Source: Microvenator marinus (GTDB taxonomy: Bacteria > Myxococcota_A > Bradymonadia > Bradymonadales > Bradymonadaceae). Taken from it: DNA of 64,000 nt. Position numbers and translations under genes: made by a program. The notes below the pieces were generated by a model. The model did not search any database. It saw only the letters and a program-made list of their open reading frames with translations, and was not told the origin of the DNA. Shown piece by piece: positions 1 to 64,000 of the stretch. Position 1 is the stretch's first letter. Every line of letters begins with the position of its first letter. The DNA lies in assembly GCF_007993755.1 (NCBI RefSeq), contig NZ_CP042467.1, forward strand, positions 1,836,001-1,900,000, written 5' to 3'.

Positions 1-2474
1 CGAAAATTGCCGCGCAACTCAGCCATCCAAACATCGTTCAAGTCTACGAGCTAGGCCAGCAGGACGAGCATCTTTACATTGTGATGGAGTACGTTCACGG
101 ACGTGATTTGAGGACGGTGCTCGACACCTCCAAAGACATCGGCTCGCTTCCCGTGCACATGTCGGTTGGAATCGTGTCTCAGGCGGCGGCAGGCCTGCAT
201 CATGCGCACTTCCAGACCGACGAGTCCGGTGAACCCATGCGCGTGGTCCATCGCGACGTCTCGCCGCAAAACGTTTTGGTTGCCATCGACGGGCACGTCA
301 AAGTCTGTGATTTCGGAATCGCACGGGCTGAGGACCGGATTCATCACACCAAACAAGGTCAGTACAAAGGCAAGATCTCGTACATGAGTCCCGAGCAATT
401 CGAGACATCAGAGCTCGACCATCGCGCCGATATCTACGGCCTCGGTGTGCTTCTTTACGAGGCGACTACTGGCCACCGGCTCTATGAAGCGGACACTGAC
501 TTGGAGATGCTGAGGCTTCTGAGTATCGGCGATTTTAAGGCGCCGAGCGTGCTGAGTCCTGGCTTTCCTCGCGACCTTGAAGCCATCATCCTCAAGGCCA
601 TCGCGCGCGACCCGAACGACCGATTTCAAACGGCCCAGGAGTTCCAACTCGAGCTCGAAGGGTGGATGGAGACGAATGCTTCGCGAGTCAGTCCGATACA
701 GATCGGGCGCTTCATGCAGACGCTTTTCCCGGAACTGGCGGATCCAAAGACGGTCACTGCCGAACAACAAAAAGTCCATAGCGCGCGGACCGTCACTCAT
801 GACCAGAAGACCTTGCGTTCAAGCCCGGACTCTTTCGAATCCAGCATGCTCGAAGAAGCGCGACCTCCTGCCAAGCCACATTGGGATGAGCCCGATGAGA
901 CCTTGATCGTGGAGATGCCCAAAGAAGCCCCTGCAGCAGAGACCAAGGAGATTCCACAATTCGATCCCCCTGTGGACGACCAGACTCAGACTGCGGAGAT
1001 GGACGCCTTTTCACGAGAAGCCATTCGGCAGGAACTTGAGCGGGCACAGCCAAAACCCGTGGAGGCACCAAAGCCCGTTGAGAAGAAGGTTGAGCTTCCG
1101 AAGCCCAGTTTTGCGGCCGGACCACCGGCAGCTGCTCTTCCGAAGCCTAGTTTTGGTCAGGCATCGAACATCGCAAGTTCACCGGCGCCAATAGGTCCAT
1201 CGACGAATTCGGAGGCCAAGCCCCAAGGTGAGCCGGTCCTAACGCGGACAGAGCCCGCGTCTACGGGGCCTCCAGCTTCACTACACCCACCGACGGCTTC
1301 AGGGCCCAAGGCACAAGGTGCGCCTGTTGCAGCGCGGCCAGCGCCCGCGGCCAGGCCAGCACCGACAAGCGATTTTAGCGACGACATCCCAGTTCAGTGG
1401 AAGCCAGAAAAGCAAAAAGGCCCGATCCTGATGGCGATTGGGGTTCTCCTCTTGGTCTTGGCTGGATTTGGAATCTTCTATGTAAGCCTTAACAGCGAGT
1501 CTCAGCTGACCAAAGACGCTGAAGCTACAAGGATCGACCCAGAACTCCTGGAAGAAGAACCGATTCCGGTCCCGGAAATGGTGAGCGTCGCGCTTGAGAG
1601 CAATCCGCCCGGCGCCACCTGGGTGGTCAATGGCCTGCTCGCGGAGACGCGCGGTACCGAAGTACAAATTCGTCAGGGCGTTGAAAACCACGTAACCGCG
1701 CTGCTCGCCGGGCATGAGCCTGCCCATATGCGCGTTCAGGGCACCGCAAGTACCTCGCCGCGCGTGGTAGAACTCAAGCCTGCGAACACCAACAAAAAGG
1801 CGTCCTTGGCTATCGTCACCGAACCGCCAGAGGCCGTGGTCTACATCAACGGTGAGGAGCGCGGGCGCACACCCGCGACTATTCAGGACCTGGACGCCGG
1901 GGTCGAGTACCACGTGGAGCTGACGCGCGAAGGACGGTTTGGCTACGCTGGATTTGTGGAGCTAGTTGCGGACTCAGAAAACCTCATCAAGGCTGACCTT
2001 CCAGCCACAGACTCAGCGGCAAAACGCTTTGTCGAAGTGGTGTTTGGGGCGATTCCCCGCGGACTGACCGTGGAAGTTAACGGCGAGCCAACGGGCCAAA
2101 CGCCTTTCCGAAAGAACTTCCCGAGGGGTGAGGTTATCTCGATTACGTTCGACGGCCCGGACCACGCGCGAAGCGAGAGAGTCGCCCAGCTCGACCATAT
2201 GGGCACGATTGAGTTCAGGCATTGGCTCGACGAGCAGGCACGCGAAGAAGGCACCATCTCGGTGGAGGTCTCGCCATCCGGCGGAACGCTCTACGTGGGC
2301 CCGAACGCACACGGCGAAGGCGTATCTAGGCTCAAGCTCAAAGAAGGAACCTATCCAGTGGTGGTTGAGCATCTCGGGCAGCGGCTCCGCGCCACCGTGG
2401 ACGTGTTGCCGAAGACGCACACTGACTACGTGCTGACAATCTCCGGCGACACCCTCCAAGTTTCCACCAAGTAG
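1..2474 (+). CDS. Ser/Thr protein kinase with C-terminal PEGA repeats (5' end outside window)
   Basis: A eukaryotic-type Ser/Thr kinase that probably senses envelope signals and phosphorylates cytoplasmic targets. The frame is open from base 3, so the glycine loop and VAIK lysine lie upstream of the window. Visible are the catalytic loop HRDVSPQNV (about 249-275), the DFG motif (about 309-317) and an activation-segment SPEQ. A long Pro/Ala/Lys-rich juxtamembrane linker follows (about 780-1400), then one membrane segment (about 1425-1490). The extracytoplasmic part has four PEGA-like beta modules, starting near 1580, 1800, 2030 and 2250. HRDVSPQN is the usual catalytic loop in myxobacterial kinases. 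Kinase call sure; ligand unknown. Confidence 0.95.
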   Translation, partial: KIAAQLSHPNIVQVYELGQQDEHLYIVMEYVHGRDLRTVLDTSKDIGSLPVHMSVGIVSQAAAGLHHAHFQTDESGEPMRVVHRDVSPQNVLVAIDGHVKVCDFGIARAEDRIHHTKQGQYKGKISYMSPEQFETSELDHRADIYGLGVLLYEATTGHRLYEADTDLEMLRLLSIGDFKAPSVLSPGFPRDLEAIILKAIARDPNDRFQTAQEFQLELEGWMETNASRVSPIQIGRFMQTLFPELADPKTVTAEQQKVHSARTVTHDQKTLRSSPDSFESSMLEEARPPAKPHWDEPDETLIVEMPKEAPAAETKEIPQFDPPVDDQTQTAEMDAFSREAIRQELERAQPKPVEAPKPVEKKVELPKPSFAAGPPAAALPKPSFGQASNIASSPAPIGPSTNSEAKPQGEPVLTRTEPASTGPPASLHPPTASGPKAQGAPVAARPAPAARPAPTSDFSDDIPVQWKPEKQKGPILMAIGVLLLVLAGFGIFYVSLNSESQLTKDAEATRIDPELLEEEPIPVPEMVSVALESNPPGATWVVNGLLAETRGTEVQIRQGVENHVTALLAGHEPAHMRVQGTASTSPRVVELKPANTNKKASLAIVTEPPEAVVYINGEERGRTPATIQDLDAGVEYHVELTREGRFGYAGFVELVADSENLIKADLPATDSAAKRFVEVVFGAIPRGLTVEVNGEPTGQTPFRKNFPRGEVISITFDGPDHARSERVAQLDHMGTIEFRHWLDEQAREEGTISVEVSPSGGTLYVGPNAHGEGVSRLKLKEGTYPVVVEHLGQRLRATVDVLPKTHTDYVLTISGDTLQVSTK

Positions 2475-2561
2475 CCGGACCCTTACGTGTACAATTTGGG
2501 AGATTCATGGTAGCGTCCGCGCAACTTTTGGCGCGCCGATGCGCCCCGACCGGTACCACCA

Positions 2562-4487
2562 ATGACTTCATTTCTGGATAGACTCAAAGAAGGCCCTCTC
2601 GTTTTTGACGGCGCCATGGGAACACAGCTCTACGAGCGAGGCATTTTCATCAATAAGTCTTTTGATGACGCAAACTTGTCGAACCCCGCTCTGGTGCAGG
2701 CTATTCATGCGGATTACGTGAGGGCGGGAGCCGATATCATCTCCACCAACACCTTCGCGGCAAACCGTATCAAATTGAAGAGACACGGTCTTGAGGACAA
2801 GGTTCGGGACATCAATCGCGCAGGCGTTGAGCTCGCGCGCGCGGTGTGCCCTGAGGAGTGCTTCGTAGCTGGCTCTATCGGCCCCACGGGCCAGATTCCG
2901 ACCATGATGAGCGATTCGGAGCTGCAGGAGATTCGGGCGGCGTACGCCGAACAAGCATTAATCCTGGCCGAAACAGGCGTGGACCTGATTGCGCTAGAAA
3001 CATTCAGGCTTTTGAGCGAAATCCGAATCGCCATCGAGGCCATCAAGTCCGTATGTGAACTCCCTATCGTAGCCCTGATGGCCTTTGATAGCGAACACCG
3101 CACTGGCGATGGCGCAACTCCTGAGCGAGTGGCCCGGCTCCTTGTGGAATGGGGCGCAGACGTGATTGGGGCGAACTGCCTCGAGGGTCCCCACGTGGTC
3201 TTCGACGTGGTTGAAGAGATGGTCAATCACGGCGTTCCGGTATGTGCCATGCCAAACGCTGGATACCCCAGAAAAGTGGACGAACGTCTAATCTACATGG
3301 CCACGCCCGAGTACTTTGGTGTGTACGCACGTCGCTTTTTCAAAGCTGGAATCGCCATCGTGGGTGGCTGCTGCGGAACGGGGCCCGAGCATATCCAGGG
3401 CATTAGCGCTGCCGCTCGCATGATGGGCGGAGGTCGGTCCACGAAGCCCAAAGCTAGACTCTCAGTGGTTGAGTCCGCCCAGGTCGCGGGGCTCGCCGAG
3501 GTGCCTCTGGCAGAGCGTTCGGGGCTTGCCGCAAAGCTGCAGCGTGTGTGGCGAGATCGGATTTGTCAGGGAAGTGCACCGGTCAACCGAGAGAATTTTG
3601 TGGTCAGCGTTGAGGTCAATCCTCCCGCGGGCCTCGACCCATCGAAGTCGATCAACGCCGCAAAAATGCTTCAGCGCCACGGCATCGACGTGATCAATAT
3701 TGCTGATGGCCCACGCGCATCGGTCCGCATGGCGAACTGGGCCATGGCCTCCATGGTGCAGCGTGAGCTCGACATGGAGGTGATCGTTCACCTCTGTGGG
3801 CGCGACCGCAACCTGCTTGGGCTTCAGTCCGACGTGCTCGCCTACCACGCGCTTGGCCTGAACAATCTGGTGGTCGTCACGGGCGACCCGCCAAAAGTTG
3901 GTGATTATCCACATGCGACCGCAGTTTTTGACCTCGATAGCATCGGCATCCTGAAGATGATCAACAACTTCAATCGAGGCATCGATCCAGCTGGCCGAGA
4001 CGTAGGTGCCACCACGCAATTCTTTTGTGCGTGCGGGGCTGAGCCGGCCGCTGCCGACTACGAACGCGAACTTAGACGCCTCGAGGAGAAGAAGGCCGCG
4101 GGTGCATCGTTTGTGATGACGCAACCGGTCTACGACCCAGCTGTGTTGGACAAGTTCCTCAGCGATATCGAGCATCTCGGACTGCCCGTCTTGGTAGGAA
4201 TTCTACCGCTCGCGAGCTACCGAAACGCTGAATTCTTGCACAATGAGGTCCCAGGGATGTCGGTCCCGGACGATGTTCGCAAACGCATGAAGGATGCGGG
4301 CGAGGACGCTGCTCAAGAGGGCGTAAGAATCGCCAAAGAGACACTCAACGCCGTGGTGGACCGCGTGGTCGGGGCATATATCATGCCGCCCTTTGGTCGC
4401 TACCACACCGCCGTCGAAGTCTTGAGCGATATCCCAGGTTACTCGGTGGACGCCGCACCCCAAGCCAGCGAAGCCGCCCAGAGGTGA
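2562..4487 (+). CDS. Bifunctional homocysteine S-methyltransferase / 5,10-methylenetetrahydrofolate reductase
   Basis: Two fused one-carbon enzymes, 641 residues. The N-terminal half (about 1-300) is a zinc-dependent homocysteine methyltransferase barrel: it has FDGAMGT near the start and the three zinc ligands C206 (GANCLEGP) and C270-C271 (GGCCGTGP). The C-terminal half (about 340-620) is an FAD-dependent MTHFR barrel (SVEVNPPAGLDPSK; TQPVYDP). It has the architecture of Bacillus YitJ-type fusions and lacks the cobalamin domain of MetH. No clear Shine-Dalgarno sequence precedes the ATG. cysK follows 3 bases after the stop, so the pair probably links methyl-group and cysteine metabolism. I looked for a SAM or SAH riboswitch in the 87-base leader and saw none. 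Confidence 0.93.
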   Translation: MTSFLDRLKEGPLVFDGAMGTQLYERGIFINKSFDDANLSNPALVQAIHADYVRAGADIISTNTFAANRIKLKRHGLEDKVRDINRAGVELARAVCPEECFVAGSIGPTGQIPTMMSDSELQEIRAAYAEQALILAETGVDLIALETFRLLSEIRIAIEAIKSVCELPIVALMAFDSEHRTGDGATPERVARLLVEWGADVIGANCLEGPHVVFDVVEEMVNHGVPVCAMPNAGYPRKVDERLIYMATPEYFGVYARRFFKAGIAIVGGCCGTGPEHIQGISAAARMMGGGRSTKPKARLSVVESAQVAGLAEVPLAERSGLAAKLQRVWRDRICQGSAPVNRENFVVSVEVNPPAGLDPSKSINAAKMLQRHGIDVINIADGPRASVRMANWAMASMVQRELDMEVIVHLCGRDRNLLGLQSDVLAYHALGLNNLVVVTGDPPKVGDYPHATAVFDLDSIGILKMINNFNRGIDPAGRDVGATTQFFCACGAEPAAADYERELRRLEEKKAAGASFVMTQPVYDPAVLDKFLSDIEHLGLPVLVGILPLASYRNAEFLHNEVPGMSVPDDVRKRMKDAGEDAAQEGVRIAKETLNAVVDRVVGAYIMPPFGRYHTAVEVLSDIPGYSVDAAPQASEAAQR

Positions 4488-4490
4488 TGG

Positions 4491-5414
4491 ATGAAACTAC
4501 CCTCGATCGTTGATCTGGTCGGTCAGACACCACTTTTAGTGCTTAAGCGTATCGGGCATGACTCTGGGGCTCAGATTCTGTGTAAAGCCGAATTTTTTAA
4601 TCCGCTCAGTTCGGTCAAGGACCGAATCGGCAAGGCGATGGTCGAGGACGCCGAGGCGCGCGGCGTGCTCAAACCGGGCGTCACGGTTATCGAGCCCACC
4701 AGTGGGAATACTGGCATCGCGCTCGCCTATATTTGCGCGGCGCGCGGCTATAAACTCATGCTCACCATGCCGGACACCATGAGCCTTGAGCGGCGCTCAT
4801 TGCTCAAGGCGTTGGGCGCCGAGTTGGTGCTGACGCCGGGTGGCCTTGGAATGCAGGGCTCGGTAGAAAAAGCCCAGGAACTTTCGGCAGAAATCGCAGA
4901 ATCGATCATTCTTCAACAGTTTGAAAACCCCGCAAACCCAAGAATTCACGAGGAAACCACCGGGCCAGAAATCTGGAACGCTACGGCCGGTGAGGTCCAT
5001 GCGATTGTGACCGGCGTTGGAACCGGCGGGACAATCACGGGAATCTCGCGCTATTTCAAAGCGCGCAACCCGGAGTTCAAGGCCATCGCCATCGAACCCG
5101 AGGGCTCGGCCGTACTTTCCGGAGGAGAGCCAGGTCCGCATCGAATCCAAGGGATCGGTGCCGGCTTCGTGCCTAAAAACCTCGACCGTGACGTCATCGA
5201 CGAGGTGATTACCGTGTCCGACGACGAGGCCATGGAAATGACCCGCCGACTCGCGGCGGAGGAAGGCATCTTCGTGGGAATTAGCGCCGGCGCAAACGTG
5301 TGCGGAGCCCTAAAAGTTGCCTCTCGGAATGAATACCGCGGCAAGAACGTAGTCACTCTATTATGCGACTCGGGCGAGAGATATCTCTCGACCCCACTCT
5401 TTCGCGACCACTGA
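4491..5414 (+). CDS. cysK: Cysteine synthase A (O-acetylserine sulfhydrylase)
   Basis: A PLP enzyme making cysteine from O-acetylserine and sulfide. The PLP lysine is K43 in NPLSSVKDRIG. The substrate loop PTSGNTGIALA and the phosphate-binding GTGGTITG are present, and the C-terminus LLCDSGERYLS is typical. At 307 residues it is a normal CysK length without a CBS-type extension. It starts 3 bases after the methyltransferase-MTHFR gene, preceded by GAGGTGATGG, so the two are almost certainly cotranscribed. Specificity for O-acetylserine rather than O-phosphoserine is inferred from overall likeness. Confidence 0.94.
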   Translation: MKLPSIVDLVGQTPLLVLKRIGHDSGAQILCKAEFFNPLSSVKDRIGKAMVEDAEARGVLKPGVTVIEPTSGNTGIALAYICAARGYKLMLTMPDTMSLERRSLLKALGAELVLTPGGLGMQGSVEKAQELSAEIAESIILQQFENPANPRIHEETTGPEIWNATAGEVHAIVTGVGTGGTITGISRYFKARNPEFKAIAIEPEGSAVLSGGEPGPHRIQGIGAGFVPKNLDRDVIDEVITVSDDEAMEMTRRLAAEEGIFVGISAGANVCGALKVASRNEYRGKNVVTLLCDSGERYLSTPLFRDH

Positions 5415-5429
5415 CCACGAGACGTTGAA

Positions 5430-6188
5430 ATGCGACTAGCACCCTTCATGACCCTTTGCTTTCTTCTCCTCTCCACCACAGTCAGTGCTCAGGAGAGCGC
5501 GGAAGATATCATCGACAAAGCCTTGGACCGAAACGCGATGGGTTTCCAAAGCGGAATGGCCAACCTGGAGCTCAACATCGAGGATTCCAAAGGCGTCAAA
5601 ATCGAGCGACGCCTCGAAGTTCGGTCGCGAAAAATCTCGGAGCGCACCCACACCCTGGTCAAGCTGACAGCGCCCAAAGAAGTGTTTGGACAGTCATTTC
5701 TCTTTGCCGAAGGAAGCGGTGAAAACGACGTCTGGATGTACATGCCGGCGTTCAAAGTTACTCGCCGCATCGAGGGAAATCAGAAGAACGGCTCATTCTT
5801 GGGCTCCCATTTTACTTATGCCGACTTCGAATCTCGGGACCTCAAAGAGGCCACACACAAACGACTCGAGGACGAGAAGATCGGCAACACGCCGGTGTTC
5901 GTGATCGAATCGGCCCCAAAAGACAAGACGTCCGAGTACTCCAAGACCGTGTCCTACATCCGTCAATCCGACCATATACCGCTCAGAATTCGGTTTTTTG
6001 GCAAAGACTCTAAGGTTGCGAAAACGCTCTTCATCGAGAAGCTAGACAAGACCGAGAAGGGCCAAACCTACGCAAAACAAATGACGCTTCGCCCCGAAGG
6101 CGGCGGTCACACGACCATCATCATTTCGGCGCTTTCGGAAGCTGAGATTCCGGAGTCTGTGTTCTCCAAAGATCAGTTGGGTAAATGA
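5430..6188 (+). CDS. Outer-membrane lipoprotein-sorting-type protein (LolA-like, COG2834)
   Basis: A 252-residue exported protein. The N-terminus (MRLAPFMTLCFLLLSTTVSA) is a signal peptide with probable cleavage after SAQ. The mature part has the LolA-like half-barrel pattern of COG2834 proteins: FLFAEGSGENDVWMYMPAF and a basic RRIEGNQKNGSFLGSHFTY segment near the middle. In other bacteria such proteins often sit with an MMPL/RND transporter and an outer-membrane protein; here only the latter is found, and it overlaps by 4 bases (ATGA). The protein probably carries or binds a lipid-like ligand in the periplasm. It is not classical LolA, and the cargo is unknown. Confidence 0.8.
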   Translation: MRLAPFMTLCFLLLSTTVSAQESAEDIIDKALDRNAMGFQSGMANLELNIEDSKGVKIERRLEVRSRKISERTHTLVKLTAPKEVFGQSFLFAEGSGENDVWMYMPAFKVTRRIEGNQKNGSFLGSHFTYADFESRDLKEATHKRLEDEKIGNTPVFVIESAPKDKTSEYSKTVSYIRQSDHIPLRIRFFGKDSKVAKTLFIEKLDKTEKGQTYAKQMTLRPEGGGHTTIIISALSEAEIPESVFSKDQLGK

Positions 6189-7765
6189 CGCGACTCACGC
6201 TCTTCGCCTCGATGCTCGTCTTCATGGCGCAGGCCCAAAGTCTGGCGGCCGAAGAATTGATCTTTGACCCCGAAAACCCCTCGGCACCCGACGAAGAAGA
6301 GACCATCTTCGACCCAGAAAATCCCGGAAGCACCGGCGCTCCCACTACCGAGCCCGAGCCCGCTGAACCCGCCCCGCCCTCCAACACCTACCTCGTACTC
6401 TCGTGGGCTTCACGCTCGCAGATAGACACGCAATGGCAGGACGACGAGGACCACGTGGAACATATCGCGGAGTTGGGGCTACGGCTCGACTCAGAGATCT
6501 CGCCCTCGTTGCGCGCGTTTGTGGACCTTGAACTCGAGCATTGGGGCGCATGGGGACAAGACCAACCCAGCCGCTATGCGGCTGACGTGCGGCTCGGTGA
6601 GGCATACGTCGCGTGGCGCCGGGACTCGTGGAGTATCCGCGCTGGCAATCTTGTCACGCGTTGGGGAAGTACCGACATCACGCGGCCCTCCGACGTCATC
6701 AACCCGGTGGACCTCACGGATCTTGGCGCGGGCGCGCTAACACGAGTCGCCCAACCAGCAGCAGAAATAGGCACAGGAGGCTCTAATTGGCGACTCACTG
6801 GCGTTTTGGTCCCCTTCTTCGTCGGTAACCGCACGTGGACCTTCGGCCGCGACACGGCGCTCTGGAGCCCTCAGAACCCGGCTGCTGAGTCACTTCCAAT
6901 CTCCAAGATCGCAAATCGCCTACTCGACCCGAGCATTCAGGACGACGTGCAACCAGCGCTCAGCGCGACCCGAGTGCCCGACGAAACGCCTGAAAACGTC
7001 AGCTTTGGCTTTCGAAGCACCACCACGCTCGCCAACACGGACCTCGCCCTCGGCTGGTACTACGGCTGGGACAGGACGCCTTCGCTTCAGATCAATTCGG
7101 AGTTCAGAGGGATATTGGAGACTGTGGCGTCTGACGAGGCCTTCCTCAACGACTTCAACTTTCTGGAGCTGGTCGGAAGAAACCCCGAATTGATCGGCCA
7201 ATTCAACACGCTTTCTGAATCGCTTCAAAACGGCGAAAGTGCGCTTGAAATCTATCACGAACGCCTGATGACGATGAGCGCTGAAGTCTCTCGCTACGTC
7301 GGCCCAATTGGCGTCAGAGCCGACGTCGCCTTCCAGCCCGAGAAGACCTATGTACGCCAGGACTTAAGCACCGAGCGCAAACCAACCATCTCGGGCGCGC
7401 TGGGCCTATCATGGGAGAATCTCAACGCCGAAGACGACTTCTTTACTCTGACGGTAGAAGGCTTTGTGGTGGAGCCGATCGGTGGCGAAGAGTACCTCGG
7501 CGTGGGGCGGCGCGCGCTGGGCATGGCTAGCCTTGTGGGTTGGGCCCTACCTGCTCCGAGCCTCGAGATTCAACTCGCGAGCGTCTGGACGGCGAGCAAC
7601 GAGGACCTCATCCTAGCGCCCTCGGTCACATGGAAAGGCCTTGAGCACATGAAGGTCCGCGCCTACGCCATGTTGTTCGAAACATGGGGAGGCTCGGCGA
7701 TTTCAAACGCCAAGATTCTGGACCAAAATGATTTTGTGGGGATTGAGCTCAGCGGTCAGCTGTAG
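6185..7765 (+). CDS. Predicted outer-membrane beta-barrel protein
   Basis: A 526-residue exported protein translationally coupled to the LolA-like gene (ATGA overlap). A signal peptide (about 1-21) is followed by an acidic, Pro-rich linker with IFDPENP/FDPENP written twice and a Glu-Pro run (about 22-65). The rest alternates polar and hydrophobic or aromatic residues in short strands (LRAFVDLELEHWGAW, YVAWRRDSWSIRAGNLVTRWG), as in large porin-like barrels, and ends in a strand VGIELSGQL. It resembles the outer-membrane partner of COG2834 proteins (DUF1302-like), but I cannot assign a family firmly. The end overlaps the convergent leucine dehydrogenase gene by 10 bases. Confidence 0.7.
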   Translation: MTRLTLFASMLVFMAQAQSLAAEELIFDPENPSAPDEEETIFDPENPGSTGAPTTEPEPAEPAPPSNTYLVLSWASRSQIDTQWQDDEDHVEHIAELGLRLDSEISPSLRAFVDLELEHWGAWGQDQPSRYAADVRLGEAYVAWRRDSWSIRAGNLVTRWGSTDITRPSDVINPVDLTDLGAGALTRVAQPAAEIGTGGSNWRLTGVLVPFFVGNRTWTFGRDTALWSPQNPAAESLPISKIANRLLDPSIQDDVQPALSATRVPDETPENVSFGFRSTTTLANTDLALGWYYGWDRTPSLQINSEFRGILETVASDEAFLNDFNFLELVGRNPELIGQFNTLSESLQNGESALEIYHERLMTMSAEVSRYVGPIGVRADVAFQPEKTYVRQDLSTERKPTISGALGLSWENLNAEDDFFTLTVEGFVVEPIGGEEYLGVGRRALGMASLVGWALPAPSLEIQLASVWTASNEDLILAPSVTWKGLEHMKVRAYAMLFETWGGSAISNAKILDQNDFVGIELSGQL

Positions 7766-8799
7766 AGTTTTTCTTCTACAATCTTGTCCGCCACCAGATG
7801 TGTTGGGAGCTCTTCTTTTGCGGCGCGCTCAAAGATATGCAGCATGGTGTCGTAGATGCCGTGAACGCGCTCTCGAACGGCATCGAGGTCGTAGCCAGCG
7901 AACTCCTGAGCCACGTTCATCAATCCACCAGCGTTGATCGCGTAATCAGGCGCGTAGAGAATTCCACGGGCCCGCAATGCCTCGCCGTGACGGTCTTGGG
8001 CCAGCTGGTTATTGGATGCACCGGCGACCACATCACACTTGAGACGGCCGATGGTTTGGTCGTTGAGAATGGAACCTAGCGCACACGGTGCGAAGATATC
8101 GCAATCCACGTCGTAAATCGCGTCCGCGCCAACTGCTTTGGCTCCGAACTCGTCCTCACAACGTTTCACACTCGCTGGGTTGATATCGGTCACGATCAGC
8201 TCGGCGCCAAGGGCGTGGAGCTCTTTTGCGAGGTAGTAGCCAACGCTACCCACACCTTGAATCGAGACCTTGAGTCCTTCCAGATTGTCGCGGCCGAACT
8301 GATGTTTCGCAGCGGCCTCGATTCCCCGACGCACACCATAAGCAGTCAGCGGTGAAGGATCGCCACTCGAGCCGCTCGCCGGATCGTAGCCGAGCACGTG
8401 ATTGGTGTGTTGTTTGACGATATTCATATCGTTGACGCTCGTACCCGAGTCTTCACACGTGATGTAGATGCCTCCCAAGGAATCTACGAACTCGCCATAG
8501 CGTGCAAAAAGCTTAGCGCGACCCTCCTCGGTCAAGCCTTTAGGCCGCATGATCACAGCCTTTCCGCCGCCATGTGGAAGCCCGGAAATCGCGGCCTTGT
8601 AGGTCATCCCGCGCGCAAGGCGCATGGCGTCGGTAATTGCCGCGTCACTGCTTTCGTACTCGATGAAACGGCATCCGCCGATTCCGGGACCAAACTTCAG
8701 GTTATGGACCGCAACGATGGCGCGAAGCCCCGTCTCTTGGTCAGCTTTGAGGTGAATTGAGCCGTACTTGAGCTCGTCCGCATAATTGAAAATATCCAC
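7756..8799 (-). CDS. Leucine dehydrogenase (Glu/Leu/Phe/Val dehydrogenase family)
   Basis: NAD-dependent oxidative deamination of branched-chain amino acids. The 347-residue length fits leucine dehydrogenase rather than the longer glutamate dehydrogenases. The two catalytic lysines fall at K68 (RGMTYKAA) and K80 (GLPHGGGKAVI), the same numbering as in Bacillus LeuDH. A Rossmann motif GVGSVGYYLAKEL follows. Translation starts at a GTG with a strong GGAGG six bases upstream (8806-8810); no ATG fits better. It is a single gene, divergent from the zinc-ribbon kinase gene, with about 108 bases between the starts. It likely feeds branched-chain 2-oxoacids to iso-fatty acid synthesis (inference). 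Confidence 0.92.
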   Translation of the reverse strand: MDIFNYADELKYGSIHLKADQETGLRAIVAVHNLKFGPGIGGCRFIEYESSDAAITDAMRLARGMTYKAAISGLPHGGGKAVIMRPKGLTEEGRAKLFARYGEFVDSLGGIYITCEDSGTSVNDMNIVKQHTNHVLGYDPASGSSGDPSPLTAYGVRRGIEAAAKHQFGRDNLEGLKVSIQGVGSVGYYLAKELHALGAELIVTDINPASVKRCEDEFGAKAVGADAIYDVDCDIFAPCALGSILNDQTIGRLKCDVVAGASNNQLAQDRHGEALRARGILYAPDYAINAGGLMNVAQEFAGYDLDAVRERVHGIYDTMLHIFERAAKEELPTHLVADKIVEEKLYS

Positions 8800-8851
8800 G
8801 ATAAGCCTCCGCTCGTGTCAGGTGTAGGTTGTATATTCGCCAGCTTCAACA

Positions 8852-8880
8852 TTCGCAAGCGGGTGTTGAGGTGCTATGCT
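8852..8880 (+). promoter_or_regulatory. Possible sigma-70-type promoter for the zinc-ribbon kinase gene
   Basis: TTCGCA (8852-8857), a 17-base spacer and TATGCT (8875-8880) lie 27 bases before the ATG at 8908. The -35 match is weak; spacing and the -10 box are reasonable. The spacer carries GTTGAGGTGC (8865-8874), a 10-mer that recurs at 30949-30958 ahead of another plus-strand gene. Confidence 0.3.
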
Positions 8881-8907
8881 CGTCTTGGCCTAAAAAGGAC
8901 CCAATTC

Positions 8908-10542
8908 ATGGCAACTCTAATTTGTGAAAAGTGTGGCACACGTAATGCTGACACCATGTTGACGTGTCGGCGCTGTACCGCTCCTCTCGGCAAGCGCGAA
9001 GCCTCCATCAATATGCTCGGAGGCAGATGGAGCGTGGGCCCCGGGCTCGAATCCAACCCCCAACTTTTTAGCGGGCGCAACATTGAGACCGGCGAGGAAG
9101 TACTGATCAAGCGGCTGAGCCGAACGGCAGCCCTGGACCGATCGGTTCGCAGCTCGTTCATCAAAGAGGCGAGCATCCTTCGAGATCTTGAGCACCCACA
9201 TCTGATCAGAGTGATCGATGTGATCGAAGATCCCGCGGCCGGCGCCATTGTTCTGGCGAGGCCCGAAGGTCAATCCTTGGAATCCTACTTGGAGCGGCGC
9301 GAGTTTTTACCGATTCCTGTGGCTATTGCGTTTGGCCTGCAGCTCCTGGGCACCTTGGATTACCTTCACGAGCGCGGCGTAGTTCACAGAAACCTGACGT
9401 CTAAGGGCATCTTCATCACCAGAAACGAAGACACCGGCCTTCCGCACCTGATGATCACTGATTTCGGACTCGCCCGAAACATCCACCTCGCCGCGGGTCA
9501 GGACTCTTCAGAGACAGGCACCCTACTCGGGATGAAGGTTGCACCGCCTGAACAGACGAATCCCACGCCTTATATGGCCCCCGAACTCCTTCAAGACGAG
9601 GCCGACTCGCGAAGCGATATCTACTCACTTGGCGTACTCCTTTTTGAGATGATCACGGGCCGCCTCCCGGTCGGACATGGCGTACGCGACCCGGCCCAGC
9701 TGATTACGGCGATTGAGAGCGAGGCTCCGACGATTCTTCGCCTGCTTAAGCCCGAAGTGAGCTCCACGCTCGAAGACACGCTTCTACGCATGATGGCGAA
9801 GCGGCCGGACCAGCGCTACTTGGACATCTCCGAGACCCGCGCCGCCCTTCTGGCGTGTACTGATGCGACTATGGTGCGCGTGCCCGAAGGCCCGTTCTTG
9901 AGGGGCTCAGCCCCGTCAGACGACGCGGCGCGCGGTGAGGAGTTCCCGCAAAAGCCGCTCTGGGTGTCTGCGTTCTACATGGACCGCCTGCCCGTCACCG
10001 TTGCGCAGTTTCACTCGTATCTGAAGGCGACTGGGCTCGAGATGCCCGAGGCTTGGGTCAAGCACAACCCTCTTGAGTTCGGCGATTTGCCAGTGGTCCA
10101 CGTGACCTGGCATGAGGCCAAAGCCTATGCTGAATGGCGTGGGTGCAGGCTCGCCACCGAGGCCGAATGGGAAAAGGCCGCGCGCGGCGAGGACGGGCGA
10201 ATCTATCCGTGGGGCAATGAAGCGCCGCGTCCAGAACACGCCCAGTTTGCCTCAGATGTACGAGCCGCAGTGGCGAGCCATCCTGCGGGTGCAAGTCCTT
10301 ACGGTTGCCTCGATATGGCTGGGAATTGCTTTGAATGGGTTGAAGACTGGTACAGCTCAAACTACTACCCGCTCTCGCCCGAGGCCGACCCGAAAGGCCC
10401 CAACGCCGGCGAAAAGAAGGTGCTTCGTGGTGGCTCGTTTGTTCACGATGCCGCAGCGCTACGGTGCGCCTCACGCGGGCGTTACGTGCCTGACGAGCGG
10501 CGTGCAAATCACGGCTTCCGATGCGCCTGGTCTTTTGATTGA
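8908..10542 (+). CDS. Zinc-ribbon / pseudokinase / FGE-sulfatase-like domain protein
   Basis: A 544-residue protein in three parts. A zinc ribbon has C6, C9, C20 and C23 (CEKCGT...CRRC). The kinase fold (about 40-310) has a likely ATP lysine K68 (VLIKRL) and DFG at D185, but the catalytic loop reads HRN (N162, codon 9391-9393) instead of HRD, so phosphotransfer is doubtful. The C-terminal part (about 322-544) is a formylglycine-generating-enzyme-like fold (MVRVPEGPFLRGS, YPWGNEAP, RGGSF, GFRCA) that lacks the paired cysteines of true FGE. I chose the ATG at 8908 because the ribbon begins there; the upstream extension to 8815 looks noncoding. The next gene starts 3 bases after the stop. Confidence 0.88.
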   Translation: MATLICEKCGTRNADTMLTCRRCTAPLGKREASINMLGGRWSVGPGLESNPQLFSGRNIETGEEVLIKRLSRTAALDRSVRSSFIKEASILRDLEHPHLIRVIDVIEDPAAGAIVLARPEGQSLESYLERREFLPIPVAIAFGLQLLGTLDYLHERGVVHRNLTSKGIFITRNEDTGLPHLMITDFGLARNIHLAAGQDSSETGTLLGMKVAPPEQTNPTPYMAPELLQDEADSRSDIYSLGVLLFEMITGRLPVGHGVRDPAQLITAIESEAPTILRLLKPEVSSTLEDTLLRMMAKRPDQRYLDISETRAALLACTDATMVRVPEGPFLRGSAPSDDAARGEEFPQKPLWVSAFYMDRLPVTVAQFHSYLKATGLEMPEAWVKHNPLEFGDLPVVHVTWHEAKAYAEWRGCRLATEAEWEKAARGEDGRIYPWGNEAPRPEHAQFASDVRAAVASHPAGASPYGCLDMAGNCFEWVEDWYSSNYYPLSPEADPKGPNAGEKKVLRGGSFVHDAAALRCASRGRYVPDERRANHGFRCAWSFD

Positions 10543-10545
10543 ACC

Positions 10546-11508
10546 GTGACGAACGAACCTGAAAACATTCGCGTACGCGAGTTTGAGGTGGACCAAAACT
10601 TCGAAGGATGGCGCCTCGACTTCTTTCTTGTGGACCGAATCCCAAGGCTTTCGCGCACTCAGGCCAACCAAATCATCAGATTCGGAGATATCGAAGCGCG
10701 CCCTCACCGCGCCCTCAAACCCGCTACGCGCCTGCGTCTCGGCGAAGTCATCGTCCTTAGAGAGCACCTGCCGCCTGAAGAATTGCAGGACCACGAGGTC
10801 CAGATACTTTTTGAGGATCAAGACCTTGTTCTACTCTCAAAACCGGCGGGAATGCTCGTCCACGAGGCCGGCCAGATTCGGCTTAACACCGTTCAAGAGT
10901 TCTTGGTCAGACGAGGGTTTCCAGACGCCGAACCCGCCCACCGAATCGACCGCGAAACGAGCGGCGTCGTGGTTTGTGCGCTGAACAAAGAGACCGTGAT
11001 TCTGGCCCGAAAGGCCTTTGCAAAACACGACGCGATCCAAAAGACGTATCGCGCCATCGCTAGGGACCCGGATGGTATTTGGGAGCCGGGGAACACGCGA
11101 AAGATCACGACACCACTCGGCCTTGACCCCGAGAGCTTCCTAGGTGTGCGTATGACCATCGGCGAGCTGGCCTGCACCACTCATATCAAGCCCTTGAGAC
11201 GCGGATTGTTTGCCGGCGCGCCGGCGGTAGATCTGGAGATTCGCATTGAAACCGGCCGCCAACACCAGATTCGGGCACACCTCGCCCTTGAGGGCACGCC
11301 GATCATCGGTGATAAACTCTACACCTTCGACGACGAGTTCTTCGCGGCCGTGACGGCGAACCCTGAAGACTCGGAACGTCTGGCATTACTTGGTGCTCCG
11401 AGGCACCTCCTTCACGCATGGCGCGTCGAGCTCAAACATCCGCTCAATCACACACCCCTGATTGCCGAGGCCCCTTTGCCTGGCATTTGGGACGAATTTG
11501 AAGAATGA
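10546..11508 (+). CDS. RluA-family RNA pseudouridine synthase
   Basis: Converts uridine to pseudouridine in rRNA or tRNA. The 320 residues hold an S4-like N-terminal region (SRTQANQIIRFGDIEA, about 35-70) and the RluA catalytic domain, with the catalytic aspartate in HRIDRETSG and KPAGMLVHE ahead of it. The C-terminal block GRQHQIRAHLALEGTPIIGDKLY is typical. It starts at GTG (10546), three bases after the kinase/FGE stop, so coupling to that gene is likely. Which RNA site it modifies cannot be read from sequence. Confidence 0.92.
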   Translation: MTNEPENIRVREFEVDQNFEGWRLDFFLVDRIPRLSRTQANQIIRFGDIEARPHRALKPATRLRLGEVIVLREHLPPEELQDHEVQILFEDQDLVLLSKPAGMLVHEAGQIRLNTVQEFLVRRGFPDAEPAHRIDRETSGVVVCALNKETVILARKAFAKHDAIQKTYRAIARDPDGIWEPGNTRKITTPLGLDPESFLGVRMTIGELACTTHIKPLRRGLFAGAPAVDLEIRIETGRQHQIRAHLALEGTPIIGDKLYTFDDEFFAAVTANPEDSERLALLGAPRHLLHAWRVELKHPLNHTPLIAEAPLPGIWDEFEE

Positions 11509-11542
11509 TGAGCCGCAGCGCGTCCAAGGGACTGAGGTACGT

Positions 11543-12430
11543 ATGAAAACACTTTTGATTAGCCTGATCTTGCTCATGACTTTTTCCAGCCAAGCCTTTG
11601 CTTCGATCGGCACGGACACCTGGTTTATCTCACCGCGCCAGGCCAAGACTCATCTTCCGCGCTCCACGGTCCTAGACGTGCGCTCAGCGTCTGCATTTGG
11701 CATGGGACATATTCCGGGTTCGGTCCGCGTATCTTGGCAGCAGTTCTCCAAGCCAAGCGGTCCCGAACACGGTGAGCTCTTGGAGCCGGAAGCCCTTCAG
11801 GAAGCCATCCGAAAAGTCGGTGTATCGAATCAGATCCCGGTTGTGGTGATTGGTGATGCGAACGAAGGCTGGGGCGAAGAAGGCCGCATCGTATGGATGC
11901 TTCGAGCACTCGGTCATAAGCACGTGGCCATGGTGGACGGCGGCATCAAGGCGTTGAAACGCGCTAAGTTTGGCACCCGTATGGGCACCTCAGCCACACC
12001 GCAGCCCGGCAACTTCACTATCGAGATCGACCCGAGCCTCGTGGCCTCACACGACGACGTGAAGAAAGCCATGAAGGCCGCGCGCACCATCCTCGTAGAC
12101 ACGCGTGAGGGGCGTGAGTTTAGCGGGAAAACGCCCTACGGCGAGAAACGGGGCGGGCACGTCCCGGGCGCAAAACATCTTTATTTCAAGGAATTGATGG
12201 ATAAGAACGGTATGATCCTGCCCCGTGAAGAAATCGAGAAAAAGCTCGATGCCCTTGGAATCACCACCACCACACCCGTCATCGCCTACTGCACCGGCGG
12301 CATCCGCTCGGCATGGCTCGTCGCGGTGCTTCAGCATTATAAGTTCAAGGCATCGAACTACCCAGGCTCCATGTGGCACTGGGCCTCGATGCCTGCCGAA
12401 GAGTTCCCTCTGCAATCTGCGCAAAATTAG
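11543..12430 (+). CDS. Exported tandem-rhodanese sulfurtransferase
   Basis: A 295-residue periplasmic protein with a signal peptide (MKTLLISLILLMTFSSQAFA). There are two rhodanese domains: the first (about 30-150) lacks an active-site cysteine in its loop (VVVIGDANEGW); the second has C250 in AYCTGGIRSAW. One inactive and one active domain is the usual layout of thiosulfate or 3-mercaptopyruvate sulfurtransferases. CTGG differs from the classical loops, so the donor is uncertain. The ATG at 11543 was chosen for its signal peptide and the upstream ACTGAGGT; the frame stays open 27 codons further upstream without support. Confidence 0.88.
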   Translation: MKTLLISLILLMTFSSQAFASIGTDTWFISPRQAKTHLPRSTVLDVRSASAFGMGHIPGSVRVSWQQFSKPSGPEHGELLEPEALQEAIRKVGVSNQIPVVVIGDANEGWGEEGRIVWMLRALGHKHVAMVDGGIKALKRAKFGTRMGTSATPQPGNFTIEIDPSLVASHDDVKKAMKAARTILVDTREGREFSGKTPYGEKRGGHVPGAKHLYFKELMDKNGMILPREEIEKKLDALGITTTTPVIAYCTGGIRSAWLVAVLQHYKFKASNYPGSMWHWASMPAEEFPLQSAQN

Positions 12431-12437
12431 ACAAGGT

Positions 12438-12479
12438 CCAACTCCCGGGTTAGACCTTTAGGTCAACGATTGGGAGTTC
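12438..12479 (+). promoter_or_regulatory. Leader hairpin that can mask the ribosome binding site of the TPR lipoprotein
   Basis: AACTCCC (12440-12446) is complementary to GGGAGTT (12472-12478), which holds the Shine-Dalgarno GGGAG seven bases before the ATG at 12484. Inside the loop, GACC (12453-12456) pairs with GGTC (12461-12464), flanked by GTT and AAC, giving a second stem. The fold would close the ribosome site. There is no T-run, so it does not look like a terminator. Confidence 0.4.
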
Positions 12480-12483
12480 TGGC

Positions 12484-13437
12484 ATGCGCAAACGGCTCAC
12501 AGCCCTTCTGGCGCTTTTGATTTTGGGGAGTTTCGCGTGCAAGGAAGACCCGATGCGCGAAGGCATGGCTGCCGTCCTCGGCGGAAACCCAAATCTCGCC
12601 AAGACCTCGTTCGAGAAAGTCCTCAAGACCGACCCCAAAAACGTAGAAGCCAGACGTATGATGGCGGAAGTTCATCGCCTCAACAAAGACTACCATCTGG
12701 CCGAAGAGCAGCTACAGACGCTCTTAGAAGAATCCAAAGAGGACCAATCCCCAGAAGCCAAGACGTTTCGAAAGCGCGTTGACCAGCAACTCACAGATAT
12801 TTATTCCGAATGGGTGGACACGCTCGATCCAACTCAAGATCCGGCGCGTTTTGAAGAGATCACCAAACGTGGTCTGGACCACAATCCGCGGTCCAATCGC
12901 CTGAATACACTCCTCGTAGAATTCTACTTGGAGCGCGCGGATCGCCTCGTTGAGAAAGGCGACAAAGCCGGTGCAGCACAGGCCTTAGAAGAAGTCTCAA
13001 AGTACCCAGGCCTCCCCACACAGCGCGCAGACGCTCAACAGCGCGCACGAAACCTCAAGCTCGAGGTTTTCACCGAGACGGTTGACGCCCATATCAAGGG
13101 CAAAGAAGAGGAATGGGCGAGCTCTCAACGCTGGGACGCGGCCCGTAAGACCTTGAGCCAAAGGCTGAGGGCCGAAGTGGACCGCAAACTAAACCCACGA
13201 AACGACGAACACTTAAAGACCGCTCAGGACTCTCTAAACGAGAAACTAGGGGCGGCGCGCGTAGCCTTGATGGCGGAATTGACCGGCGTGGACTTCAAAG
13301 ATGCTGGAGAATGGCAAGAAAAAGACCTCCCGGCGGTGGAGGTCAAAGATATCTCGATGGTTCGAGGTGAGGTTAGCGCCACGCTTGTGATGCGTCAGCA
13401 AGACGCCGTGCGTGCCGCGTTTGAGAAGACGAACTAG
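12484..13437 (+). CDS. TPR-containing lipoprotein
   Basis: A 317-residue lipoprotein. The signal peptide ends in the lipobox GSFAC, with the lipidated cysteine followed by KED; Lys at +2 does not suggest Asp-type inner-membrane retention. The mature N-terminal half has tetratricopeptide-like helical pairs (AVLGGNPNLAKTSFEKVLKTDPKNVEARRMM in two halves, then LNKDYHLAEEQLQ); the second half is helical, charged and unassigned. Such proteins usually serve as scaffolds in envelope assembly. Its leader can fold to hide the ribosome site (12438-12479). The 3' end overlaps the convergent acidic-protein gene by 4 bases. Confidence 0.82.
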   Translation: MRKRLTALLALLILGSFACKEDPMREGMAAVLGGNPNLAKTSFEKVLKTDPKNVEARRMMAEVHRLNKDYHLAEEQLQTLLEESKEDQSPEAKTFRKRVDQQLTDIYSEWVDTLDPTQDPARFEEITKRGLDHNPRSNRLNTLLVEFYLERADRLVEKGDKAGAAQALEEVSKYPGLPTQRADAQQRARNLKLEVFTETVDAHIKGKEEEWASSQRWDAARKTLSQRLRAEVDRKLNPRNDEHLKTAQDSLNEKLGAARVALMAELTGVDFKDAGEWQEKDLPAVEVKDISMVRGEVSATLVMRQQDAVRAAFEKTN

Positions 13438-13922
13438 TTTTTGTTGCAAACTAGACGTTTGATGCCGCTCTCAAAAATGATTTCAACTTTCGTTGGGGTG
13501 AGAATCGCGTTCACAAAACCGATGCCGAAGGACGGATGAGCCACCACTTGGTTGGCTTCGTACTGGTCCGAGATGGCATAAGGTTTTGGGAATTTGGTGT
13601 CGATCTCTTTGTTGAGCGTCTCCCAAGCCTTCTTGATGCCGTCTGCTGAGTCGAGCTCGGCGCGGTCGAGAATGGTCTCGATCACACCCGCACGTTTCTG
13701 CACCATCGCGAGACGCTTTGGGTTAGCGCGAAGAGCTTGCTCGTAGGTCTTTTCATCGAACCCAACTTCAAGCGGCTCTTCTTTGCTCGACTTCTCGTCT
13801 ACGTCGGAGTCGTCGAGATCCACATCATCATCAAGGTCGGCTTCGAGGTCTGCATCATCATCAAAATCGTCCTCGAACTCCTCAAAGCTCTCTTCCGGTT
13901 CTTCGATTTCGTCGTTGGCCAT
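13434..13922 (-). CDS. Conserved acidic protein with a C-terminal Tudor/SH3-like beta segment
   Basis: 162 residues, probably cytosolic. The first 50 residues are almost all Asp and Glu (EESFEEFEDDFDDDADLEAD), likely disordered. The middle is helical. The end (about 120-162: VAHPSFGIGFVNAILTPT, KVEIIFESGIKRLVCNK) has the pattern HP-FG-G-V...V-F-GIKRLV seen in small Tudor/SH3-like barrels such as the UvrD C-terminus and CarD-like modules. I chose the ATG at 13922, which has GGAG upstream, over a longer frame to 13964. The function is unknown; binding to nucleic acid or RNA polymerase is only inferred from the fold guess. Confidence 0.75.
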   Translation of the reverse strand: MANDEIEEPEESFEEFEDDFDDDADLEADLDDDVDLDDSDVDEKSSKEEPLEVGFDEKTYEQALRANPKRLAMVQKRAGVIETILDRAELDSADGIKKAWETLNKEIDTKFPKPYAISDQYEANQVVAHPSFGIGFVNAILTPTKVEIIFESGIKRLVCNKN

Positions 13923-14027
13923 GGTCTTTCTCCAGCGTATTTCAAGGTGAAGTGGCGGCAACATATGTAGAATGTCGGCGTGTAAGTCAAGACTGAATCG
14001 GGGGCGTGTTCATTCTGGGCGTCGGCG

Positions 14028-14052
14028 CACCAAATTTGTAACGAATTTGGTG
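14028..14052. promoter_or_regulatory. Perfect 9-7-9 inverted repeat, candidate operator
   Basis: CACCAAATT (14028-14036), seven bases (TGTAACG), then AATTTGGTG (14044-14052) form a perfect palindrome of 25 bases. It lies 41 bases before the ATG at 14094, between two divergent genes. Size and symmetry suit a dimeric regulator. There is no T-tract, so it is not a terminator. Confidence 0.4.
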
Positions 14053-14093
14053 ATTGGCTACGGTCCAGTAGTCATTAATTTTTGGGAGTTTCT

Positions 14094-14870
14094 ATGTTGA
14101 AGTGGATGGTGGTGTTCTTCTCCTTGATGTTTACGTCGGCAACAGCTTATGCGAACTGCCTCGTACCGGATGCCATCGTGCTCGGAACGTATCCCGCAGA
14201 TGGCGGGACCAATGTACCGCTCAATGCCAAATTTATCGTCTTCACCCCCTTACCTGCGTTATCGGCAACCCTCAACGGTGACCCTTTAACACGTGAGACC
14301 GGCAACATCTGGACGGCGTCCACAAACTTGGCTCCCAGCACAGCCTACACCCTGGTTTTCGAATTGGACTCTGATGGCCAAGAGCCAGTATTTCAAGACG
14401 TTAGTTTTCAATCCGGCACAGAAGTGGTGGATGCTCCTTCCGCACCCGTCGTCCATGGCTATGGTGAATTTGATGCTTCACTCGTTCCTGACGAAGACTG
14501 TCGCAACCTCGCCAAGAGAACCGGCTGTGCGGATTCGGAAGATCCGGACTTCCTCACATTCGACGTAGAGGGCGAAGGAGACTTCTACATTGCGAATGTG
14601 GATGGACACCCTGAGTTCCACCAACTCTGGCCCGGAAACTGTGGCGCGCCGAGCTGGGAGGGTTACGGCGGGTCATGTTTTGACGTGTACACCATCGAGA
14701 ACGGCCTACTTTCTGACCCAACCCAAATCTGTGGTCCCACTGAGCCAGACGACGAGGACCAGGACAACCTGGGAGGCGATGCGGACGACTCCGGCTGTCA
14801 GTCCGTCGGCGGCTTGCCGAGCATGCTAGGTTTCTTGTTTCTGATTTGGGGTTTGCGACGTCGTCACTAA
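14094..14870 (+). CDS. Exported Ig-like domain protein with MYXO-CTERM-like tail
   Basis: About 258 residues. A signal peptide (about 1-20) is followed by a bacterial Ig-like module (GTYPADGGTNVPLNAKFIVF; SATLNGDPL; LAPSTAYTLVFEL), a Cys-containing region and an acidic spacer. The end reads Cys-Gln-Ser, a hydrophobic helix and RRRH (GCQSVGGLPSMLGF then GLRRRH). That Cys / membrane helix / Arg cluster is the layout of MYXO-CTERM sorting tails, so the protein is probably surface-anchored after processing. The ATG at 14094 has GGGAG six bases upstream (14084-14088); a TTG at 14082 is less likely. Its last 25 bases overlap the frame of the damaged XRE gene. Confidence 0.75.
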   Translation: MLKWMVVFFSLMFTSATAYANCLVPDAIVLGTYPADGGTNVPLNAKFIVFTPLPALSATLNGDPLTRETGNIWTASTNLAPSTAYTLVFELDSDGQEPVFQDVSFQSGTEVVDAPSAPVVHGYGEFDASLVPDEDCRNLAKRTGCADSEDPDFLTFDVEGEGDFYIANVDGHPEFHQLWPGNCGAPSWEGYGGSCFDVYTIENGLLSDPTQICGPTEPDDEDQDNLGGDADDSGCQSVGGLPSMLGFLFLIWGLRRRH

Positions 14871-15211
14871 ACCCTCTTCGCTCGTTTCACCTACAGCTAG
14901 AAGAAGAGGTCGAAACCTACGAGCGACTTAAGCGAGGTGATGTAGGTGAATTGTTGAACCTTCACGGACTTGGTCACACCTTGGTTGCCCTGCGAATCGC
15001 ACTCGGCCTAACTCAGCGAGAGTTGGCTCAACGCCTCGGAGTCCACGAATCGCAGGTGTCCCGCGATGAGAGGAACGAGTACCACGGCATCACTGTCGAA
15101 CGCGCAAGCCGCGTCTTGGACGCGATGGGTGTTCGGCTCCGCAGCCTCTTTGAGCAGCCCATTCTCCCAGATGCCGTGGATCAGAAATCTAGCAAATCTG
15201 CCCTGCCATAG
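14860..15211 (+). pseudogene. XRE-family helix-turn-helix regulator, 5'-truncated remnant
   Basis: The frame encodes LNPLRSFHLQLEEEVETYER, then a classical HTH (ALRIALGLTQRELAQRLGVH; ESQVSRDERNEYHGITVERA). Relatives as I recall them are about 130 residues, with some 45 residues before this block. Here that part is missing: the frame runs upstream into the 3' end of the Ig-like gene, and no ATG, GTG or ribosome site precedes the conserved block; the only candidate is a TTG at 14846 inside the neighbour. The best reading is a regulator that lost its 5' end at a junction near 14860-14870. A short functional product from the TTG cannot be excluded. Confidence 0.6.
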
Positions 15212-15252
15212 GTCTCACCAAATACAAAGGTTTGCCATCGCTCATCCCGCAC

Positions 15253-15720
15253 TCAGCAGACCTGATAGAACTGCACCCCTGCAGTGCTCCCTGTCATCTC
15301 GCAAGTTAACACATCCACCGCAAAGTTTCTTTCGGGGAAACACGTATTCAACCAGCCCCTCCACGACAAGCACAGAAGACTAGCGAGTAAGATATCTTCG
15401 TCGTCAGTGGTTACACGAGAAGACGGCCTGAAGAGATATCCCACTTCGATCAAGTTGAAGGAAGCTTCGACCTCTGCGCGAGTTTTTGATGGATCACGCA
15501 GAGCTGCTCGAAATCTAGATTCCGCTTCTTCATCAGCAACATTCCAAGAAAGGAGCACGCAGTCGTCAATCATCACAAGTTTCGGCAAGAACAAACCTGA
15601 ATAAAGCAGGGCTTGAATCGGCGTTCCGTGAAGGTGAACATAGTCGTCAAAATCAACTCTTCCTTCCAATCCTCTGAAATGTTCTCCAAGTGTTTCCAAG
15701 AGCTGTTCCATAATCTTCAT
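15253..15720 (-). CDS. Hypothetical protein, orphan small gene
   Basis: 155 residues, not recognised. No signal peptide or membrane segment. The protein is mixed alpha/beta with an acidic N-terminus (LLETLGEHFRGLEGRVDFDD) and several central Trp/Cys residues (CLSWRGWLNTCFPE). The ATG at 15720 was chosen; a TTG two codons upstream is possible and the ribosome site is weak. It is the first of three minus-strand small genes with no housekeeping homology beside a broken XRE gene, a setting typical of immunity or toxin-antitoxin gene patches. That role is inference from context only. Confidence 0.55.
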   Translation of the reverse strand: MKIMEQLLETLGEHFRGLEGRVDFDDYVHLHGTPIQALLYSGLFLPKLVMIDDCVLLSWNVADEEAESRFRAALRDPSKTRAEVEASFNLIEVGYLFRPSSRVTTDDEDILLASLLCLSWRGWLNTCFPERNFAVDVLTCEMTGSTAGVQFYQVC

Positions 15721-15943
15721 ACTCAATATCCTCGAGGCAACTCGCCTTCTGTCGGCTTTCGCGGCACTTTTGGACGTGACCCTGACCCTTTTCCCTTAAC
15801 TCGCTCCGGATGCCGGGATTCTGTGCACGGATTCGCGAGATCATGATGGCTCCAAAGGTCGCCATTGCAGTCGACGGGTGCACGGCAAGATGCGTTCCTG
15901 AGACATTGACTACTAAACTTATGTTTCCTCTGAGTCACCCTGT

Positions 15944-16210
15944 CTACCACACAAGATTGTACAGAATTTTCGCGAATTCTTCGGTGGAATCGAGATCTCC
16001 GCTCAAGCCTATTGATTCCGTTTCCACCTCCCATAGGTAGGCAATTATCTGGTCAAGACTCGGCTTCTCTTCCAATAGCCTACACAGTGCGGGTATGTAA
16101 CCGTCGTACTCACCCATCTCGTCCGTAAAGGCTGAAACGCCAATTGGGTCCCACTCTTTGTGAACTGCTTGACGCACACGATCATAGAGATTTGGGATAA
16201 CTTCATCCAT
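15944..16210 (-). CDS. Small protein resembling DUF1871/immunity-type proteins
   Basis: 88 residues, cytosolic, acidic. The pattern WDPIGVSAF, then DEMGEYDGYIPALCRLLEE, then IIAYLWEVETESIGL matches what I remember of a family of small bacterial proteins (DUF1871-like) in which W-DPI, DEYD-Y and a terminal helical pair are conserved; some are encoded as immunity proteins or orphans in polymorphic-toxin loci. The start is firm: GGAGG lies seven bases before the ATG. No toxin gene is seen nearby. Confidence 0.65.
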   Translation of the reverse strand: MDEVIPNLYDRVRQAVHKEWDPIGVSAFTDEMGEYDGYIPALCRLLEEKPSLDQIIAYLWEVETESIGLSGDLDSTEEFAKILYNLVW

Positions 16211-16302
16211 CTATCTGCCTCCTGGAATGATTTCAAATTGCGAACGACTCGTCGCTCACAAGCCGCAACGCCGAGGCCGTAATCTCCCACCAAACGCTTT
16301 CG

Positions 16303-16752
16303 CTAGAGTTTTCGATTCAACGACTTAGCAGCCTTTTCGACTTCCTCCTGCGACAAGGGAGGTTGGACATGTTCGAAGAAAACGGTGAGGTCATATGGAG
16401 TATCGCTCAATAACGCCTCAATGTGAATGTGAGGTGTTTCGGCAACGCCACCACTTGCAAGTGCACGCAACACAACGCCGAGAAGGCACTCGATTTGATT
16501 GATCCCAAGAAGAAACTCCAGCTTGTTATTGACACGTGTAACCGTACCCTTCGAGACCCTATCTTCACCGTGTAGGACCTTAAGAGTGACGATTTCAGTA
16601 CCCGTTAGAAAGACGACGGCGGGAACAATCTCCCATACTAACATCATCAGCCTAATAGCGACCTCTCCCAACTCATCGGAACGGAAGTAGAGAATATACT
16701 CTCCGTTACCCACCAAACCCGAATCGCTCAACTGCATCATTTGATTCATCAT
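16303..16752 (-). CDS. Hypothetical protein, orphan small gene
   Basis: 149 residues (two adjacent ATGs at 16752 and 16749, with GAGG upstream). Not recognised. It lacks a signal peptide; one hydrophobic stretch (MMLVWEIVPAVVFL) could be a buried strand pair or a membrane segment. The middle has beta-strand character (EIVTLKVLHGED; PHIHIEALLSDTPYDLTVFF) and the end is helical and basic. It lies just downstream of SulP on the same strand (36-base gap), so read-through is possible. An immunity-type role is suggested only by its neighbours. Confidence 0.55.
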   Translation of the reverse strand: MMNQMMQLSDSGLVGNGEYILYFRSDELGEVAIRLMMLVWEIVPAVVFLTGTEIVTLKVLHGEDRVSKGTVTRVNNKLEFLLGINQIECLLGVVLRALASGGVAETPHIHIEALLSDTPYDLTVFFEHVQPPLSQEEVEKAAKSLNRKL

Positions 16753-16788
16753 CTCACCACCTCAAGTGCCGCAGGACAGAGCCAAACA

Positions 16789-18243
16789 CTAGTGGCTAGC
16801 TGGGCGCAAGCCGATTCGCTGAACCAGCCGCTCGCTCTCGCTATTTAGGCCAATGATGGAGACCTGCTTGTGGTGGCGCCCGTAGCGCTCCACAAGGCTT
16901 GCGATGGCAGCCACGCCAGATTGGTCCCATACGTGGGAGCCCGAGAAATCAACGACCACGTGTTCTGGGTCTTTGGTGACGTCGAAGAGGTCGCTGAAAT
17001 GGGTGGATGTCCCGAAAAACATGGGCCCCTTGACGGCATAACGTTTGCCGCCTTCTTCCAAAAATTCGTCAGCATTCAGCTGTGCGATTTTCCAGCCGAA
17101 GATTAGAGCGCTCATGATGACACCAACAGAAACGCCAAGCGCTAGGTCGTGAGAGTATACAACCACTCCAACCGTGCTCAGCATCACAGCCGTGTCCCCA
17201 AAGGGGACCTTGTGTAGTTGGCGAATCGACCCCCAATCAAAGGTTCCGATGGACACCATGATCATGACACCAACCAACGCAGCCATAGGAATCCGGGCTA
17301 CGACATCGCCCAAAACCACGATCAAAAAGAGCAAGAAGACGCCCGCAACAAGTGAAGAAAGCCGCCCCGTCGCGCCACTCTTCACGTTGATCACGGATTG
17401 ACCGATCATCGCACAACCTGCCATTCCACCAAAACAACCCGCGATGACATTGGCGATTCCCTGACCCCGCAATTCCTTGTTCTTATCACTCTTGGTTTCG
17501 GTAGCATCATCAACGATTTTGGCCGTCAAGAGGGACTCAAGCATGCCAACCATCGCAAGTCCGAACGAGTACGGGAAAATGATTACGAGCGTCTCCCACG
17601 TGAGGTCGATGCTCGGCAACGCGAACATCGGTAGCGTCGACGTCATTCGGCCCATGTCTCCAACAGTACTCAGACCCACATTTCCAAACACTGCCACGGC
17701 CGTCATCACCACGATGGCCACGAGCGCGGATGGAACGATCTTGGTCAAATATGGAAGCCCATAAATCACAGCGAGCGTTCCCGCGACCATGGCATACATG
17801 GCCCAGCCTGCTCCGGTGAAGTGCGGAAGCTGCGCCATGAAAATCAGAATAGCGAGGGCGTTGACGAATCCAACAATGACGGGATGAGGGATGAAGGTAA
17901 TGAATCTGCCAATCTTTGCGACCCCGAATAGAAACTGAATGACTCCTGTCAGTATCGTAGCGGCAAGCAGATACTGAAGGCCGTGGTCGGCCACCAGAGT
18001 AATCATCAGGAGTGCCATCGCGCCGGTCGCCGCCGAGATCATCGCAGGGCGCCCTCCCACAAAAGCGATGGTCACGGCGATACAGAACGACGCGTACAAG
18101 CCGACCATCGGGTCAACGCCCGCGATGATCGAAAACGCTACGGCCTCCGGGATCAGAGCCAGGGCGACAGTCATTCCCGCTAGGATGTCACCTCGAGGGT
18201 TCGATAACCACACATTTTTAAATTTTTCCAACACGTTAAGCAT
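16789..18243 (-). CDS. SulP-family anion transporter with STAS domain
   Basis: 484 residues, inner membrane. The N-terminal transport domain begins with [20 protein letters not shown], the SulP signature region, and has about 10-14 hydrophobic helices. The C-terminal STAS domain (about 385-475) contains [16 protein letters not shown]. Substrates in the family include sulfate, bicarbonate and dicarboxylates; specificity cannot be read here. The ATG at 18243 starts right at the family N-terminus ([19 protein letters not shown]); an upstream in-frame extension to 18360 is unlike the family and was not used. Possibly linked to sulfur assimilation (cysK at 4.5 kb) or to bicarbonate uptake. Confidence 0.92.
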
Positions 18244-18596
18244 AAATCCAACTGGTACTACGAAGAACCTGCCACTGCTGAAGGCAGAACCATGCCATAC
18301 AAAAACTCGGCACATCGCCGAATGCCTGTGGGCCACATCAAGTTTTACTGCGTTACTCAACTAGGGATGAACAGAGGCAGGGCGGGCCGTCTATGACACC
18401 TAAGAGATAAACTCAAGCCCTTTCGTTCCCCTCACAAATAAAGGTCGAGCGGACTTTGCCGCAGCGCGTCATTTTCCTCTTAACTAAGAGGCAGTTGGCT
18501 CGAGTTGACCCGACACGGTACTGAAGAGTGTCGGCAGGACGAAACAAGTGTTGTATGAGAGCAGAGTTGTTGGACGTCCCAAGTCGCAGGTTTGCT
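18244..18596. other. Intergenic region between divergent SulP and binding-protein-like genes
   Basis: 353 bases without a credible gene. It holds two small inverted repeats: CCTCTT / AAGAGG (18476-18481 and 18486-18491, four-base loop) and CCGACAC / GTGTCGG (18510-18516 and 18528-18534, eleven-base loop). Neither has a T-run, so they may be operators or leader structures rather than terminators. Both divergent promoters should lie here; I cannot place them. Confidence 0.4.
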
Positions 18597-19442
18597 ATGA
18601 AGTTTAAAGTTGGTGGGGTTCCAGAAAACGTCAATGCTCCGGTCTACCAGGGCATGGCGTCCAAGTGGGAGCCCCGGGGAATGTCATTTCAGGAGTTTCC
18701 GGGCGGCACCGGCGCCATGTCGCGTGCGCTGGAGCTCGGCGAGATCGATATTGCCATCGCACTTACGGAGGGCTTGGTTCGGTCTATCGCAGAGGGCGGT
18801 GATTTTCGCCTCGTGAGCATGTTCACCGAGTCTCCGTTGACCTGGGGTGTCCATGTTGCAGCTGGCAAGGATTGGTCAGAGGAAAAGCTCGAGGACGCGA
18901 ATTTTGCGATTTCGAGGCTCGGCTCCGGCTCCCATTTGATGGCCATGGTCGAGGCGAAGGCGCGCGGCTGGCACGAGCCCGCGTGCGTGGTCGTTCAAGA
19001 CCTGGACGGCGCTCGGCTAGCCCTCTCAAACGGAAGCGCGGACGTCTTCCTCTGGGAAAAGTTTACCACCAAACCCCTGGTTGATTCAGGGGAGTGGGAG
19101 AGAATCGGGGAGTGGGTGACGCCTTGGCCTGCTTTCGCGATTGCGGTTCGAAACTCGGTCTGGGATGCCCACCAAGCCGAGATTCGAAGCTGGATCGACG
19201 AGCTTCGTGACGAAGTTCTGAGCTTTGAAGACTCCCCAGCGAATCACAATTGGATTGCCGAACGTTTTGGGCTTGAAACCGAAGACGTGGCCGAATGGAT
19301 GAGCGGCACCCGGTGGAGCGTGAGCTTTGGCGTGAAAGAATCAATCCTCGACGCCGTCTTGGGCATCTTAAAGGACGCCGAGCTCGTGTCGTCGGACGCT
19401 GAGGCTGAAGCCTTAGTGGTCGAGGGCGGATTGATCCCTTAG
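18597..19442 (+). CDS. Cytoplasmic periplasmic-binding-protein-like protein (NMT1/PhnD-type fold)
   Basis: 281 residues with the type 2 substrate-binding fold of ABC transporters: FKVGGVPENVNAPVYQGMA, FPGGTGAMSRALELGEIDIA, AISRLGSGSHLMAMVEA, WEKFTTKPLVDSG. It has no signal peptide or lipobox, and no permease or ATPase gene is near, so it probably binds a small molecule in the cytosol or acts as an enzyme, rather than serving uptake. The start ATG at 18597 sits directly before the conserved first strand; an open frame from 18528 has no support. The thiolase gene follows after 58 bases and may be cotranscribed, which hints at an acyl or amino-acid ligand (inference). Confidence 0.75.
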   Translation: MKFKVGGVPENVNAPVYQGMASKWEPRGMSFQEFPGGTGAMSRALELGEIDIAIALTEGLVRSIAEGGDFRLVSMFTESPLTWGVHVAAGKDWSEEKLEDANFAISRLGSGSHLMAMVEAKARGWHEPACVVVQDLDGARLALSNGSADVFLWEKFTTKPLVDSGEWERIGEWVTPWPAFAIAVRNSVWDAHQAEIRSWIDELRDEVLSFEDSPANHNWIAERFGLETEDVAEWMSGTRWSVSFGVKESILDAVLGILKDAELVSSDAEAEALVVEGGLIP

Positions 19443-19500
19443 GACGGCCGTGGTAGCAATCCCGCCGTCTGTTGAGCCCGCATAAAACGGAGTTGATTAC

Positions 19501-20760
19501 ATGAAACCGCAACGAAAAGTATTTGTCGTCGGAGGGCACCTGACGCCTTTCATTGGTAAAGGTCACCCAGACTTCATCTGGAAGAAGCACCCAGAATTTG
19601 GCCAGCGTGAGAATCCAACTCTTGAGGAGTTGATGACTTCGGCCATCCTGGGCGCGCTGGAGTCCACGGGTGTTGAGGCTGCGGCCATTGAGCGTGGATA
19701 CGTCGGGAACTTTGCGGGCGAGCTTTTTTCGAATCAGGGACATATGGGCGCGCTCGCTGTGCGTGCGCACAAAGACCTTCAAGGAAAGCCGTTTATGCGA
19801 CTCGAGGGAGCTTGCGCCTCCGGTGGACTCGCCGTTGTCACCGCAGTAGACGCCATTCAGGCGGGTTGTGACGTGGTCATGGCGCTTGGTGCCGAAGTCC
19901 AGACTACCGTTTCAGCTAGAGATGGCGCGGGTTTCCTTGCACGCGCATCACACTGGGAATCCGAGCGCGAACTCGACGATTTCACCTTCCCCGCCATGTT
20001 CGCGCGTCGTGCGAAGTACTACGAAGAGAAGTTCGGTGTAGGCGAAGAGGATATCGCCTACGTGGTAGCCAAGGCTTATGCTAACGCCAACAAGAACCCG
20101 AACGCGCACATGCGTGACGTGAAGGTTGACCTCGAGGCGGCTTCTCAGGCCTCGGACACGAACCCTCGATTCTTGCGCAACGAAGACTTCAAAGACTACC
20201 TGAAAGTCACGGATTGCTCACAGGTCAGCGACGGCGCCGCCGCTATGATTCTGGCAAGCGAAGAGGGCCTCAAGAAGCTCGGCATCGACCCATCCAAATG
20301 CGTGGAGTTGCTTGGCTACACCGTAGCCACAAGCCCACTTGGTCAGGTTTCTGACTACACGACTCTGGACAACACCAAAAAGGCCGCCAACGAGCTCTAC
20401 ACCGAGACAGGCCTTAAGCCTGAGCAAATCGGCGTGTGCGAAGTCCACGACTGCTTTGCAGTGACCGAAGTCCTGATGACCGAAGCCCTCGGGTTTGCAG
20501 AGCCAGGAAAAGGAGGAGAGCTCGCCAAATCTGGCGCCACGGCCATCGACGGTAAGATCCCCGTCAACACCGGCGGCGGACTCATCGCGTTTGGACACCC
20601 TGTGGGCGCGACCGGTATCAAGCAGGTTCTGGAAATCTACCGTCAGATGAAAGGCCTCTGCGGCGACTATCAAGTACCCACCAAGCCTGAGTACGGCCTC
20701 ACCGCCAACATGGGCGGCGACGACCGCACCACCGTTTGTATGGCGTTTAAGAACGTCTAA
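19501..20760 (+). CDS. Thiolase-family acetyl-CoA acyltransferase
   Basis: 419 residues. Catalytic signatures: acylated cysteine in LEGACASGGLA, the histidine in CEVHDCFAVTE, and the C-terminal GHPVGATG. The form CEVHDCF and the extra N-terminal segment (about 20-50) are typical of the SCP2-type/archaeal-like thiolase branch rather than FadA. The reaction is either acetoacetyl-CoA formation or thiolysis in fatty-acid oxidation; because mevalonate kinase is encoded at 39 kb, a role in acetoacetyl-CoA supply for isoprenoids is possible but unproven. A rho-independent terminator follows at 20780-20819. Confidence 0.9.
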   Translation: MKPQRKVFVVGGHLTPFIGKGHPDFIWKKHPEFGQRENPTLEELMTSAILGALESTGVEAAAIERGYVGNFAGELFSNQGHMGALAVRAHKDLQGKPFMRLEGACASGGLAVVTAVDAIQAGCDVVMALGAEVQTTVSARDGAGFLARASHWESERELDDFTFPAMFARRAKYYEEKFGVGEEDIAYVVAKAYANANKNPNAHMRDVKVDLEAASQASDTNPRFLRNEDFKDYLKVTDCSQVSDGAAAMILASEEGLKKLGIDPSKCVELLGYTVATSPLGQVSDYTTLDNTKKAANELYTETGLKPEQIGVCEVHDCFAVTEVLMTEALGFAEPGKGGELAKSGATAIDGKIPVNTGGGLIAFGHPVGATGIKQVLEIYRQMKGLCGDYQVPTKPEYGLTANMGGDDRTTVCMAFKNV

Positions 20761-20779
20761 GCTATCTTGTCACCGTCCT

Positions 20780-20819
20780 TAGGGCGTTGGGATATCTCCT
20801 GACGCCCTTAACTTTTTCT
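20780..20819 (+). terminator. Rho-independent terminator after the thiolase gene
   Basis: AGGGCGT (20781-20787) pairs with ACGCCCT (20802-20808) across a 14-base loop, followed by TAACTTTTTCTT. The structure runs into the last codons of the convergent DUF4105 gene. In the other direction there is no T-run, so it serves the plus strand. Confidence 0.65.
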
Positions 20820-22055
20820 TGAGAAAGAAAGTGGGCCAAGCCCTCTCAGACACAAGTTGAACGGGACGAAGAACGCGAGCGGCAACCAATAGACTTGGGA
20901 GACAAACGGTGCCGCCAACACGGCTAGGATGGTCAGGACCGCAATCACGTCCAAGAGCCTCTCATTCCAACGCTCAGCGCGTTTTGAACCAAACACAATG
21001 GCTGCGCCGAAAGGCATAAACAATGCGCTCAGCGGGCTCGCCAGGAGCAAATTCACGTTCCAATGGGTGATGGTGTGCTCAGTGAACGGAAAGAGCCCGA
21101 GAATCAGGCCAGGAATCCCCACCAGAAGACCAAGGAACACAAAATACGCGCCCAAACCAATGCGCACGCCCCGTTTATCAGGCTGCTTCGCACGCAAACG
21201 CCGGAGCCCAAGACCAGCGCCACCCAGCACGCCACCTAAAATCGCAAACCATGGGTGCGCAAAATTCGGAGCTTCAGGAACCTCTGCCCTCTTGCCCTCA
21301 GCAAGCACGCGCTTCTCAAGCACCAAAGGCACCGTCTCACCCTTCTCATTCACATAAGAATTCTGGTCTAGGACTCGCTCAAGTTCCGTGGGCAAAAACA
21401 TCTCGTCCCAGATCTTGATCGGGACGTCGATCTCGTGATTCATCCAAAACGTCAGGATAAAATCCACATAAGGGTTTCTCTGAGTGTGGCGGCGCGTATG
21501 TCCGCGAAGCGAGTATCGCGCAGGTTTGTCCGCCGCCACTTTCAGCTGCCCGCCCACCGCCTGATCGATCACATCGCGAATCCGCGTGGCGCAGTTGTCG
21601 AAGTAGTGGTCGTACATGTAGTAGCGGTTCTCAGGTTGAACATTCCAATCCAAGAACTTGGCGATTTCGAGGCGTTTCTCAGGGCTCAAATTCAGGACTT
21701 GTTCCCGAATCCCTCGACTCTCGCGTTTGTACACAGCAATCGTGCCCCGATAGCTCGTCTGAGCCACCCAAAACTCAAGCCGCCCCATCAAGAACTTCAC
21801 CAACATATCGGGCGCAAAACTGAACATGCCGTAGTTGTAGACTCGCTCAGCGCCAAATCGCTTATCGCGCACCATCAAGGCCGTGTGCCCAAACCAGGTG
21901 GGAATCTGGTCCCCATGATCAAAAGTCATCAAGACTACTTCCAGGTCCTGTCCACGCGACTGCCCCGTGGCCCAAGGCGGCGAAACCGCATGCCCCAAAC
22001 TCGGTGCCATAAGGACCGAAAAGAGCAAAACACTCAAGAAAAACTGTCTAATCAA
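20808..22055 (-). CDS. DUF4105 / Lnb N-terminal-domain envelope protein
   Basis: 415 residues. A signal peptide (about 1-23) leads into the DUF4105 domain, with a conserved histidine in TWFGHTALMV and a cysteine in YFDNCATRIRDVID. This His/Cys papain-like pair is the active-site layout of Lnb, the lipoprotein N-acyl transferase of Enterococcus, whose periplasmic domain belongs to this family. Three or four hydrophobic helices end the protein. The start appears to be a TTG inside the stop region of the upstream gene (overlap 8 bases), so it is translated with the TamB/BamA-type genes. Lipid or lipoprotein acyl transfer is a plausible role (inference). Confidence 0.82.
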   Translation of the reverse strand: MIRQFFLSVLLFSVLMAPSLGHAVSPPWATGQSRGQDLEVVLMTFDHGDQIPTWFGHTALMVRDKRFGAERVYNYGMFSFAPDMLVKFLMGRLEFWVAQTSYRGTIAVYKRESRGIREQVLNLSPEKRLEIAKFLDWNVQPENRYYMYDHYFDNCATRIRDVIDQAVGGQLKVAADKPARYSLRGHTRRHTQRNPYVDFILTFWMNHEIDVPIKIWDEMFLPTELERVLDQNSYVNEKGETVPLVLEKRVLAEGKRAEVPEAPNFAHPWFAILGGVLGGAGLGLRRLRAKQPDKRGVRIGLGAYFVFLGLLVGIPGLILGLFPFTEHTITHWNVNLLLASPLSALFMPFGAAIVFGSKRAERWNERLLDVIAVLTILAVLAAPFVSQVYWLPLAFFVPFNLCLRGLGPLSFSRKS

Positions 22056-25000
22056 AGGTATATCCTACGTTGACATGAAACTGGCCAAAGCGCTCACCAG
22101 GCCTTCGGTTGAGCACAGTCCCGTAGTCCAAAATAATCGGAATTTGGTCAAGCAAAAGAGCCCGCACACCGAGCCCCGCCGAACTTCGGACTTCATCCAA
22201 GAGACCCTGCCCAAACGCATCCTGCCAGCACGCACGCTGCGAGCCCACATAACAATCCACGAGGAGCCCCGTGTCCCAAAAAACGGCACCGTACACACTC
22301 AATGATGGGATGAGTGGATAGCGCAACTCGGCATTGTACGAGAGGCTCAGCTCCCCACCATCCGGGGTCTGAGATAGTGAAATTGGCCCCACGCTATCGT
22401 CGCCAAACCCTCGCAACGAGCGCACGCCGCCGAGGAAAAAACGCTCGTCGATGGACACGGGATTCTCGCGCCCGGCCAGCGGAAAGACTTGGCCATATCG
22501 AATACCCTGGCCAAGCACTACATCGCCTCTCCAAAACGGGATAAAGTAGGACGCCGTCAGGAACAGGCGCATGAAGGAGTCCGAGAAAAACCCTTCGCCG
22601 CCCTGCCCCAACGCATCACCGCTGACCCAGGTCGGCTGCGCGCGCAAGAGATATCCCTTCTTCGGATTCAACGGGCTATCACGCCGGTCCAATGTCAAAT
22701 CCGGCTCCACCTTTCCAACGGTTCTTCGCGGCGAGAAGATTCGCTCGCCCTCGACTACCGGGCCGTCTTGACCAAAGGTCGCGATTTGCTTGAACTCCAG
22801 TCCGAGTTTTAAGAAAAGCCGCTCCGTAATCTCGGTCAGATCCTTTCTAAACTCCGAGCGAAGCCCCCATTCCTCCCGGAGAATCTGACGATTCACAATG
22901 CCCAAGAGGTCCAAGAGATAGAACGGACCAAAAGTGAAGTAGAGTTTGTCTATACCGAGGGATTCCTTGAGAAAACGTGGGTGAGAATACGAAAGCTCGG
23001 CGCCGAAAACGTAATCCAGAGAGTCAACTTGAGTGCCCTCGGTCGGGTCCAGATTCAACCCTTCAAAAAGCTGCAAGGTGTCGATCGCCCCCACCACACG
23101 CGGCTGAATCCCCTGCGCAAAGCCAAAGAGATTTCGATTGGTGTATTGAGCCTCACCGGTCAACAAGAGTTGGCGGTCGTCCACGAATGGCTCGCGCAAC
23201 TCCACACCAGACCTGAAATCCAAGAAGCTCGACGATGCCTCTTCAACACTGATGAGCAGCGCGGCGGTCACTTCGGTTTTATCCTGAGCAGCCTCGTCCA
23301 GGCCAATCGTCTCCACGCTCACCGAATCGAAGATATTGAGCTGGCGCAGGTTTCCCTGCCCTTGAATCAGCATTTGAGTGTCGAGCAGGTCCCCTCTTTT
23401 GAGCTCAACTTCACGGTGGATCACGCTCGCTCGCGTGTCGAAGTTACCCTTCAGAAGTCTAGCGCCCACGCGCACGATCGGGCCTTCCGTAATCTCATGG
23501 CGGATGCGAATCGCCTCGGCATTTGCTCCGCCTTCAAACTTACATTCATCGGTCTCGAGCACCCTTAGACACATCTGTTTTCCAGGCACACGTTCACATC
23601 GCTCGCTTAGCTCTTCCTGCGAGCGTGCCGTGCACGCACGCGGCAGACGCGGCGCCTCACACGCAATCTGCTCGCCGTTTAGCAAAAAGCAGCTCGTCTC
23701 GATTCGAGCCAACGGATACCCGAACCCGGCATAACGTTGAATCATGCGAGTCTGGTCGGTGCGAAGCTGCAGAGGCACAAAGGGAGCGCCAGGAGACGAA
23801 GACATGCCTTCAAGCAGTAGACCCGAGGTCGTGGTGCGATTTCCGAACATCTCCACCCGCGCTATCTTCGTCTGAATACCCTCGTCGATGCTGATTCGAA
23901 CCCGCATCTGACCCTCTGAGATTCGCTCCAGATTGAACCTTCGGACTAGCGCCTGATGGTAGCCTCGCTCTCGATAGAGCGACTCAATTCTCAGAAGATC
24001 CCCCAACAACTCGTCGGTCTGCAGATAACCACCCACGTCAAAGAGCGCGAACACGCGTGTGCTCATGACCTCCAAGACCTCAGCCTCCGTAAAGACGCTC
24101 AGCCCTTCAAACACGATCTCGCGAATCTCAACCTTGGGCCCTTCGCGAATCTTGAATGTGATGGATCGGTCGAGCTGGTCGCGCTCTTCTTCGCTTCCTT
24201 CGACCCTCGCGAACGCGTGCCCTCGTGTTTCGTACAATTGCTCGATTGCTCGCTCAGCACGGCGGATTTCCTCGGCGTCGACATAACCACTTTCGTAGAA
24301 CGGAAGCACATCCCGGATGTCTTCTTCGTTAAACTCCTCCACGCCCTCAAAGGTCACGTCCCATTTGGGCCCTTCCAAAACGTCGATCACCAACGTGACG
24401 CACTCACCGCTCCCATCAACGCGGACCGCTTTGTCCACGATACGCGCCTGAAAGTACCCCCGCCGTCGGTAGGCCTCCACCAGAGCCTCCTGGCCGCGTT
24501 TGAACCCATCTGAGGTGAAGGTCGAATCGTAGAGCCTAAGGCGCCGCGAGAGAAACGAACCGTCGCTCAGCAAGAGTTCGCGCACATCGGCGTAGGTCAT
24601 GGCCTGGTTGCCGCGCACGCCCACGTCGCAGACCTGACGCGCCTTTCCACGCTCGATCTTGAACACCAGGTCCACCAGGTGCTCGGTGTCCGCTACCGGT
24701 GTGGCGCTCAGCTCAATCTTCGTGCCGAAATATCCTTCTCGCTCGAAGAGGTTTCTGAACTGCTGGAGCTGGGTTTGCGCCTTTTGGGCATCACGCTTGT
24801 AGGCCTGTCCCTGCCGGTAAATCAGGACCTTGCGAAGTTCTTCTTCGAAAGGCGGCGTCTCAAGCCCGTCGAATTTGACGTCTCGGATTAGGGTCGCCCC
24901 TTTGGCCTCGATCTCCAGCAAAACCACATCGTTTTCGAGGCGTTTGATGACCTTTAGCGACTCGAAGAAACCGGTCTTAGCCAAGCGAACCTGCGCGGTC

Positions 25001-25344
25001 TCGAGAAGTTTGGAAGAATAGACCTGTCCCACGCTCAACCCGGCAATCCCCTTGAGCTCAAGCAGGTTCTCGGGATTTTCGCAGATCTTCAAATCGCACG
25101 TGAGCTCCACCTGACCGATGACCTTGCCCACGAGCGACTCGTCGATATCGAGCCGTATGTTCTCGCCCTGCGCCTCGACGGGAACCCGTTCGGTCACCAT
25201 CGGCTCGAGGTCTTTTTCCGGCGGCTCTTCCTCCACCGCCAGCTCAGGCTGCTCCAACTCCAAATCCGGCACGCCATCCTGCGCAAAGCTTTGCGCGCAC
25301 ACCAAGAGCCCCAGGATGACCAACCAAAAGCTGCGCATCCTCAA
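22048..25344 (-). CDS. BamA/TamA-family outer-membrane protein with about seven POTRA domains
   Basis: 1098 residues. A signal peptide (about 1-21) and acidic linker precede roughly seven POTRA-like modules, each starting with a strand such as IRDVKFDGLET, WDVTFEGVEEF, IREIVFEGLSVF or IARVEMFGNRT. BamA normally has five and TamA three. Within the POTRA array a Cys-rich insertion has six cysteines in about 60 residues (from SCFLLNGEQIAC to TDECKFEGG). The last 400 residues are an Omp85 barrel with the SLRGFGDD lid-lock motif. It overlaps the TamB-like gene by 4 bases (ATGA). By neighbourhood it is the TamA-like partner of TamB. Confidence 0.9.
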   Translation of the reverse strand: MRMRSFWLVILGLLVCAQSFAQDGVPDLELEQPELAVEEEPPEKDLEPMVTERVPVEAQGENIRLDIDESLVGKVIGQVELTCDLKICENPENLLELKGIAGLSVGQVYSSKLLETAQVRLAKTGFFESLKVIKRLENDVVLLEIEAKGATLIRDVKFDGLETPPFEEELRKVLIYRQGQAYKRDAQKAQTQLQQFRNLFEREGYFGTKIELSATPVADTEHLVDLVFKIERGKARQVCDVGVRGNQAMTYADVRELLLSDGSFLSRRLRLYDSTFTSDGFKRGQEALVEAYRRRGYFQARIVDKAVRVDGSGECVTLVIDVLEGPKWDVTFEGVEEFNEEDIRDVLPFYESGYVDAEEIRRAERAIEQLYETRGHAFARVEGSEEERDQLDRSITFKIREGPKVEIREIVFEGLSVFTEAEVLEVMSTRVFALFDVGGYLQTDELLGDLLRIESLYRERGYHQALVRRFNLERISEGQMRVRISIDEGIQTKIARVEMFGNRTTTSGLLLEGMSSSPGAPFVPLQLRTDQTRMIQRYAGFGYPLARIETSCFLLNGEQIACEAPRLPRACTARSQEELSERCERVPGKQMCLRVLETDECKFEGGANAEAIRIRHEITEGPIVRVGARLLKGNFDTRASVIHREVELKRGDLLDTQMLIQGQGNLRQLNIFDSVSVETIGLDEAAQDKTEVTAALLISVEEASSSFLDFRSGVELREPFVDDRQLLLTGEAQYTNRNLFGFAQGIQPRVVGAIDTLQLFEGLNLDPTEGTQVDSLDYVFGAELSYSHPRFLKESLGIDKLYFTFGPFYLLDLLGIVNRQILREEWGLRSEFRKDLTEITERLFLKLGLEFKQIATFGQDGPVVEGERIFSPRRTVGKVEPDLTLDRRDSPLNPKKGYLLRAQPTWVSGDALGQGGEGFFSDSFMRLFLTASYFIPFWRGDVVLGQGIRYGQVFPLAGRENPVSIDERFFLGGVRSLRGFGDDSVGPISLSQTPDGGELSLSYNAELRYPLIPSLSVYGAVFWDTGLLVDCYVGSQRACWQDAFGQGLLDEVRSSAGLGVRALLLDQIPIILDYGTVLNRRPGERFGQFHVNVGYTFD

Positions 25345-28300
25345 TCCAAGAGCAGGCGATAACGTAATTTAAAATCGATCACGAAACTCTCGTTTTCGGT
25401 GCGAGTACTCTCACTGAGCTGGGCCGACCATGAGTCCGAAATCTTGTAGTTCAATTCGTAGCGTTGTCCACCCGTGGATTGAGTCAGGCCGGTATCGACC
25501 TCAAGACGCCAGGTTGTGCGCCGCGAGAGCCTGTCGCCGATGCTCGTACGAAGCCTGTCCACACTCGGTGTAATCGTAAACTCCTCCACCGCCACCACGT
25601 CCTGCACCGTGCCCTCGATCCAACCCAAAACCGGGGCGAGCGCCACCTCCAGCGTCGGGCTAGACGCGCTCGATGCTGTGAGCTGATCCACCGTACAACC
25701 CGTGAGAATCAAGCTCAGGACGTCACGCTGGTCGGCGTATGGATTCGACTCAAACCGAACGTCCAAATTGTCCAGACGCCCCGACACGTTGAGCACAATA
25801 CGATACGCAAGCTCCTCGTCGCGCCCCACATCCCCGGTCAATCTCAAGGTATCCTGCGTGGTCTCGGCAAAATCCGTTTGTCGGCATCGATTGTTGATAT
25901 CCGCGTCGGCGATGATGTCCACGCGAGGATTTTCGGGATTCCCCTCAAACGTCAGCGTACCCGAGCGAACATCGAAGAACTCGTTCTGAAACTGCACCTT
26001 TCCATCGATGATGTCCACACCTCCGACCATCCGCGGATTGACCAGCGTTTCCTGAAGCCGAACGTCCATTCGGAGCTCGAGATCGAGGCCGAGACGGTCG
26101 ATCTCTGAGCGAATCCTAAACGAGTCCCGGGCCCGAATCTGCAGGTCGAAATTCACATCCTCAAGCCACGGAATGCGCTCCACAAGGCTCGCCTCGTACG
26201 TTTGCGAAGTGCGGTTGAACGCGCCCAGAAGTCGGTTTGTAAACTGTTCCTGAAAGACCGAGATATTCTGGTAGTAAAGCCCGTCCACGATATCCACAAG
26301 TCCGGTCGCCGACCACGTCTCCGGACGGTCTAAATCTCGGGCGTTGAGCTCCACGTCGGCGGCAAAGGTCAGGTTTGCCATGTCTGGAATCCTGTAGCTC
26401 ATATTGACTCCGCGAAGCTGCAGCCTCAGGTCCTGAACCACCGCATCGATCACGCTTAAACCGCCACGCAATTCGAACGCCCCATCGAGCGCGCGCCCCC
26501 GCACAGGGTCTTGGTCGTCGATATTGACTCCGTTCTCGCCGAAGCGAATCATCCCGGAGCTCAGGACCACAGGCGTGTTGATGTCGCGCAGCTGGATCTG
26601 TGACGGCAGGAGGCGAACGTACCCATCAGCAACAAAGCCTTCAGGGGTCCCGCGCAGCGAAGTATCGAGCTCGACCATGCCCGAGGCCTCAACCACGGCG
26701 TCTGGAAAGTACTCGGGAAACGTGGCCCGAAAGCTGTTTACAAGCGCGAGATCGAGTTCACCTCGCGCCGCAATATCGAGCAGGGCTTCGTCCAAAAAGA
26801 GGCCGCCTTCCAACTCCACAAAACGCCCATCGGCGCCAACTTTGGCGCGCTGGATCTGAAAGAGAGTGCCGTCGTTGATACCCACGATGAGCGGGCCATC
26901 GTTCACAAAACGCCGCCCCAAGGTGTTGAGCTCGAGGTCGCTGAGATTGAGGAGCACCTGGTAGCGCTCCAAATCCGGCGACAAGAAGACCTCCACACTT
27001 CCGGTGGTACGCGCGCCTTCAACGAGCTCGGTTTCGGAGAGCTCGCGGACCTTCTCTTTGAGGTCTAGGTTGTCCAAAACAAGGCGGCCATAGTAGGGCG
27101 ACTCCGCGTCAAGAGGCACCTCGGCAAGTATGCCGCCCATCTCGCTCAGCGCGCCTGTGATGTGTACCGCGTCGTTCAGCGTGTTGATGACGGTGGATGC
27201 GTCGCCCAATTCGCGGCCATCAACCCTCAGCGAGTCCACATTCGCATAACCTCCGATTTGAGGACGCCTAACGGACCCACTCGCGTGAACATTGAACTGC
27301 CCGAGGCCTTCGACCGTCACCGCGGAGCGCTTGACCAGCGGATCGAGCAAAGCCAGCTCAATATCTTGGCCTTCGGCCCATACTTCGAGGTCGTCGCCGC
27401 TAAATCGGCCCGAGCCGTGTGCCTTCATGGTGCCGGCCGCGCCGGCATCCAGGCGGAACTCGTCCACATCAAACTGCGTGGGTGACACCATGCCCTTGAC
27501 CACCAGTTCATCCACCAGCTGGCCCATCACCTCGCCGGTCTTCAAGCTCCCGTCTACCTCAACCCTTGGCGCACTCGCCGCTCCGGTTACCTCGCCTTTG
27601 GCATTTAGCGTGCCGCGCGTGTTCGAGCCGAGCCCAAGCCACGCATCAAAATAGGCCACATCCACGCCGCTGAGCGTGTACTTCATGTCCAGATATGGAT
27701 TATTCAAAAAGAGGAATTCGCCAGTATCCGTGCCGGTCTCTGGGTCGATCACGCCTTTAGGGTTTCTGAGCACCCGAGCACTGCCATCGAGCTTGAGGTC
27801 GCCCTTTTCCGTCTGGATATCCAAGGGTTCAAAAGTGACAAGGCCGTTCTTAAGCGCCCCTCGGAACGCCACCTCATCAAACCTGAGCGGCTCGCCGTCC
27901 GCCACAATTCCGGGCGACGACCATTTTCCATTGAAGGTCATATCCGGGTAGTTCAGACGCTCTCGCACCAGAAGCTCGGCGACTGCACCTCCTTGAACCC
28001 CGCTGATATCGTAGTGTTTCAGGAGTTCTGGTAGCTGAGGTGCGTTGAGCTTGATCCGCGCAGGACCGGGCTCGGGACCTTGTTCCAAAACCCCGTCAAC
28101 CCAGTTGAACCTGAAGTTCTGTACTTGCGCATCCATGTCGGGAAAATACGCCCGAAGATCCTCGACGATCGCGGCCTCTTGCGTGGTCCAAATCTCTGCG
28201 CCTTTACCAAGGCGCAAACGTGAACCAGGGAGAAGCTCCGAGGTCGAACGATCCAAGACTACGTCCGAATCTAGCCGCACCCAGGCCATTGGATTGCGCG

Positions 28301-29633
28301 CTTCGGCCCAACGCCGAAGCACCGGATCATCGCCAGGACGTCTAACCTCGGGCGAAAACGGCACCCACCCCATCGCGCTTATATCCCCTCGCGCCGAGCC
28401 CGCAAGCCAAGGGTAGTCGAGGTCGCGATCCGCAAGGAGCGGTGCGGGGTCTACGCCCTCGATGCGCCCTGAGACAGACCAGAGACCCTCAAACATACTG
28501 AACGCCACGCGGTCTAGCTCCGCGGTCCCTCCGTAGAGTTTGGCGTTAAGTCCGTCAGAAACAATCACGTCGTCGCGTAGATAGCCCTCGGCTTCGATGT
28601 CCCGCAGATAGAGGTCGAGCGCCTCAAGGACTGGCGCCTCGAGCCGAAACCGCCCGTCGATCTCGTCCAGGCTCCCTTCCACCGCGGCACTCAACGTGGC
28701 TTCCACGTGGATTAAATCGTCCAGAAAATACTGAATCAGATTGGTTCTGTACGGGATGTAGAATTGGCCTTCCGCCTTGTAGTACATCTGGGTTTCGTCG
28801 GTATCCTCGCGTTCTGGAAAGCGCATATAGCCTGACGCCCACGCCATTACGCCTTCGGACTCAAGGCCCAGATACTCCACGTTGAACCCGTCGTTGGTCC
28901 ACATCCACCGCCGCAGCTGCACGTCGTTCACATCAAAAGACCATGGTCCGCGCGCCTCCGGAAACCCAAAGAGCGTGTTGGAAAACCAGAGCTTGATGGT
29001 GTCTACCTCCAGGGCCGGCACCGAAATCTGGACTGTGGAAGAGATATCGACGCGCCCGTCCGGGATGTTCACCACCGGAACTTCGACCTTAAAGAAATGA
29101 AGGTTCAGCCCGTAGGAACACTCGATGCACGCCACATTCCTAAGCGTAATGCCCTCAAGAAACCCGTCTTCGCTGTCTTCTTCGTCATCCTCGGAGACCA
29201 CGCCCAGAGCCTCGAGCATATCGAACGAGCCCTCTTCGCCAGCCTTGGGCCACGTCATACGGACCCAACCCTCTTGCACCACGAGGTCGTAGAGCTCGAG
29301 CCGGCGGGTCAGGAGCGTCGCGGGGTTCAGGGACGTGCTGGCCTCGCGAAGGCGAATCACGTCGTGACCCTCGCGCGCCATCAGGCGCCCGTTGAAAATT
29401 CGCGCGTCCACGAGCGTGGGCTCGAGCACCACTTCGCGAACTTCGATGGTGCCGGGAAAGACCTCGTTGAGCGTCTCGTGTAGAGTGACGAGGAAAAGAT
29501 TTGAATTTAGGTAAAGGTATGCCAGAGAATAGAGCGTGGCCAAGAACGCAGCCGGGACGAAAAAGATCACTGGAATCTTAATCGCACTGCGGTAAACCCT
29601 GACCTCGATGTCGTGCATCAACACGGCATACAC
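25341..29633 (-). CDS. tamB: TamB-like (DUF490) translocation/lipid-transport protein
   Basis: About 1430 residues. One N-terminal membrane helix (IPVIFFVPAAFLATLYSLAY) anchors it in the inner membrane; the rest is a long beta-rich periplasmic body of AsmA-like repeats ending in the DUF490/TamB domain (GGVDIIDGKVQFQNEFFDVR, LRLTGDVG, LSLILTGC). Such proteins are thought to bridge the periplasm for outer-membrane protein insertion or phospholipid transport. The first codon could be GTG at 29633 or ATG at 29618; neither has a clear ribosome site. The gene heads an overlapping operon with the seven-POTRA protein and the DUF4105 protein. The divergent lipoprotein begins only 18-33 bases away. Confidence 0.9.
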   Translation of the reverse strand: MYAVLMHDIEVRVYRSAIKIPVIFFVPAAFLATLYSLAYLYLNSNLFLVTLHETLNEVFPGTIEVREVVLEPTLVDARIFNGRLMAREGHDVIRLREASTSLNPATLLTRRLELYDLVVQEGWVRMTWPKAGEEGSFDMLEALGVVSEDDEEDSEDGFLEGITLRNVACIECSYGLNLHFFKVEVPVVNIPDGRVDISSTVQISVPALEVDTIKLWFSNTLFGFPEARGPWSFDVNDVQLRRWMWTNDGFNVEYLGLESEGVMAWASGYMRFPEREDTDETQMYYKAEGQFYIPYRTNLIQYFLDDLIHVEATLSAAVEGSLDEIDGRFRLEAPVLEALDLYLRDIEAEGYLRDDVIVSDGLNAKLYGGTAELDRVAFSMFEGLWSVSGRIEGVDPAPLLADRDLDYPWLAGSARGDISAMGWVPFSPEVRRPGDDPVLRRWAEARNPMAWVRLDSDVVLDRSTSELLPGSRLRLGKGAEIWTTQEAAIVEDLRAYFPDMDAQVQNFRFNWVDGVLEQGPEPGPARIKLNAPQLPELLKHYDISGVQGGAVAELLVRERLNYPDMTFNGKWSSPGIVADGEPLRFDEVAFRGALKNGLVTFEPLDIQTEKGDLKLDGSARVLRNPKGVIDPETGTDTGEFLFLNNPYLDMKYTLSGVDVAYFDAWLGLGSNTRGTLNAKGEVTGAASAPRVEVDGSLKTGEVMGQLVDELVVKGMVSPTQFDVDEFRLDAGAAGTMKAHGSGRFSGDDLEVWAEGQDIELALLDPLVKRSAVTVEGLGQFNVHASGSVRRPQIGGYANVDSLRVDGRELGDASTVINTLNDAVHITGALSEMGGILAEVPLDAESPYYGRLVLDNLDLKEKVRELSETELVEGARTTGSVEVFLSPDLERYQVLLNLSDLELNTLGRRFVNDGPLIVGINDGTLFQIQRAKVGADGRFVELEGGLFLDEALLDIAARGELDLALVNSFRATFPEYFPDAVVEASGMVELDTSLRGTPEGFVADGYVRLLPSQIQLRDINTPVVLSSGMIRFGENGVNIDDQDPVRGRALDGAFELRGGLSVIDAVVQDLRLQLRGVNMSYRIPDMANLTFAADVELNARDLDRPETWSATGLVDIVDGLYYQNISVFQEQFTNRLLGAFNRTSQTYEASLVERIPWLEDVNFDLQIRARDSFRIRSEIDRLGLDLELRMDVRLQETLVNPRMVGGVDIIDGKVQFQNEFFDVRSGTLTFEGNPENPRVDIIADADINNRCRQTDFAETTQDTLRLTGDVGRDEELAYRIVLNVSGRLDNLDVRFESNPYADQRDVLSLILTGCTVDQLTASSASSPTLEVALAPVLGWIEGTVQDVVAVEEFTITPSVDRLRTSIGDRLSRRTTWRLEVDTGLTQSTGGQRYELNYKISDSWSAQLSESTRTENESFVIDFKLRYRLLLD

Positions 29634-29651
29634 CCCGACACTTGAGCAGCC

Positions 29652-30923
29652 ATGATGCTTAGCACAGAAAAATGCCGAATACCGCTTGTGATTTCTACAT
29701 TTTTCTTAAGCATGGTCACGGGATGTTTCCAGGAGTCGTCTGACATTACTACAGGACAAAGACGAGTTTCGCGCGCAGATATTCCAGAGAGTGACCTGGT
29801 TGTGCAAGTCAACTCGGGCGCCGTTCGCGAAACCAGCTCCACTTCGATCCGCGCGCGTTCCTCCGCCCCTTCTGCCCGCGTCACGCTGAGCACGGGGCCA
29901 GAGGCGACTGGCGACTTTCTTGTTGAAGTCTTTAATCTACACCCCTCGAGTCAGCCGCGAATTCTAGGCGTCCAGGGCGTCAGCCGAACCCAGAACTCCG
30001 CATGTGCTGACGATAGCGCCCTCATCGTCTGCGCCGAAGCGCGCGACTCTCTTGGCTCGCCGTGCGCCGGGAGCGAAGACTGTGCCGAAGGAACCACGTG
30101 CATTGCATCCAGCTGCGAAGCCACAGAGCGCCTGAACACGTGCGACCAAATGAACACCGTGGCCACCGAGAGCTCCACCGAGTTCGCGATCACGCTCCCA
30201 CTTTCGCCGTGCACCTCAACCATCGTGGAATTTGCGCCCGAGCAAACGCCGACTCAGGCAAAGTTCGTGGTCATCGGGTCTACTTCATCTCTCGGAAAGC
30301 TCGAGTCCGCTCTGAGCGCGGCTCTGGACCATGATGCCGATTTTGCGGTTCTCCTCGGCGAGAATCTGGACTCCGCCGACCAGTCGGCCGTAGACGGCCT
30401 TGAGATTCGCCTAAATCGCACGCCAATCCCGGTGGTCTTCGTGGCGAGCGCCAACGCAAACATCATTGATGAGGGCGACTATGCGCTAAGACTGCTTGGC
30501 CCGCATGATTTCATTTTCCCGTGGGGGCCTGCGCGCTTCGTGACCTTCTTTACCGGCAACCACACCGTAGACGAGCTCGGCCTCACACGCCTTGACACCT
30601 TCCTTCGGTCCTATCGCCGAGACACTGACTCAAGCCCGCCAGTCTTTTCGTTCACCCACACCCCACCCATCGATCCGAACGGGGTTCGAAACCTCGGGTT
30701 CACCCACCGGACCCAGGGCGCGCGCGTCCTCTCCCTATTCAATCGCTATGGCGCCAACGCCCTATTCGCAGGCCGAATCAACGCCTCGGACCGCACCAAC
30801 TTCGCAGACTTAGACCTCTGGATTACCAGCGCCTACGACTCCGTCTTGGAAAATCGCCGCGAGATTCTACTGGTCTCCGTGGATGCTGACGGCACCTACA
30901 GCATAGAGCCACAGACATTTTAG
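29652..30923 (+). CDS. Lipoprotein with degenerate calcineurin-like phosphoesterase fold
   Basis: 423 residues. A signal peptide ends in the lipobox VTGC. A Cys-rich stretch (about 115-165: SPCAGSEDCAEGTTC, SSCEATERLNTC) follows, then a region whose order resembles metallophosphoesterases: AKFVVIGSTSS, FAVLLGENLDS, FSFTHTPPIDP, ALFAGRINAS. The metal-binding Asp, Asn and His of that fold (GDxxD, GNH, GHxH) are replaced, so catalysis is unlikely. The two first codons are ATG ATG (29652, 29655). It is divergent from TamB with hardly any space, so its promoter must overlap the TamB start. Binding or structural role inferred. Confidence 0.6.
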   Translation: MMLSTEKCRIPLVISTFFLSMVTGCFQESSDITTGQRRVSRADIPESDLVVQVNSGAVRETSSTSIRARSSAPSARVTLSTGPEATGDFLVEVFNLHPSSQPRILGVQGVSRTQNSACADDSALIVCAEARDSLGSPCAGSEDCAEGTTCIASSCEATERLNTCDQMNTVATESSTEFAITLPLSPCTSTIVEFAPEQTPTQAKFVVIGSTSSLGKLESALSAALDHDADFAVLLGENLDSADQSAVDGLEIRLNRTPIPVVFVASANANIIDEGDYALRLLGPHDFIFPWGPARFVTFFTGNHTVDELGLTRLDTFLRSYRRDTDSSPPVFSFTHTPPIDPNGVRNLGFTHRTQGARVLSLFNRYGANALFAGRINASDRTNFADLDLWITSAYDSVLENRREILLVSVDADGTYSIEPQTF

Positions 30924-31141
30924 GGCCGTAGTTTCACATCGCTCAGGGGTTGAGGTGCACTACGCTGTTCGTGGATTAGATCAGCTGACGAAACACCCCT
31001 CAACAAACAAGTCGAGCTAAAAAATTCAAACACGGCATGTATCGTGCCACGGCTACCAAATTTGTACTTGACCCCACCATTCCGGAGGTAGATGCTGAGT
31101 TAAAGCATTACAAAACAAACCTTTATGAAAGGAGGCACAGG

Positions 31142-31654
31142 GTGAAAACCGCAAAGCAACTCTTGGACGAGGCAGTGAGCCATCAGTTTGACAAGAAAGA
31201 TAGTTTCCGAGCCATCGAACTCTACAAAGTGATCATTGAGCAATACCCCGATACTTCAGAGGCGAACCAAGCGCTGGAGCATCTGGAATACCTTGACGAA
31301 GAGAGCACGAAGGCACCTCCGAACGCGGCTGTATACAAAGCAACATACAGCCCAAGCGCGAGTCGAACAAAGCAGGGAGAAAGATTCCCGAACCTCACCT
31401 ATTATTCGCAGGGTTTGAAGGTCGTGGGTTGGATGGTGCTGGTCTTCGGTCTGTTGGCCTGTGTGGGGTTGTTCGGGATTTTTGAGGGGTGGAAGTTGTT
31501 GTTGGCATGTGGGCTCGTCTTTTCCTTCACAACTCCGCTCAGTGGGGGGTTGATTCTACAAGCTGAAATCGTCGAACTCTTCTTGTCGATCGAAGATAAC
31601 ACCTTCCGATCCCAGCAAGCTCTTCAACAAATTGCGAAAAACACTGGTGCTTGA
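31142..31654 (+). CDS. Small membrane protein with TPR-like N-terminus
   Basis: 170 residues. The GTG at 31142 has an excellent GGAGG six bases upstream (31131-31135), so I prefer it to the ATG at 31037. The N-terminal part has one TPR-like pair (AKQLLDEAVSHQFDKKDSFR, AIELYKVIIEQYPDTSEANQ); two hydrophobic helices follow (GWMVLVFGLLACVGLFGIF and LLLACGLVFSFTTPLSG), then a short helical tail. Not recognised as a family. It is the first gene of the second accessory island; the next gene starts right at its end. Confidence 0.6.
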   Translation: MKTAKQLLDEAVSHQFDKKDSFRAIELYKVIIEQYPDTSEANQALEHLEYLDEESTKAPPNAAVYKATYSPSASRTKQGERFPNLTYYSQGLKVVGWMVLVFGLLACVGLFGIFEGWKLLLACGLVFSFTTPLSGGLILQAEIVELFLSIEDNTFRSQQALQQIAKNTGA

Positions 31655-31655
31655 A

Positions 31656-32513
31656 ATGATACTTCCAGAAGGCGTTAAGTCGTGGCGTCGATCCGAATAT
31701 GAACGTTTTTTGGGTCTGGGAACAATGTTCATAGGCACATGCGGAGTTCTGGCGTGTGCCTCAAGCCCCATTGTTCTACCCGAGGAATCTGCTCCACCAA
31801 TTGAAAACACTGGAGCCGAATTGAAACAGGAGGAGGAAGAAAGGGGGAAAGAAGCCGCCAATGAGCACGAATTGAAACGTGAGAAGGGCATGGAACCGGA
31901 ACCGAATGAGCCTGCGCCCGCGGAATATCTGCCGGTTGTATGTGAAGGGCGATGGAACGAGCAGGGTTGTACTGCTTGTCCATCATATACTTGGGACGTG
32001 GATCAAGAACGAAGCGTTTCCGTTTCCACACCTGTGGCCCTCAGCCTAAATGGCAGCCACTTTGGCTTCAACCTGGAAGATTGTGGGCATCACATTCAGC
32101 ACTACATCTCTTCAGTTGAAATCGGCAGGACCGAAAATGGCTGGAAGATTTCTGGCGCAGGATGGACAGACTATTCGCAATGCAAGAACCACATCACAGC
32201 TGACACGCTCTTCCAAGCTTGCCCCTCAATTGAAGAGGGTCAGGGGTCAAAAACTCACACCATGTACGTCCAGTCTGTGAGGGGCTTCCAACACCTTCTG
32301 AAAGTAAGTGACAACCTGAACGCATGTCCGGAAGGGTCGTTCACAAATCAAGAATTCATTGGGTTCAATTTCGTCGAGGGTTGTATCGTCATCAAGTATC
32401 GTGAGGGTGATTACACGACTGATCCCAAGGACTCATGTGAGCAAACTTTACGCTCGTCTCAAGACGTTGAGAGGCGGTTCTGTTGGAATGGCGATGAATT
32501 CAGCGAGCAATGA
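31656..32513 (+). CDS. Hypothetical Cys-rich lipoprotein
   Basis: 285 residues from the ATG at 31656, which abuts the previous stop. The N-terminus has basic residues, a hydrophobic run and a lipobox-like GVLAC (Cys near residue 34), then an acidic, Glu/Lys-rich spacer. The folded part holds about ten cysteines in pairs (VVCEGRWNEQGCTACPSY; EDCGHHIQHY; NACPEGSF; GCIVIKY), suggesting disulfides outside the cytoplasm. No known domain is recognised. The codon choice is more AT-rich than in flanking housekeeping genes. The signal peptide is long, and a downstream ATG at 31725 would give a shorter one. Confidence 0.55.
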   Translation: MILPEGVKSWRRSEYERFLGLGTMFIGTCGVLACASSPIVLPEESAPPIENTGAELKQEEEERGKEAANEHELKREKGMEPEPNEPAPAEYLPVVCEGRWNEQGCTACPSYTWDVDQERSVSVSTPVALSLNGSHFGFNLEDCGHHIQHYISSVEIGRTENGWKISGAGWTDYSQCKNHITADTLFQACPSIEEGQGSKTHTMYVQSVRGFQHLLKVSDNLNACPEGSFTNQEFIGFNFVEGCIVIKYREGDYTTDPKDSCEQTLRSSQDVERRFCWNGDEFSEQ

Positions 32514-32556
32514 CGGACTCAATGGCTCAATCCTCTTCTGGTAGTTCCGTGCTCAT

Positions 32557-32994
32557 CTAGACTGCACCATTATATGTATAGCGACTGTCACAATTTTCGA
32601 CTTCGGACCTTTGGACGGGGTAAATGTGATTGCCTTTGAATGAGCCGGAGACAACCGCTAGAGCGTCACAAGGACTCGACCCGCTAACTGCGTGGCTCAC
32701 ACTGCCAGTGAAATGTGCTTTGGGTGTACCCAGATATGTCCCCGCTCCATTAGGATAATCGCTGTCTTCAAAGTGGTCCCAATCAAAGTCCCGCCTAAGA
32801 GTGTCAAAATCAGCCGCAAGAGATCCTGACAATTCGTGAGAAACTTTGGTTGTGTAACCGCGTCCAGGTGGATAATTGGGGTCGTGTTTTTCCGTCAGGA
32901 AACGTCCTTGTTCGTAATCTTCACGCCACTCTGCAAATGGGGTAGCGCTTAGATGTTTAGAATTCTGCTGAGATTTAGTTCTCTTTTTTACCAT
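32557..32994 (-). CDS. Hypothetical protein, orphan
   Basis: 145 residues, unrecognised. The ATG at 32994 has AAGGAG eight bases upstream, so it is likely a real gene. It has a basic N-terminus (VKKRTKSQQNSKH), no signal peptide, many aromatic-Asp motifs (DFDWDHFEDSDYPNG) and Ser/Gly/His-rich segments (HELSGSLAADF; SVSHAVSGSS). Composition suggests a beta-rich or partly disordered protein. It is convergent with the preceding lipoprotein gene, and an AT-rich 100-base gap separates it from the next minus-strand gene. Confidence 0.5.
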   Translation of the reverse strand: MVKKRTKSQQNSKHLSATPFAEWREDYEQGRFLTEKHDPNYPPGRGYTTKVSHELSGSLAADFDTLRRDFDWDHFEDSDYPNGAGTYLGTPKAHFTGSVSHAVSGSSPCDALAVVSGSFKGNHIYPVQRSEVENCDSRYTYNGAV

Positions 32995-33094
32995 ATAGTG
33001 CTCCTTAAATTTAGCTTCTACAGGTAAATAGTTTCATCATTTTTTTGGTGCGAATTAAATTTTAAAAAACTGCAATATATCTTCACCTCGAGCT

Positions 33095-34279
33095 TCAGCG
33101 CTTCGCTGGCTCAAACTCCGCCTTCCATTTGATAGGATCACGTATGCGTAGCTCAAACATCTCCTCGAAAGCGTCTGGGTTGAAGTACTCAATGATCATC
33201 TCATTAGATTTGTAGAAAAGACTAACGAGACTTGACAGAGTTTTCAGATCAATCTCGCCATCAATCCGCCAGAGTTTCGGCTTGCGATGACATGAACGTG
33301 CTTCTGGTAGGTGAATTTCTTTGCGCTTATCATATCCGGTTAGTGTGTAAACCTTGGCCGCACCGTCAAGGTGTCTAAACACCCCCGCATCAATGTCTCG
33401 CTCAGCGTGAACATATCTGTTGATGATGTAGTTACCTAGCGCATCCGCCTTGTCATGTACTTCCTCGATTTGGAGGGTTTTGATTCCCTCCTTGTATGTC
33501 CATAGAAAGTCAGTGAAGTGGAGATGATTTGTCAGTTCGAACAGAGACGTTTTGTTTCGCGCGACCACTGTTAATCCCACTGCGTCTGGATCATCCAACG
33601 TTGCAGTGTCAAACGGTGGACCAAACCAAGTATCGAATTCGTACACCCGTGAGTAGTCCTCCCGGCTCATCAACCGTGAGTGATCTATTGCCACCCGAAA
33701 CGTGTTAGTTCTCTTCGTGTCGTGATAGTACCGGATGAACGGTGCCAGAAAATCGAAGTTAGGACTTGAGGTAAATCCTCTGCGCAGGAACTGATGATAC
33801 CACAGGGCGTGGCTTTTGTAGAAAACCACGCCATCCACAGGCTCGAATTCATCTCCTAAAATCAGAAGCCCATCTTCATCCAAGTGTTCCTTAAGCTCAG
33901 GGTATTCGCGAAGCACCAAGCTTTCGGTCAGCGGCATGTCGATTAAGTGATCAACTGCGAAATACCGCGCATGCACTTCTGCATAGACATATCCCTCCGC
34001 AATGAAGCGTTTCTTTGTTTCGGCACTCACGAGCGGATTTTTCCAGTCAGAGAATCTCACCCAAACAGCCGCCTTTTCCCGGGTGGCATCCAATTCGTCC
34101 ATATTGAGCGCTGATAGGTAGTCTGCGCACTCATTAACTAGGTCACGAGCAAGATTGAAATGAGGCTTCTGTCCTTGACCCACAAGGTAGATGGTAAAGT
34201 AGATCACGGGAGCATGATCACGGTTTCTCATCTCTTGTACGAGTTTGTTTAGCTTGCGCTCGTCGAGTGGGATACGCAT
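33095..34279 (-). CDS. Hypothetical protein of a three-gene accessory operon
   Basis: 394 residues, cytosolic, rich in aromatic and charged residues. No recognised domain: I see no Walker, nuclease or HTH motif. Notable segments are DHAPVIYFTIYLVGQGQKPH near the start and DGVVFYKSHALWYHQFLRRG in the middle. The start is set by coupling: the ATG at 34279 overlaps the stop of the upstream gene (TGATG). A longer form from an upstream codon is less likely. It lies downstream of remnants of defence-type genes on the same strand, so an antiphage or conflict role is possible, but that is context only. Confidence 0.65.
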   Translation of the reverse strand: MRIPLDERKLNKLVQEMRNRDHAPVIYFTIYLVGQGQKPHFNLARDLVNECADYLSALNMDELDATREKAAVWVRFSDWKNPLVSAETKKRFIAEGYVYAEVHARYFAVDHLIDMPLTESLVLREYPELKEHLDEDGLLILGDEFEPVDGVVFYKSHALWYHQFLRRGFTSSPNFDFLAPFIRYYHDTKRTNTFRVAIDHSRLMSREDYSRVYEFDTWFGPPFDTATLDDPDAVGLTVVARNKTSLFELTNHLHFTDFLWTYKEGIKTLQIEEVHDKADALGNYIINRYVHAERDIDAGVFRHLDGAAKVYTLTGYDKRKEIHLPEARSCHRKPKLWRIDGEIDLKTLSSLVSLFYKSNEMIIEYFNPDAFEEMFELRIRDPIKWKAEFEPAKR

Positions 34280-34611
34280 CAACAGAACTCCCAACGCATT
34301 GAATCAACTAATCGCCGTCCGTCTATCGGACCCCATTCGCCACCCACCGAAAGCCGGTCTCGATCAATCTTGCAGGGTTCGCATTGTCTATGAGTTAGAC
34401 CATCGACCGTAGCCACGTTCACCTCCAACTCGAAATGGAAGCACTGCTCCTTGTGGTCAAATGTGGGTTGAGAAACGAAGACTTCGACCTCCTCGTGAGC
34501 ATATCCAGTCATGTCCTTCTGGATTGCCACCGGAAGCAACTCGTTGATCTCCAAAACAAGCTGTTCGATGTGCTCAGTCACATGTTGTTTGAGGAGCAGG
34601 AGTGGATCCAC
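34279..34611 (-). CDS. Hypothetical small protein coupled to the 394-residue protein
   Basis: 110 residues, GTG start at 34611 with GGAG about five bases upstream. The first 40 residues form an amphipathic helix (LLLLKQHVTEHIEQLVLEIN); the rest is beta-like with two cysteines (RQCEPCKIDRDRL) that could bind metal or form a redox pair. The stop overlaps the next start (TGATG), so the two proteins probably act together. Not recognised. Confidence 0.55.
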   Translation of the reverse strand: MDPLLLLKQHVTEHIEQLVLEINELLPVAIQKDMTGYAHEEVEVFVSQPTFDHKEQCFHFELEVNVATVDGLTHRQCEPCKIDRDRLSVGGEWGPIDGRRLVDSMRWEFC

Positions 34612-34613
34612 GT

Positions 34614-34910
34614 CTACTCCAAGTCGAAGTGATCGAGCTTGAGCGCCACGGAATTCTCTTTCAAAATCCGCTCGGTGGTCTCATCGATGCCAACGGGCTG
34701 CTCAGCGTGAATCTCCAAAGTTATAGTGAGGTCTTCCCAGTGGGCCATGTGACTCACGATTTCTTCAGCGATCTTCTGAACGGATGAACTCAGCTTCAAC
34801 GGGTCGAGCTTTATCGAGCCATGATAGGCCTGAGGGCGGCGTGAGGAGGGGGTTGGCGGGGTTGGAGGAAATACATCCCCAGTATCAGGATCGCTGCCAC
34901 TACCGATCGT
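34614..34910 (-). pseudogene. C-terminal remnant of a DUF499 / Swt1-type ATPase
   Basis: The open frame has no ATG. It begins after a stop at 34911-34913 and reads GSGSDPDTGDVFPPTPPTPS, RRPQAYHGSIKLDPLKLSSS, VQKIAEEIVSHM, LTITLEIHAEQP, ILKENSVALKLDHFDLE. A Pro-rich linker, then hGS-LDP, IAEE and TLEI-A-P...EN-LK-FE is what I recall as the extreme C-terminus of DUF499 (COG1483, PglY/Swt1-type) ATPases, which are about 1000 residues long. Only about 98 codons remain. The remnant overlaps the AlbA_2 fragment in another frame, which marks a deletion scar near 34910-34925. The stop lies 2 bases before the next gene. Confidence 0.55.
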
Positions 34911-35143
34911 TCAACAACGTCCAGCTTGTCCAGTGGAATGCCCACTACCGTCTTGAGCTTGTCGTCGACTCCAAGAACGAAAGTACCACTTCCGGTGTTG
35001 GCCATGGCCGCAAATTCGTCTGCCATGCTGTGGCGATGGGGATCCGCGACCTGGTCTCCTCGAAATCTCAGGTCTTGGAGTTCGAGTGATGAGTCTTCCC
35101 CTAAACGAATTCTCTTCAGAAGATCGATTGTTGACTCATCCAT
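34811..35143 (-). pseudogene. AlbA_2 (Schlafen-type) domain protein, 3'-truncated
   Basis: The first 75 residues (IRLGEDSSLELQDLRFRG; DPHRHSMADEFAAMANTGSG; FVLGVDDKLKTVVGIPLDKL) are a good AlbA_2 N-terminus, found in putative DNA-binding, ATP-dependent or Schlafen-like proteins in defence and accessory loci. Homology stops after LDKLD, where family members go on for 100 residues or more. The remaining 35 residues are read in the wrong frame of the DUF499 fragment. It is probably not functional, although the AlbA_2 core itself is nearly complete. Confidence 0.6.
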
Positions 35144-35179
35144 TTCTGGGGCCCTGTCGCGAATCGCCGACCAAGGTGT

Positions 35180-37006
35180 TTACTGGGCGAGGCAGATTCC
35201 TGGTGCACTTGGCGTGCCGGAGCAAACGCCGGTGCAGCAATCGAAGTTGTCTACGCAGGCGACCTCAACTGGGCGGCACTCTGCCACGCAGACTCCTGCC
35301 TGACATGAGCCGTTGCAGCAATCAGCGTCCGTGGAGCAGTTTTGGTCGAGGAGTTGGCAACCTGGGCAGCCTTCGTCGATCTGGTCATCGCAATCGTTAT
35401 CGATTCCGTCGCAGATTTCTGGGCGGCAACCACCGCAGCCTTCATCGATTTCGCCATCACAATCGTTGTCTTGGAAGTCACAGCTCTCTTCCTGAGGCAC
35501 GCAGGCGTCAGGCTGAGTACACGTAATATCCACGATGATCTCGATTTGGCTTGGGTCTGGTGCCTGCTGGATTTGCTGGCAAGCACTACCGTGGAAGTTG
35601 ATGAGGCGTGCAAACCGGTCAAACGTAAAGCCATCTGCCGCGCTCTGAGAAATCGTGTTGCCGTTCAGCTTCACGAAGACCTGGTCCATATCAGGTGGAA
35701 CCTGGTCGAGCTGGTAGGTGCACGAAACAGACTGCTGGGTGATGCTCGTGATCGCAGCTTGGAGCTGGGCTGGGTCGTTTGCCGTGTAGAACCTATTTGG
35801 ACCAGGTGCATCGGTACCGCCTGCGGCTGCAATGGCGTCCAAATTGGCTGGGTTTGCACCGGAGATGAAGCCCACCACGTACACCGGAAGGCCGGCCTGG
35901 CGCAGGTCTTCAGCTGCCGCCACTGCCTCTTGTTGACCAATCGCAAACGAGTTTGTTGGAGTGCCACCACCTTCGCAAACCACGTTCGGATTTCCGTCGG
36001 TCACAAGAATCACAGCCTTAGGTCGCCTGGAATCGAACGGGTCGTTTGAGTCGTTGAGATAGCCCTGAACCAAGATTTGCTTGAGCGCGTATCCGGTGGG
36101 CGTGTCTCCCAGCGCGTTGATCGAGTTCACCGCGTTGCGAATCGCCGTAGGCGTGTTCGACTCGACGTCGAGCCAATGGCGAGTGGTGCAGGTTGCGGGA
36201 GTGGTGGTCTGGAATGGAAACTGACCAAGGCCAATACGAGTTGAGTTTCCAAGGTTATCCGCCACGTTTTCGATCGCGGTTTTGGCAAGGTCTATAGGCC
36301 AAGGGCGAGGACGCGTCGAATCGAGTTGGTTGGCCATGGAGCCCGACGCATCGAGCATCACGTAAATCGAAGGCTCAATCGTCTGGACGTTGGCCCGGAA
36401 AGTCTGTGAGTAGCAAATATCGCCGGTGTAGTTCGGGTCGCATTTATCGCCGACGCCATTGCCGTCTTCGTCTGCCTGGTTCGGATTGACATCGTTCGGG
36501 CAGTTATCACACGCGTCACCCACACCGTCGCGGTCTGCATCGGCCTGGTTCGCGTTGGGCGTGTTCGGGCAGTTGTCCGAGATATCTGGACGCCCGTCAC
36601 CATCAGTGTCTTGATCGGTATCGTAGAAGTCCTCGTCCTGACATGCGTCACCAATACCGTTGCCGTCCGTATCAGCCTGGTCAACGTTGGCCGTAAATCG
36701 GCAGTTATCACACGCATCACCCACGCCGTCGGAATCCGCATCCTCTTGATTCGGGTTGTAGACGTTCGCGCAGTTGTCGAAGCGGTCAATAACGCCATCA
36801 CCATCGGAGTCTGCCCAGTTGGCAGCCGGTGGCGTGTTGTTCTGCGGCCCATCTGGACCATTCGTCTGTGGTTCACACTCGCCGGAAACCGGGTTCACAG
36901 CTTGATTTGCAGGGCAACTCCCAACGTCTTGAAGGGTCACGTCGTCCGTACATGAGACGCTCAACAAGGCTACTAAAAGGAGTTTCGAGGCAAAAAGAGT
37001 TTTCAT
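35180..37006 (-). CDS. von Willebrand factor A lipoprotein with thrombospondin type 3 and MopE-like motifs
   Basis: 608 residues, secreted lipoprotein (lipobox LSVSC). Asp-rich thrombospondin type 3 calcium repeats (DSDGVGDACDNC, DRDGVGDACDNC; about 60-190) come first. A vWA domain follows with the MIDAS motif DASGSM, a threonine in GDTPTGYAL and VTDGNPN. The C-terminal part has MopE-like metal-binding motifs (CDFQDNDCDGEIDEGC, CDGIDNDCDDQIDEGC) and Cys-rich knots. Its likely role is surface adhesion or matrix binding, as usual for such mosaics in Myxococcota-type predators. The ATG at 37006 gives a clean lipoprotein signal; 100 further open codons upstream are noncoding and overlap the CYTH gene start. 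Confidence 0.88.
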   Translation of the reverse strand: MKTLFASKLLLVALLSVSCTDDVTLQDVGSCPANQAVNPVSGECEPQTNGPDGPQNNTPPAANWADSDGDGVIDRFDNCANVYNPNQEDADSDGVGDACDNCRFTANVDQADTDGNGIGDACQDEDFYDTDQDTDGDGRPDISDNCPNTPNANQADADRDGVGDACDNCPNDVNPNQADEDGNGVGDKCDPNYTGDICYSQTFRANVQTIEPSIYVMLDASGSMANQLDSTRPRPWPIDLAKTAIENVADNLGNSTRIGLGQFPFQTTTPATCTTRHWLDVESNTPTAIRNAVNSINALGDTPTGYALKQILVQGYLNDSNDPFDSRRPKAVILVTDGNPNVVCEGGGTPTNSFAIGQQEAVAAAEDLRQAGLPVYVVGFISGANPANLDAIAAAGGTDAPGPNRFYTANDPAQLQAAITSITQQSVSCTYQLDQVPPDMDQVFVKLNGNTISQSAADGFTFDRFARLINFHGSACQQIQQAPDPSQIEIIVDITCTQPDACVPQEESCDFQDNDCDGEIDEGCGGCRPEICDGIDNDCDDQIDEGCPGCQLLDQNCSTDADCCNGSCQAGVCVAECRPVEVACVDNFDCCTGVCSGTPSAPGICLAQ

Positions 37007-37177
37007 CGTTGATATCCGTCGGTGGTGGTTACTTCTTTCGACCAGACTGAAGTGCGCTTCTGGGCGCCCGACCAATGATAGTGCAAAGGCGGTGCCAGAT
37101 ACGGGATGACCTGATTGCACCAAGTTAAGAGCGAAGCCAAGCGCAAAGTGGGGTCTAGAGGTCCCAACTTCGGTCCA

Positions 37178-37202
37178 GGTGGCGGCAAGAGTTGTTGCCA
37201 CC
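37178..37202 (+). promoter_or_regulatory. Stem-loop in the leader of the CYTH gene
   Basis: GGTGGCGGCAA (37178-37188), three bases (GAG), then TTGTTGCCACC (37192-37202). As RNA of the plus strand this gives an 11-bp stem with two G-U pairs; in the minus-strand RNA those pairs would be A-C mismatches. It lies 68 bases before the GTG start at 37271. No T-run follows. Confidence 0.35.
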
Positions 37203-37270
37203 GGCGAGATTGAAGTTGCATCGTACCGGTCTTCTTGGAAGATTAGGCGCTTCAGAACTCGGGAGCGTGT

Positions 37271-37741
37271 GTGAAAGAGATCGAACGAAAATTCCTCGTA
37301 GACCACAACTCGGATTGGCGCGCTGAAGCCGTCGAGAGCAAGCAGATTTCGCAGGGATATATACCCACGCTTCCAGGAGCGACCGTGCGCGTCAGGGTCA
37401 AAGGAGAAGCCGGATTTCTAACCATCAAAGGCCCCACCAAAGGCATCTCGCGCTCCGAGTTTGAGTACTCCATTCCAGCCGAGGATGCCCGAGAGATGCT
37501 CGAAACTCTCTGTCAGGGTCGGGCGATTCATAAAATCCGGCACGTCATTCACCACGGCGGGCACGAGTGGACCGTAGACGAATTCCTGGGCGACCACGAC
37601 GGGCTCTTGTTGGCTGAGATCGAGCTGGGCTCAGAAGATGAGGCGTTTGACTTACCTAAATGGGCGACGCGTGAAGTTTCTCACGATTCCCGCTATTTTA
37701 ATTCCAACCTTATCGGGGCCGAAACCCCACCCACGGTTTAG
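37271..37741 (+). CDS. CYTH-domain protein (inorganic triphosphatase / class IV cyclase-like)
   Basis: 156 residues. The N-terminal signature EIERKFLV and the alternating basic/acidic strands of the triphosphate tunnel (RVRVKGEAGFLTIKGP, SRSEFEYSIP, EWTVDEFLG, LAEIELGSEDE) identify a CYTH (triphosphate tunnel metalloenzyme) protein of the short bacterial type. Most such proteins hydrolyse tripolyphosphate, and some make cAMP; substrate not readable here. Translation starts at GTG (37271). The next gene begins 3 bases after the stop. The divergent vWA gene starts 264 bases upstream. Confidence 0.92.
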   Translation: MKEIERKFLVDHNSDWRAEAVESKQISQGYIPTLPGATVRVRVKGEAGFLTIKGPTKGISRSEFEYSIPAEDAREMLETLCQGRAIHKIRHVIHHGGHEWTVDEFLGDHDGLLLAEIELGSEDEAFDLPKWATREVSHDSRYFNSNLIGAETPPTV

Positions 37742-37744
37742 ACT

Positions 37745-38857
37745 ATGAAGTACCTGGCATTTTTGATCTTCGCGCTTGTCGGCTGTTCAGATGACCCTGA
37801 GTTGGCGCCGTCCACTCCGCCCAATAACGACAACAACGAACCCGTTCAGGACATGGGCATGCCGGACCAGACTGACGACCCGGATTCTGACGTGTTTCCG
37901 GACCCCGACCCGGATCCGATCCTTGATGGTACGCCGCTGCCGGACGAACGCGACTACACCGGCGAGCTGCCGGAAAGGCCGGAAACCGAGGTATCGGCAG
38001 CGCTCTACGATATCGGCGTCGCCTATTGTGAACGTATGATCGAGTGCCGTACCACCGCGGAGACCGTGCGATTCGCCACCGGCAAGGGAATCACCAATGT
38101 AGGGCTCTGCGTAGAAGCCTTTATGGCGCGCCATGCGGCTCCCCATTACGAGAGTTCGGTGGCGGATGGCGTCACCTTCAACGCCACCGCCGTAGCGGCG
38201 TGTCAGACGGCTCTCGGACAGTATTCATGCACGGAGCTCTTACCAGCGTGGGAGGCTCCAGATAATTTTGTGACTACCTGTCAGGACGTCTTCGCTGGGA
38301 CGGGTGCTCAGGGGACCACATGTGGTTCTTCGGCGGATTGCGCCGCCTCGCACTATTGCGACCGGAGCCTCGCGAATGGATGCCTTGGGCAATGCGAACC
38401 TATCATCGACTTCAGGTCGATTTGCGGCGGCACGCCTTGTGCCGAAGGTCAGATCTGCAACGAATCCGGGCAATGCTCAGACCCACCGGGCCAAGGCCAG
38501 CCATGCGGGGTTGAGGATATCTGTGCCACAAATCTTTTCTGCGATAACGACTCCATCTGCCAACCGATGACGCTGGGTTTCCAGGCCGGCCAGGCATGTG
38601 ATTACAGCACGAATGTCTGCGCGATGGGATTGGTGTGTGTCTTTGACCAGAGCGGCCGAAGCGCGTGTATCGAACCCACCGATGACGGCGCGTGCTTGCT
38701 CGACGAGCTTCCCTCGGCCTGTATCGCCACTGCCCATTGTGTTGAGAACGATTGCAAAGCCAAGCACGATGCCGGGGCCTGCTCGTACGACCAAGAGTGC
38801 ACCAGCGGCTGGTGTGTCAACGGGACCTGCGTAGATCCAACCGAAAGCTGCCCCTAA
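37745..38857 (+). CDS. Cys-rich lipoprotein
   Basis: 370 residues with lipobox ALVGC after a short hydrophobic signal. An Asp/Pro-rich spacer (about 20-80) precedes a helical segment with paired cysteines (YCERMIECRTTAETV; CVEAFMARH) and then a tail of Cys modules about every 8-12 residues (GTTCGSSADCAASHYC, CGGTPCAEGQICNESGQC, CSYDQECTSGWCVNGTC). Such Dickkopf/EGF-like Cys arrays are frequent in surface lipoproteins of Myxococcota and Bradymonadales; the function is unknown. It is probably cotranscribed with the CYTH gene. Confidence 0.8.
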   Translation: MKYLAFLIFALVGCSDDPELAPSTPPNNDNNEPVQDMGMPDQTDDPDSDVFPDPDPDPILDGTPLPDERDYTGELPERPETEVSAALYDIGVAYCERMIECRTTAETVRFATGKGITNVGLCVEAFMARHAAPHYESSVADGVTFNATAVAACQTALGQYSCTELLPAWEAPDNFVTTCQDVFAGTGAQGTTCGSSADCAASHYCDRSLANGCLGQCEPIIDFRSICGGTPCAEGQICNESGQCSDPPGQGQPCGVEDICATNLFCDNDSICQPMTLGFQAGQACDYSTNVCAMGLVCVFDQSGRSACIEPTDDGACLLDELPSACIATAHCVENDCKAKHDAGACSYDQECTSGWCVNGTCVDPTESCP

Positions 38858-38872
38858 TCTTTAAAAAACAAC

Positions 38873-39808
38873 TCAGGGGATGGTGATCTCAAACGCATCA
38901 AACCCAGCCTCTTGGAGGGCGCGAACCACCTCGTCAGGCGATTCCGGGGCGAGTGCAAACATGCAACCGCCTCCTCCTGCGCCCGTGAGTTTTGCGCCGA
39001 GTGCACCCGCGGCGCGCGCGATATGACAAGCGCGATCGAGTCCAGGCGTGCTCACACCCATCGAGACGAGGAGCCCATGGTTGACGTTCATCAGCTCGCC
39101 AACCGTGCCCCAATCGCCCTTGGCGAGCGCCGTGCGAGCGTCTGCGACGACCTCGCCAACCAGCTCGTCAATGCGTGAGGCGATCTTCGGGTGAGCGTCG
39201 TGGAAACGTCCTACGCCTTCAACCAGTGAAGCCGTGGATGGCGCAGGCCCTGTCTCAGTCACGACCACGGACACGGGCTCAACCCAGAGAGCCTCAATTG
39301 AGGCTGGAGTTCCGCGTGTGTACTGAAAGATGCCGCCACCGAGTGCCGCAGCCTGGTCAATGCCCGATGGATTTCCATGAAAAATCGACTCGGTTCGTGC
39401 CACGATGGCCTCCACTTCCGTGGTGGCCATGGGTTTTCCGACAAACTGAGTGAGGGCTCGTGCTGCAGCCACAGACATGGCGGCACTGCTTCCAAGACCT
39501 GCACCGATCGGCACGTCTATCGTGACGTGCACGCCGATTGGACCTTCCAACTCCAGAATATCCAGCATGGCTTGATAAGCCTGCTCTAGAGGTGATCCAT
39601 CAGCTTTAGGTTCGACCTCAGCGTGAACCGCGCCGGTCCGCCCATTGACGATCGAGAGACTCGCCTTTTCGGCCATGCGCACCAAAGCGGTCGCGCCACG
39701 CGGAAGACCCGCCACTATCGCAGGTTGACCCCAAACCACGGCATGCTCTCCGAAGAGGATGAGCTTGCCACAGCCTTGTCCAACAAGCCGCCGCGTGGTG
39801 TCCATCAT
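38873..39808 (-). CDS. mvk: Mevalonate kinase (GHMP kinase)
   Basis: Phosphorylates mevalonate in the mevalonate isoprenoid pathway. 311 residues. GHMP motifs: CGKLILFGEHAVVWGQPAI (motif 1 with catalytic-region Glu-His), PIGAGLGSSAAMSVAAAR (ATP loop) and LTGAGGGGCMF (motif 3). FGEHAVV and the length point to mevalonate kinase rather than phosphomevalonate or galactokinase. The first ATG overlaps the stop of the macro-domain gene (TAATG), so translation is coupled. Neither the other mevalonate enzymes nor HMG-CoA reductase is encoded in the window. Confidence 0.9.
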   Translation of the reverse strand: MMDTTRRLVGQGCGKLILFGEHAVVWGQPAIVAGLPRGATALVRMAEKASLSIVNGRTGAVHAEVEPKADGSPLEQAYQAMLDILELEGPIGVHVTIDVPIGAGLGSSAAMSVAAARALTQFVGKPMATTEVEAIVARTESIFHGNPSGIDQAAALGGGIFQYTRGTPASIEALWVEPVSVVVTETGPAPSTASLVEGVGRFHDAHPKIASRIDELVGEVVADARTALAKGDWGTVGELMNVNHGLLVSMGVSTPGLDRACHIARAAGALGAKLTGAGGGGCMFALAPESPDEVVRALQEAGFDAFEITIP

Positions 39809-40410
39809 TAGCCGATCCAGGACGTTGCGGCTTTGACTTCAAGTCGGATGCTCGGAGGCACACTCTCGAGCCGTGCTTCCACATACTCTTTGACGGCGTT
39901 GAACTCGGTCTCGTTGTAGAGGCAGAGCACCACGTGACGGAGCGACTCACTGCGTGGAAGCTCTTCGAGGGTAATCTTCCAAAAGATTTGGATGAAATCA
40001 GTGAGAGGGAATTTGGCTACGCCCACTCCGAGTGCCGGGAACGCGATCTCGGAGATGTCCAAGGACTCAGCCTGATCATAGGTATTGAGCACTGCGTTGG
40101 TGATGAGCTTGCGGTCCACCTTCTTCTTTCCGACGAGCGAGACATGAAGCAGGTGCTTGCATGTGAGTTGGCCGCCGTCGGTCACAAGGATATGGCCCGG
40201 CTCCAAACGGTTTCCTGGAAGTGCTGTGCGCGCCGTGTGAAGCTGCTGCTGGAAGAAAGGACCGGCACGTCGAGCGATGAGCTCGCTGACGCCGCTACCA
40301 AGAATCAGCCCGGTATTCGAAGGGTTAACGATGGCCCCGTCCTTCAGTTGAAGGAGCGAGATGTCGCCAAAGGTAATCGTAAATGCATGCGTTGGTGCCT
40401 GCTCTGTCAT
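39808..40410 (-). CDS. Macro-domain protein
   Basis: 200 residues. The first 160 read as a macro domain: GDISLLQLKDGAIVNPSNTG (binding-loop Asp and Asn), LGSGVSELIARRAG and IAFPALGVGVAKFPL. Such domains bind or hydrolyse ADP-ribose derivatives. The last 40 residues are a helical tail with no match. The ATG at 40410 has GGAG six bases upstream. It is coupled to mevalonate kinase by a TAATG overlap, a partner I do not know for macro proteins. Possible activities are ADP-ribosyl hydrolase or metabolite repair; not determinable. Confidence 0.85.
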   Translation of the reverse strand: MTEQAPTHAFTITFGDISLLQLKDGAIVNPSNTGLILGSGVSELIARRAGPFFQQQLHTARTALPGNRLEPGHILVTDGGQLTCKHLLHVSLVGKKKVDRKLITNAVLNTYDQAESLDISEIAFPALGVGVAKFPLTDFIQIFWKITLEELPRSESLRHVVLCLYNETEFNAVKEYVEARLESVPPSIRLEVKAATSWIG

Positions 40411-40479
40411 TCTTATCTCCAAAATGAATTCAGGTGGCCTCTTTTATGCCACCCTTTTAAGTCCGGCAAGCGCCGAGTG

Positions 40480-41253
40480 TTAAGCCAATCCTCGCTTTAC
40501 CATTTCCTGTACTACAAAACTCGCCACGTCCGGGGCTGAGGTGCCAGGCCCAAAACCGGCGTCAAATCCCAACTCGAGCGCAAGCTCATGACTGATTCGC
40601 GGCCCACCCGCAACAATAATCAGTCTTTCGCGTATTCCTTCGGCCTCCAACATATCCACCAGTTCCGAGAGATTCTGAATATGTACGTCCTTCTGGGTCA
40701 CGACTTGAGAGACCAAAAGTGCGTCAGCCTTCTTCTCGACCGCGTGAGCAATAAGGTCCTCGTTAAGAACCTGCATCCCCAGATTATATGCGTTGATCAT
40801 CGGGTAGCGCTCTAGGCCATAGTCGCCATTATACCCCTTCATATTCATGATGGCGTCAATGCCTACAGAGTGCGCGTCGGTCCCGGTGCACGCCCCGAGA
40901 ATCGTGATCTTTCGGCCAATAGACTTTTCAATGAACTCGTTGATTTCTTTGAAGCTCCAACGCTGTGCTTCGACCTTGGCCACCTTGATCTCAGTGAAGT
41001 CGACCGAGCCCTGAAACTTGCCGTAGACGATGAAGTAGCTGTAGCCCTCGCCGAGATCCTTGGAGTGATAGACTCTCGGATCGTCGAGCCCCATCTTCCG
41101 CACAACTTGCCGCGCAGCCTCGAGCGCTTCAGGCCCGTGAGGCACCGGAAGCGTAAACGAGAGTTGAACCTCGCCATCGTCCAAGGTGTCGCCATAGGGG
41201 CGAACTGCTTTCAAATTGGGGGGTACAGCCGATGTTCGACCAACTTGACTCAT
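40480..41253 (-). CDS. KamE-like B12-binding protein (lysine 5,6-aminomutase beta-subunit type)
   Basis: 257 residues. The C-terminal Rossmann-like domain carries the base-off cobalamin motif DAHSVG within LGACTGTDAHSVGIDAIMNM, followed by KGYNGDYGLERYP, VVTQKDVHIQNLSELV and AGGPRISHELALELGFDAGF, which closely match KamE, the PLP/B12 subunit of lysine 5,6-aminomutase. The N-terminal part (about 1-110) corresponds to the OAM dimerisation domain. The start at 41253 has AAGGAG seven bases upstream. The alpha subunit KamD is not adjacent, so the partner is elsewhere or the protein has another role. A 22-base inverted repeat lies 46 bases upstream. Confidence 0.85.
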   Translation of the reverse strand: MSQVGRTSAVPPNLKAVRPYGDTLDDGEVQLSFTLPVPHGPEALEAARQVVRKMGLDDPRVYHSKDLGEGYSYFIVYGKFQGSVDFTEIKVAKVEAQRWSFKEINEFIEKSIGRKITILGACTGTDAHSVGIDAIMNMKGYNGDYGLERYPMINAYNLGMQVLNEDLIAHAVEKKADALLVSQVVTQKDVHIQNLSELVDMLEAEGIRERLIIVAGGPRISHELALELGFDAGFGPGTSAPDVASFVVQEMVKRGLA

Positions 41254-41298
41254 GACAAAACTCCTTGTGGAGACGCCCGTTCCATAACATTGCGCGAC

Positions 41299-41320
41299 TA
41301 CATTCGCATCCCCGAATGTA
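41299..41320. promoter_or_regulatory. Perfect 8-6-8 inverted repeat between kamE-like and yceI-like genes
   Basis: TACATTCG (41299-41306), six bases (CATCCC), CGAATGTA (41313-41320). It is 46 bases upstream of the KamE-like start and 150 bases upstream of the YceI start, in a 216-base divergent gap. The symmetry suits a dimeric repressor or activator. Confidence 0.4.
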
Positions 41321-41469
41321 CAGGTCCAACGGGCCGGCTTTGTTTCCCAGTGAAAACACTCATCTTCTATATGGCCACTATCGTTTCGTAACCTTTCTAG
41401 CTCGGCCAGCATCCTTAGGTCATAACAACGAGCCAATAGGGGCTCAATGACTCAACAAAGGGAGTTTAT

Positions 41470-41997
41470 ATGGCACACACACTTAATTTCGATAACTCGC
41501 ACTCGCGCATCGGTTTCACCGTCAAGCACATGATGTTTGCGAAGGTCAAAGGCTCATTCCAAGAGTGGACTGGCGATTTCACATACGACCCGTCAAATCC
41601 AGAGGCATCCAAGGTCAACGTCACCATTCAGGCGGCGAGCATCGAGACCGGCAATGGCGACCGTGACGCGCACCTTAAGTCTGGCGACTTCTTTGACGCC
41701 GAGAAGTTCCCGACTCTGAACTTCAAGTCGACCAAGTTCCAAAAGCAAGGAAACGCGCTCACCATCGAAGGAGAGCTCACGATCCGCGACGTGACCAAGC
41801 CAGTGACCATCACCGCTGAAGAAACCGGAACTGGCGTAGACCCATGGGGTAACAAGCGCATCGGTTTCGCAGGCTCAACGTCCATCAACCGTAAAGACTT
41901 CGGCCTGACCTGGAACCAGGCGCTTGAGGCAGGCGGTGTGCTCGTGGGCGAAAACGTGGACATCGACATTGAAGTCCAGACCGTGGTCGCCGGCTAA
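41470..41997 (+). CDS. YceI-family lipid-binding-type protein
   Basis: 175 residues. Typical YceI pattern: FDNSHSRIGFTVKHMMFAKV, GSFQEWTGDF, HLKSGDFFDAEKFPTLNFKS, GELTIRDVTKPV, FAGSTSINRKDFGLTWN. YceI lipocalin-like barrels bind polyisoprenoids. There is no signal peptide, which is common in cytosolic members of the family. GGGAG precedes the ATG. Its stop is 4 bases from the convergent amidase stop. Confidence 0.93.
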   Translation: MAHTLNFDNSHSRIGFTVKHMMFAKVKGSFQEWTGDFTYDPSNPEASKVNVTIQAASIETGNGDRDAHLKSGDFFDAEKFPTLNFKSTKFQKQGNALTIEGELTIRDVTKPVTITAEETGTGVDPWGNKRIGFAGSTSINRKDFGLTWNQALEAGGVLVGENVDIDIEVQTVVAG

Positions 41998-42001
41998 TTC
42001 T

Positions 42002-43360
42002 TCAGGAGTTTGACGCGCTCAGCGTAGCCGCCAGGGCCAACAAAAGCGCGTCATCTCCCGGCCTCGCCAGGAGTTGTACACCCACTGGCAGGCCATCCAC
42101 ACTCCCATAAGGCACCGTGAGACCGGGTTGACCGGTCACGTTCGCAATGGCGGTGAAGAGCCCCAATGTGGCGGCGCCTTCAAAATGAGTTTTGGGGTTG
42201 GAATTTGTATACTCACCGACTTTTGGAGCAATCACACCGATGGTCGGTGTGATCACTACGTCCAAGCCGAGCATCGCGGATCTCCCCACCGCTTCCAAAC
42301 CGCGAAACCGTCTGAACGCCTCATTCATCTTGATCTTGCGGCCCGACTCCACAAACCACTTTACAGTCGGCTCAAGCTTGGCGGCACGCGCCAAAGGAAT
42401 CCGAGAAACCAACTTTTGGTAGACGGGGGTGAACTCCTCAAGGGTCGCTTGCGGCGTTGGCCTTATCTCCACATGATGCCCGGCCTCTTCAAGTTCAGCC
42501 GCGGCCTTGCGAACCAACGCGACCACCCTCGGATCCGCCTCTGACGATGGCGTCTCGAGGATCATTCCAATCCTGAGCTTTGGAATCTCCATTCTGGCGC
42601 GCCGTGAATAGGCACCGTCCGATCCAGCCAAGACGTCCAGAAGCTGCGCCAAATCCTGAAGGCTTCGAGCTATGGGCCCCACAGTAGTCATTCCAAAGGG
42701 ATCTACGCCTTGCGCCGCATCTTTGACCAATCCGCGCGTAGGCTTAAGCCCAAACAAACCGTTGAGCGACGCTGGAATTCTCACGGATCCCGCACCATCA
42801 CTACCCGGCGCTATGGGTAAAAGCCCCGCCGCCACGGCCGCGCCAGCACCCGCGCTTGAACCACCTGAAGTTCGTTCGGTATCCCAAGGATTTCTGGTGG
42901 CACTACCGTCCAGAGACTCGGCCATCGGCATTAGGCCGAGCTCAGACATCGTAGTCTTTCCAAGGATAATGAAGCCCGCTTCTCGCAAGCTCTTGACCAT
43001 GATGTCGTCCACCGGGCTCCAGAGCCATTCGAAAGACTTCGAGCCGAGGGTCGTCTTTGAAAATCGCACCATATGATGGTCTTTGACCGCTGTGGGCACG
43101 CCATGAAACACGCCGCGTAGCTTACCCTTCTTTCGCTCGCGATCCGCCTTCTCAGCGTCTTTGCGCGCCGCGTCAGCCTGCATATGAATCATCGCGTTCA
43201 AGCGGCCGTCGTGCCGCTCGATCCTGGCGAGGTAGTACTCGACGAGCTCTAGCGAGGTGATCTCACCGTCTCGAATCCGGCGCGCCTGCTCCACAGCCGA
43301 GAGCTCGCTTATGCCCGACTCTCGAAACTCGCTCGCCAGTGGCATCACATGATTATCCAT
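42002..43360 (-). CDS. Amidase-signature family amidase
   Basis: 452 residues. The Ser-cisSer-Lys triad of the family is visible: lysine in PTAVKDHH, serine in TSGGSSAGAGAAVAAG and nucleophile serine in GSDGAGSVRIPASLNG. No GatB or GatC is near, and the sequence differs from GatA in the substrate region, so a stand-alone amidase (hydrolysing aliphatic or aryl amides) is more likely than glutamyl-tRNA amidotransferase. The ATG at 43360 is preceded by AGAGGT. It is 13 bases downstream of fumC on the same strand. Confidence 0.88.
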   Translation of the reverse strand: MDNHVMPLASEFRESGISELSAVEQARRIRDGEITSLELVEYYLARIERHDGRLNAMIHMQADAARKDAEKADRERKKGKLRGVFHGVPTAVKDHHMVRFSKTTLGSKSFEWLWSPVDDIMVKSLREAGFIILGKTTMSELGLMPMAESLDGSATRNPWDTERTSGGSSAGAGAAVAAGLLPIAPGSDGAGSVRIPASLNGLFGLKPTRGLVKDAAQGVDPFGMTTVGPIARSLQDLAQLLDVLAGSDGAYSRRARMEIPKLRIGMILETPSSEADPRVVALVRKAAAELEEAGHHVEIRPTPQATLEEFTPVYQKLVSRIPLARAAKLEPTVKWFVESGRKIKMNEAFRRFRGLEAVGRSAMLGLDVVITPTIGVIAPKVGEYTNSNPKTHFEGAATLGLFTAIANVTGQPGLTVPYGSVDGLPVGVQLLARPGDDALLLALAATLSASNS

Positions 43361-43373
43361 CAGAACCTCTTTG

Positions 43374-44762
43374 CTACTTTGGGTGCACCATATCCGCGGG
43401 CACCACGGCAGCATCAAACTCCTCCGCGCTCATCAAATCAAGCTCAATGACCACTTGTTTGAGCGTCTTATCTTCGTCGAAGGCCTTTTTGGCCACTTTT
43501 GCCGCGTTATCGTAGCCGATATGCGGGTTGAGGGCCGTCACCAACATCAGCGAGCGCTGGAGGTTTTCCTCGATTTTCTGCCGATTGGGCTCAATCCCGA
43601 CCACGCAATTTTCGCGGAAAGAATCACATGCATCTGTGAGCAGACGTGCGCTTTGCATCACGTTATGCGCGATCATCGGCAGGTAAACATTAAGCTCAAA
43701 ATTGCCACTCGCCCCGGCAAAACCCACCGCGGCGTTGTTTCCGAAAATCTGACAACACACCATGGTCATCGCCTCAGCCTGTGTGGGATTGACCTTGCCG
43801 GGCATGATGCTCGACCCAGGCTCATTCGCCGGCAATCGGAGCTCGCTGATTCCACAGCGGGGCCCAGACCCTAGCCATCGGATATCATTCGCGATCTTAA
43901 AGAGTGAACCGGCAAGCGTGTTCATAGCGCCGTGTGCCTCAACCAGCGCCTCTTTGCCCGCGAGTTGCGCAAACTTATTCGGCGCTGAGAGGAAAGGGTA
44001 GCCTGTCAACTCCTCCAGTGTTTGCGCCACTTTCTCGGCATATCCTTCTTTGGTGTTGAGCCCGGTGCCTACCGCCGTACCACCGATGGCTAGTTCGTAG
44101 ACCAACTCCAAAGCGTGCTCCAATGCGCGTAGGCTATAGTCGAGCTGAGCAGCATATCCCGAAAACTCTTGTCCAAGCGTCAGCGGCGTGGCGTCCATGA
44201 GGTGAGTTCGGCCAATCTTGACGATCCCCTTATAGGCCTCGGATTTTTCCTCGAGGGCATCGCGCAGGTTTCGCACGGCCGGCATCAACTCTTGCCTGAA
44301 GACGTCCGCGGTGGCCACATGAATGGCCGTTGGAAAACTGTCATTGGTTGACTGACTCTTATTCACATCATCATTCGGGTGAACCACACCTTTATCACCG
44401 CGTTTTCCGCCTAGAATTTCATTGGCGCGATTGGCGATCACCTCATTGGTGTTCATGTTCGTCTGAGTCCCTGAACCCGTCTGCCAAACTACGAGAGGAA
44501 ACTCGTCGTCCCACTTACCTTCGATTACCTCTTGGGCCGCTTTCTGAATTGCATTCTTCTTCTCGGAATCCAGAACCCCTACATGTGCATTCGCCTCAGC
44601 AGCGGCGTACTTCACCATCCCCAGCGCCTTAATCATCGGGCGCGGCATGCGGTGCCCACCGATCTTAAAGTTCTGAATTGAACGCTGAGTTTGTGCGCCC
44701 CAATATCTCTCTTCAGGGACCTCAATGGCGCCCATGCTGTCGTATTCCGTACGTGTACCCAT
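43374..44762 (-). CDS. fumC: Fumarate hydratase class II
   Basis: TCA-cycle enzyme converting fumarate and malate, 462 residues. Signatures: [19 protein letters not shown] (active site), [15 protein letters not shown] and the superfamily signature [13 protein letters not shown] with the catalytic serine loop. The length and the motifs distinguish FumC from aspartase or argininosuccinate lyase. Start at 44762 with AAGGAGA nine bases upstream; a further in-frame TTG at 44780 is not used. The big sigma-54 activator gene lies upstream on the same strand with a 45-base gap. Confidence 0.95.
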
Positions 44763-44807
44763 ACTTATCGTCTCCTTCAAAAGTGGAATATTCTCCCCGC
44801 TTTGATG

Positions 44808-47800
44808 TTATGTATCCGCCGCCCGATTCAAGACGCGATAGAGCGTACGCACACTGATGCCGAGCTCCCTCGCGGCGAGCTCGCGGTGTCCGTCGTGGGC
44901 CTCCAAAGCTCGTTTCACCTCTTGAACGCTCACAGCTCTGGGCCTGCCCTGCGATCGCGGCTCAGTGGCCATCTCAGGTCTCCTCGACTGAATTGTGGGA
45001 GCACCCGAGACTCGGCTACGAATAAATGGCTGGAGATCGTGGGCCTCAATACGATCGGACTCCGCCATCGCAAGCCCAGCACTCATCACGTTCTGAAGCT
45101 CCCGCACATTTCCAGGCCAGTCGTGTCGAAGCACGAGCTCTGCCGCACCAACACTGAGGCTCGCGCTCTTTTTCTTCGACTTCAGAATCGCATTGGCAAT
45201 GGGCACGATGTCTTCAGTACGCTCCCTCAGCGCAGGTACAGCGAGCGAAATCGCAGCGATTCGATAGTAGAGATCCTCTCGAAAATCCCCATTTTGGATC
45301 ATCTTCTCAAGGTTTTTGTGGGTCGCCGCCACGATTCGAACGTCGACCTTTTCACTGCGCGTTGAGCCCACGCGCCTCACCACACCCTCTTGAAGCACGC
45401 GAAGCAACTTGACCTGCATGGCAAGCGGTAATTCTGCGATCTCATCCAAAAATAGCGTGCCCTTGTCGGCGGCCTGAAACATGCCGATTCGATCCTGAAC
45501 GGCACCCGTAAATGCCCCCTTCACATGACCGAACATCTCGGATTCCATCAGGGTCTCGGTCAGCGCACCGCAGTTAAGAGCCACAAATGGCCCACGCGCC
45601 CTGCCTGACGCGTCGTGGATGGCGCGGGCGAGCAACTCTTTTCCGGTCCCGGACTCCCCGCAAATCACGACTGGAATCTCGGAAGCCCCAACCTTTTTGA
45701 CCTTGATCAGAACCTCTTCCATCACGCGTGAAACCCACACCAAACCCTGAACCTGAGGGACCTTTGAAGCCCTGACGCGGACAACCTCATCCCTCAGACT
45801 CTCGATAGCCAACTCACGCTCACGGGCAATCGCGTCGAGCCTCTCGTTGGCCTCAGCGAGCTCGGCGCGTGAGTGCTCGAGTTTCGAGATTCGCTCAAGG
45901 TTCGTGAGCGCGAGCGCGACCTGATGACCGTAGGCCTCCATAAGGCGAGGAATCTGGCCGCTGAAAGCACCCGGCGTGTATCGATGGTCAAGATATAATG
46001 CGCCAAGCAGGCCATCTGCGTTTCGCACAGGAACACAGAGAACACTCGTCAGGTCCAGATCCACCACACTTCGCGCCGCCTGAAAACGCGCATCTTCCTT
46101 GGCATTGACGGTAGAAACCGTGCGCCCGGTTCGTGCCGCTTCTTCAGCGATTGTCTGGCTCACACCCTGGTCTTCGGCACCTTCAAGATCCATGTTTCGG
46201 CGCGCCGCAACCTTGAAATTTTTTCCCTCTCGCAGGAGCAAAAACGCCCGTTCGGCGCCGCTCAAACTCAGCGCGATATCAAGGGCTTCGTTTGCCATCT
46301 CGTCTAGACTTGTGGCGCGCAAAATGACTTCGTTGAACCCTAGCAGCCGGTAGAACACCTCTGCACTCTCGGGAGTCTGACTCGGCTGGACAGCCTTCTC
46401 AGGCGCTCGCACCGGCTCATCACGCCCCTCAACACCAGGAAGGCTCGCAAAGAAGTCGCGCCGAAGCTCCCTCGTCAACCCCATCGCAATGGCATTCCTG
46501 GAATCCTTCACGAGGCTCAAGACTTCTTCCTCGAGCTCCTCAAGCCCCTGCGAAATCAGGACTCTCATCAAGTGCGGCGACTCTTCCAAGACAAGCTTAT
46601 GATGGCCGGCCGAGTGGGCTTCCTTAAGCGAACGCCTAAAGAGTTCGATACCCGACATCAGACTCGTATCGGTCTCAATTGCCCAGCCAAGTCTGGCACG
46701 TACAATGCCAAAAAGAGGACCGTGCTCAAGCACTCCACCATTCTCAATGGCCGTCCTCGCCTCTTCCACGATTTTTTCGGCGGCACGCGAATTTGCGTCG
46801 AGCTCTAGCTTGGCGGTCGCCAGCAGAATCTCCACACGCTGCGAAGGACTCGGGGCCTTGGACAAAGCCTCGCGATAGCGCGCCTTGGCGCCGTCTGGCT
46901 CCCCTCGTCTGGCCGCGAGGTCGCCCATTAGCGTCAAACACATCACTTCTGTGGTTCCAAGCCTGCTCGCCTCAGCGATAGCGGCCGCGCGCCTGACCAG
47001 CTCATCAGCCTCTTCGAAGCGCCCGAGAGTCAGGTCGATATTGCCCTGATTCGCCAAAAGGAGTGCGCGTGTGTTTGGCCTGGTGGAATCATGCGAAATG
47101 CGATTGCCACGCGCGTAAAACTCCCGCGCAAGACCTAGCCGCCCTTGCCGGTGGTACGCTGTTCCAGCATTCAAAAGATATGTGGGCAACTCACCATCAA
47201 GCCCCTCGGCTTCCACTATTTCGAGGGCTCGCACATACGCATCACAGGCCTCGTCGAGGCGACCAGCCCGTGTCAATCCGATTCCCCGATATGCGTGCAG
47301 CCGCGCTCTATAGAGGGGCGCGATATCCGGCAGCCGGACGCAATCCTCAAGCTCCTTGAGGGAATCGTGCTCCCCGCGCATCGCACGAGGCGCAGCCTTC
47401 AGAACACTTAGCCAACCGCTGGCATCAGGCCACGCTTTGGACGTCTCCAACGCATACCGTTCAGCATCATCAAAGCGCCCAGCTGAAAGCGAGAGTTGCG
47501 CCCTCCAAAGTCCTGCGTCAAATCCGTCGACGCCGTCCAGAACATCGAGTCCGTCAGCATGGCGCCCCAGCGCGTGAAAAAGCCGCGCAAGCTCCACGAA
47601 GAGCTTCTCGTCCCGAAGCGCGGCGGCGAGTTCCTCGATCTCTGGGGCACTCCTTGAGCCAAAAACCAGGGCGTCGGTCCAAGACTTAAGAACCTTTTCA
47701 CGTTCAGCCTTCGCGCGGCGACGCGCCTTTAGCGCCTTGTATATCTGAGACGCAGTCTTGGAGAGTTCAGAGAAAGCACACGCCTGAATCATCGCCTCCG

Positions 47801-49163
47801 AGGTCTCCTCCCATTCGCGAGTCAAAGCCTTAAGCTGCGTGGTATCGAGAGCGGTTTTGGTAACGCCAGAACCCGCCCCAATCTCGGCGTTCAAGGCACG
47901 TAGCATGCCGCAAAGAGACTCCCCGTGTGCGCGGGTAAGCTCCTCAAATCTTTTCCTCGGAATGTCTCGAATCTCGGCACGGGTGCTTCGCGCGCGCCAC
48001 GACTTCCAGAAGTCATTTTCCGAAATGCGGACCTGCAATACCTCGGCGGCTTCCAAAAGACCTCGGTGACCCACAACACGACCATTGGTGTATTTTTTGT
48101 ACCAGGACGCCCAATCTTTTAAGTCCTGAGAATAGGCGTCTGCCGGGTCGGAAAAGACCACGAGTTGACGGGGAGACAAGACTTCCGCAAAGCGCCTGAA
48201 CACCCTCAAACGGTCTCCGGTCAACGGTCCTACGGGTTTGCCACTCAACTCCTCGATCGACCGAATCAGCGGCTCCCAGAATGGTCCATCAGAAGCTCGG
48301 ACCTGCAAAACCGTCTGCCCTTCCAACTCAAGTTGGCGGCAGGCGCGGTCCAACACAAGGCTTGCGGTATCTGCATCTGACACGAGCTCCAAAGAATCGG
48401 CAGAACGAATGGTGTCTAAGAAGGCGTCAAAAGAAGAAGGCCACGGTAATCCAACGGGAGCCACGGACGATTTGGCACCGAGCAGGCGTAACTGCTCTAT
48501 AATCGACTCGATCTGCGGCCTCTCATCCGGAGCCGATTGAAAGACCCGAAAGAGCAGATCCCGTAGAGCCTTAGGGACTTTTTGAGACTTCCTAGGCTTC
48601 TTGCTTAAATGTGCACGGGCCCATGAACTAAGGTCCGCCGCCTGATACGGCCAATCGCCGTCAAACGCTCGGTAGATCAATGTGGCCAACGCGTAGACAT
48701 CGGCCGAGGGACCAGGCGACGCGCCTTCCCATTGTTCAGGGGCCATCAGTGGGGCGCTACCGGCGACTTTTGGCCCGATCGTTGCGCCGATTCGCGTATC
48801 GATCAGAACGAGTCCAGACTCGGTCTGAATCACATTATTCGGCTGCAGATCGCCGTGAAACATGCCTTGTTCATGCAGGCCCGCAACGATTTGCGCCAGG
48901 CGCACAAGATCGTCCGGAGAAGGTTCGTGGACTTCCCACGTGGTGCCATCGACCCAATCGCGTTCGGCGATCAACCAGATGCCGTCGCGGTCTTTATCAA
49001 GGTAGAATCGTCTCCATGACGCACAACCATCCACGCTTGTGAGCCAAACATCGTCGGGGCTAAAGTCCCGAACTCTAACGCCCTTTCGAATCCGCTTCTC
49101 CTGGCCAGCTCGAAGAACCCACGTTCGCTCCCCATCTCTTTGCGAGATCAATTCCAAACTCAT
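44808..49163 (-). CDS. Sigma-54 activator with N-terminal kinase-like, TPR and GAF regions
   Basis: 1451 residues. Residues 1-220 are a kinase-like fold: HGDLQPNN at 103-110 in place of HRD...N and DTR at 122-124 in place of DFG, with no clear VAIK lysine, so its activity is doubtful. A long helical region (about 490-880) has TPR-like repeats; a GAF domain spans about 945-1100. The AAA+ domain has Walker A GESGTGKE (about 1167), the sigma-54-contacting GAFTGA (about 1215) and Walker B LFLDEIAEL. The C-terminus is a Fis-type HTH (AARELGISVRTLYRVLNR). GAFTGA means it drives sigma-54 promoters. It is divergent from yoaK by 16 bases. Confidence 0.93.
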   Translation of the reverse strand: MSLELISQRDGERTWVLRAGQEKRIRKGVRVRDFSPDDVWLTSVDGCASWRRFYLDKDRDGIWLIAERDWVDGTTWEVHEPSPDDLVRLAQIVAGLHEQGMFHGDLQPNNVIQTESGLVLIDTRIGATIGPKVAGSAPLMAPEQWEGASPGPSADVYALATLIYRAFDGDWPYQAADLSSWARAHLSKKPRKSQKVPKALRDLLFRVFQSAPDERPQIESIIEQLRLLGAKSSVAPVGLPWPSSFDAFLDTIRSADSLELVSDADTASLVLDRACRQLELEGQTVLQVRASDGPFWEPLIRSIEELSGKPVGPLTGDRLRVFRRFAEVLSPRQLVVFSDPADAYSQDLKDWASWYKKYTNGRVVGHRGLLEAAEVLQVRISENDFWKSWRARSTRAEIRDIPRKRFEELTRAHGESLCGMLRALNAEIGAGSGVTKTALDTTQLKALTREWEETSEAMIQACAFSELSKTASQIYKALKARRRAKAEREKVLKSWTDALVFGSRSAPEIEELAAALRDEKLFVELARLFHALGRHADGLDVLDGVDGFDAGLWRAQLSLSAGRFDDAERYALETSKAWPDASGWLSVLKAAPRAMRGEHDSLKELEDCVRLPDIAPLYRARLHAYRGIGLTRAGRLDEACDAYVRALEIVEAEGLDGELPTYLLNAGTAYHRQGRLGLAREFYARGNRISHDSTRPNTRALLLANQGNIDLTLGRFEEADELVRRAAAIAEASRLGTTEVMCLTLMGDLAARRGEPDGAKARYREALSKAPSPSQRVEILLATAKLELDANSRAAEKIVEEARTAIENGGVLEHGPLFGIVRARLGWAIETDTSLMSGIELFRRSLKEAHSAGHHKLVLEESPHLMRVLISQGLEELEEEVLSLVKDSRNAIAMGLTRELRRDFFASLPGVEGRDEPVRAPEKAVQPSQTPESAEVFYRLLGFNEVILRATSLDEMANEALDIALSLSGAERAFLLLREGKNFKVAARRNMDLEGAEDQGVSQTIAEEAARTGRTVSTVNAKEDARFQAARSVVDLDLTSVLCVPVRNADGLLGALYLDHRYTPGAFSGQIPRLMEAYGHQVALALTNLERISKLEHSRAELAEANERLDAIARERELAIESLRDEVVRVRASKVPQVQGLVWVSRVMEEVLIKVKKVGASEIPVVICGESGTGKELLARAIHDASGRARGPFVALNCGALTETLMESEMFGHVKGAFTGAVQDRIGMFQAADKGTLFLDEIAELPLAMQVKLLRVLQEGVVRRVGSTRSEKVDVRIVAATHKNLEKMIQNGDFREDLYYRIAAISLAVPALRERTEDIVPIANAILKSKKKSASLSVGAAELVLRHDWPGNVRELQNVMSAGLAMAESDRIEAHDLQPFIRSRVSGAPTIQSRRPEMATEPRSQGRPRAVSVQEVKRALEAHDGHRELAARELGISVRTLYRVLNRAADT

Positions 49164-49179
49164 GGTATTAGCTTAGCCC

Positions 49180-49836
49180 ATGAATAACCAACCCTCCAAC
49201 TTCGTGTTTTTCCTCATCGGCGGCGCGCTACTCTCAGCCACCGCGGGATTCGTGGACGCCGCAACCATACTCGCCCCGGGCCAACTCGCCGTATCGCACG
49301 TCACAGGCTCGGTGGCCAAACTTGCCGTGGACACCGCCAGCGGAGGCTCATTGAGCACGGGACTGATATTTGGCGGCATCGGCGCGTTTTTCCTTGGAAG
49401 TGCGCTCAGCGGCGCCACCCTCGAGTCCACACAACTCAGACTCGGTCGCCGATACGGCGTACTTCTTTGCATCGAGGGACTGCTCTTGACCGCAGCCGCG
49501 CTACTCCTGATAAGCGGCGAGCCCAAAGGAGTGATCTTGGCAGCCGCGGCGTGTGGGTTGCAAAATGCGATGGCCACCCAATATAGCGGAGCCATCGTCA
49601 GAACCACCCATGTCACGGGCCTCGTCACCGACCTCGGCATCACGCTCGGCAAATGGGTTTCCAGAAAACCTGTCGAAAGCTGGCGCGCCATACTTCACAC
49701 CACGTTGGCACTAAGTTTCGGCCTCGGAGCCTTCACCGGCGCGAAACTCTACGCAACCTATGGCGGCGCCATCCTCTTCGGGCCTGCGATCACGATTCTG
49801 CTACTCGGCGCTGCTTACGCGGCCCGCAAAAAGTAA
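49180..49836 (+). CDS. YoaK-family (DUF1275) membrane protein
   Basis: 218 residues with about six hydrophobic helices. The conserved start (GGALLSATAGFVDAATIL), then HVTGSVAKLA, GLQNAMATQYSGAIVRTTHV and TGLVTDLGITLG are typical of YoaK/DUF1275 integral membrane proteins, whose function is not established. Only 16 bases separate its ATG from the divergent activator start, so their promoters must overlap one another or the coding regions. Confidence 0.88.
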   Translation: MNNQPSNFVFFLIGGALLSATAGFVDAATILAPGQLAVSHVTGSVAKLAVDTASGGSLSTGLIFGGIGAFFLGSALSGATLESTQLRLGRRYGVLLCIEGLLLTAAALLLISGEPKGVILAAAACGLQNAMATQYSGAIVRTTHVTGLVTDLGITLGKWVSRKPVESWRAILHTTLALSFGLGAFTGAKLYATYGGAILFGPAITILLLGAAYAARKK

Positions 49837-49875
49837 AGCTGACAACCCACCAAGCCTGTCAAAACAAAGCACTTA

Positions 49876-49906
49876 TGTCATGACATTAACAACCTACGTC
49901 ATGACA
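49876..49906. promoter_or_regulatory. Two CATGAC-centred palindromes 21 bp apart, candidate upstream activator sites
   Basis: TGTCATGACA (49876-49885, a perfect 10-base palindrome) and CGTCATGACA (49897-49906) start 21 bases apart, two helical turns, and each is followed by a short A/T-rich stretch and AACAACCTA. They lie about 75-105 bases upstream of the sigma-54-like promoter at 49981, the usual distance for enhancer sites bound by Fis-type activators. Confidence 0.5.
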
Positions 49907-49980
49907 ATAAACAACCTACCCACCCACACAAACCATCTAGAAACAAAATAAATCAACCACTTAATCACAATCACAACATA

Positions 49981-49996
49981 TGGCACGGAGATTGAA
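49981..49996 (+). promoter_or_regulatory. Sigma-54-type (-24/-12) promoter for the tandem lipoprotein genes
   Basis: TGGCAC (49981-49986), five bases, TTGAA (49992-49996). It matches the consensus TGGCAC-N5-TTGCA except for A in place of the -12 C. The expected start of transcription is near 50008. The ATG at 50040 follows with AAGGAG at 50028-50033. The imperfect -12 box is the weak point. Confidence 0.5.
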
Positions 49997-50039
49997 CTAG
50001 TAGATGAACGTCACTTAAACACGAACCAAGGAGTTCATC

Positions 50040-51062
50040 ATGTACCGATTGACACTAACCACCCTACTCGCCGCCTTGACCCTTAGCGCATGCGCTCAGG
50101 ACGACGCTCCGATCCATATGCAAGATGCCGAGGGCGACGAATTCCGGCAGGGACTCATCACCACCGACGACATCGCGATGGAATTCAACACCGGCAACAC
50201 AAGACAACAAGCCCTCGAAGGCCAGGTCAGCGTCATCGCGGCCCTCACCGCCGATTCGGTGATTTCCACCAATGCATGGGTCTTCGCACACATCCAGCTC
50301 ATGCGCGCCATCAGCCTCTACCCACCCACACTTGAGGAAGAGAACGCACGCGTCTGGGAAGGAGAAGACAAAGGCAACTTCTACCGAGTCCGAATCGAGC
50401 GCGAGGATCGGGAAGAAGGCACCCATTTCACCTACTCATTCCACGGACGACTCGCCTCTGAGCCTGCTGAAGACCTGAGGCTGCTCTTAGACGGCGACAT
50501 CCTCAGGACCAAGCTCGCACCGGACGCCGAAGGATTTGGGGTGGTTCGATTCTACTTCGACAACCTTTCCCACCTGGATCCAAACTCCGATGTGCAGGGC
50601 ACGGCACGCGTGGCCTTCAGAAAACATGACGGCACACGGCAGGTGCACAATCGCATGGTCAACATGGTGGTCCCGGACGACCAGCAGTTTCCTGAATTCG
50701 CCGAGTTCGCCTACTCACAAGTACGTGGTGAAGGTGGTGAGCTTAGGTGGTTCTCACGCGGCGACGTCAAGAATGACGGCGAGCCTTTTGAGTACGTCAC
50801 GGCACACTCCAAGTGGAACGCAGACTTCAGTGGGGTTGGGCTCGCCAATGCCTTCGGTGGCAGCATTGATGTTGATGGATGGACCCTCGTCGAGTGCTGG
50901 GGCACCACGCTGCACAAATCCTACGACCTCTTGAGCGTAGGCATGACAGATCTCGAATCGGGCGACCCCGAAAGCTGTGGAGGTAATTCCGACCAATTGG
51001 ACCCTCCTCCGTTCTATGAGACACTGCCGAATGAAGATCCTGAGATTCCGGCGAGTCTATAA
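50040..51062 (+). CDS. Hypothetical lipoprotein, paralogue 1 of a tandem pair
   Basis: 340 residues. Signal peptide with lipobox LSAC followed by AQDD. The mature protein is beta-rich, with acidic and aromatic residues and no known domain. It is a paralogue of the next gene: both have RQQ-L-G near residue 50, a helix leading to an RAIS/DAIS segment, W followed by E/D-rich YR-R/YSRLD, FYFDN/FNFDN near the middle and G-RQV before a final Cys pair (ECWGTT / ECWDEA-type). AAGGAG lies six bases before the ATG. A sigma-54-like promoter and twin palindromes lie upstream, so expression is probably conditional. Confidence 0.75.
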   Translation: MYRLTLTTLLAALTLSACAQDDAPIHMQDAEGDEFRQGLITTDDIAMEFNTGNTRQQALEGQVSVIAALTADSVISTNAWVFAHIQLMRAISLYPPTLEEENARVWEGEDKGNFYRVRIEREDREEGTHFTYSFHGRLASEPAEDLRLLLDGDILRTKLAPDAEGFGVVRFYFDNLSHLDPNSDVQGTARVAFRKHDGTRQVHNRMVNMVVPDDQQFPEFAEFAYSQVRGEGGELRWFSRGDVKNDGEPFEYVTAHSKWNADFSGVGLANAFGGSIDVDGWTLVECWGTTLHKSYDLLSVGMTDLESGDPESCGGNSDQLDPPPFYETLPNEDPEIPASL

Positions 51063-51085
51063 ATCACGAACCAGGACCACGAACC

Positions 51086-52081
51086 ATGCGCACCACTATT
51101 CTTAAAATCCTAGCTCTCGGCCTCATCGGATGTGGCCCTTTGGTCACTGAACCCATGCCCGATATTCCGCAAACCGTGAAGTACGAGACGGTTCGCATTG
51201 AGTACGGAAACGACGACCTCCTTCCCGACTCCGAATCGCGCCAACAAGAGCTCGTCGGAGACATCAGCAACGTCGCGCTCATCACGCAGGCTCTGGTGCG
51301 CGGGACAAACCGTGTGGTGCGCGCCCAGCTCTTCCTCGTAGATGCTATTTCGCGGTTTCGGCCGTCGTCGTTCACCCAGAATTCGTGGACCTGGGAGTCC
51401 CAAGAGGAGCGCTACTCTCGACTCGACCTGACGCGCACCTCGCCAGAAGACGAGTCCGTGGAATACGAACTTCTGGTCGGCCCAACAAAAGATGAGGCGC
51501 GCGTGGTCTTGTCGGGGGAATTCACGAACTTTGACCCTGAAGGGCCCTTGCAGTCTGGAGAGGGCTTGCTCAGATTTAACTTCGATAACGACCCAGATTC
51601 GGTATCCACAGGGAGTATCTCCATCGCGTTCCGCGCCGCAAACGGGGTTCGGCAGGTGCGCGTCGCGTTCTTCGAATTCCAAGAGACTCCGGACACGCCG
51701 GCCCAAAGTGCCCTTTACGAGTACACTCAGTTTGAGGATGGCCGTGGAAACTTTGACTACGCGGCGCGCCAGGACTTCCTCAAAGATGGAGACCCATTGG
51801 AGCTCGTCTCCATGAGCACCGCCTGGACCTCGGAGCAATCCGGCCGTGCGGCAGCGCGTATTGAGGGCGGAAGTCTTCAAGTCAACGAAGTCCTACTCGA
51901 TGAGTGTTGGGACGAGGCCTCGCGCGTCCTCTGGGCTGACGCCACACCCAACCTTCCGAACTACGATGATGGTGAGGAAGATGCGTGTGACGCTGCGCTC
52001 CAGGGCGTCTCACTTTCGCCTCCCGAAGTCGTGGTCCCCACTGCAGATCCAGCCATCCCAGCCCCTCATCCACAAGAGTAG
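51086..52081 (+). CDS. Hypothetical lipoprotein, paralogue 2 of a tandem pair
   Basis: 331 residues with lipobox LIGC. Same fold as the preceding protein as judged by aligned blocks (RQQELVGDISNVAL; VDAISRFRPSS; LRFNFDNDPDS; GVRQVRVAFFEFQ; LDECWDEAS near the end). The 23-base gap repeats part of the first gene's leader (ACGAACCA), as expected from tandem duplication. No membrane segment after the lipobox. Not recognised as a known family. Confidence 0.75.
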   Translation: MRTTILKILALGLIGCGPLVTEPMPDIPQTVKYETVRIEYGNDDLLPDSESRQQELVGDISNVALITQALVRGTNRVVRAQLFLVDAISRFRPSSFTQNSWTWESQEERYSRLDLTRTSPEDESVEYELLVGPTKDEARVVLSGEFTNFDPEGPLQSGEGLLRFNFDNDPDSVSTGSISIAFRAANGVRQVRVAFFEFQETPDTPAQSALYEYTQFEDGRGNFDYAARQDFLKDGDPLELVSMSTAWTSEQSGRAAARIEGGSLQVNEVLLDECWDEASRVLWADATPNLPNYDDGEEDACDAALQGVSLSPPEVVVPTADPAIPAPHPQE

Positions 52082-52156
52082 AATCAGACTTCGTAGTTGA
52101 TCGAGTCCGCACCATCCCGTATCAGGCAAGTTTCAGACTCGCACTAGGCCTGAACT

Positions 52157-53065
52157 ATGTTTGAACAACGACTCGCAAAGCGCACGAAGCATCTAAAGAA
52201 ATTCGCCAAGAAGTGGCCGACGGATGCGTTCCGAGTCTACGACCGCGACATCCCCGAGTACCCGTGGACGGTGGATTTCTATGGCGATCATCTGCTCCTT
52301 CAGTACTTCGAAACTCGAACCTCTGAAGGTCAGACGGAGACCATTCCGGACATCTGCGCGGAACTCTTGGAAATCCCAAAGAAGAACGTTCATCTCAAGG
52401 TCAGGAGACGGAGATCCGGCACGCAGCACGAGAAACTCGCAGCCAAGAAGCTTGAGTTTGAAGTCTTTGAGGACGACCACAAATTTCTGGTCAACCTAGA
52501 CGATTACATCGACACAGGGCTTTTCCTCGATCACCGCAATATGCGCCGAGAAGCGGCACGACTGGTCAAAGAACACCCGTCCAGGCGTCCGGATGTTCTG
52601 AACCTATTCTCGTACACTGGAGCCTTTAGTGTGTGGTGCGCCGCAGCCGGCGCCAAAGTCACCTCCGTAGACCTCTCAAACACCTATCAAGATTGGGCAG
52701 AGCGAAACTTTAAGCTCAACAAGCTAGACCCGGCCAAACACCTATTCGAGCGCTCAGACGCCACACGTTGGCTTCCACAGGCTCGCGTCAAAGATGCGTA
52801 TGACCTCATCATTCTAGACCCGCCCACGTGGTCGCGCTCCAAACGTATGGATACGGATTTTGACATCCAGCGCGACCATGTCTTCTTGCTCAAACATTGC
52901 GTACGCCTGCTTCGACCCGGTGGCACCCTGCTCTTCTCAACCAACTTGACGAGCTTCAAACTCGACAAGGAAAACTCTCCGATGGAGCTCGAAGAAACCA
53001 CACAATGGAGCGTTCCCGAGGACTTCCGCTCTGGAATTCATCGCTCGTTTAAGGGCACGAAATGA
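52157..53065 (+). CDS. Class I SAM-dependent methyltransferase, RlmI/RlmK-like
   Basis: 302 residues. The SAM-binding part has GLFLDHRNMRREAARL, LNLFSYTGAFSVWCAAAGAK (motif I), VTSVDLSN (motif II) and the catalytic LDPPTWSRSKRMD, the pattern of the RlmI/RlmK (YccW/YcbY) 23S rRNA methyltransferases. N-terminal residues 1-110 would hold the RNA-contacting insert; no PUA domain is visible, so it resembles the C-terminal half of RlmL/K. The target base is unproven. It overlaps aat by 4 bases (ATGA). Confidence 0.88.
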   Translation: MFEQRLAKRTKHLKKFAKKWPTDAFRVYDRDIPEYPWTVDFYGDHLLLQYFETRTSEGQTETIPDICAELLEIPKKNVHLKVRRRRSGTQHEKLAAKKLEFEVFEDDHKFLVNLDDYIDTGLFLDHRNMRREAARLVKEHPSRRPDVLNLFSYTGAFSVWCAAAGAKVTSVDLSNTYQDWAERNFKLNKLDPAKHLFERSDATRWLPQARVKDAYDLIILDPPTWSRSKRMDTDFDIQRDHVFLLKHCVRLLRPGGTLLFSTNLTSFKLDKENSPMELEETTQWSVPEDFRSGIHRSFKGTK

Positions 53066-53652
53066 AGCGGCCAACCGCCGAAATGCTGATCAGCGCCTAC
53101 TCACAAGGAATCTTTCCGATGGCGCACGAAGACGCCGATTGGGACGTCTTTTGGTACGCCCCGGACCCACGCACCATCATCGAATTTGACGAGTTTCACG
53201 TTCCAAAAAGGCTTGGCCGGACCGTCAGACAAGGAAAGTTTGAGGTGCGTTTCTCCACGGCATTCGAACAGGTCATGCGCGAGTGCGCTCAACCAAGACC
53301 GCACGACGGCATCTGGATTTCGGAGGGACTCATCGAGGCCTATTGCGAACTCCACGAGCTCGGATTCGCGCACTCGGTGGAATGTTGGCAGGACGACGAG
53401 CTCGTAGGCGGACTCTACGGAGTGGCGCTTCGCGGCTTATTTGCTGGGGAATCCATGTTTCACAAGGTCACGGATGCCTCCAAGGTCGCACTCGTGCATC
53501 TGGTCGAACGACTGCAAGAAAAGGGGTTTGTTCTTCTCGACACCCAGTTCACCACTGCCCACCTCGCGAAGTTCGGCGCCAAGGAGATTCCCCGCGCGGA
53601 ATATGAAAGGCGCGTGAGTATGGCCATGAACGTTGACGCTCACTTCATTTAA
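53062..53652 (+). CDS. aat: Leucyl/phenylalanyl-tRNA--protein transferase
   Basis: Adds Leu or Phe from tRNA to N-terminal Arg/Lys of proteins, marking them for ClpS/ClpAP degradation (bacterial N-end rule). 196 residues, near the normal length. Signatures: AYSQGIFPMAHEDADWDVFW, YAPDPRTIIEFDEFHVPKRL, DGIWISEGLIEAYCELHELG, HSVECWQDDELVGGLYGVAL, GESMFHKVTDASKVAL and LDTQFTTAHLAKFGAKEI. Translationally coupled to the methyltransferase. Confidence 0.95.
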   Translation: MKRPTAEMLISAYSQGIFPMAHEDADWDVFWYAPDPRTIIEFDEFHVPKRLGRTVRQGKFEVRFSTAFEQVMRECAQPRPHDGIWISEGLIEAYCELHELGFAHSVECWQDDELVGGLYGVALRGLFAGESMFHKVTDASKVALVHLVERLQEKGFVLLDTQFTTAHLAKFGAKEIPRAEYERRVSMAMNVDAHFI

Positions 53653-53715
53653 TCACTTGCCTCTGACCACTCTCGTCCTTATGTTGCCCGGGTCTAGCTC
53701 CGTAGGTAGTGAAAT

Positions 53716-54465
53716 ATGGGATTTTTGGACTTTTTATTTGATAAAGAACAGGCAGAGAAGAAACGGCTCGCCAAAATGCTAAAGACCGTCACGAACATGT
53801 ATGTTCAGCCGACGGAGCGCCAATTTGTGCTCGCTGAGCTCAAAGAAATGAACAATGAAGATTCGCTAAAAATCCTGCTCGCAAGGTTTAACGAATCCTC
53901 ACACAACTCCACAGTCGACCTTGAGGAAAAGGAATTCGTACACGAGTCCATCGTTGAAATGGTTCGGCTGAATTCCGCCTTGGTTCCTGTGATCAGAGAA
54001 CACGTTTTAAAGGCGCAAGACCACGTCAACTGGCCGCTCAAAATCCTCCAAGATATCTATTCGACGGACGAGATGGCGGACTTCCTTCGCGAACTCCTCG
54101 AATCCGCTCATACAGAGTACGAGCGCGATCCGGAGAAGAAGCAAGAGGTGATTCTTCGCTCGGCCGAGTTTAAGAACGAGGCGTTGGCCAAAGAGATTAC
54201 GCGCTTCCTTGACGATGCAAACGAGACCATCCGGTACCTCACGGTGGAGACTTTGATCGTGCAAGATTTCGACTTTTTGGCAGAGCCAATGTCGAAACGA
54301 CTGGCCGAAGAAGACTCCTTGCGCATCATCCAGAAGATGGCTCTAGCGTTCTCGAATCGGCGTCATTGGACCGTGCCGGACGAGTCTCGCGAGGCAGTCG
54401 CATCTGTGCTTCCTTCAGAGTATAATCTGCACAAAGACGGCTATATTCACTCTCGCAGGACCTGA
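53716..54465 (+). CDS. Hypothetical HEAT-repeat-like helical protein
   Basis: 249 residues, cytosolic, almost entirely helical and acidic. Paired helices such as FVLAELKEMNNEDSLKILLA, FVHESIVEMVRLNSALVPVI and EALAKEITRFLDDANETIRY suggest HEAT/ARM-type repeats. No catalytic motif. Its stop overlaps the next start (TGATG), so it acts with the following two proteins of unknown function, just ahead of def-fmt. Role unknown. Confidence 0.65.
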   Translation: MGFLDFLFDKEQAEKKRLAKMLKTVTNMYVQPTERQFVLAELKEMNNEDSLKILLARFNESSHNSTVDLEEKEFVHESIVEMVRLNSALVPVIREHVLKAQDHVNWPLKILQDIYSTDEMADFLRELLESAHTEYERDPEKKQEVILRSAEFKNEALAKEITRFLDDANETIRYLTVETLIVQDFDFLAEPMSKRLAEEDSLRIIQKMALAFSNRRHWTVPDESREAVASVLPSEYNLHKDGYIHSRRT

Positions 54466-55145
54466 TGCTCGAATTCGCCCTACATGACCATCAAACCTTG
54501 GCTTTGGGCGTTTCGTGGCCGCATTGGATGCAGAAGAATGCCCCGGTTGACCGCGTGGTTCTGGCGAGTGGCGAAGCGGTAAACGGCATCCGAACACCGG
54601 TAAGGGTTCTCGGTGTGTGGACTCACCCTCATAAATTTGAGCGTGGGAAAACCTTTTCCGACGCCCGCGAAGGCGTTGTGGAGGGATCTGCGTGGGGCCT
54701 CTTCGAAGCCGAAAAACTGATCCGAATGGCGCTCGCACAAAGCGTCTTCGCGTTCGAATTCCTGACGTCACACGCGCTTCTCGGCGAAACACGGCCCTTT
54801 GATACGAGAAAGGTGCTCCGGAGCGTCATCACGCAGGAGCTGGTGGACAATCTTGTGGCCGAGTCCACTTACCGTCCATGGACCGAACTCAAGGCCGATG
54901 ACCTGCGCGCCGCCGCCGCGATGCTCGTTCAAGCCGCCTGCCTCTCACATGGGGTTGCAACCTTGCATGTTCCAACGGCTTTGAAGGTGCTGGAGCTCGA
55001 AGCACCCGAACACGATGATGGATGGCGAGCGATTGAGTCAAAACTAAAAGCCAAGATCCAAGAGGACCGACTACCCCGCGTGCTAGGCGGCCGAGACGAG
55101 GTTTTCGCCTGGCTCGAGTCCCGAATGGCTGAGGTCCGGCCATGA
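54465..55145 (+). CDS. Hypothetical protein of the three-gene unknown cluster
   Basis: 226 residues, cytosolic, no signal peptide. The N-terminal half is beta/alpha (FALHDHQTLALGVSWPHWMQ; RTPVRVLGVWTHPHKFERG), the rest helical. The order G-V, aromatic-P, then EAEKLIRMALAQSVFAFEFL reminds me weakly of YcgL-type predicted nucleotidyltransferases, but no catalytic Asp pair is visible, so I do not make that call. Start coupled to the previous gene (TGATG) and end overlapping the next (ATGA). Confidence 0.55.
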   Translation: MLEFALHDHQTLALGVSWPHWMQKNAPVDRVVLASGEAVNGIRTPVRVLGVWTHPHKFERGKTFSDAREGVVEGSAWGLFEAEKLIRMALAQSVFAFEFLTSHALLGETRPFDTRKVLRSVITQELVDNLVAESTYRPWTELKADDLRAAAAMLVQAACLSHGVATLHVPTALKVLELEAPEHDDGWRAIESKLKAKIQEDRLPRVLGGRDEVFAWLESRMAEVRP

Positions 55146-55909
55146 ATCAAATTCTCCTCATCGGCAGGCGAACTAAAGACGTGGCGTCCTGGCTTGAGGC
55201 CTCGTTTGATGCGGTCTTGAACGAAGCACGCCTTCCCGCAGCAGGCCTTAGAGAGCTCGATGCCACGCCGCCTGACGTCATCATTCTAGCGGACGACGAC
55301 TCGGCGCGCATGGTCACCATGCTCGAGGCCATTCGTGAACGCCCCCTCGGAAAACTCGTTCCGGTGGTCATCGTCTCCGAAGACCGAGCGCCTGAGAACA
55401 CCCTCGACGTGCTCGCCTGGGTAGCGGCATCCGAGTACCAAAAGCTGATCGACCTCATCGCCCACGAAGTGGAGATCCCCAAGAAACAAGCAGGAACTAC
55501 GGAGCACTCTCAAGCGGACTACGTGCTCGAGGACCTGGACGAAATCCTTGAGTCTGAGCCTCCTCAACCACCTGCACGATTCAGAACGTCCGAAATCTTT
55601 GCCGCCAGACTTGAGGCCAGAGAAGAGAGTGAGCTGGACGCTTCGGACGTGAAGAAGAAATTGAAGATCGTTCGGCACGAGGATTATTTCTCCATCTTGG
55701 AGGTCCCGAGGGGTGCACAAACTCCAATGATCCGAGAGGCCTTCCAGAAACAAATGGCGCGTTTTGACCACAAGAGTGTTGCGTTCGAGATTGCCCATGC
55801 TTTACACGCCGAAATAGAAGAAATACGGGACGCGTTGGAAGACGCGTGGGCCGTGCTAGGTGACGCGAAACTTCGCACAACCTACCTCGAAAAGACTACG
55901 AGACGCTGA
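55142..55909 (+). CDS. Hypothetical protein with receiver-like N-terminus and degenerate J-like C-terminus
   Basis: 255 residues. The first 115 have a response-regulator-like order (QILLIGRRTKDVASWLEASF, PDVIILADDDSARMVTMLEA, LVPVVIVSEDRAPENTLDVLA), but the acidic pocket and phospho-Asp are not convincing. The last 80 (DYFSILEVPRGAQTPMIREA, FQKQMARFDHKSV, VLGDAKLRTTYLEKT) follow DnaJ J-domain spacing, with FDH where HPD should be, so Hsp70 stimulation is unlikely. It overlaps the preceding gene and lies 8 bases before def. The function is unknown. Confidence 0.6.
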   Translation: MNQILLIGRRTKDVASWLEASFDAVLNEARLPAAGLRELDATPPDVIILADDDSARMVTMLEAIRERPLGKLVPVVIVSEDRAPENTLDVLAWVAASEYQKLIDLIAHEVEIPKKQAGTTEHSQADYVLEDLDEILESEPPQPPARFRTSEIFAARLEAREESELDASDVKKKLKIVRHEDYFSILEVPRGAQTPMIREAFQKQMARFDHKSVAFEIAHALHAEIEEIRDALEDAWAVLGDAKLRTTYLEKTTRR

Positions 55910-55917
55910 GAAGTTCT

Positions 55918-56466
55918 ATGGCTATCCGAGATATCGTTTTTTTCCCCAACCAAGTCCTGACTACGCCGACGAAGAAGGTTGAGAGTTTTGATGATGAACT
56001 CAAGACGCTCGTGGCAGACATGGCCGAAACTATGTACGACGCGCCTGGAATTGGCCTAGCGGCGCCTCAGGTGGGTGTTTTGCAACGGGTCGCCGTGATC
56101 GATATCGCGCGAGGAGAAGAGGAGCGCGACCTCCTCGTTTTGGTCAATCCCGAAATCGTCCACAGGGAAGGCAAGATCCTCTGGGAGGAAGGCTGTCTCT
56201 CCATTCCTCAAGTTTATGAGAAAATCGAGCGGTCAAAACAAGTGACCGTGAGGGCGCAAGACGAGAACGGAGAAACCTTCGAGATTGAGGCCGATGAGCT
56301 CTTGGCGGTCGCGTTACAACACGAGATCGACCACCTCGACGGGGTTTTGTTTTTCGACCGAATGAGCCAACTCAAGCGCACACGCGCCCTGAAGAAATAC
56401 AAGAAGGTTATGGAAAATCGCGCCCTTGAGGCCGAAGAAGCTCAGGCCGAAGGTGATGCGTCGTGA
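55918..56466 (+). CDS. def: Peptide deformylase
   Basis: Removes the formyl group from nascent proteins. 182 residues with all three motifs: GIGLAAPQVG, EEGCLSIP (metal Cys) and QHEIDHLDG (metal His pair and catalytic Glu). The acidic C-terminal tail is slightly longer than in E. coli. The stop overlaps the GTG start of fmt by 4 bases, the common def-fmt arrangement. Confidence 0.97.
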   Translation: MAIRDIVFFPNQVLTTPTKKVESFDDELKTLVADMAETMYDAPGIGLAAPQVGVLQRVAVIDIARGEEERDLLVLVNPEIVHREGKILWEEGCLSIPQVYEKIERSKQVTVRAQDENGETFEIEADELLAVALQHEIDHLDGVLFFDRMSQLKRTRALKKYKKVMENRALEAEEAQAEGDAS

Positions 56467-57407
56467 GCCTTAGAGTCGTCTATATGGGAACGCCCGAGTT
56501 TGCGACCCCTGCCTTGCAAGCTCTTATCGACTCCCACCACCAAGTCGTTGGGGTCTTTACTCAGCCGGACAGGCCGAGTGGTCGTGGGAAAAAACTCACG
56601 CCGCCACCTGTGAAAGTTCTGGCAGAATCGCACGCGATACCAGTTTTTCAGCCGGAAAAGGTGCGAAAGAACGACGAAGTCTTTGAGCAGCTCCAGGCCC
56701 TCGAGCCAGATATCGCGGTCGTTGCTGCGTACGGACAGATCCTTCCCCAGCGAATCCTAGACGTGCCTAAATTCGGCTGCGTCAACATCCATGCCTCTTT
56801 GCTGCCAAAGTACCGTGGCGCATCGCCGATTCAAGCCGCTGTTGTGGCCGGCGAGTCTGAAACAGGGGTGACGATCATGCAGATGGAGGCGGGGCTCGAC
56901 ACCGGCCCGGCCATCCAAATGAAGTCCATCCCGATTGACCCACTCCACACATCGCAAGATGTCCACGACCAGCTCGCAGCTCTTGGGGCTACGATGATTG
57001 TGGGGGTCTTGGATGATATCGAAGCGGGAACGGCAATGAGAACGCCGCAGGATGACGCGCTATCGAGCTACGCGCCCATGTTGAAGAAGGAAGACGGCAT
57101 CCTGAATTTTGCACACTCTGCCGTGGCCGTCGCAAACAAGATCCGCGGCCTTAACCCATGGCCTGGCGCCCAAGCGACCCTGGTGAAGGACGGCACGGAA
57201 TCTCGCGTGAAGATCCACCTCGCACGCCCAACCACTGAGAAAAAACCTGGCGTGGGCAAGGTCGAGACGGACGGAAAATCTCTCTTCATAGGCTGCCTCG
57301 ACGGCGCAATTGAAGTTCTAGAACTTCAGCCTTCCGGGTCGCGCGCCATGAAGACGCGCGACTTCCTAAACGGCACCCCACTCACCAGCTCCGACTACTT
57401 CCGATAA
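56463..57407 (+). CDS. fmt: Methionyl-tRNA formyltransferase
   Basis: Formylates initiator Met-tRNA using 10-formyl-THF. 314 residues; QPDRPSGRGKKLTPPPVK (tRNA-acceptor loop), AAYGQILP, HASLLPKYRGASPIQAAV (catalytic Asn-His-Asp region) and the C-terminal beta domain (LNPWPGAQ) are present. Translation starts at GTG (56463) overlapping def. rsmB follows after 4 bases. Confidence 0.96.
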   Translation: MSLRVVYMGTPEFATPALQALIDSHHQVVGVFTQPDRPSGRGKKLTPPPVKVLAESHAIPVFQPEKVRKNDEVFEQLQALEPDIAVVAAYGQILPQRILDVPKFGCVNIHASLLPKYRGASPIQAAVVAGESETGVTIMQMEAGLDTGPAIQMKSIPIDPLHTSQDVHDQLAALGATMIVGVLDDIEAGTAMRTPQDDALSSYAPMLKKEDGILNFAHSAVAVANKIRGLNPWPGAQATLVKDGTESRVKIHLARPTTEKKPGVGKVETDGKSLFIGCLDGAIEVLELQPSGSRAMKTRDFLNGTPLTSSDYFR

Positions 57408-57411
57408 ATTC

Positions 57412-58608
57412 ATGCCTAGAAACACAGCATTCCACGTACTCCAGCGAGTGGAGGAAGGTGCGTATTCACATATTGCACTGAGCTCGGCGCTCGATCGGGC
57501 ACAACTCGAACCGCGCGATCGTGGCCTTGCGACCCACCTGGTCTACGCCACCTTGACGTGGCAACAAGCGCTCGATTCGCTCATCAATCGAAGCCTGTCC
57601 AAGGGTGTGAAGGTAGACACGGCAACCCGTATCATCCTGCGCCTCGGAGTGGTTCAGCTTTACTTTATGGACCGGATCCCCGAACACGCGGCCGTGAGTG
57701 AGGCCGTTGAAATGGCCAAGAAGCGGAGCTCAGAGAAGCTCGTAAACGCTGTCTTGAGACGTTTGAGTAAGGACCGAGAGCTCTGGTACCGAGAGACCGA
57801 TAAATCGTCGAAACCCGCACGCTACCTCAGTGCGAAGTGGTCATTCCCAACCTGGCTCGCCAATCGAATGGTGCAGCAGCTCGGGGAAGAAGAAGCTGAA
57901 AAATGGATGGAGGTCATGAACCAGCCACCGCCGATTTGGCTTCGATCAAGGACTAATGAACTTCAGGACAATACGCCGCCGGGCGCACTCAAAGTCGACG
58001 AGCTCGGCCCGTACATGGAAGGGCTCAAGGAAGGAACTTGGGTGGTTCAAGACCTCGCTGCACAGCTCGTGGGGCATCTTGTAGGCGTAGAGCCAGGAAT
58101 GACGGTTTGGGACGCGTGTGCAGGCCTCGGCGGCAAAGCTCTTCACTTAGCCGATCTGCGGGCAAAGGTGGTGGCGTCCGATCCAAGTACATCCAAGCTG
58201 GACCTGCTACGCAAAGCCCACGGCGACGTTGAGATTTTGGAGGGCAAGGCTCAGGATCTCGCGCCGACACTCCCCAAGTTTGATTGTGTGCTTTTAGATG
58301 CCCCCTGCACGTCGCTCGGTGTGATTCGACGCCACCCGGAAACCCGATGGACACGCCTCGAACACCACATCACGAACCTCGCTAAGATACAGTCCGAATT
58401 GCTGGACGCTGTGGCGCCACGCGTCAAACCGTCTGGCCTTCTCGTCTACAGCGTGTGTACGTTTACGCGTGAGGAGACCTCCAAACAGGTCGAAAACTTC
58501 CTAAAACGCCATCCTGATTTTGAGCAGGATGGTCCGTTTCTGGTCACCACACCTGTGGAACACGATTCCGATGCCTTCTTTGCCGCAAGACTCAGGAGAA
58601 AGTCATGA
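57412..58608 (+). CDS. rsmB: 16S rRNA (cytosine-967-C5)-methyltransferase
   Basis: 398 residues. A NusB-like N-terminal domain (about 1-135) precedes the SAM domain: WDACAGLGGKALHLADL (motif I), DAPCTSLGVIRRHPETRW (motif IV with catalytic-pair cysteine) and VYSVCTFTREE (motif VI cysteine). In many bacteria it follows def-fmt as here. Its end overlaps rpe by 4 bases. Confidence 0.95.
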   Translation: MPRNTAFHVLQRVEEGAYSHIALSSALDRAQLEPRDRGLATHLVYATLTWQQALDSLINRSLSKGVKVDTATRIILRLGVVQLYFMDRIPEHAAVSEAVEMAKKRSSEKLVNAVLRRLSKDRELWYRETDKSSKPARYLSAKWSFPTWLANRMVQQLGEEEAEKWMEVMNQPPPIWLRSRTNELQDNTPPGALKVDELGPYMEGLKEGTWVVQDLAAQLVGHLVGVEPGMTVWDACAGLGGKALHLADLRAKVVASDPSTSKLDLLRKAHGDVEILEGKAQDLAPTLPKFDCVLLDAPCTSLGVIRRHPETRWTRLEHHITNLAKIQSELLDAVAPRVKPSGLLVYSVCTFTREETSKQVENFLKRHPDFEQDGPFLVTTPVEHDSDAFFAARLRRKS

Positions 58609-59279
58609 CTTCACCGATACTTATCGCCCCTTCGATTTTGGCTTCGGACTTTGCACGCCTCAAAGACGAATGTCAGGCCGTGCTCGACGGCGGTGCTGAC
58701 TGGCTTCACGTAGATGTGATGGATGGACATTTTGTGCCGAATCTGACGATTGGTTTGCCCGTCGTAGAGGCGCTCCGGCACCATTTCCCGGACGTCTTCC
58801 TAGACGTACACATCATGATTTCGAATCCGGACGACATGGCTGAGGCCTACGCGAAGGCTGGCGCAGATCTGGTCTCGTTCCATCCCGAGGTCAGCAAGCA
58901 CCCTCATCGCATCATACAGGCGCTTCATCAGGCAGGCGCAAAGGCGTCCTTGGCCATCAATCCGGGCACTCCACTCGATGTTGTAGACTACCTCGCTGAA
59001 GACCTCGACATGGTGCTGATCATGAGTGTCAATCCGGGTTTTGGCGGCCAAAAATTCATCCCATCTACGATTAGAAAGTTGCAGGAGCTCCGGCAAAAAC
59101 TTGCGGTCCTCGGTAAAGCCGAGATGGACGTTCAGGTAGACGGTGGAGTAAATACAAAGAATATTGGTCAAATTTGCGCAGCCGGCGCCAATATCCTGGT
59201 GGCTGGAAGCGCCATATTCAATACCGACGACTACGCAGCCACGATCTCAAAACTGCGTTCAAACGCGAGTGGAGCATGA
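58605..59279 (+). CDS. rpe: Ribulose-phosphate 3-epimerase
   Basis: Pentose phosphate pathway enzyme, 224 residues. Signatures: [29 protein letters not shown] (metal-binding), [12 protein letters not shown] (loop), QVDGGVN and the phosphate-binding GSAIF. It overlaps rsmB at its start and the MoxR-type gene at its end (ATGA), so the housekeeping run is transcribed straight into the MoxR cassette. Confidence 0.96.
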
Positions 59280-60397
59280 GGAAAATTTCGGACATCCAGA
59301 GACCTAGCGCCGAAATTCGATTCGCCGACGAACTGGCAATCCTCAAAGATTGGGACCAAAACCGAGCCAAACCCGAGGGGTGGAAACTCTCTCCACAGGC
59401 CGTGGTGCGCTTTGTGCTCGGTGACGACCAGCTCGGCGTGCAGGAGAAATTTGTCGGCACGAGGAGGTTCATCGAGCGATGTATCGTCTCGCTAGCCACC
59501 CAACGCGGTCTGATGCTGATCGGCGAGCCTGGCACAGCCAAGAGCTATTTGAGTGAACTCCTTGCGGCAGCCGTTTCGAGCGACTCAACCCTGACCATTC
59601 AAGGGAGCGCAGGAACCACCGAAGACGATATCAAGTACTCGTGGAATTACGCGCTCTTGATGAGCGAAGGCCCAACCGAGCGCGCGCTCGTGCCCTCCCC
59701 GCTCTACACCGGCATGCAACGGGGTGGGATCGTCCGCTTCGAAGAGATCACGCGATGCCCTCTTGAGATCCAAGACACCCTGCTCTCGGTCATGAGCGAC
59801 CGCGTGCTTATGGTTCCGGAGTTCAAAAGCGATGAGCGCCTCGTGTTTGCACGGCCCGGCTTCAATGTCATCGCGACCGCAAATACTCGAGACCGCGGCG
59901 TGAACGAAATGTCCGTGGCTTTGAAGCGGCGCTTCAACTTCGAGACCGTTCATCCGATCTCGGATATCTCGCTCGAGATGGAGTTGGTTCAGAGAGAAAC
60001 CAACGCGCTCTTCGAAGAAGCCGGCGTGCCGCTTCGGCTTGATGAGCGCCTTACCGAAGCGCTCGTCGTCACATTCCACGAGATCAGAAGCGGCAAGTCC
60101 ATGAGCGGCAAAGCCGTAGAGTCGGTCTCAACGGTGATGAGTACAGCCGAGGCCGTCTCGGTGGCCTTCGCTTCCGGATTACACGCGTACTATTTTGGTC
60201 AGACTCAGATCGGCCTCGACCAGATCGTGGACAACCTTGTGGGCTCGGCCATCAAGGAAAACCCCGAAGATATCAAGCGACTCAAAGCCTACTTCGACCA
60301 TGTTGTCGCGGAACGAAAGCGCGGCGTCTGGACCGAATTCTACGAAGCAGCAAAGGGCCACCATGACCTTGGACGTGGACCACATTCTCCAAAATAG
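59276..60397 (+). CDS. MoxR-type AAA+ ATPase
   Basis: 373 residues. Walker A GEPGTAKS starts at residue 83; Walker B appears as [11 protein letters not shown], with Glu in the first acidic position, a variant I associate with MoxR relatives paired with DUF5682/SWIM genes. The sensor-1 stretch [13 protein letters not shown] and ALKRRFNFE follow. Such ATPases remodel client complexes together with a vWA partner, which here is encoded next. The ATG at 59276 overlaps the rpe stop (ATGA); an open frame from 59174 inside rpe is not used. The 3' end overlaps the next gene by 35 bases. Confidence 0.9.
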
Positions 60398-63300
60398 AGA
60401 AGGAATTCACTTCTTTCCGGTCCGTCACTCGAGCCCGGCTGCCGCTCGAATGCTGAGGCTCTATGCGCGCCAGATCCAACCCTCAGTAATCCTGATTGAG
60501 GGCCCGAGCGAGTTCAACCCGAGCCTGGATGAGCTCTATCTGGCACACGAGCTCCCGATTGCCATCTACACCTATGTGCGCTTCGAAAACGCTTCGCGCG
60601 CATCCGCATTCTACCCGCTGGCCGAGTTTTCGCCGGAGTGGCAGGCGCTCAAAGCGGCTCAGGAGCTCGGCGTCAAAGCCCGATTTATCGACCTCCCCTG
60701 GGTGGACCTTTCGCAAATCACCAACGAGTCCCACCGCTACTCAGACCGCCACTTTTTGAAGAATCCCTATCCGGAACGACTCGCTCAAGAGCTCGGTGTG
60801 CAGGGGTTTGATGAGGTTTGGGATGTGCTCTTTGAACTCGACCCAGACTTGAACACAGAGTCTTACCTGAGGCGCGCTCATACATTTTGTCTTCACCTCC
60901 GGCTCTCGTCGGGCGATGAAAGTACCGAAAACCGCGCCCGAGAAGAGTTTATGGTGCGCGAGATTCAAGAGGCTCGCGCACGTCTTGATGGTCCGATTCT
61001 CGTGGTCACGGGCGGCTTCCACTCTAGCGGCCTATACTCAAGGCTTTTCGATGTTGAGCTCAATTCGTTGGATTTAGAGAGGGTAGAGATCTTCTCTCCA
61101 GACATTCCAGATGAGCCCGAAGAGCCCGAAGAGCCCGAAGAGGAGCCATCGGCGGCGCCGGACCTAAGCGTGGAGTACTCGGGCGCAACGCTCACGCCGT
61201 TTACGTACAAGCGCATCGACGCCATCAGCGGCTATCAAAGTGGCGTTCAGGGCCCTGGATTCTACGAGTACGTTTTTCGAACTCGGAACGAGGGAAAAAC
61301 CATAGACAGCCTTGAGATTCTGCAATCCATTGTGAGCCGACTTCGCGACAAACAACAGATCTTGAATACAGCGGACCTCATTGCCGTTCAGAACTTCGCG
61401 CAGGCGATGGCGGGTCTACACAGCCGCAAAGAAGTCTGGCGATTCGACCTCATGGACGCCATCGAAGCCACCTTGGTCAAGGACTCGAGCCTGCTACATC
61501 CCGTGGTCGCCGAGGCCCGCCACGTGCTCACGGGAAGCCGACGAGGCACCATTGCCAAGGGTGCAAGCCTTCCGCTCCTCTTTACGAACACTCTGAAGGA
61601 GTTGGAAGAAAAGGGACTCGGCCTTGCTGAGGAGCCTGCCCATATCGAACTCAACCTCGAGTTCGCTGAGGATCGGGCGCGATCGCACACCCTTCATCGG
61701 CTGAGAGAACTCGAGATTCGCGGCGTGGATTTCGAAGGGGGTACGGACTTCTACTCGCGCGAAGATTTGAGCGAAATTTGGGAGAGCTGGACTTTAAAGT
61801 GGATTCCGGAATTCGACGGAACGCTCATCGAAGCAGCGATTTGGGGCGCGGACTTATCCGAGGCCTCAGCCGCCCATCTGACCTCACGCGCAGCCAAGCC
61901 CAACCTCAGCGCGTCGGGGTTCACGGAATTGGTGGTGGATGCGACCTTGATGGGAGTTCGAGATCTTGCGGGCGACCTTTTGGCACGCGTGGGCCAACGC
62001 CTGAGCGCGGAAACCGATGTCTTTGAACTAGGCCACGGGCTTTCGCACCTCGTCTTCCTGACGCGTCATGCGGAATTGCTCGGTACCGCGGATCCTTCTC
62101 AGACCTTGACGCTCGTCCGTGCGGCCTTTCTTCGCACACTCGCCCTTCTGGACAATCTCGGGTTCGTACAAGACCGAGATAACGACCAGATGCGCCTCTT
62201 TGAGACCCTTCACTCGACCGCCGTTCAATGGTTCAAAGAAGAGCGTCCGTGGGATCTTTTCGCCGAGACACTTGGACGCATCGCCTTTGACACCTCAAAG
62301 CGTCCGCTCACGAGGGGCCTCGCGCTTGGGTCACTTTTTCGCGAAGACCTCGTGCAGGCGGAAGCCATTCGCCAGGCGCTCGACTCGTTCCTCGACCCTA
62401 TGGAGCTCGCCGATTTCTTGGTCGGACTGTTCTTCATGGCGCGAATTGCCGTCCAGAGAGACCCAAACTTCATCCTGACCCTCGACCTGGTGGTCTCCGA
62501 AGCCAACGAACTCAGCTTTTTGGAGATGCTTCCCGGTCTGCGTCTCGCGTTCACGTTCTTTTCGCCTAATGAAAAACACCAAATCGTCGACACGCTTTTT
62601 CGCGACGAGGCCGAGGAGAGTGGGGAAGACGCATCGGCACTTGAGGCTTGGCTGGTGCGAGTAGCGGCCGATTTTGGCATTCCGCTCGAGCCACCTGGAA
62701 TGATCGCGGCCAAGAAGCCGGCACAACCTAAGAGTTTGATTAGGAGACCCGAGGTGGACGAAGACGTCCGAAAATCGAGGTGGAGACTCATACTTGGGGA
62801 CGATTCCGGGGCCAGCGGGTTTGGCCTGAGTGCCGAGAACTCAAGGCGCGCGCTGCTGCTCGATTACCTCTATCGACGAGAGCTCGGGCCAAGACGAAAT
62901 ATCCGTGCAAAGAACAAGAAGGGTGGCTCGGAGGCTTCCGAACTCACCGTGCCAGAATGGATCAACGGAGTTCACGAACTCTTTCCGAAACGCACGATTG
63001 AGAGGCTCGAGAAAGACGCGATCGACCGCTATCAGATCGAGGAAATCGTGACGCGCCCGGAGATTCTCAACCGTGCGACCCCGAATTTGACGCTCCTAAA
63101 GGCGGTGTTGCGCACCAAACACCTGATGAACCAGGAAGTTCTGCACGCGGCGAAACGCATCGTTGAAGAGGTTGTTCGCGAGCTCATGGAAAAACTCGCC
63201 CGCGAGATTCAAACACCATTTCTGGGAGCGTTGAACAGAAAGCGGCGAAGCGCGCTTAAAATCGCAAAGAACTTCGATGCGGCTCAGACGATTCGACGCA

Positions 63301-63878
63301 ATCTAAAGCATTGGGACCCTGAGTCCCAGAAGTTGATCGTGCAAAACCCCATCTTCTTCACCCGGATCCGGCGTCACGCCGAAAAATGGCGGCTTATCAT
63401 CGTGGTCGACCAATCTGGGTCCATGCTCGAAAACGTCATCCATGCTGCGGTGAGCGCCTCAATCTTTCATAAGCTCAATCAGCTCAAATCAAACCTCGTC
63501 GCGTTTGATACGCAGGTTGTTGATCTCAGCGAATCGGTCTCAGATCCGGTAGAAACCTTGCTCAATGTGCAGCTTGGCGGCGGAACGGATATCGCGAACG
63601 CTCTGGAATATGCGTCAAAGCTCGTCGACGACCCCAATCGAACGATCGTAGTTCTAATTACGGACTTCTTTGAGGGTGGTCCCGTGGAACACCTCTTCGC
63701 AATGGCGAAGGGGCTCGTCGAGCAAGGAACACACGTGCTGGGTCTTGCGGCCCTTGATGGTCAGGCAGAGCCTCATTTTGACCGAGAGATCGCCCAAAGA
63801 CTCGCAAATCTCGGAGTTCATATCGGCGCCATGACACCTGGCGAACTCGCCCAATGGGTCGCGGAGAAGATTCGATGA
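60363..63878 (+). CDS. DUF5682 and von Willebrand A domain fusion protein
   Basis: 1171 residues, cytosolic. The first part is DUF5682: [25 protein letters not shown] and [11 protein letters not shown], the RH-SPA / EGP / GGFH pattern of ChaN/TIKI/TraB-like predicted hydrolases. An EPEEPEEP linker lies at about residues 250-262. The long middle is helical. The end (about 1010-1165) is a vWA domain with MIDAS residues D1016-S-S in VDQSGSM, the threonine in [10 protein letters not shown] and TDFFEGG. In related loci, as I recall, the DUF5682 and vWA proteins are separate genes. The start at 60363 sets the family N-terminus ([19 protein letters not shown]). Confidence 0.88.
61113..61139 (+). repeat. 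Three exact 9-base repeats encoding Glu-Pro-Glu linker
   Basis: GAGCCCGAA is repeated three times in a row (61113-61139) inside the DUF5682-vWA gene and encodes the linker EPEEPEEPE. Such a run is prone to gain or lose units by slippage without shifting the frame. Confidence 0.8.
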
Positions 63879-64000
63879 TCAAGGACGAACTTCAGCGCCT
63901 CGAAGAAAGCGATCTGGTGAACTACTCCAACAGAGGCACGCTAAAGCGCGCCACCAAAGAACTCGCCGAAGGCCTGAGTGTTGAATGTCATGAGTTCGCC
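63875..64000 (+). CDS. Probable SWIM zinc-finger protein, N-terminus only (cut by window end)
   Basis: The first 42 codons are present: [40 protein letters not shown]. The start overlaps the previous stop (ATGA). NRGTLKRA-KEL near the N-terminus is, from memory, how SWIM zinc-finger proteins of the MoxR/DUF5682/vWA cassette begin. The zinc-binding CxC...CxH lies beyond the window, so the call rests on this short match and the gene order. Confidence 0.55.
   Translation, partial: MIKDELQRLEESDLVNYSNRGTLKRATKELAEGLSVECHEFA

Follow-up and report, generated by a model that had tools for sequence, protein, structure and literature searches.

A putative sigma-54 circuit joining an activator gene to a duplicated lipoprotein operon in Microvenator marinus

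Results

The lipoprotein operon and its proposed control region

Our results suggest that two duplicated lipoprotein genes form a sigma-54-dependent operon controlled from positions 49840-49996 of the window (the whole 64,000-nucleotide stretch of DNA analysed here), and we consider it likely that this operon is driven by the neighbouring activator acting on a cluster of half-sites. In the proposed mechanism, RpoN-RNA polymerase would form a closed complex on the -24/-12 box at 49981-49996, and the activator encoded at 44808-49163 would bind the TGTCA/TGACA cluster at 49840-49906, ~80-140 bp 5' of the box. The GAFTGA AAA+ domain of the activator would then open the promoter, with the transcript starting near 50008, while the kinase-like/TPR/GAF part of the protein would provide the signal input. 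All parts of the circuit are present, are conserved together with their position, and are co-inherited. We infer that the local activator, rather than another of the ~25 strong sigma-54 activators in the genome, binds the half-sites, and likewise the start site, the RpoN dependence and the signal of the operon. The elements alone prove little, and it is the comparison with relatives that supports the circuit; being kept in related bacteria, the arrangement is very probably real. The features of the locus are as follows.

44808-49163, reverse strand: sigma-54 activator (bacterial enhancer-binding protein) of 1451 aa, from Pfam, ortholog alignment and its place as divergent neighbour in relatives
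49180-49836, forward strand: DUF1275 membrane protein gene, between activator and lipoproteins (Pfam; the relatives read have another gene order)
49840-49844, no strand: half-site TGACA, from sequence
49857-49861, no strand: half-site TGTCA, from sequence
49876-49885, no strand: palindrome TGTCATGACA, two half-sites, proposed activator site, from sequence and from the half-site cluster conserved in relatives
49897-49906, no strand: palindrome CGTCATGACA, second copy, from sequence
49877-49919, no strand: 22-bp tandem duplication, 2.0 copies, 90% matches, spanning both palindrome cores (Tandem Repeats Finder)
49981-49996, forward strand: -24/-12 box TGGCAC-GGAGA-TTGAA, from sequence, with a shuffle p of 0.001 and the same relative place in relatives
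50028-50033, forward strand: ribosome-binding site AAGGAG before the ATG at 50040, from sequence
50040-51062, forward strand: lipoprotein 1, 340 aa, lipobox ending in Cys18, from sequence
51086-52081, forward strand: lipoprotein 2, 331 aa, ~28% identical to lipoprotein 1

The gap between the DUF1275 gene and lipoprotein 1 is 203 bp long and AT-rich (40% GC). The original prediction had placed in it a TGGCAC-N5-TTGAA box at 49981, 59 bases 5' of the ATG at 50040, and two palindromes 21 bp apart, 75-105 bases 5' of TGGCAC; both are exact in the sequence. The gene for a GAFTGA/Fis-HTH activator, said to lie less than 1 kb away, starts at 49163, 713 bp from the first palindrome, with the DUF1275 gene in between. 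Counted as TGTCA/TGACA, five half-sites occupy the gap, starting at 49840, 49857, 49876, 49881 and 49902, those at 49840 and 49857 being additional to the palindromes described earlier. Note that the start codons of the activator and of the divergent DUF1275 gene are separated by just 16 bases (window 49163-49180), which leaves scarcely any space for two promoters.

The box has GG at -24, G at -12 and 10 bp between the dinucleotides (T-GG-CACGGAGATT-GA, 49981-49995), with GA rather than GC at -12, so that TTGAA is one base off the consensus TTGCA. One-base deviations in GG or GC occur in characterised sigma-54 promoters (PMC7910581). The genome contains 151 boxes when up to one mismatch is allowed, ~1 per 39 kb of double-stranded sequence; since the reversed control gave 227, the box alone is not significant genome-wide. 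The sampled upstream regions of this genome, which we refer to as G000 (n=151), contained 5 such boxes in sense, 3 in antisense and 0 in reversed orientation. Within the 203-bp gap, dinucleotide shuffles gave p ~0.001 for the box and p 0.0005 for the number of half-sites, both for elements chosen after the sequence had been read. The genome carries one copy of rpoN (Sigma54_DBD 222 bits, C1:4359927), and transcription is predicted to start near 50007-50008.

TGTCATGACA itself occurs once in the genome, and ~1.6 sites like it, with at most one mismatch, are expected per window. The GTCATGAC pair is unique in the 5.85 Mb genome: the scan for palindrome pairs that had been proposed, run with the exact pair, returned no locus but 49876-49906. 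Since one 22-bp unit, present twice, accounts for both palindromes, they are not independent evidence.

The arrangement of the proposed circuit is conserved in related bacteria

Lipoprotein genes were sought in relatives and the activator in 57 genomes of the class, and the loci were read on both strands. Activator orthologs were present in G000, G004, G010, G011, G019, G031 and G021-G025. All of these genomes have lipoprotein genes, which adjoin the activator wherever the contig allows. The activator is directly divergent to the lipoprotein pair in G004, G010, G011 and G019, which belong to the same family as G000, and in G031, which belongs to another. Unlike G000, these five carry no DUF1275 gene between activator and lipoproteins, and this gene seems to have been inserted in G000 between the activator and its old target. 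The lipoproteins of the relatives sharing the circuit are ~30-45% identical.

A sense -24/-12 box lies 60-98 bp 5' of the lipoprotein start in the gap of the five relatives, with no mismatch in G010 (TGGCACACCCATTGCT), one in G004, G011 and G019, and two in G031. Shuffle p values for G010, G004, G011 and G019 were 0.0005-0.0045, and the best antisense match had at least 4 mismatches. The -12 dinucleotide is GC in G004, G010 and G011 and GT in G019 and G031; the -12 element is weak in these last two. Deviating elements (TTGTA, TTGAG) are also found in some relatives. Six loci from the five genomes were compared with intergenic regions from samples of G000 (400 kb), G010 (200 kb) and G004 (160 kb); G031 contributes two loci, the second with a weak box and no adjoining activator gene. 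Boxes with at most one mismatch were present in 4 of the 6 loci and in 5 of 284 control upstream regions (p 6e-6); at least three half-sites within 70 bp in 5 of 6 and 0 of 253 control intergenic regions (p 6e-10); and half-site pairs with a spacing of exactly 9 bp in 5 of 6 and 1 of 253 (p 4e-9). These p values are guides, since the controls use a simple ORF caller and related genomes, and the counts are not fully independent because the relatives share ancestry.

Relative to the box, the half-sites start 79-141 bp upstream in G000 and 87-158 bp upstream in the relatives; these putative activator sites thus lie close to the ~80-150 bp reported for activator sites upstream of promoters (PMC7910581). 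In the relatives the half-sites are often spaced in 9-bp steps (7 strict pairs; relaxing the half-sites gives 12 pairs at 9 bp and 8 at 18 bp). G000 departs from this pattern, having back-to-back half-sites that form the palindrome, duplicated at 21 bp. Of the proposed enhancer, what holds is a conserved cluster of sites upstream of the box; the paired palindromes 21 bp apart are a local tandem duplication, and the conserved unit is the TGTCA/TGACA half-site. Neither box nor half-site cluster was found at six lipoprotein homologues (L009, L010, L011, L014, L024, L025) whose genomes have no activator ortholog. The predicted local sigma-54 circuit controlling duplicated lipoproteins thus recurs in relatives and is missing 5' of lipoprotein homologues where the genome lacks the activator.

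The order-mates gave a mixed picture: clusters are present in G023 and G025 and weak or absent in G021, G022 and G024, and the boxes are weak or absent. In G021-G025 an ECF sigma gene mostly precedes the lipoprotein; specifically, in G022-G025 (L063, L064, L068, L069) the activator ortholog is divergent to an ECF sigma factor gene, which is followed by the lipoprotein. A cascade from sigma-54 to the ECF factor is possible in these four genomes.

The activator and the lipoproteins

Pfam recognises in the activator a kinase-like domain, TPR, GAF, an AAA+ domain and a Fis-type HTH. The AAA+ domain is of the NtrC family (Sigma54_activat 233 bits, Walker A GESGTGKE, GAFTGA loop), and the HTH is C-terminal (HTH_8 32 bits, residues 1415-1443). 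The closest NCBIfam models are NifA/NorR-like, with scores far under the curated cut-offs. The motifs of functional Ser/Thr kinases (beta3 Lys, HRDxKxxN, DFG) are lacking in G000, which reads HGDLQPNN and IDTR and shows no beta3 Lys that could be recognised; the family of G000 carries HGDLQP or a similar motif and lacks DFG, and in the ortholog alignment G022-G025 and G031 keep the Lys and a DFG-type motif. A STAND-like region has lost its P-loop in G000 and has an altered one in others, with AAA_16 recognised in G011. Kinase-like and STAND-like modules (window 44808-49163) are decayed in the family of G000, whereas other families of the class preserve them better. The activator would therefore appear to carry a pseudokinase and a decayed STAND module, and GAF is, judging by these motifs, the likeliest receiver of the signal. 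The recognition helix of the HTH reads RTLYR or RTLFR in G000, G004, G010, G011 and G031, RTL[YF]R being common to G000 and the relatives with TGTCA clusters; it reads RTLQR, RTFQR or RTLAR in the order-mates, where the half-sites have other spacings. Our search of one literature library returned nothing on kinase-fused sigma-54 activators or on sigma-54 in Bradymonadales.

Lipoproteins 1 and 2 are homologous and, given the 23-bp gap between their genes, probably belong to the same operon. Their family, which 81 of the 284 genomes sampled from the phylum contain, has invariant Trp and Cys residues. Sequence searches of Pfam, NCBIfam and PDB with the lipoproteins returned no match. The AlphaFold model (pLDDT 75) consists mostly of antiparallel strands, and Foldseek found no convincing match to it, the best being outer-membrane barrels (E 0.05, TM <0.3). 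Lipidation and the precedent of QseG (PMC6075780) lead us to guess at a role at the envelope.

Alternative explanations

Several features of the locus count against the local circuit: its own -12 is TTGAA and not the consensus, its half-sites lack the 9-bp steps and the palindrome pair is a tandem duplication, and in G000 the activator and the promoter lie on either side of the DUF1275 gene. The promoter and enhancer could also be real and yet be bound by an activator that recognises TGACA-N4-TGTCA throughout the class, or by both activators. The TGTCA half-site is common to both types of site, and combinations of TGACA-N4-TGTCA with TGGCA occur class-wide (33 against 2 in reversed controls), also where the local activator is absent; half-site identity alone thus does not name the activator. 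One such arrangement lies inside the lipoprotein promoter of G010, and the ~25 activators of the genome offer other candidates. However, in the clusters upstream of the lipoproteins the spacers are AT-rich and the half-sites form direct repeats in 9-bp steps rather than the TGACAtcgaTGTCA palindrome, the linkage of local activator and promoter is kept across genera, and homologues in genomes without the local activator have no sites. We regard binding by the class-wide activator as rather unlikely.

It is very improbable that the palindromes instead serve a sigma-70 promoter, as operators bound by its repressor or activator (a dimer of the GntR or TetR type, for example), the -24/-12 match having arisen by chance. 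Taken alone, the -24/-12 box shows no genome-wide enrichment, and a weak sigma-70-like match (ATGACA-17-GACAAT) is present at 49880-49908; relatives, however, carry boxes with low shuffle p at the corresponding place, and the half-sites lie 79-158 bp 5' of the box and not over a core promoter. The sigma-70 promoter was rejected as an alternative because its matches in the region are at background level, 2 against 1.2 expected from shuffles. Pure chance, with the -24/-12 match accidental in an AT-rich gap that happens to hold a tandem duplication, is hardly credible: the duplication at 49877-49919 is there and boxes with at most one mismatch are as frequent as noted above, but both elements and the gene order are conserved in diverged relatives and absent in homologues without the activator. 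The local circuit is the reading we retain. A more elaborate version of it, which we put forward as an unlikely conjecture, is that the activator derives from a kinase-STAND-TPR-GAF sensor whose kinase and P-loop have decayed, that the duplicated lipoproteins, besides being its target, are its partners in signalling at the envelope, and that in the order-mates the activator drives an ECF sigma factor together with a lipoprotein, as a sigma-54 to ECF cascade.

Discussion

The logic of the circuit matches that of Desulfovibrio (PMC4641369) and of tested Myxococcus promoters (PMC7910581), so that the kind of system is already known: it would be an ordinary bacterial switch, and what is new is its uncharacterised target. 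In Desulfovibrio vulgaris (PMC4641369), one-component activators are likewise divergent to their own sigma-54 promoter with conserved co-localisation, several motifs contain TGT/ACA half-sites, and most activators have regulons of one to four operons; signal domains and targets differ, here being a kinase-like/TPR/GAF activator and a lipoprotein pair. The QseE/QseF-QseG-GlmY system of E. coli and Proteus (PMC8745638, PMC6075780) has a sigma-54 activator with TGTCN10GACA sites, control of the envelope, a lipoprotein partner and an sRNA/rpoE output. QseF differs in being a response regulator with a histidine kinase and in its site spacing. Nla28-type promoters of Myxococcus xanthus (PMC7910581) share the TGGCACG-N4-TTGC(T/A) consensus and tandem half-sites 80-150 bp upstream, whereas half-site and activator differ and the Myxococcus promoters are mostly intragenic. 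NifA/NorR-like activators have the same GAF-AAA+-HTH core, to which the kinase-like and TPR regions are added here.

With one activator, one operon and one enhancer, the circuit offers an experimentally simple entry to sigma-54 control in a little-studied group. It also gives a kinase-like/TPR/GAF activator a probable half-site, TGTCA, and links a regulator with a family of lipoproteins that has no known domain.

A putative second sigma-54 regulon and a putative sRNA family

The class was also scanned for half-site pairs 9 bp apart (TGWCA-N4-TGWCA) with TGGCA downstream. The 33 matches mentioned above are TGACA-N4-TGTCA (TGACAtcgaTGTCA) palindromes 100-127 bp 5' of -24/-12 boxes. Loci of this kind are L118 and L123 (own genome, C1:1079.9k and 1579.1k), L126, L128, L130, L132, L137, L146 and L148. 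Predicted targets include genes for putative lipoproteins, genes of the fic type in G006 and G009, and an apparent RpoD-type sigma gene in G004. These sites look like the regulon of another activator.

Three of the sites precede a non-coding stretch of ~90-110 nt that ends in a strong terminator-like hairpin. A model built from these three found the RNA in further genomes, defining a putative sRNA family with a stem-loop, a C-rich loop and a terminator (L127/L165, own genome C1:2988927-2989040, outside the window; in relatives L129, L135, L166-L174 and L177). Nearly all members have a TGGCAC-N5-NTGCA-type box ~29-38 bp 5' of the sRNA core, and several have the TGACA-N4-TGTCA palindrome. A search of Rfam returned no match, and the family appears to be new.

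The sRNA model also gave weak matches in G000, G005 and G010 (L179, own genome C1:2726120; L178 in G005; L181 in G010), each antisense within the 5' UTR of a gene. The three genes encode one protein family, whose members in G000 and G005 were recognised as Fic/DOC. In each of these three genomes the UTR is complementary to the sRNA of the same genome over 27-29 nt with 1-2 mismatches, from 63-67 nt before the ATG. Cognate duplexes reach -60 to -79 kcal/mol, compared to -35 to -53 for non-cognate ones. This genome-specific complementarity suggests that a trans-acting sRNA controls fic.
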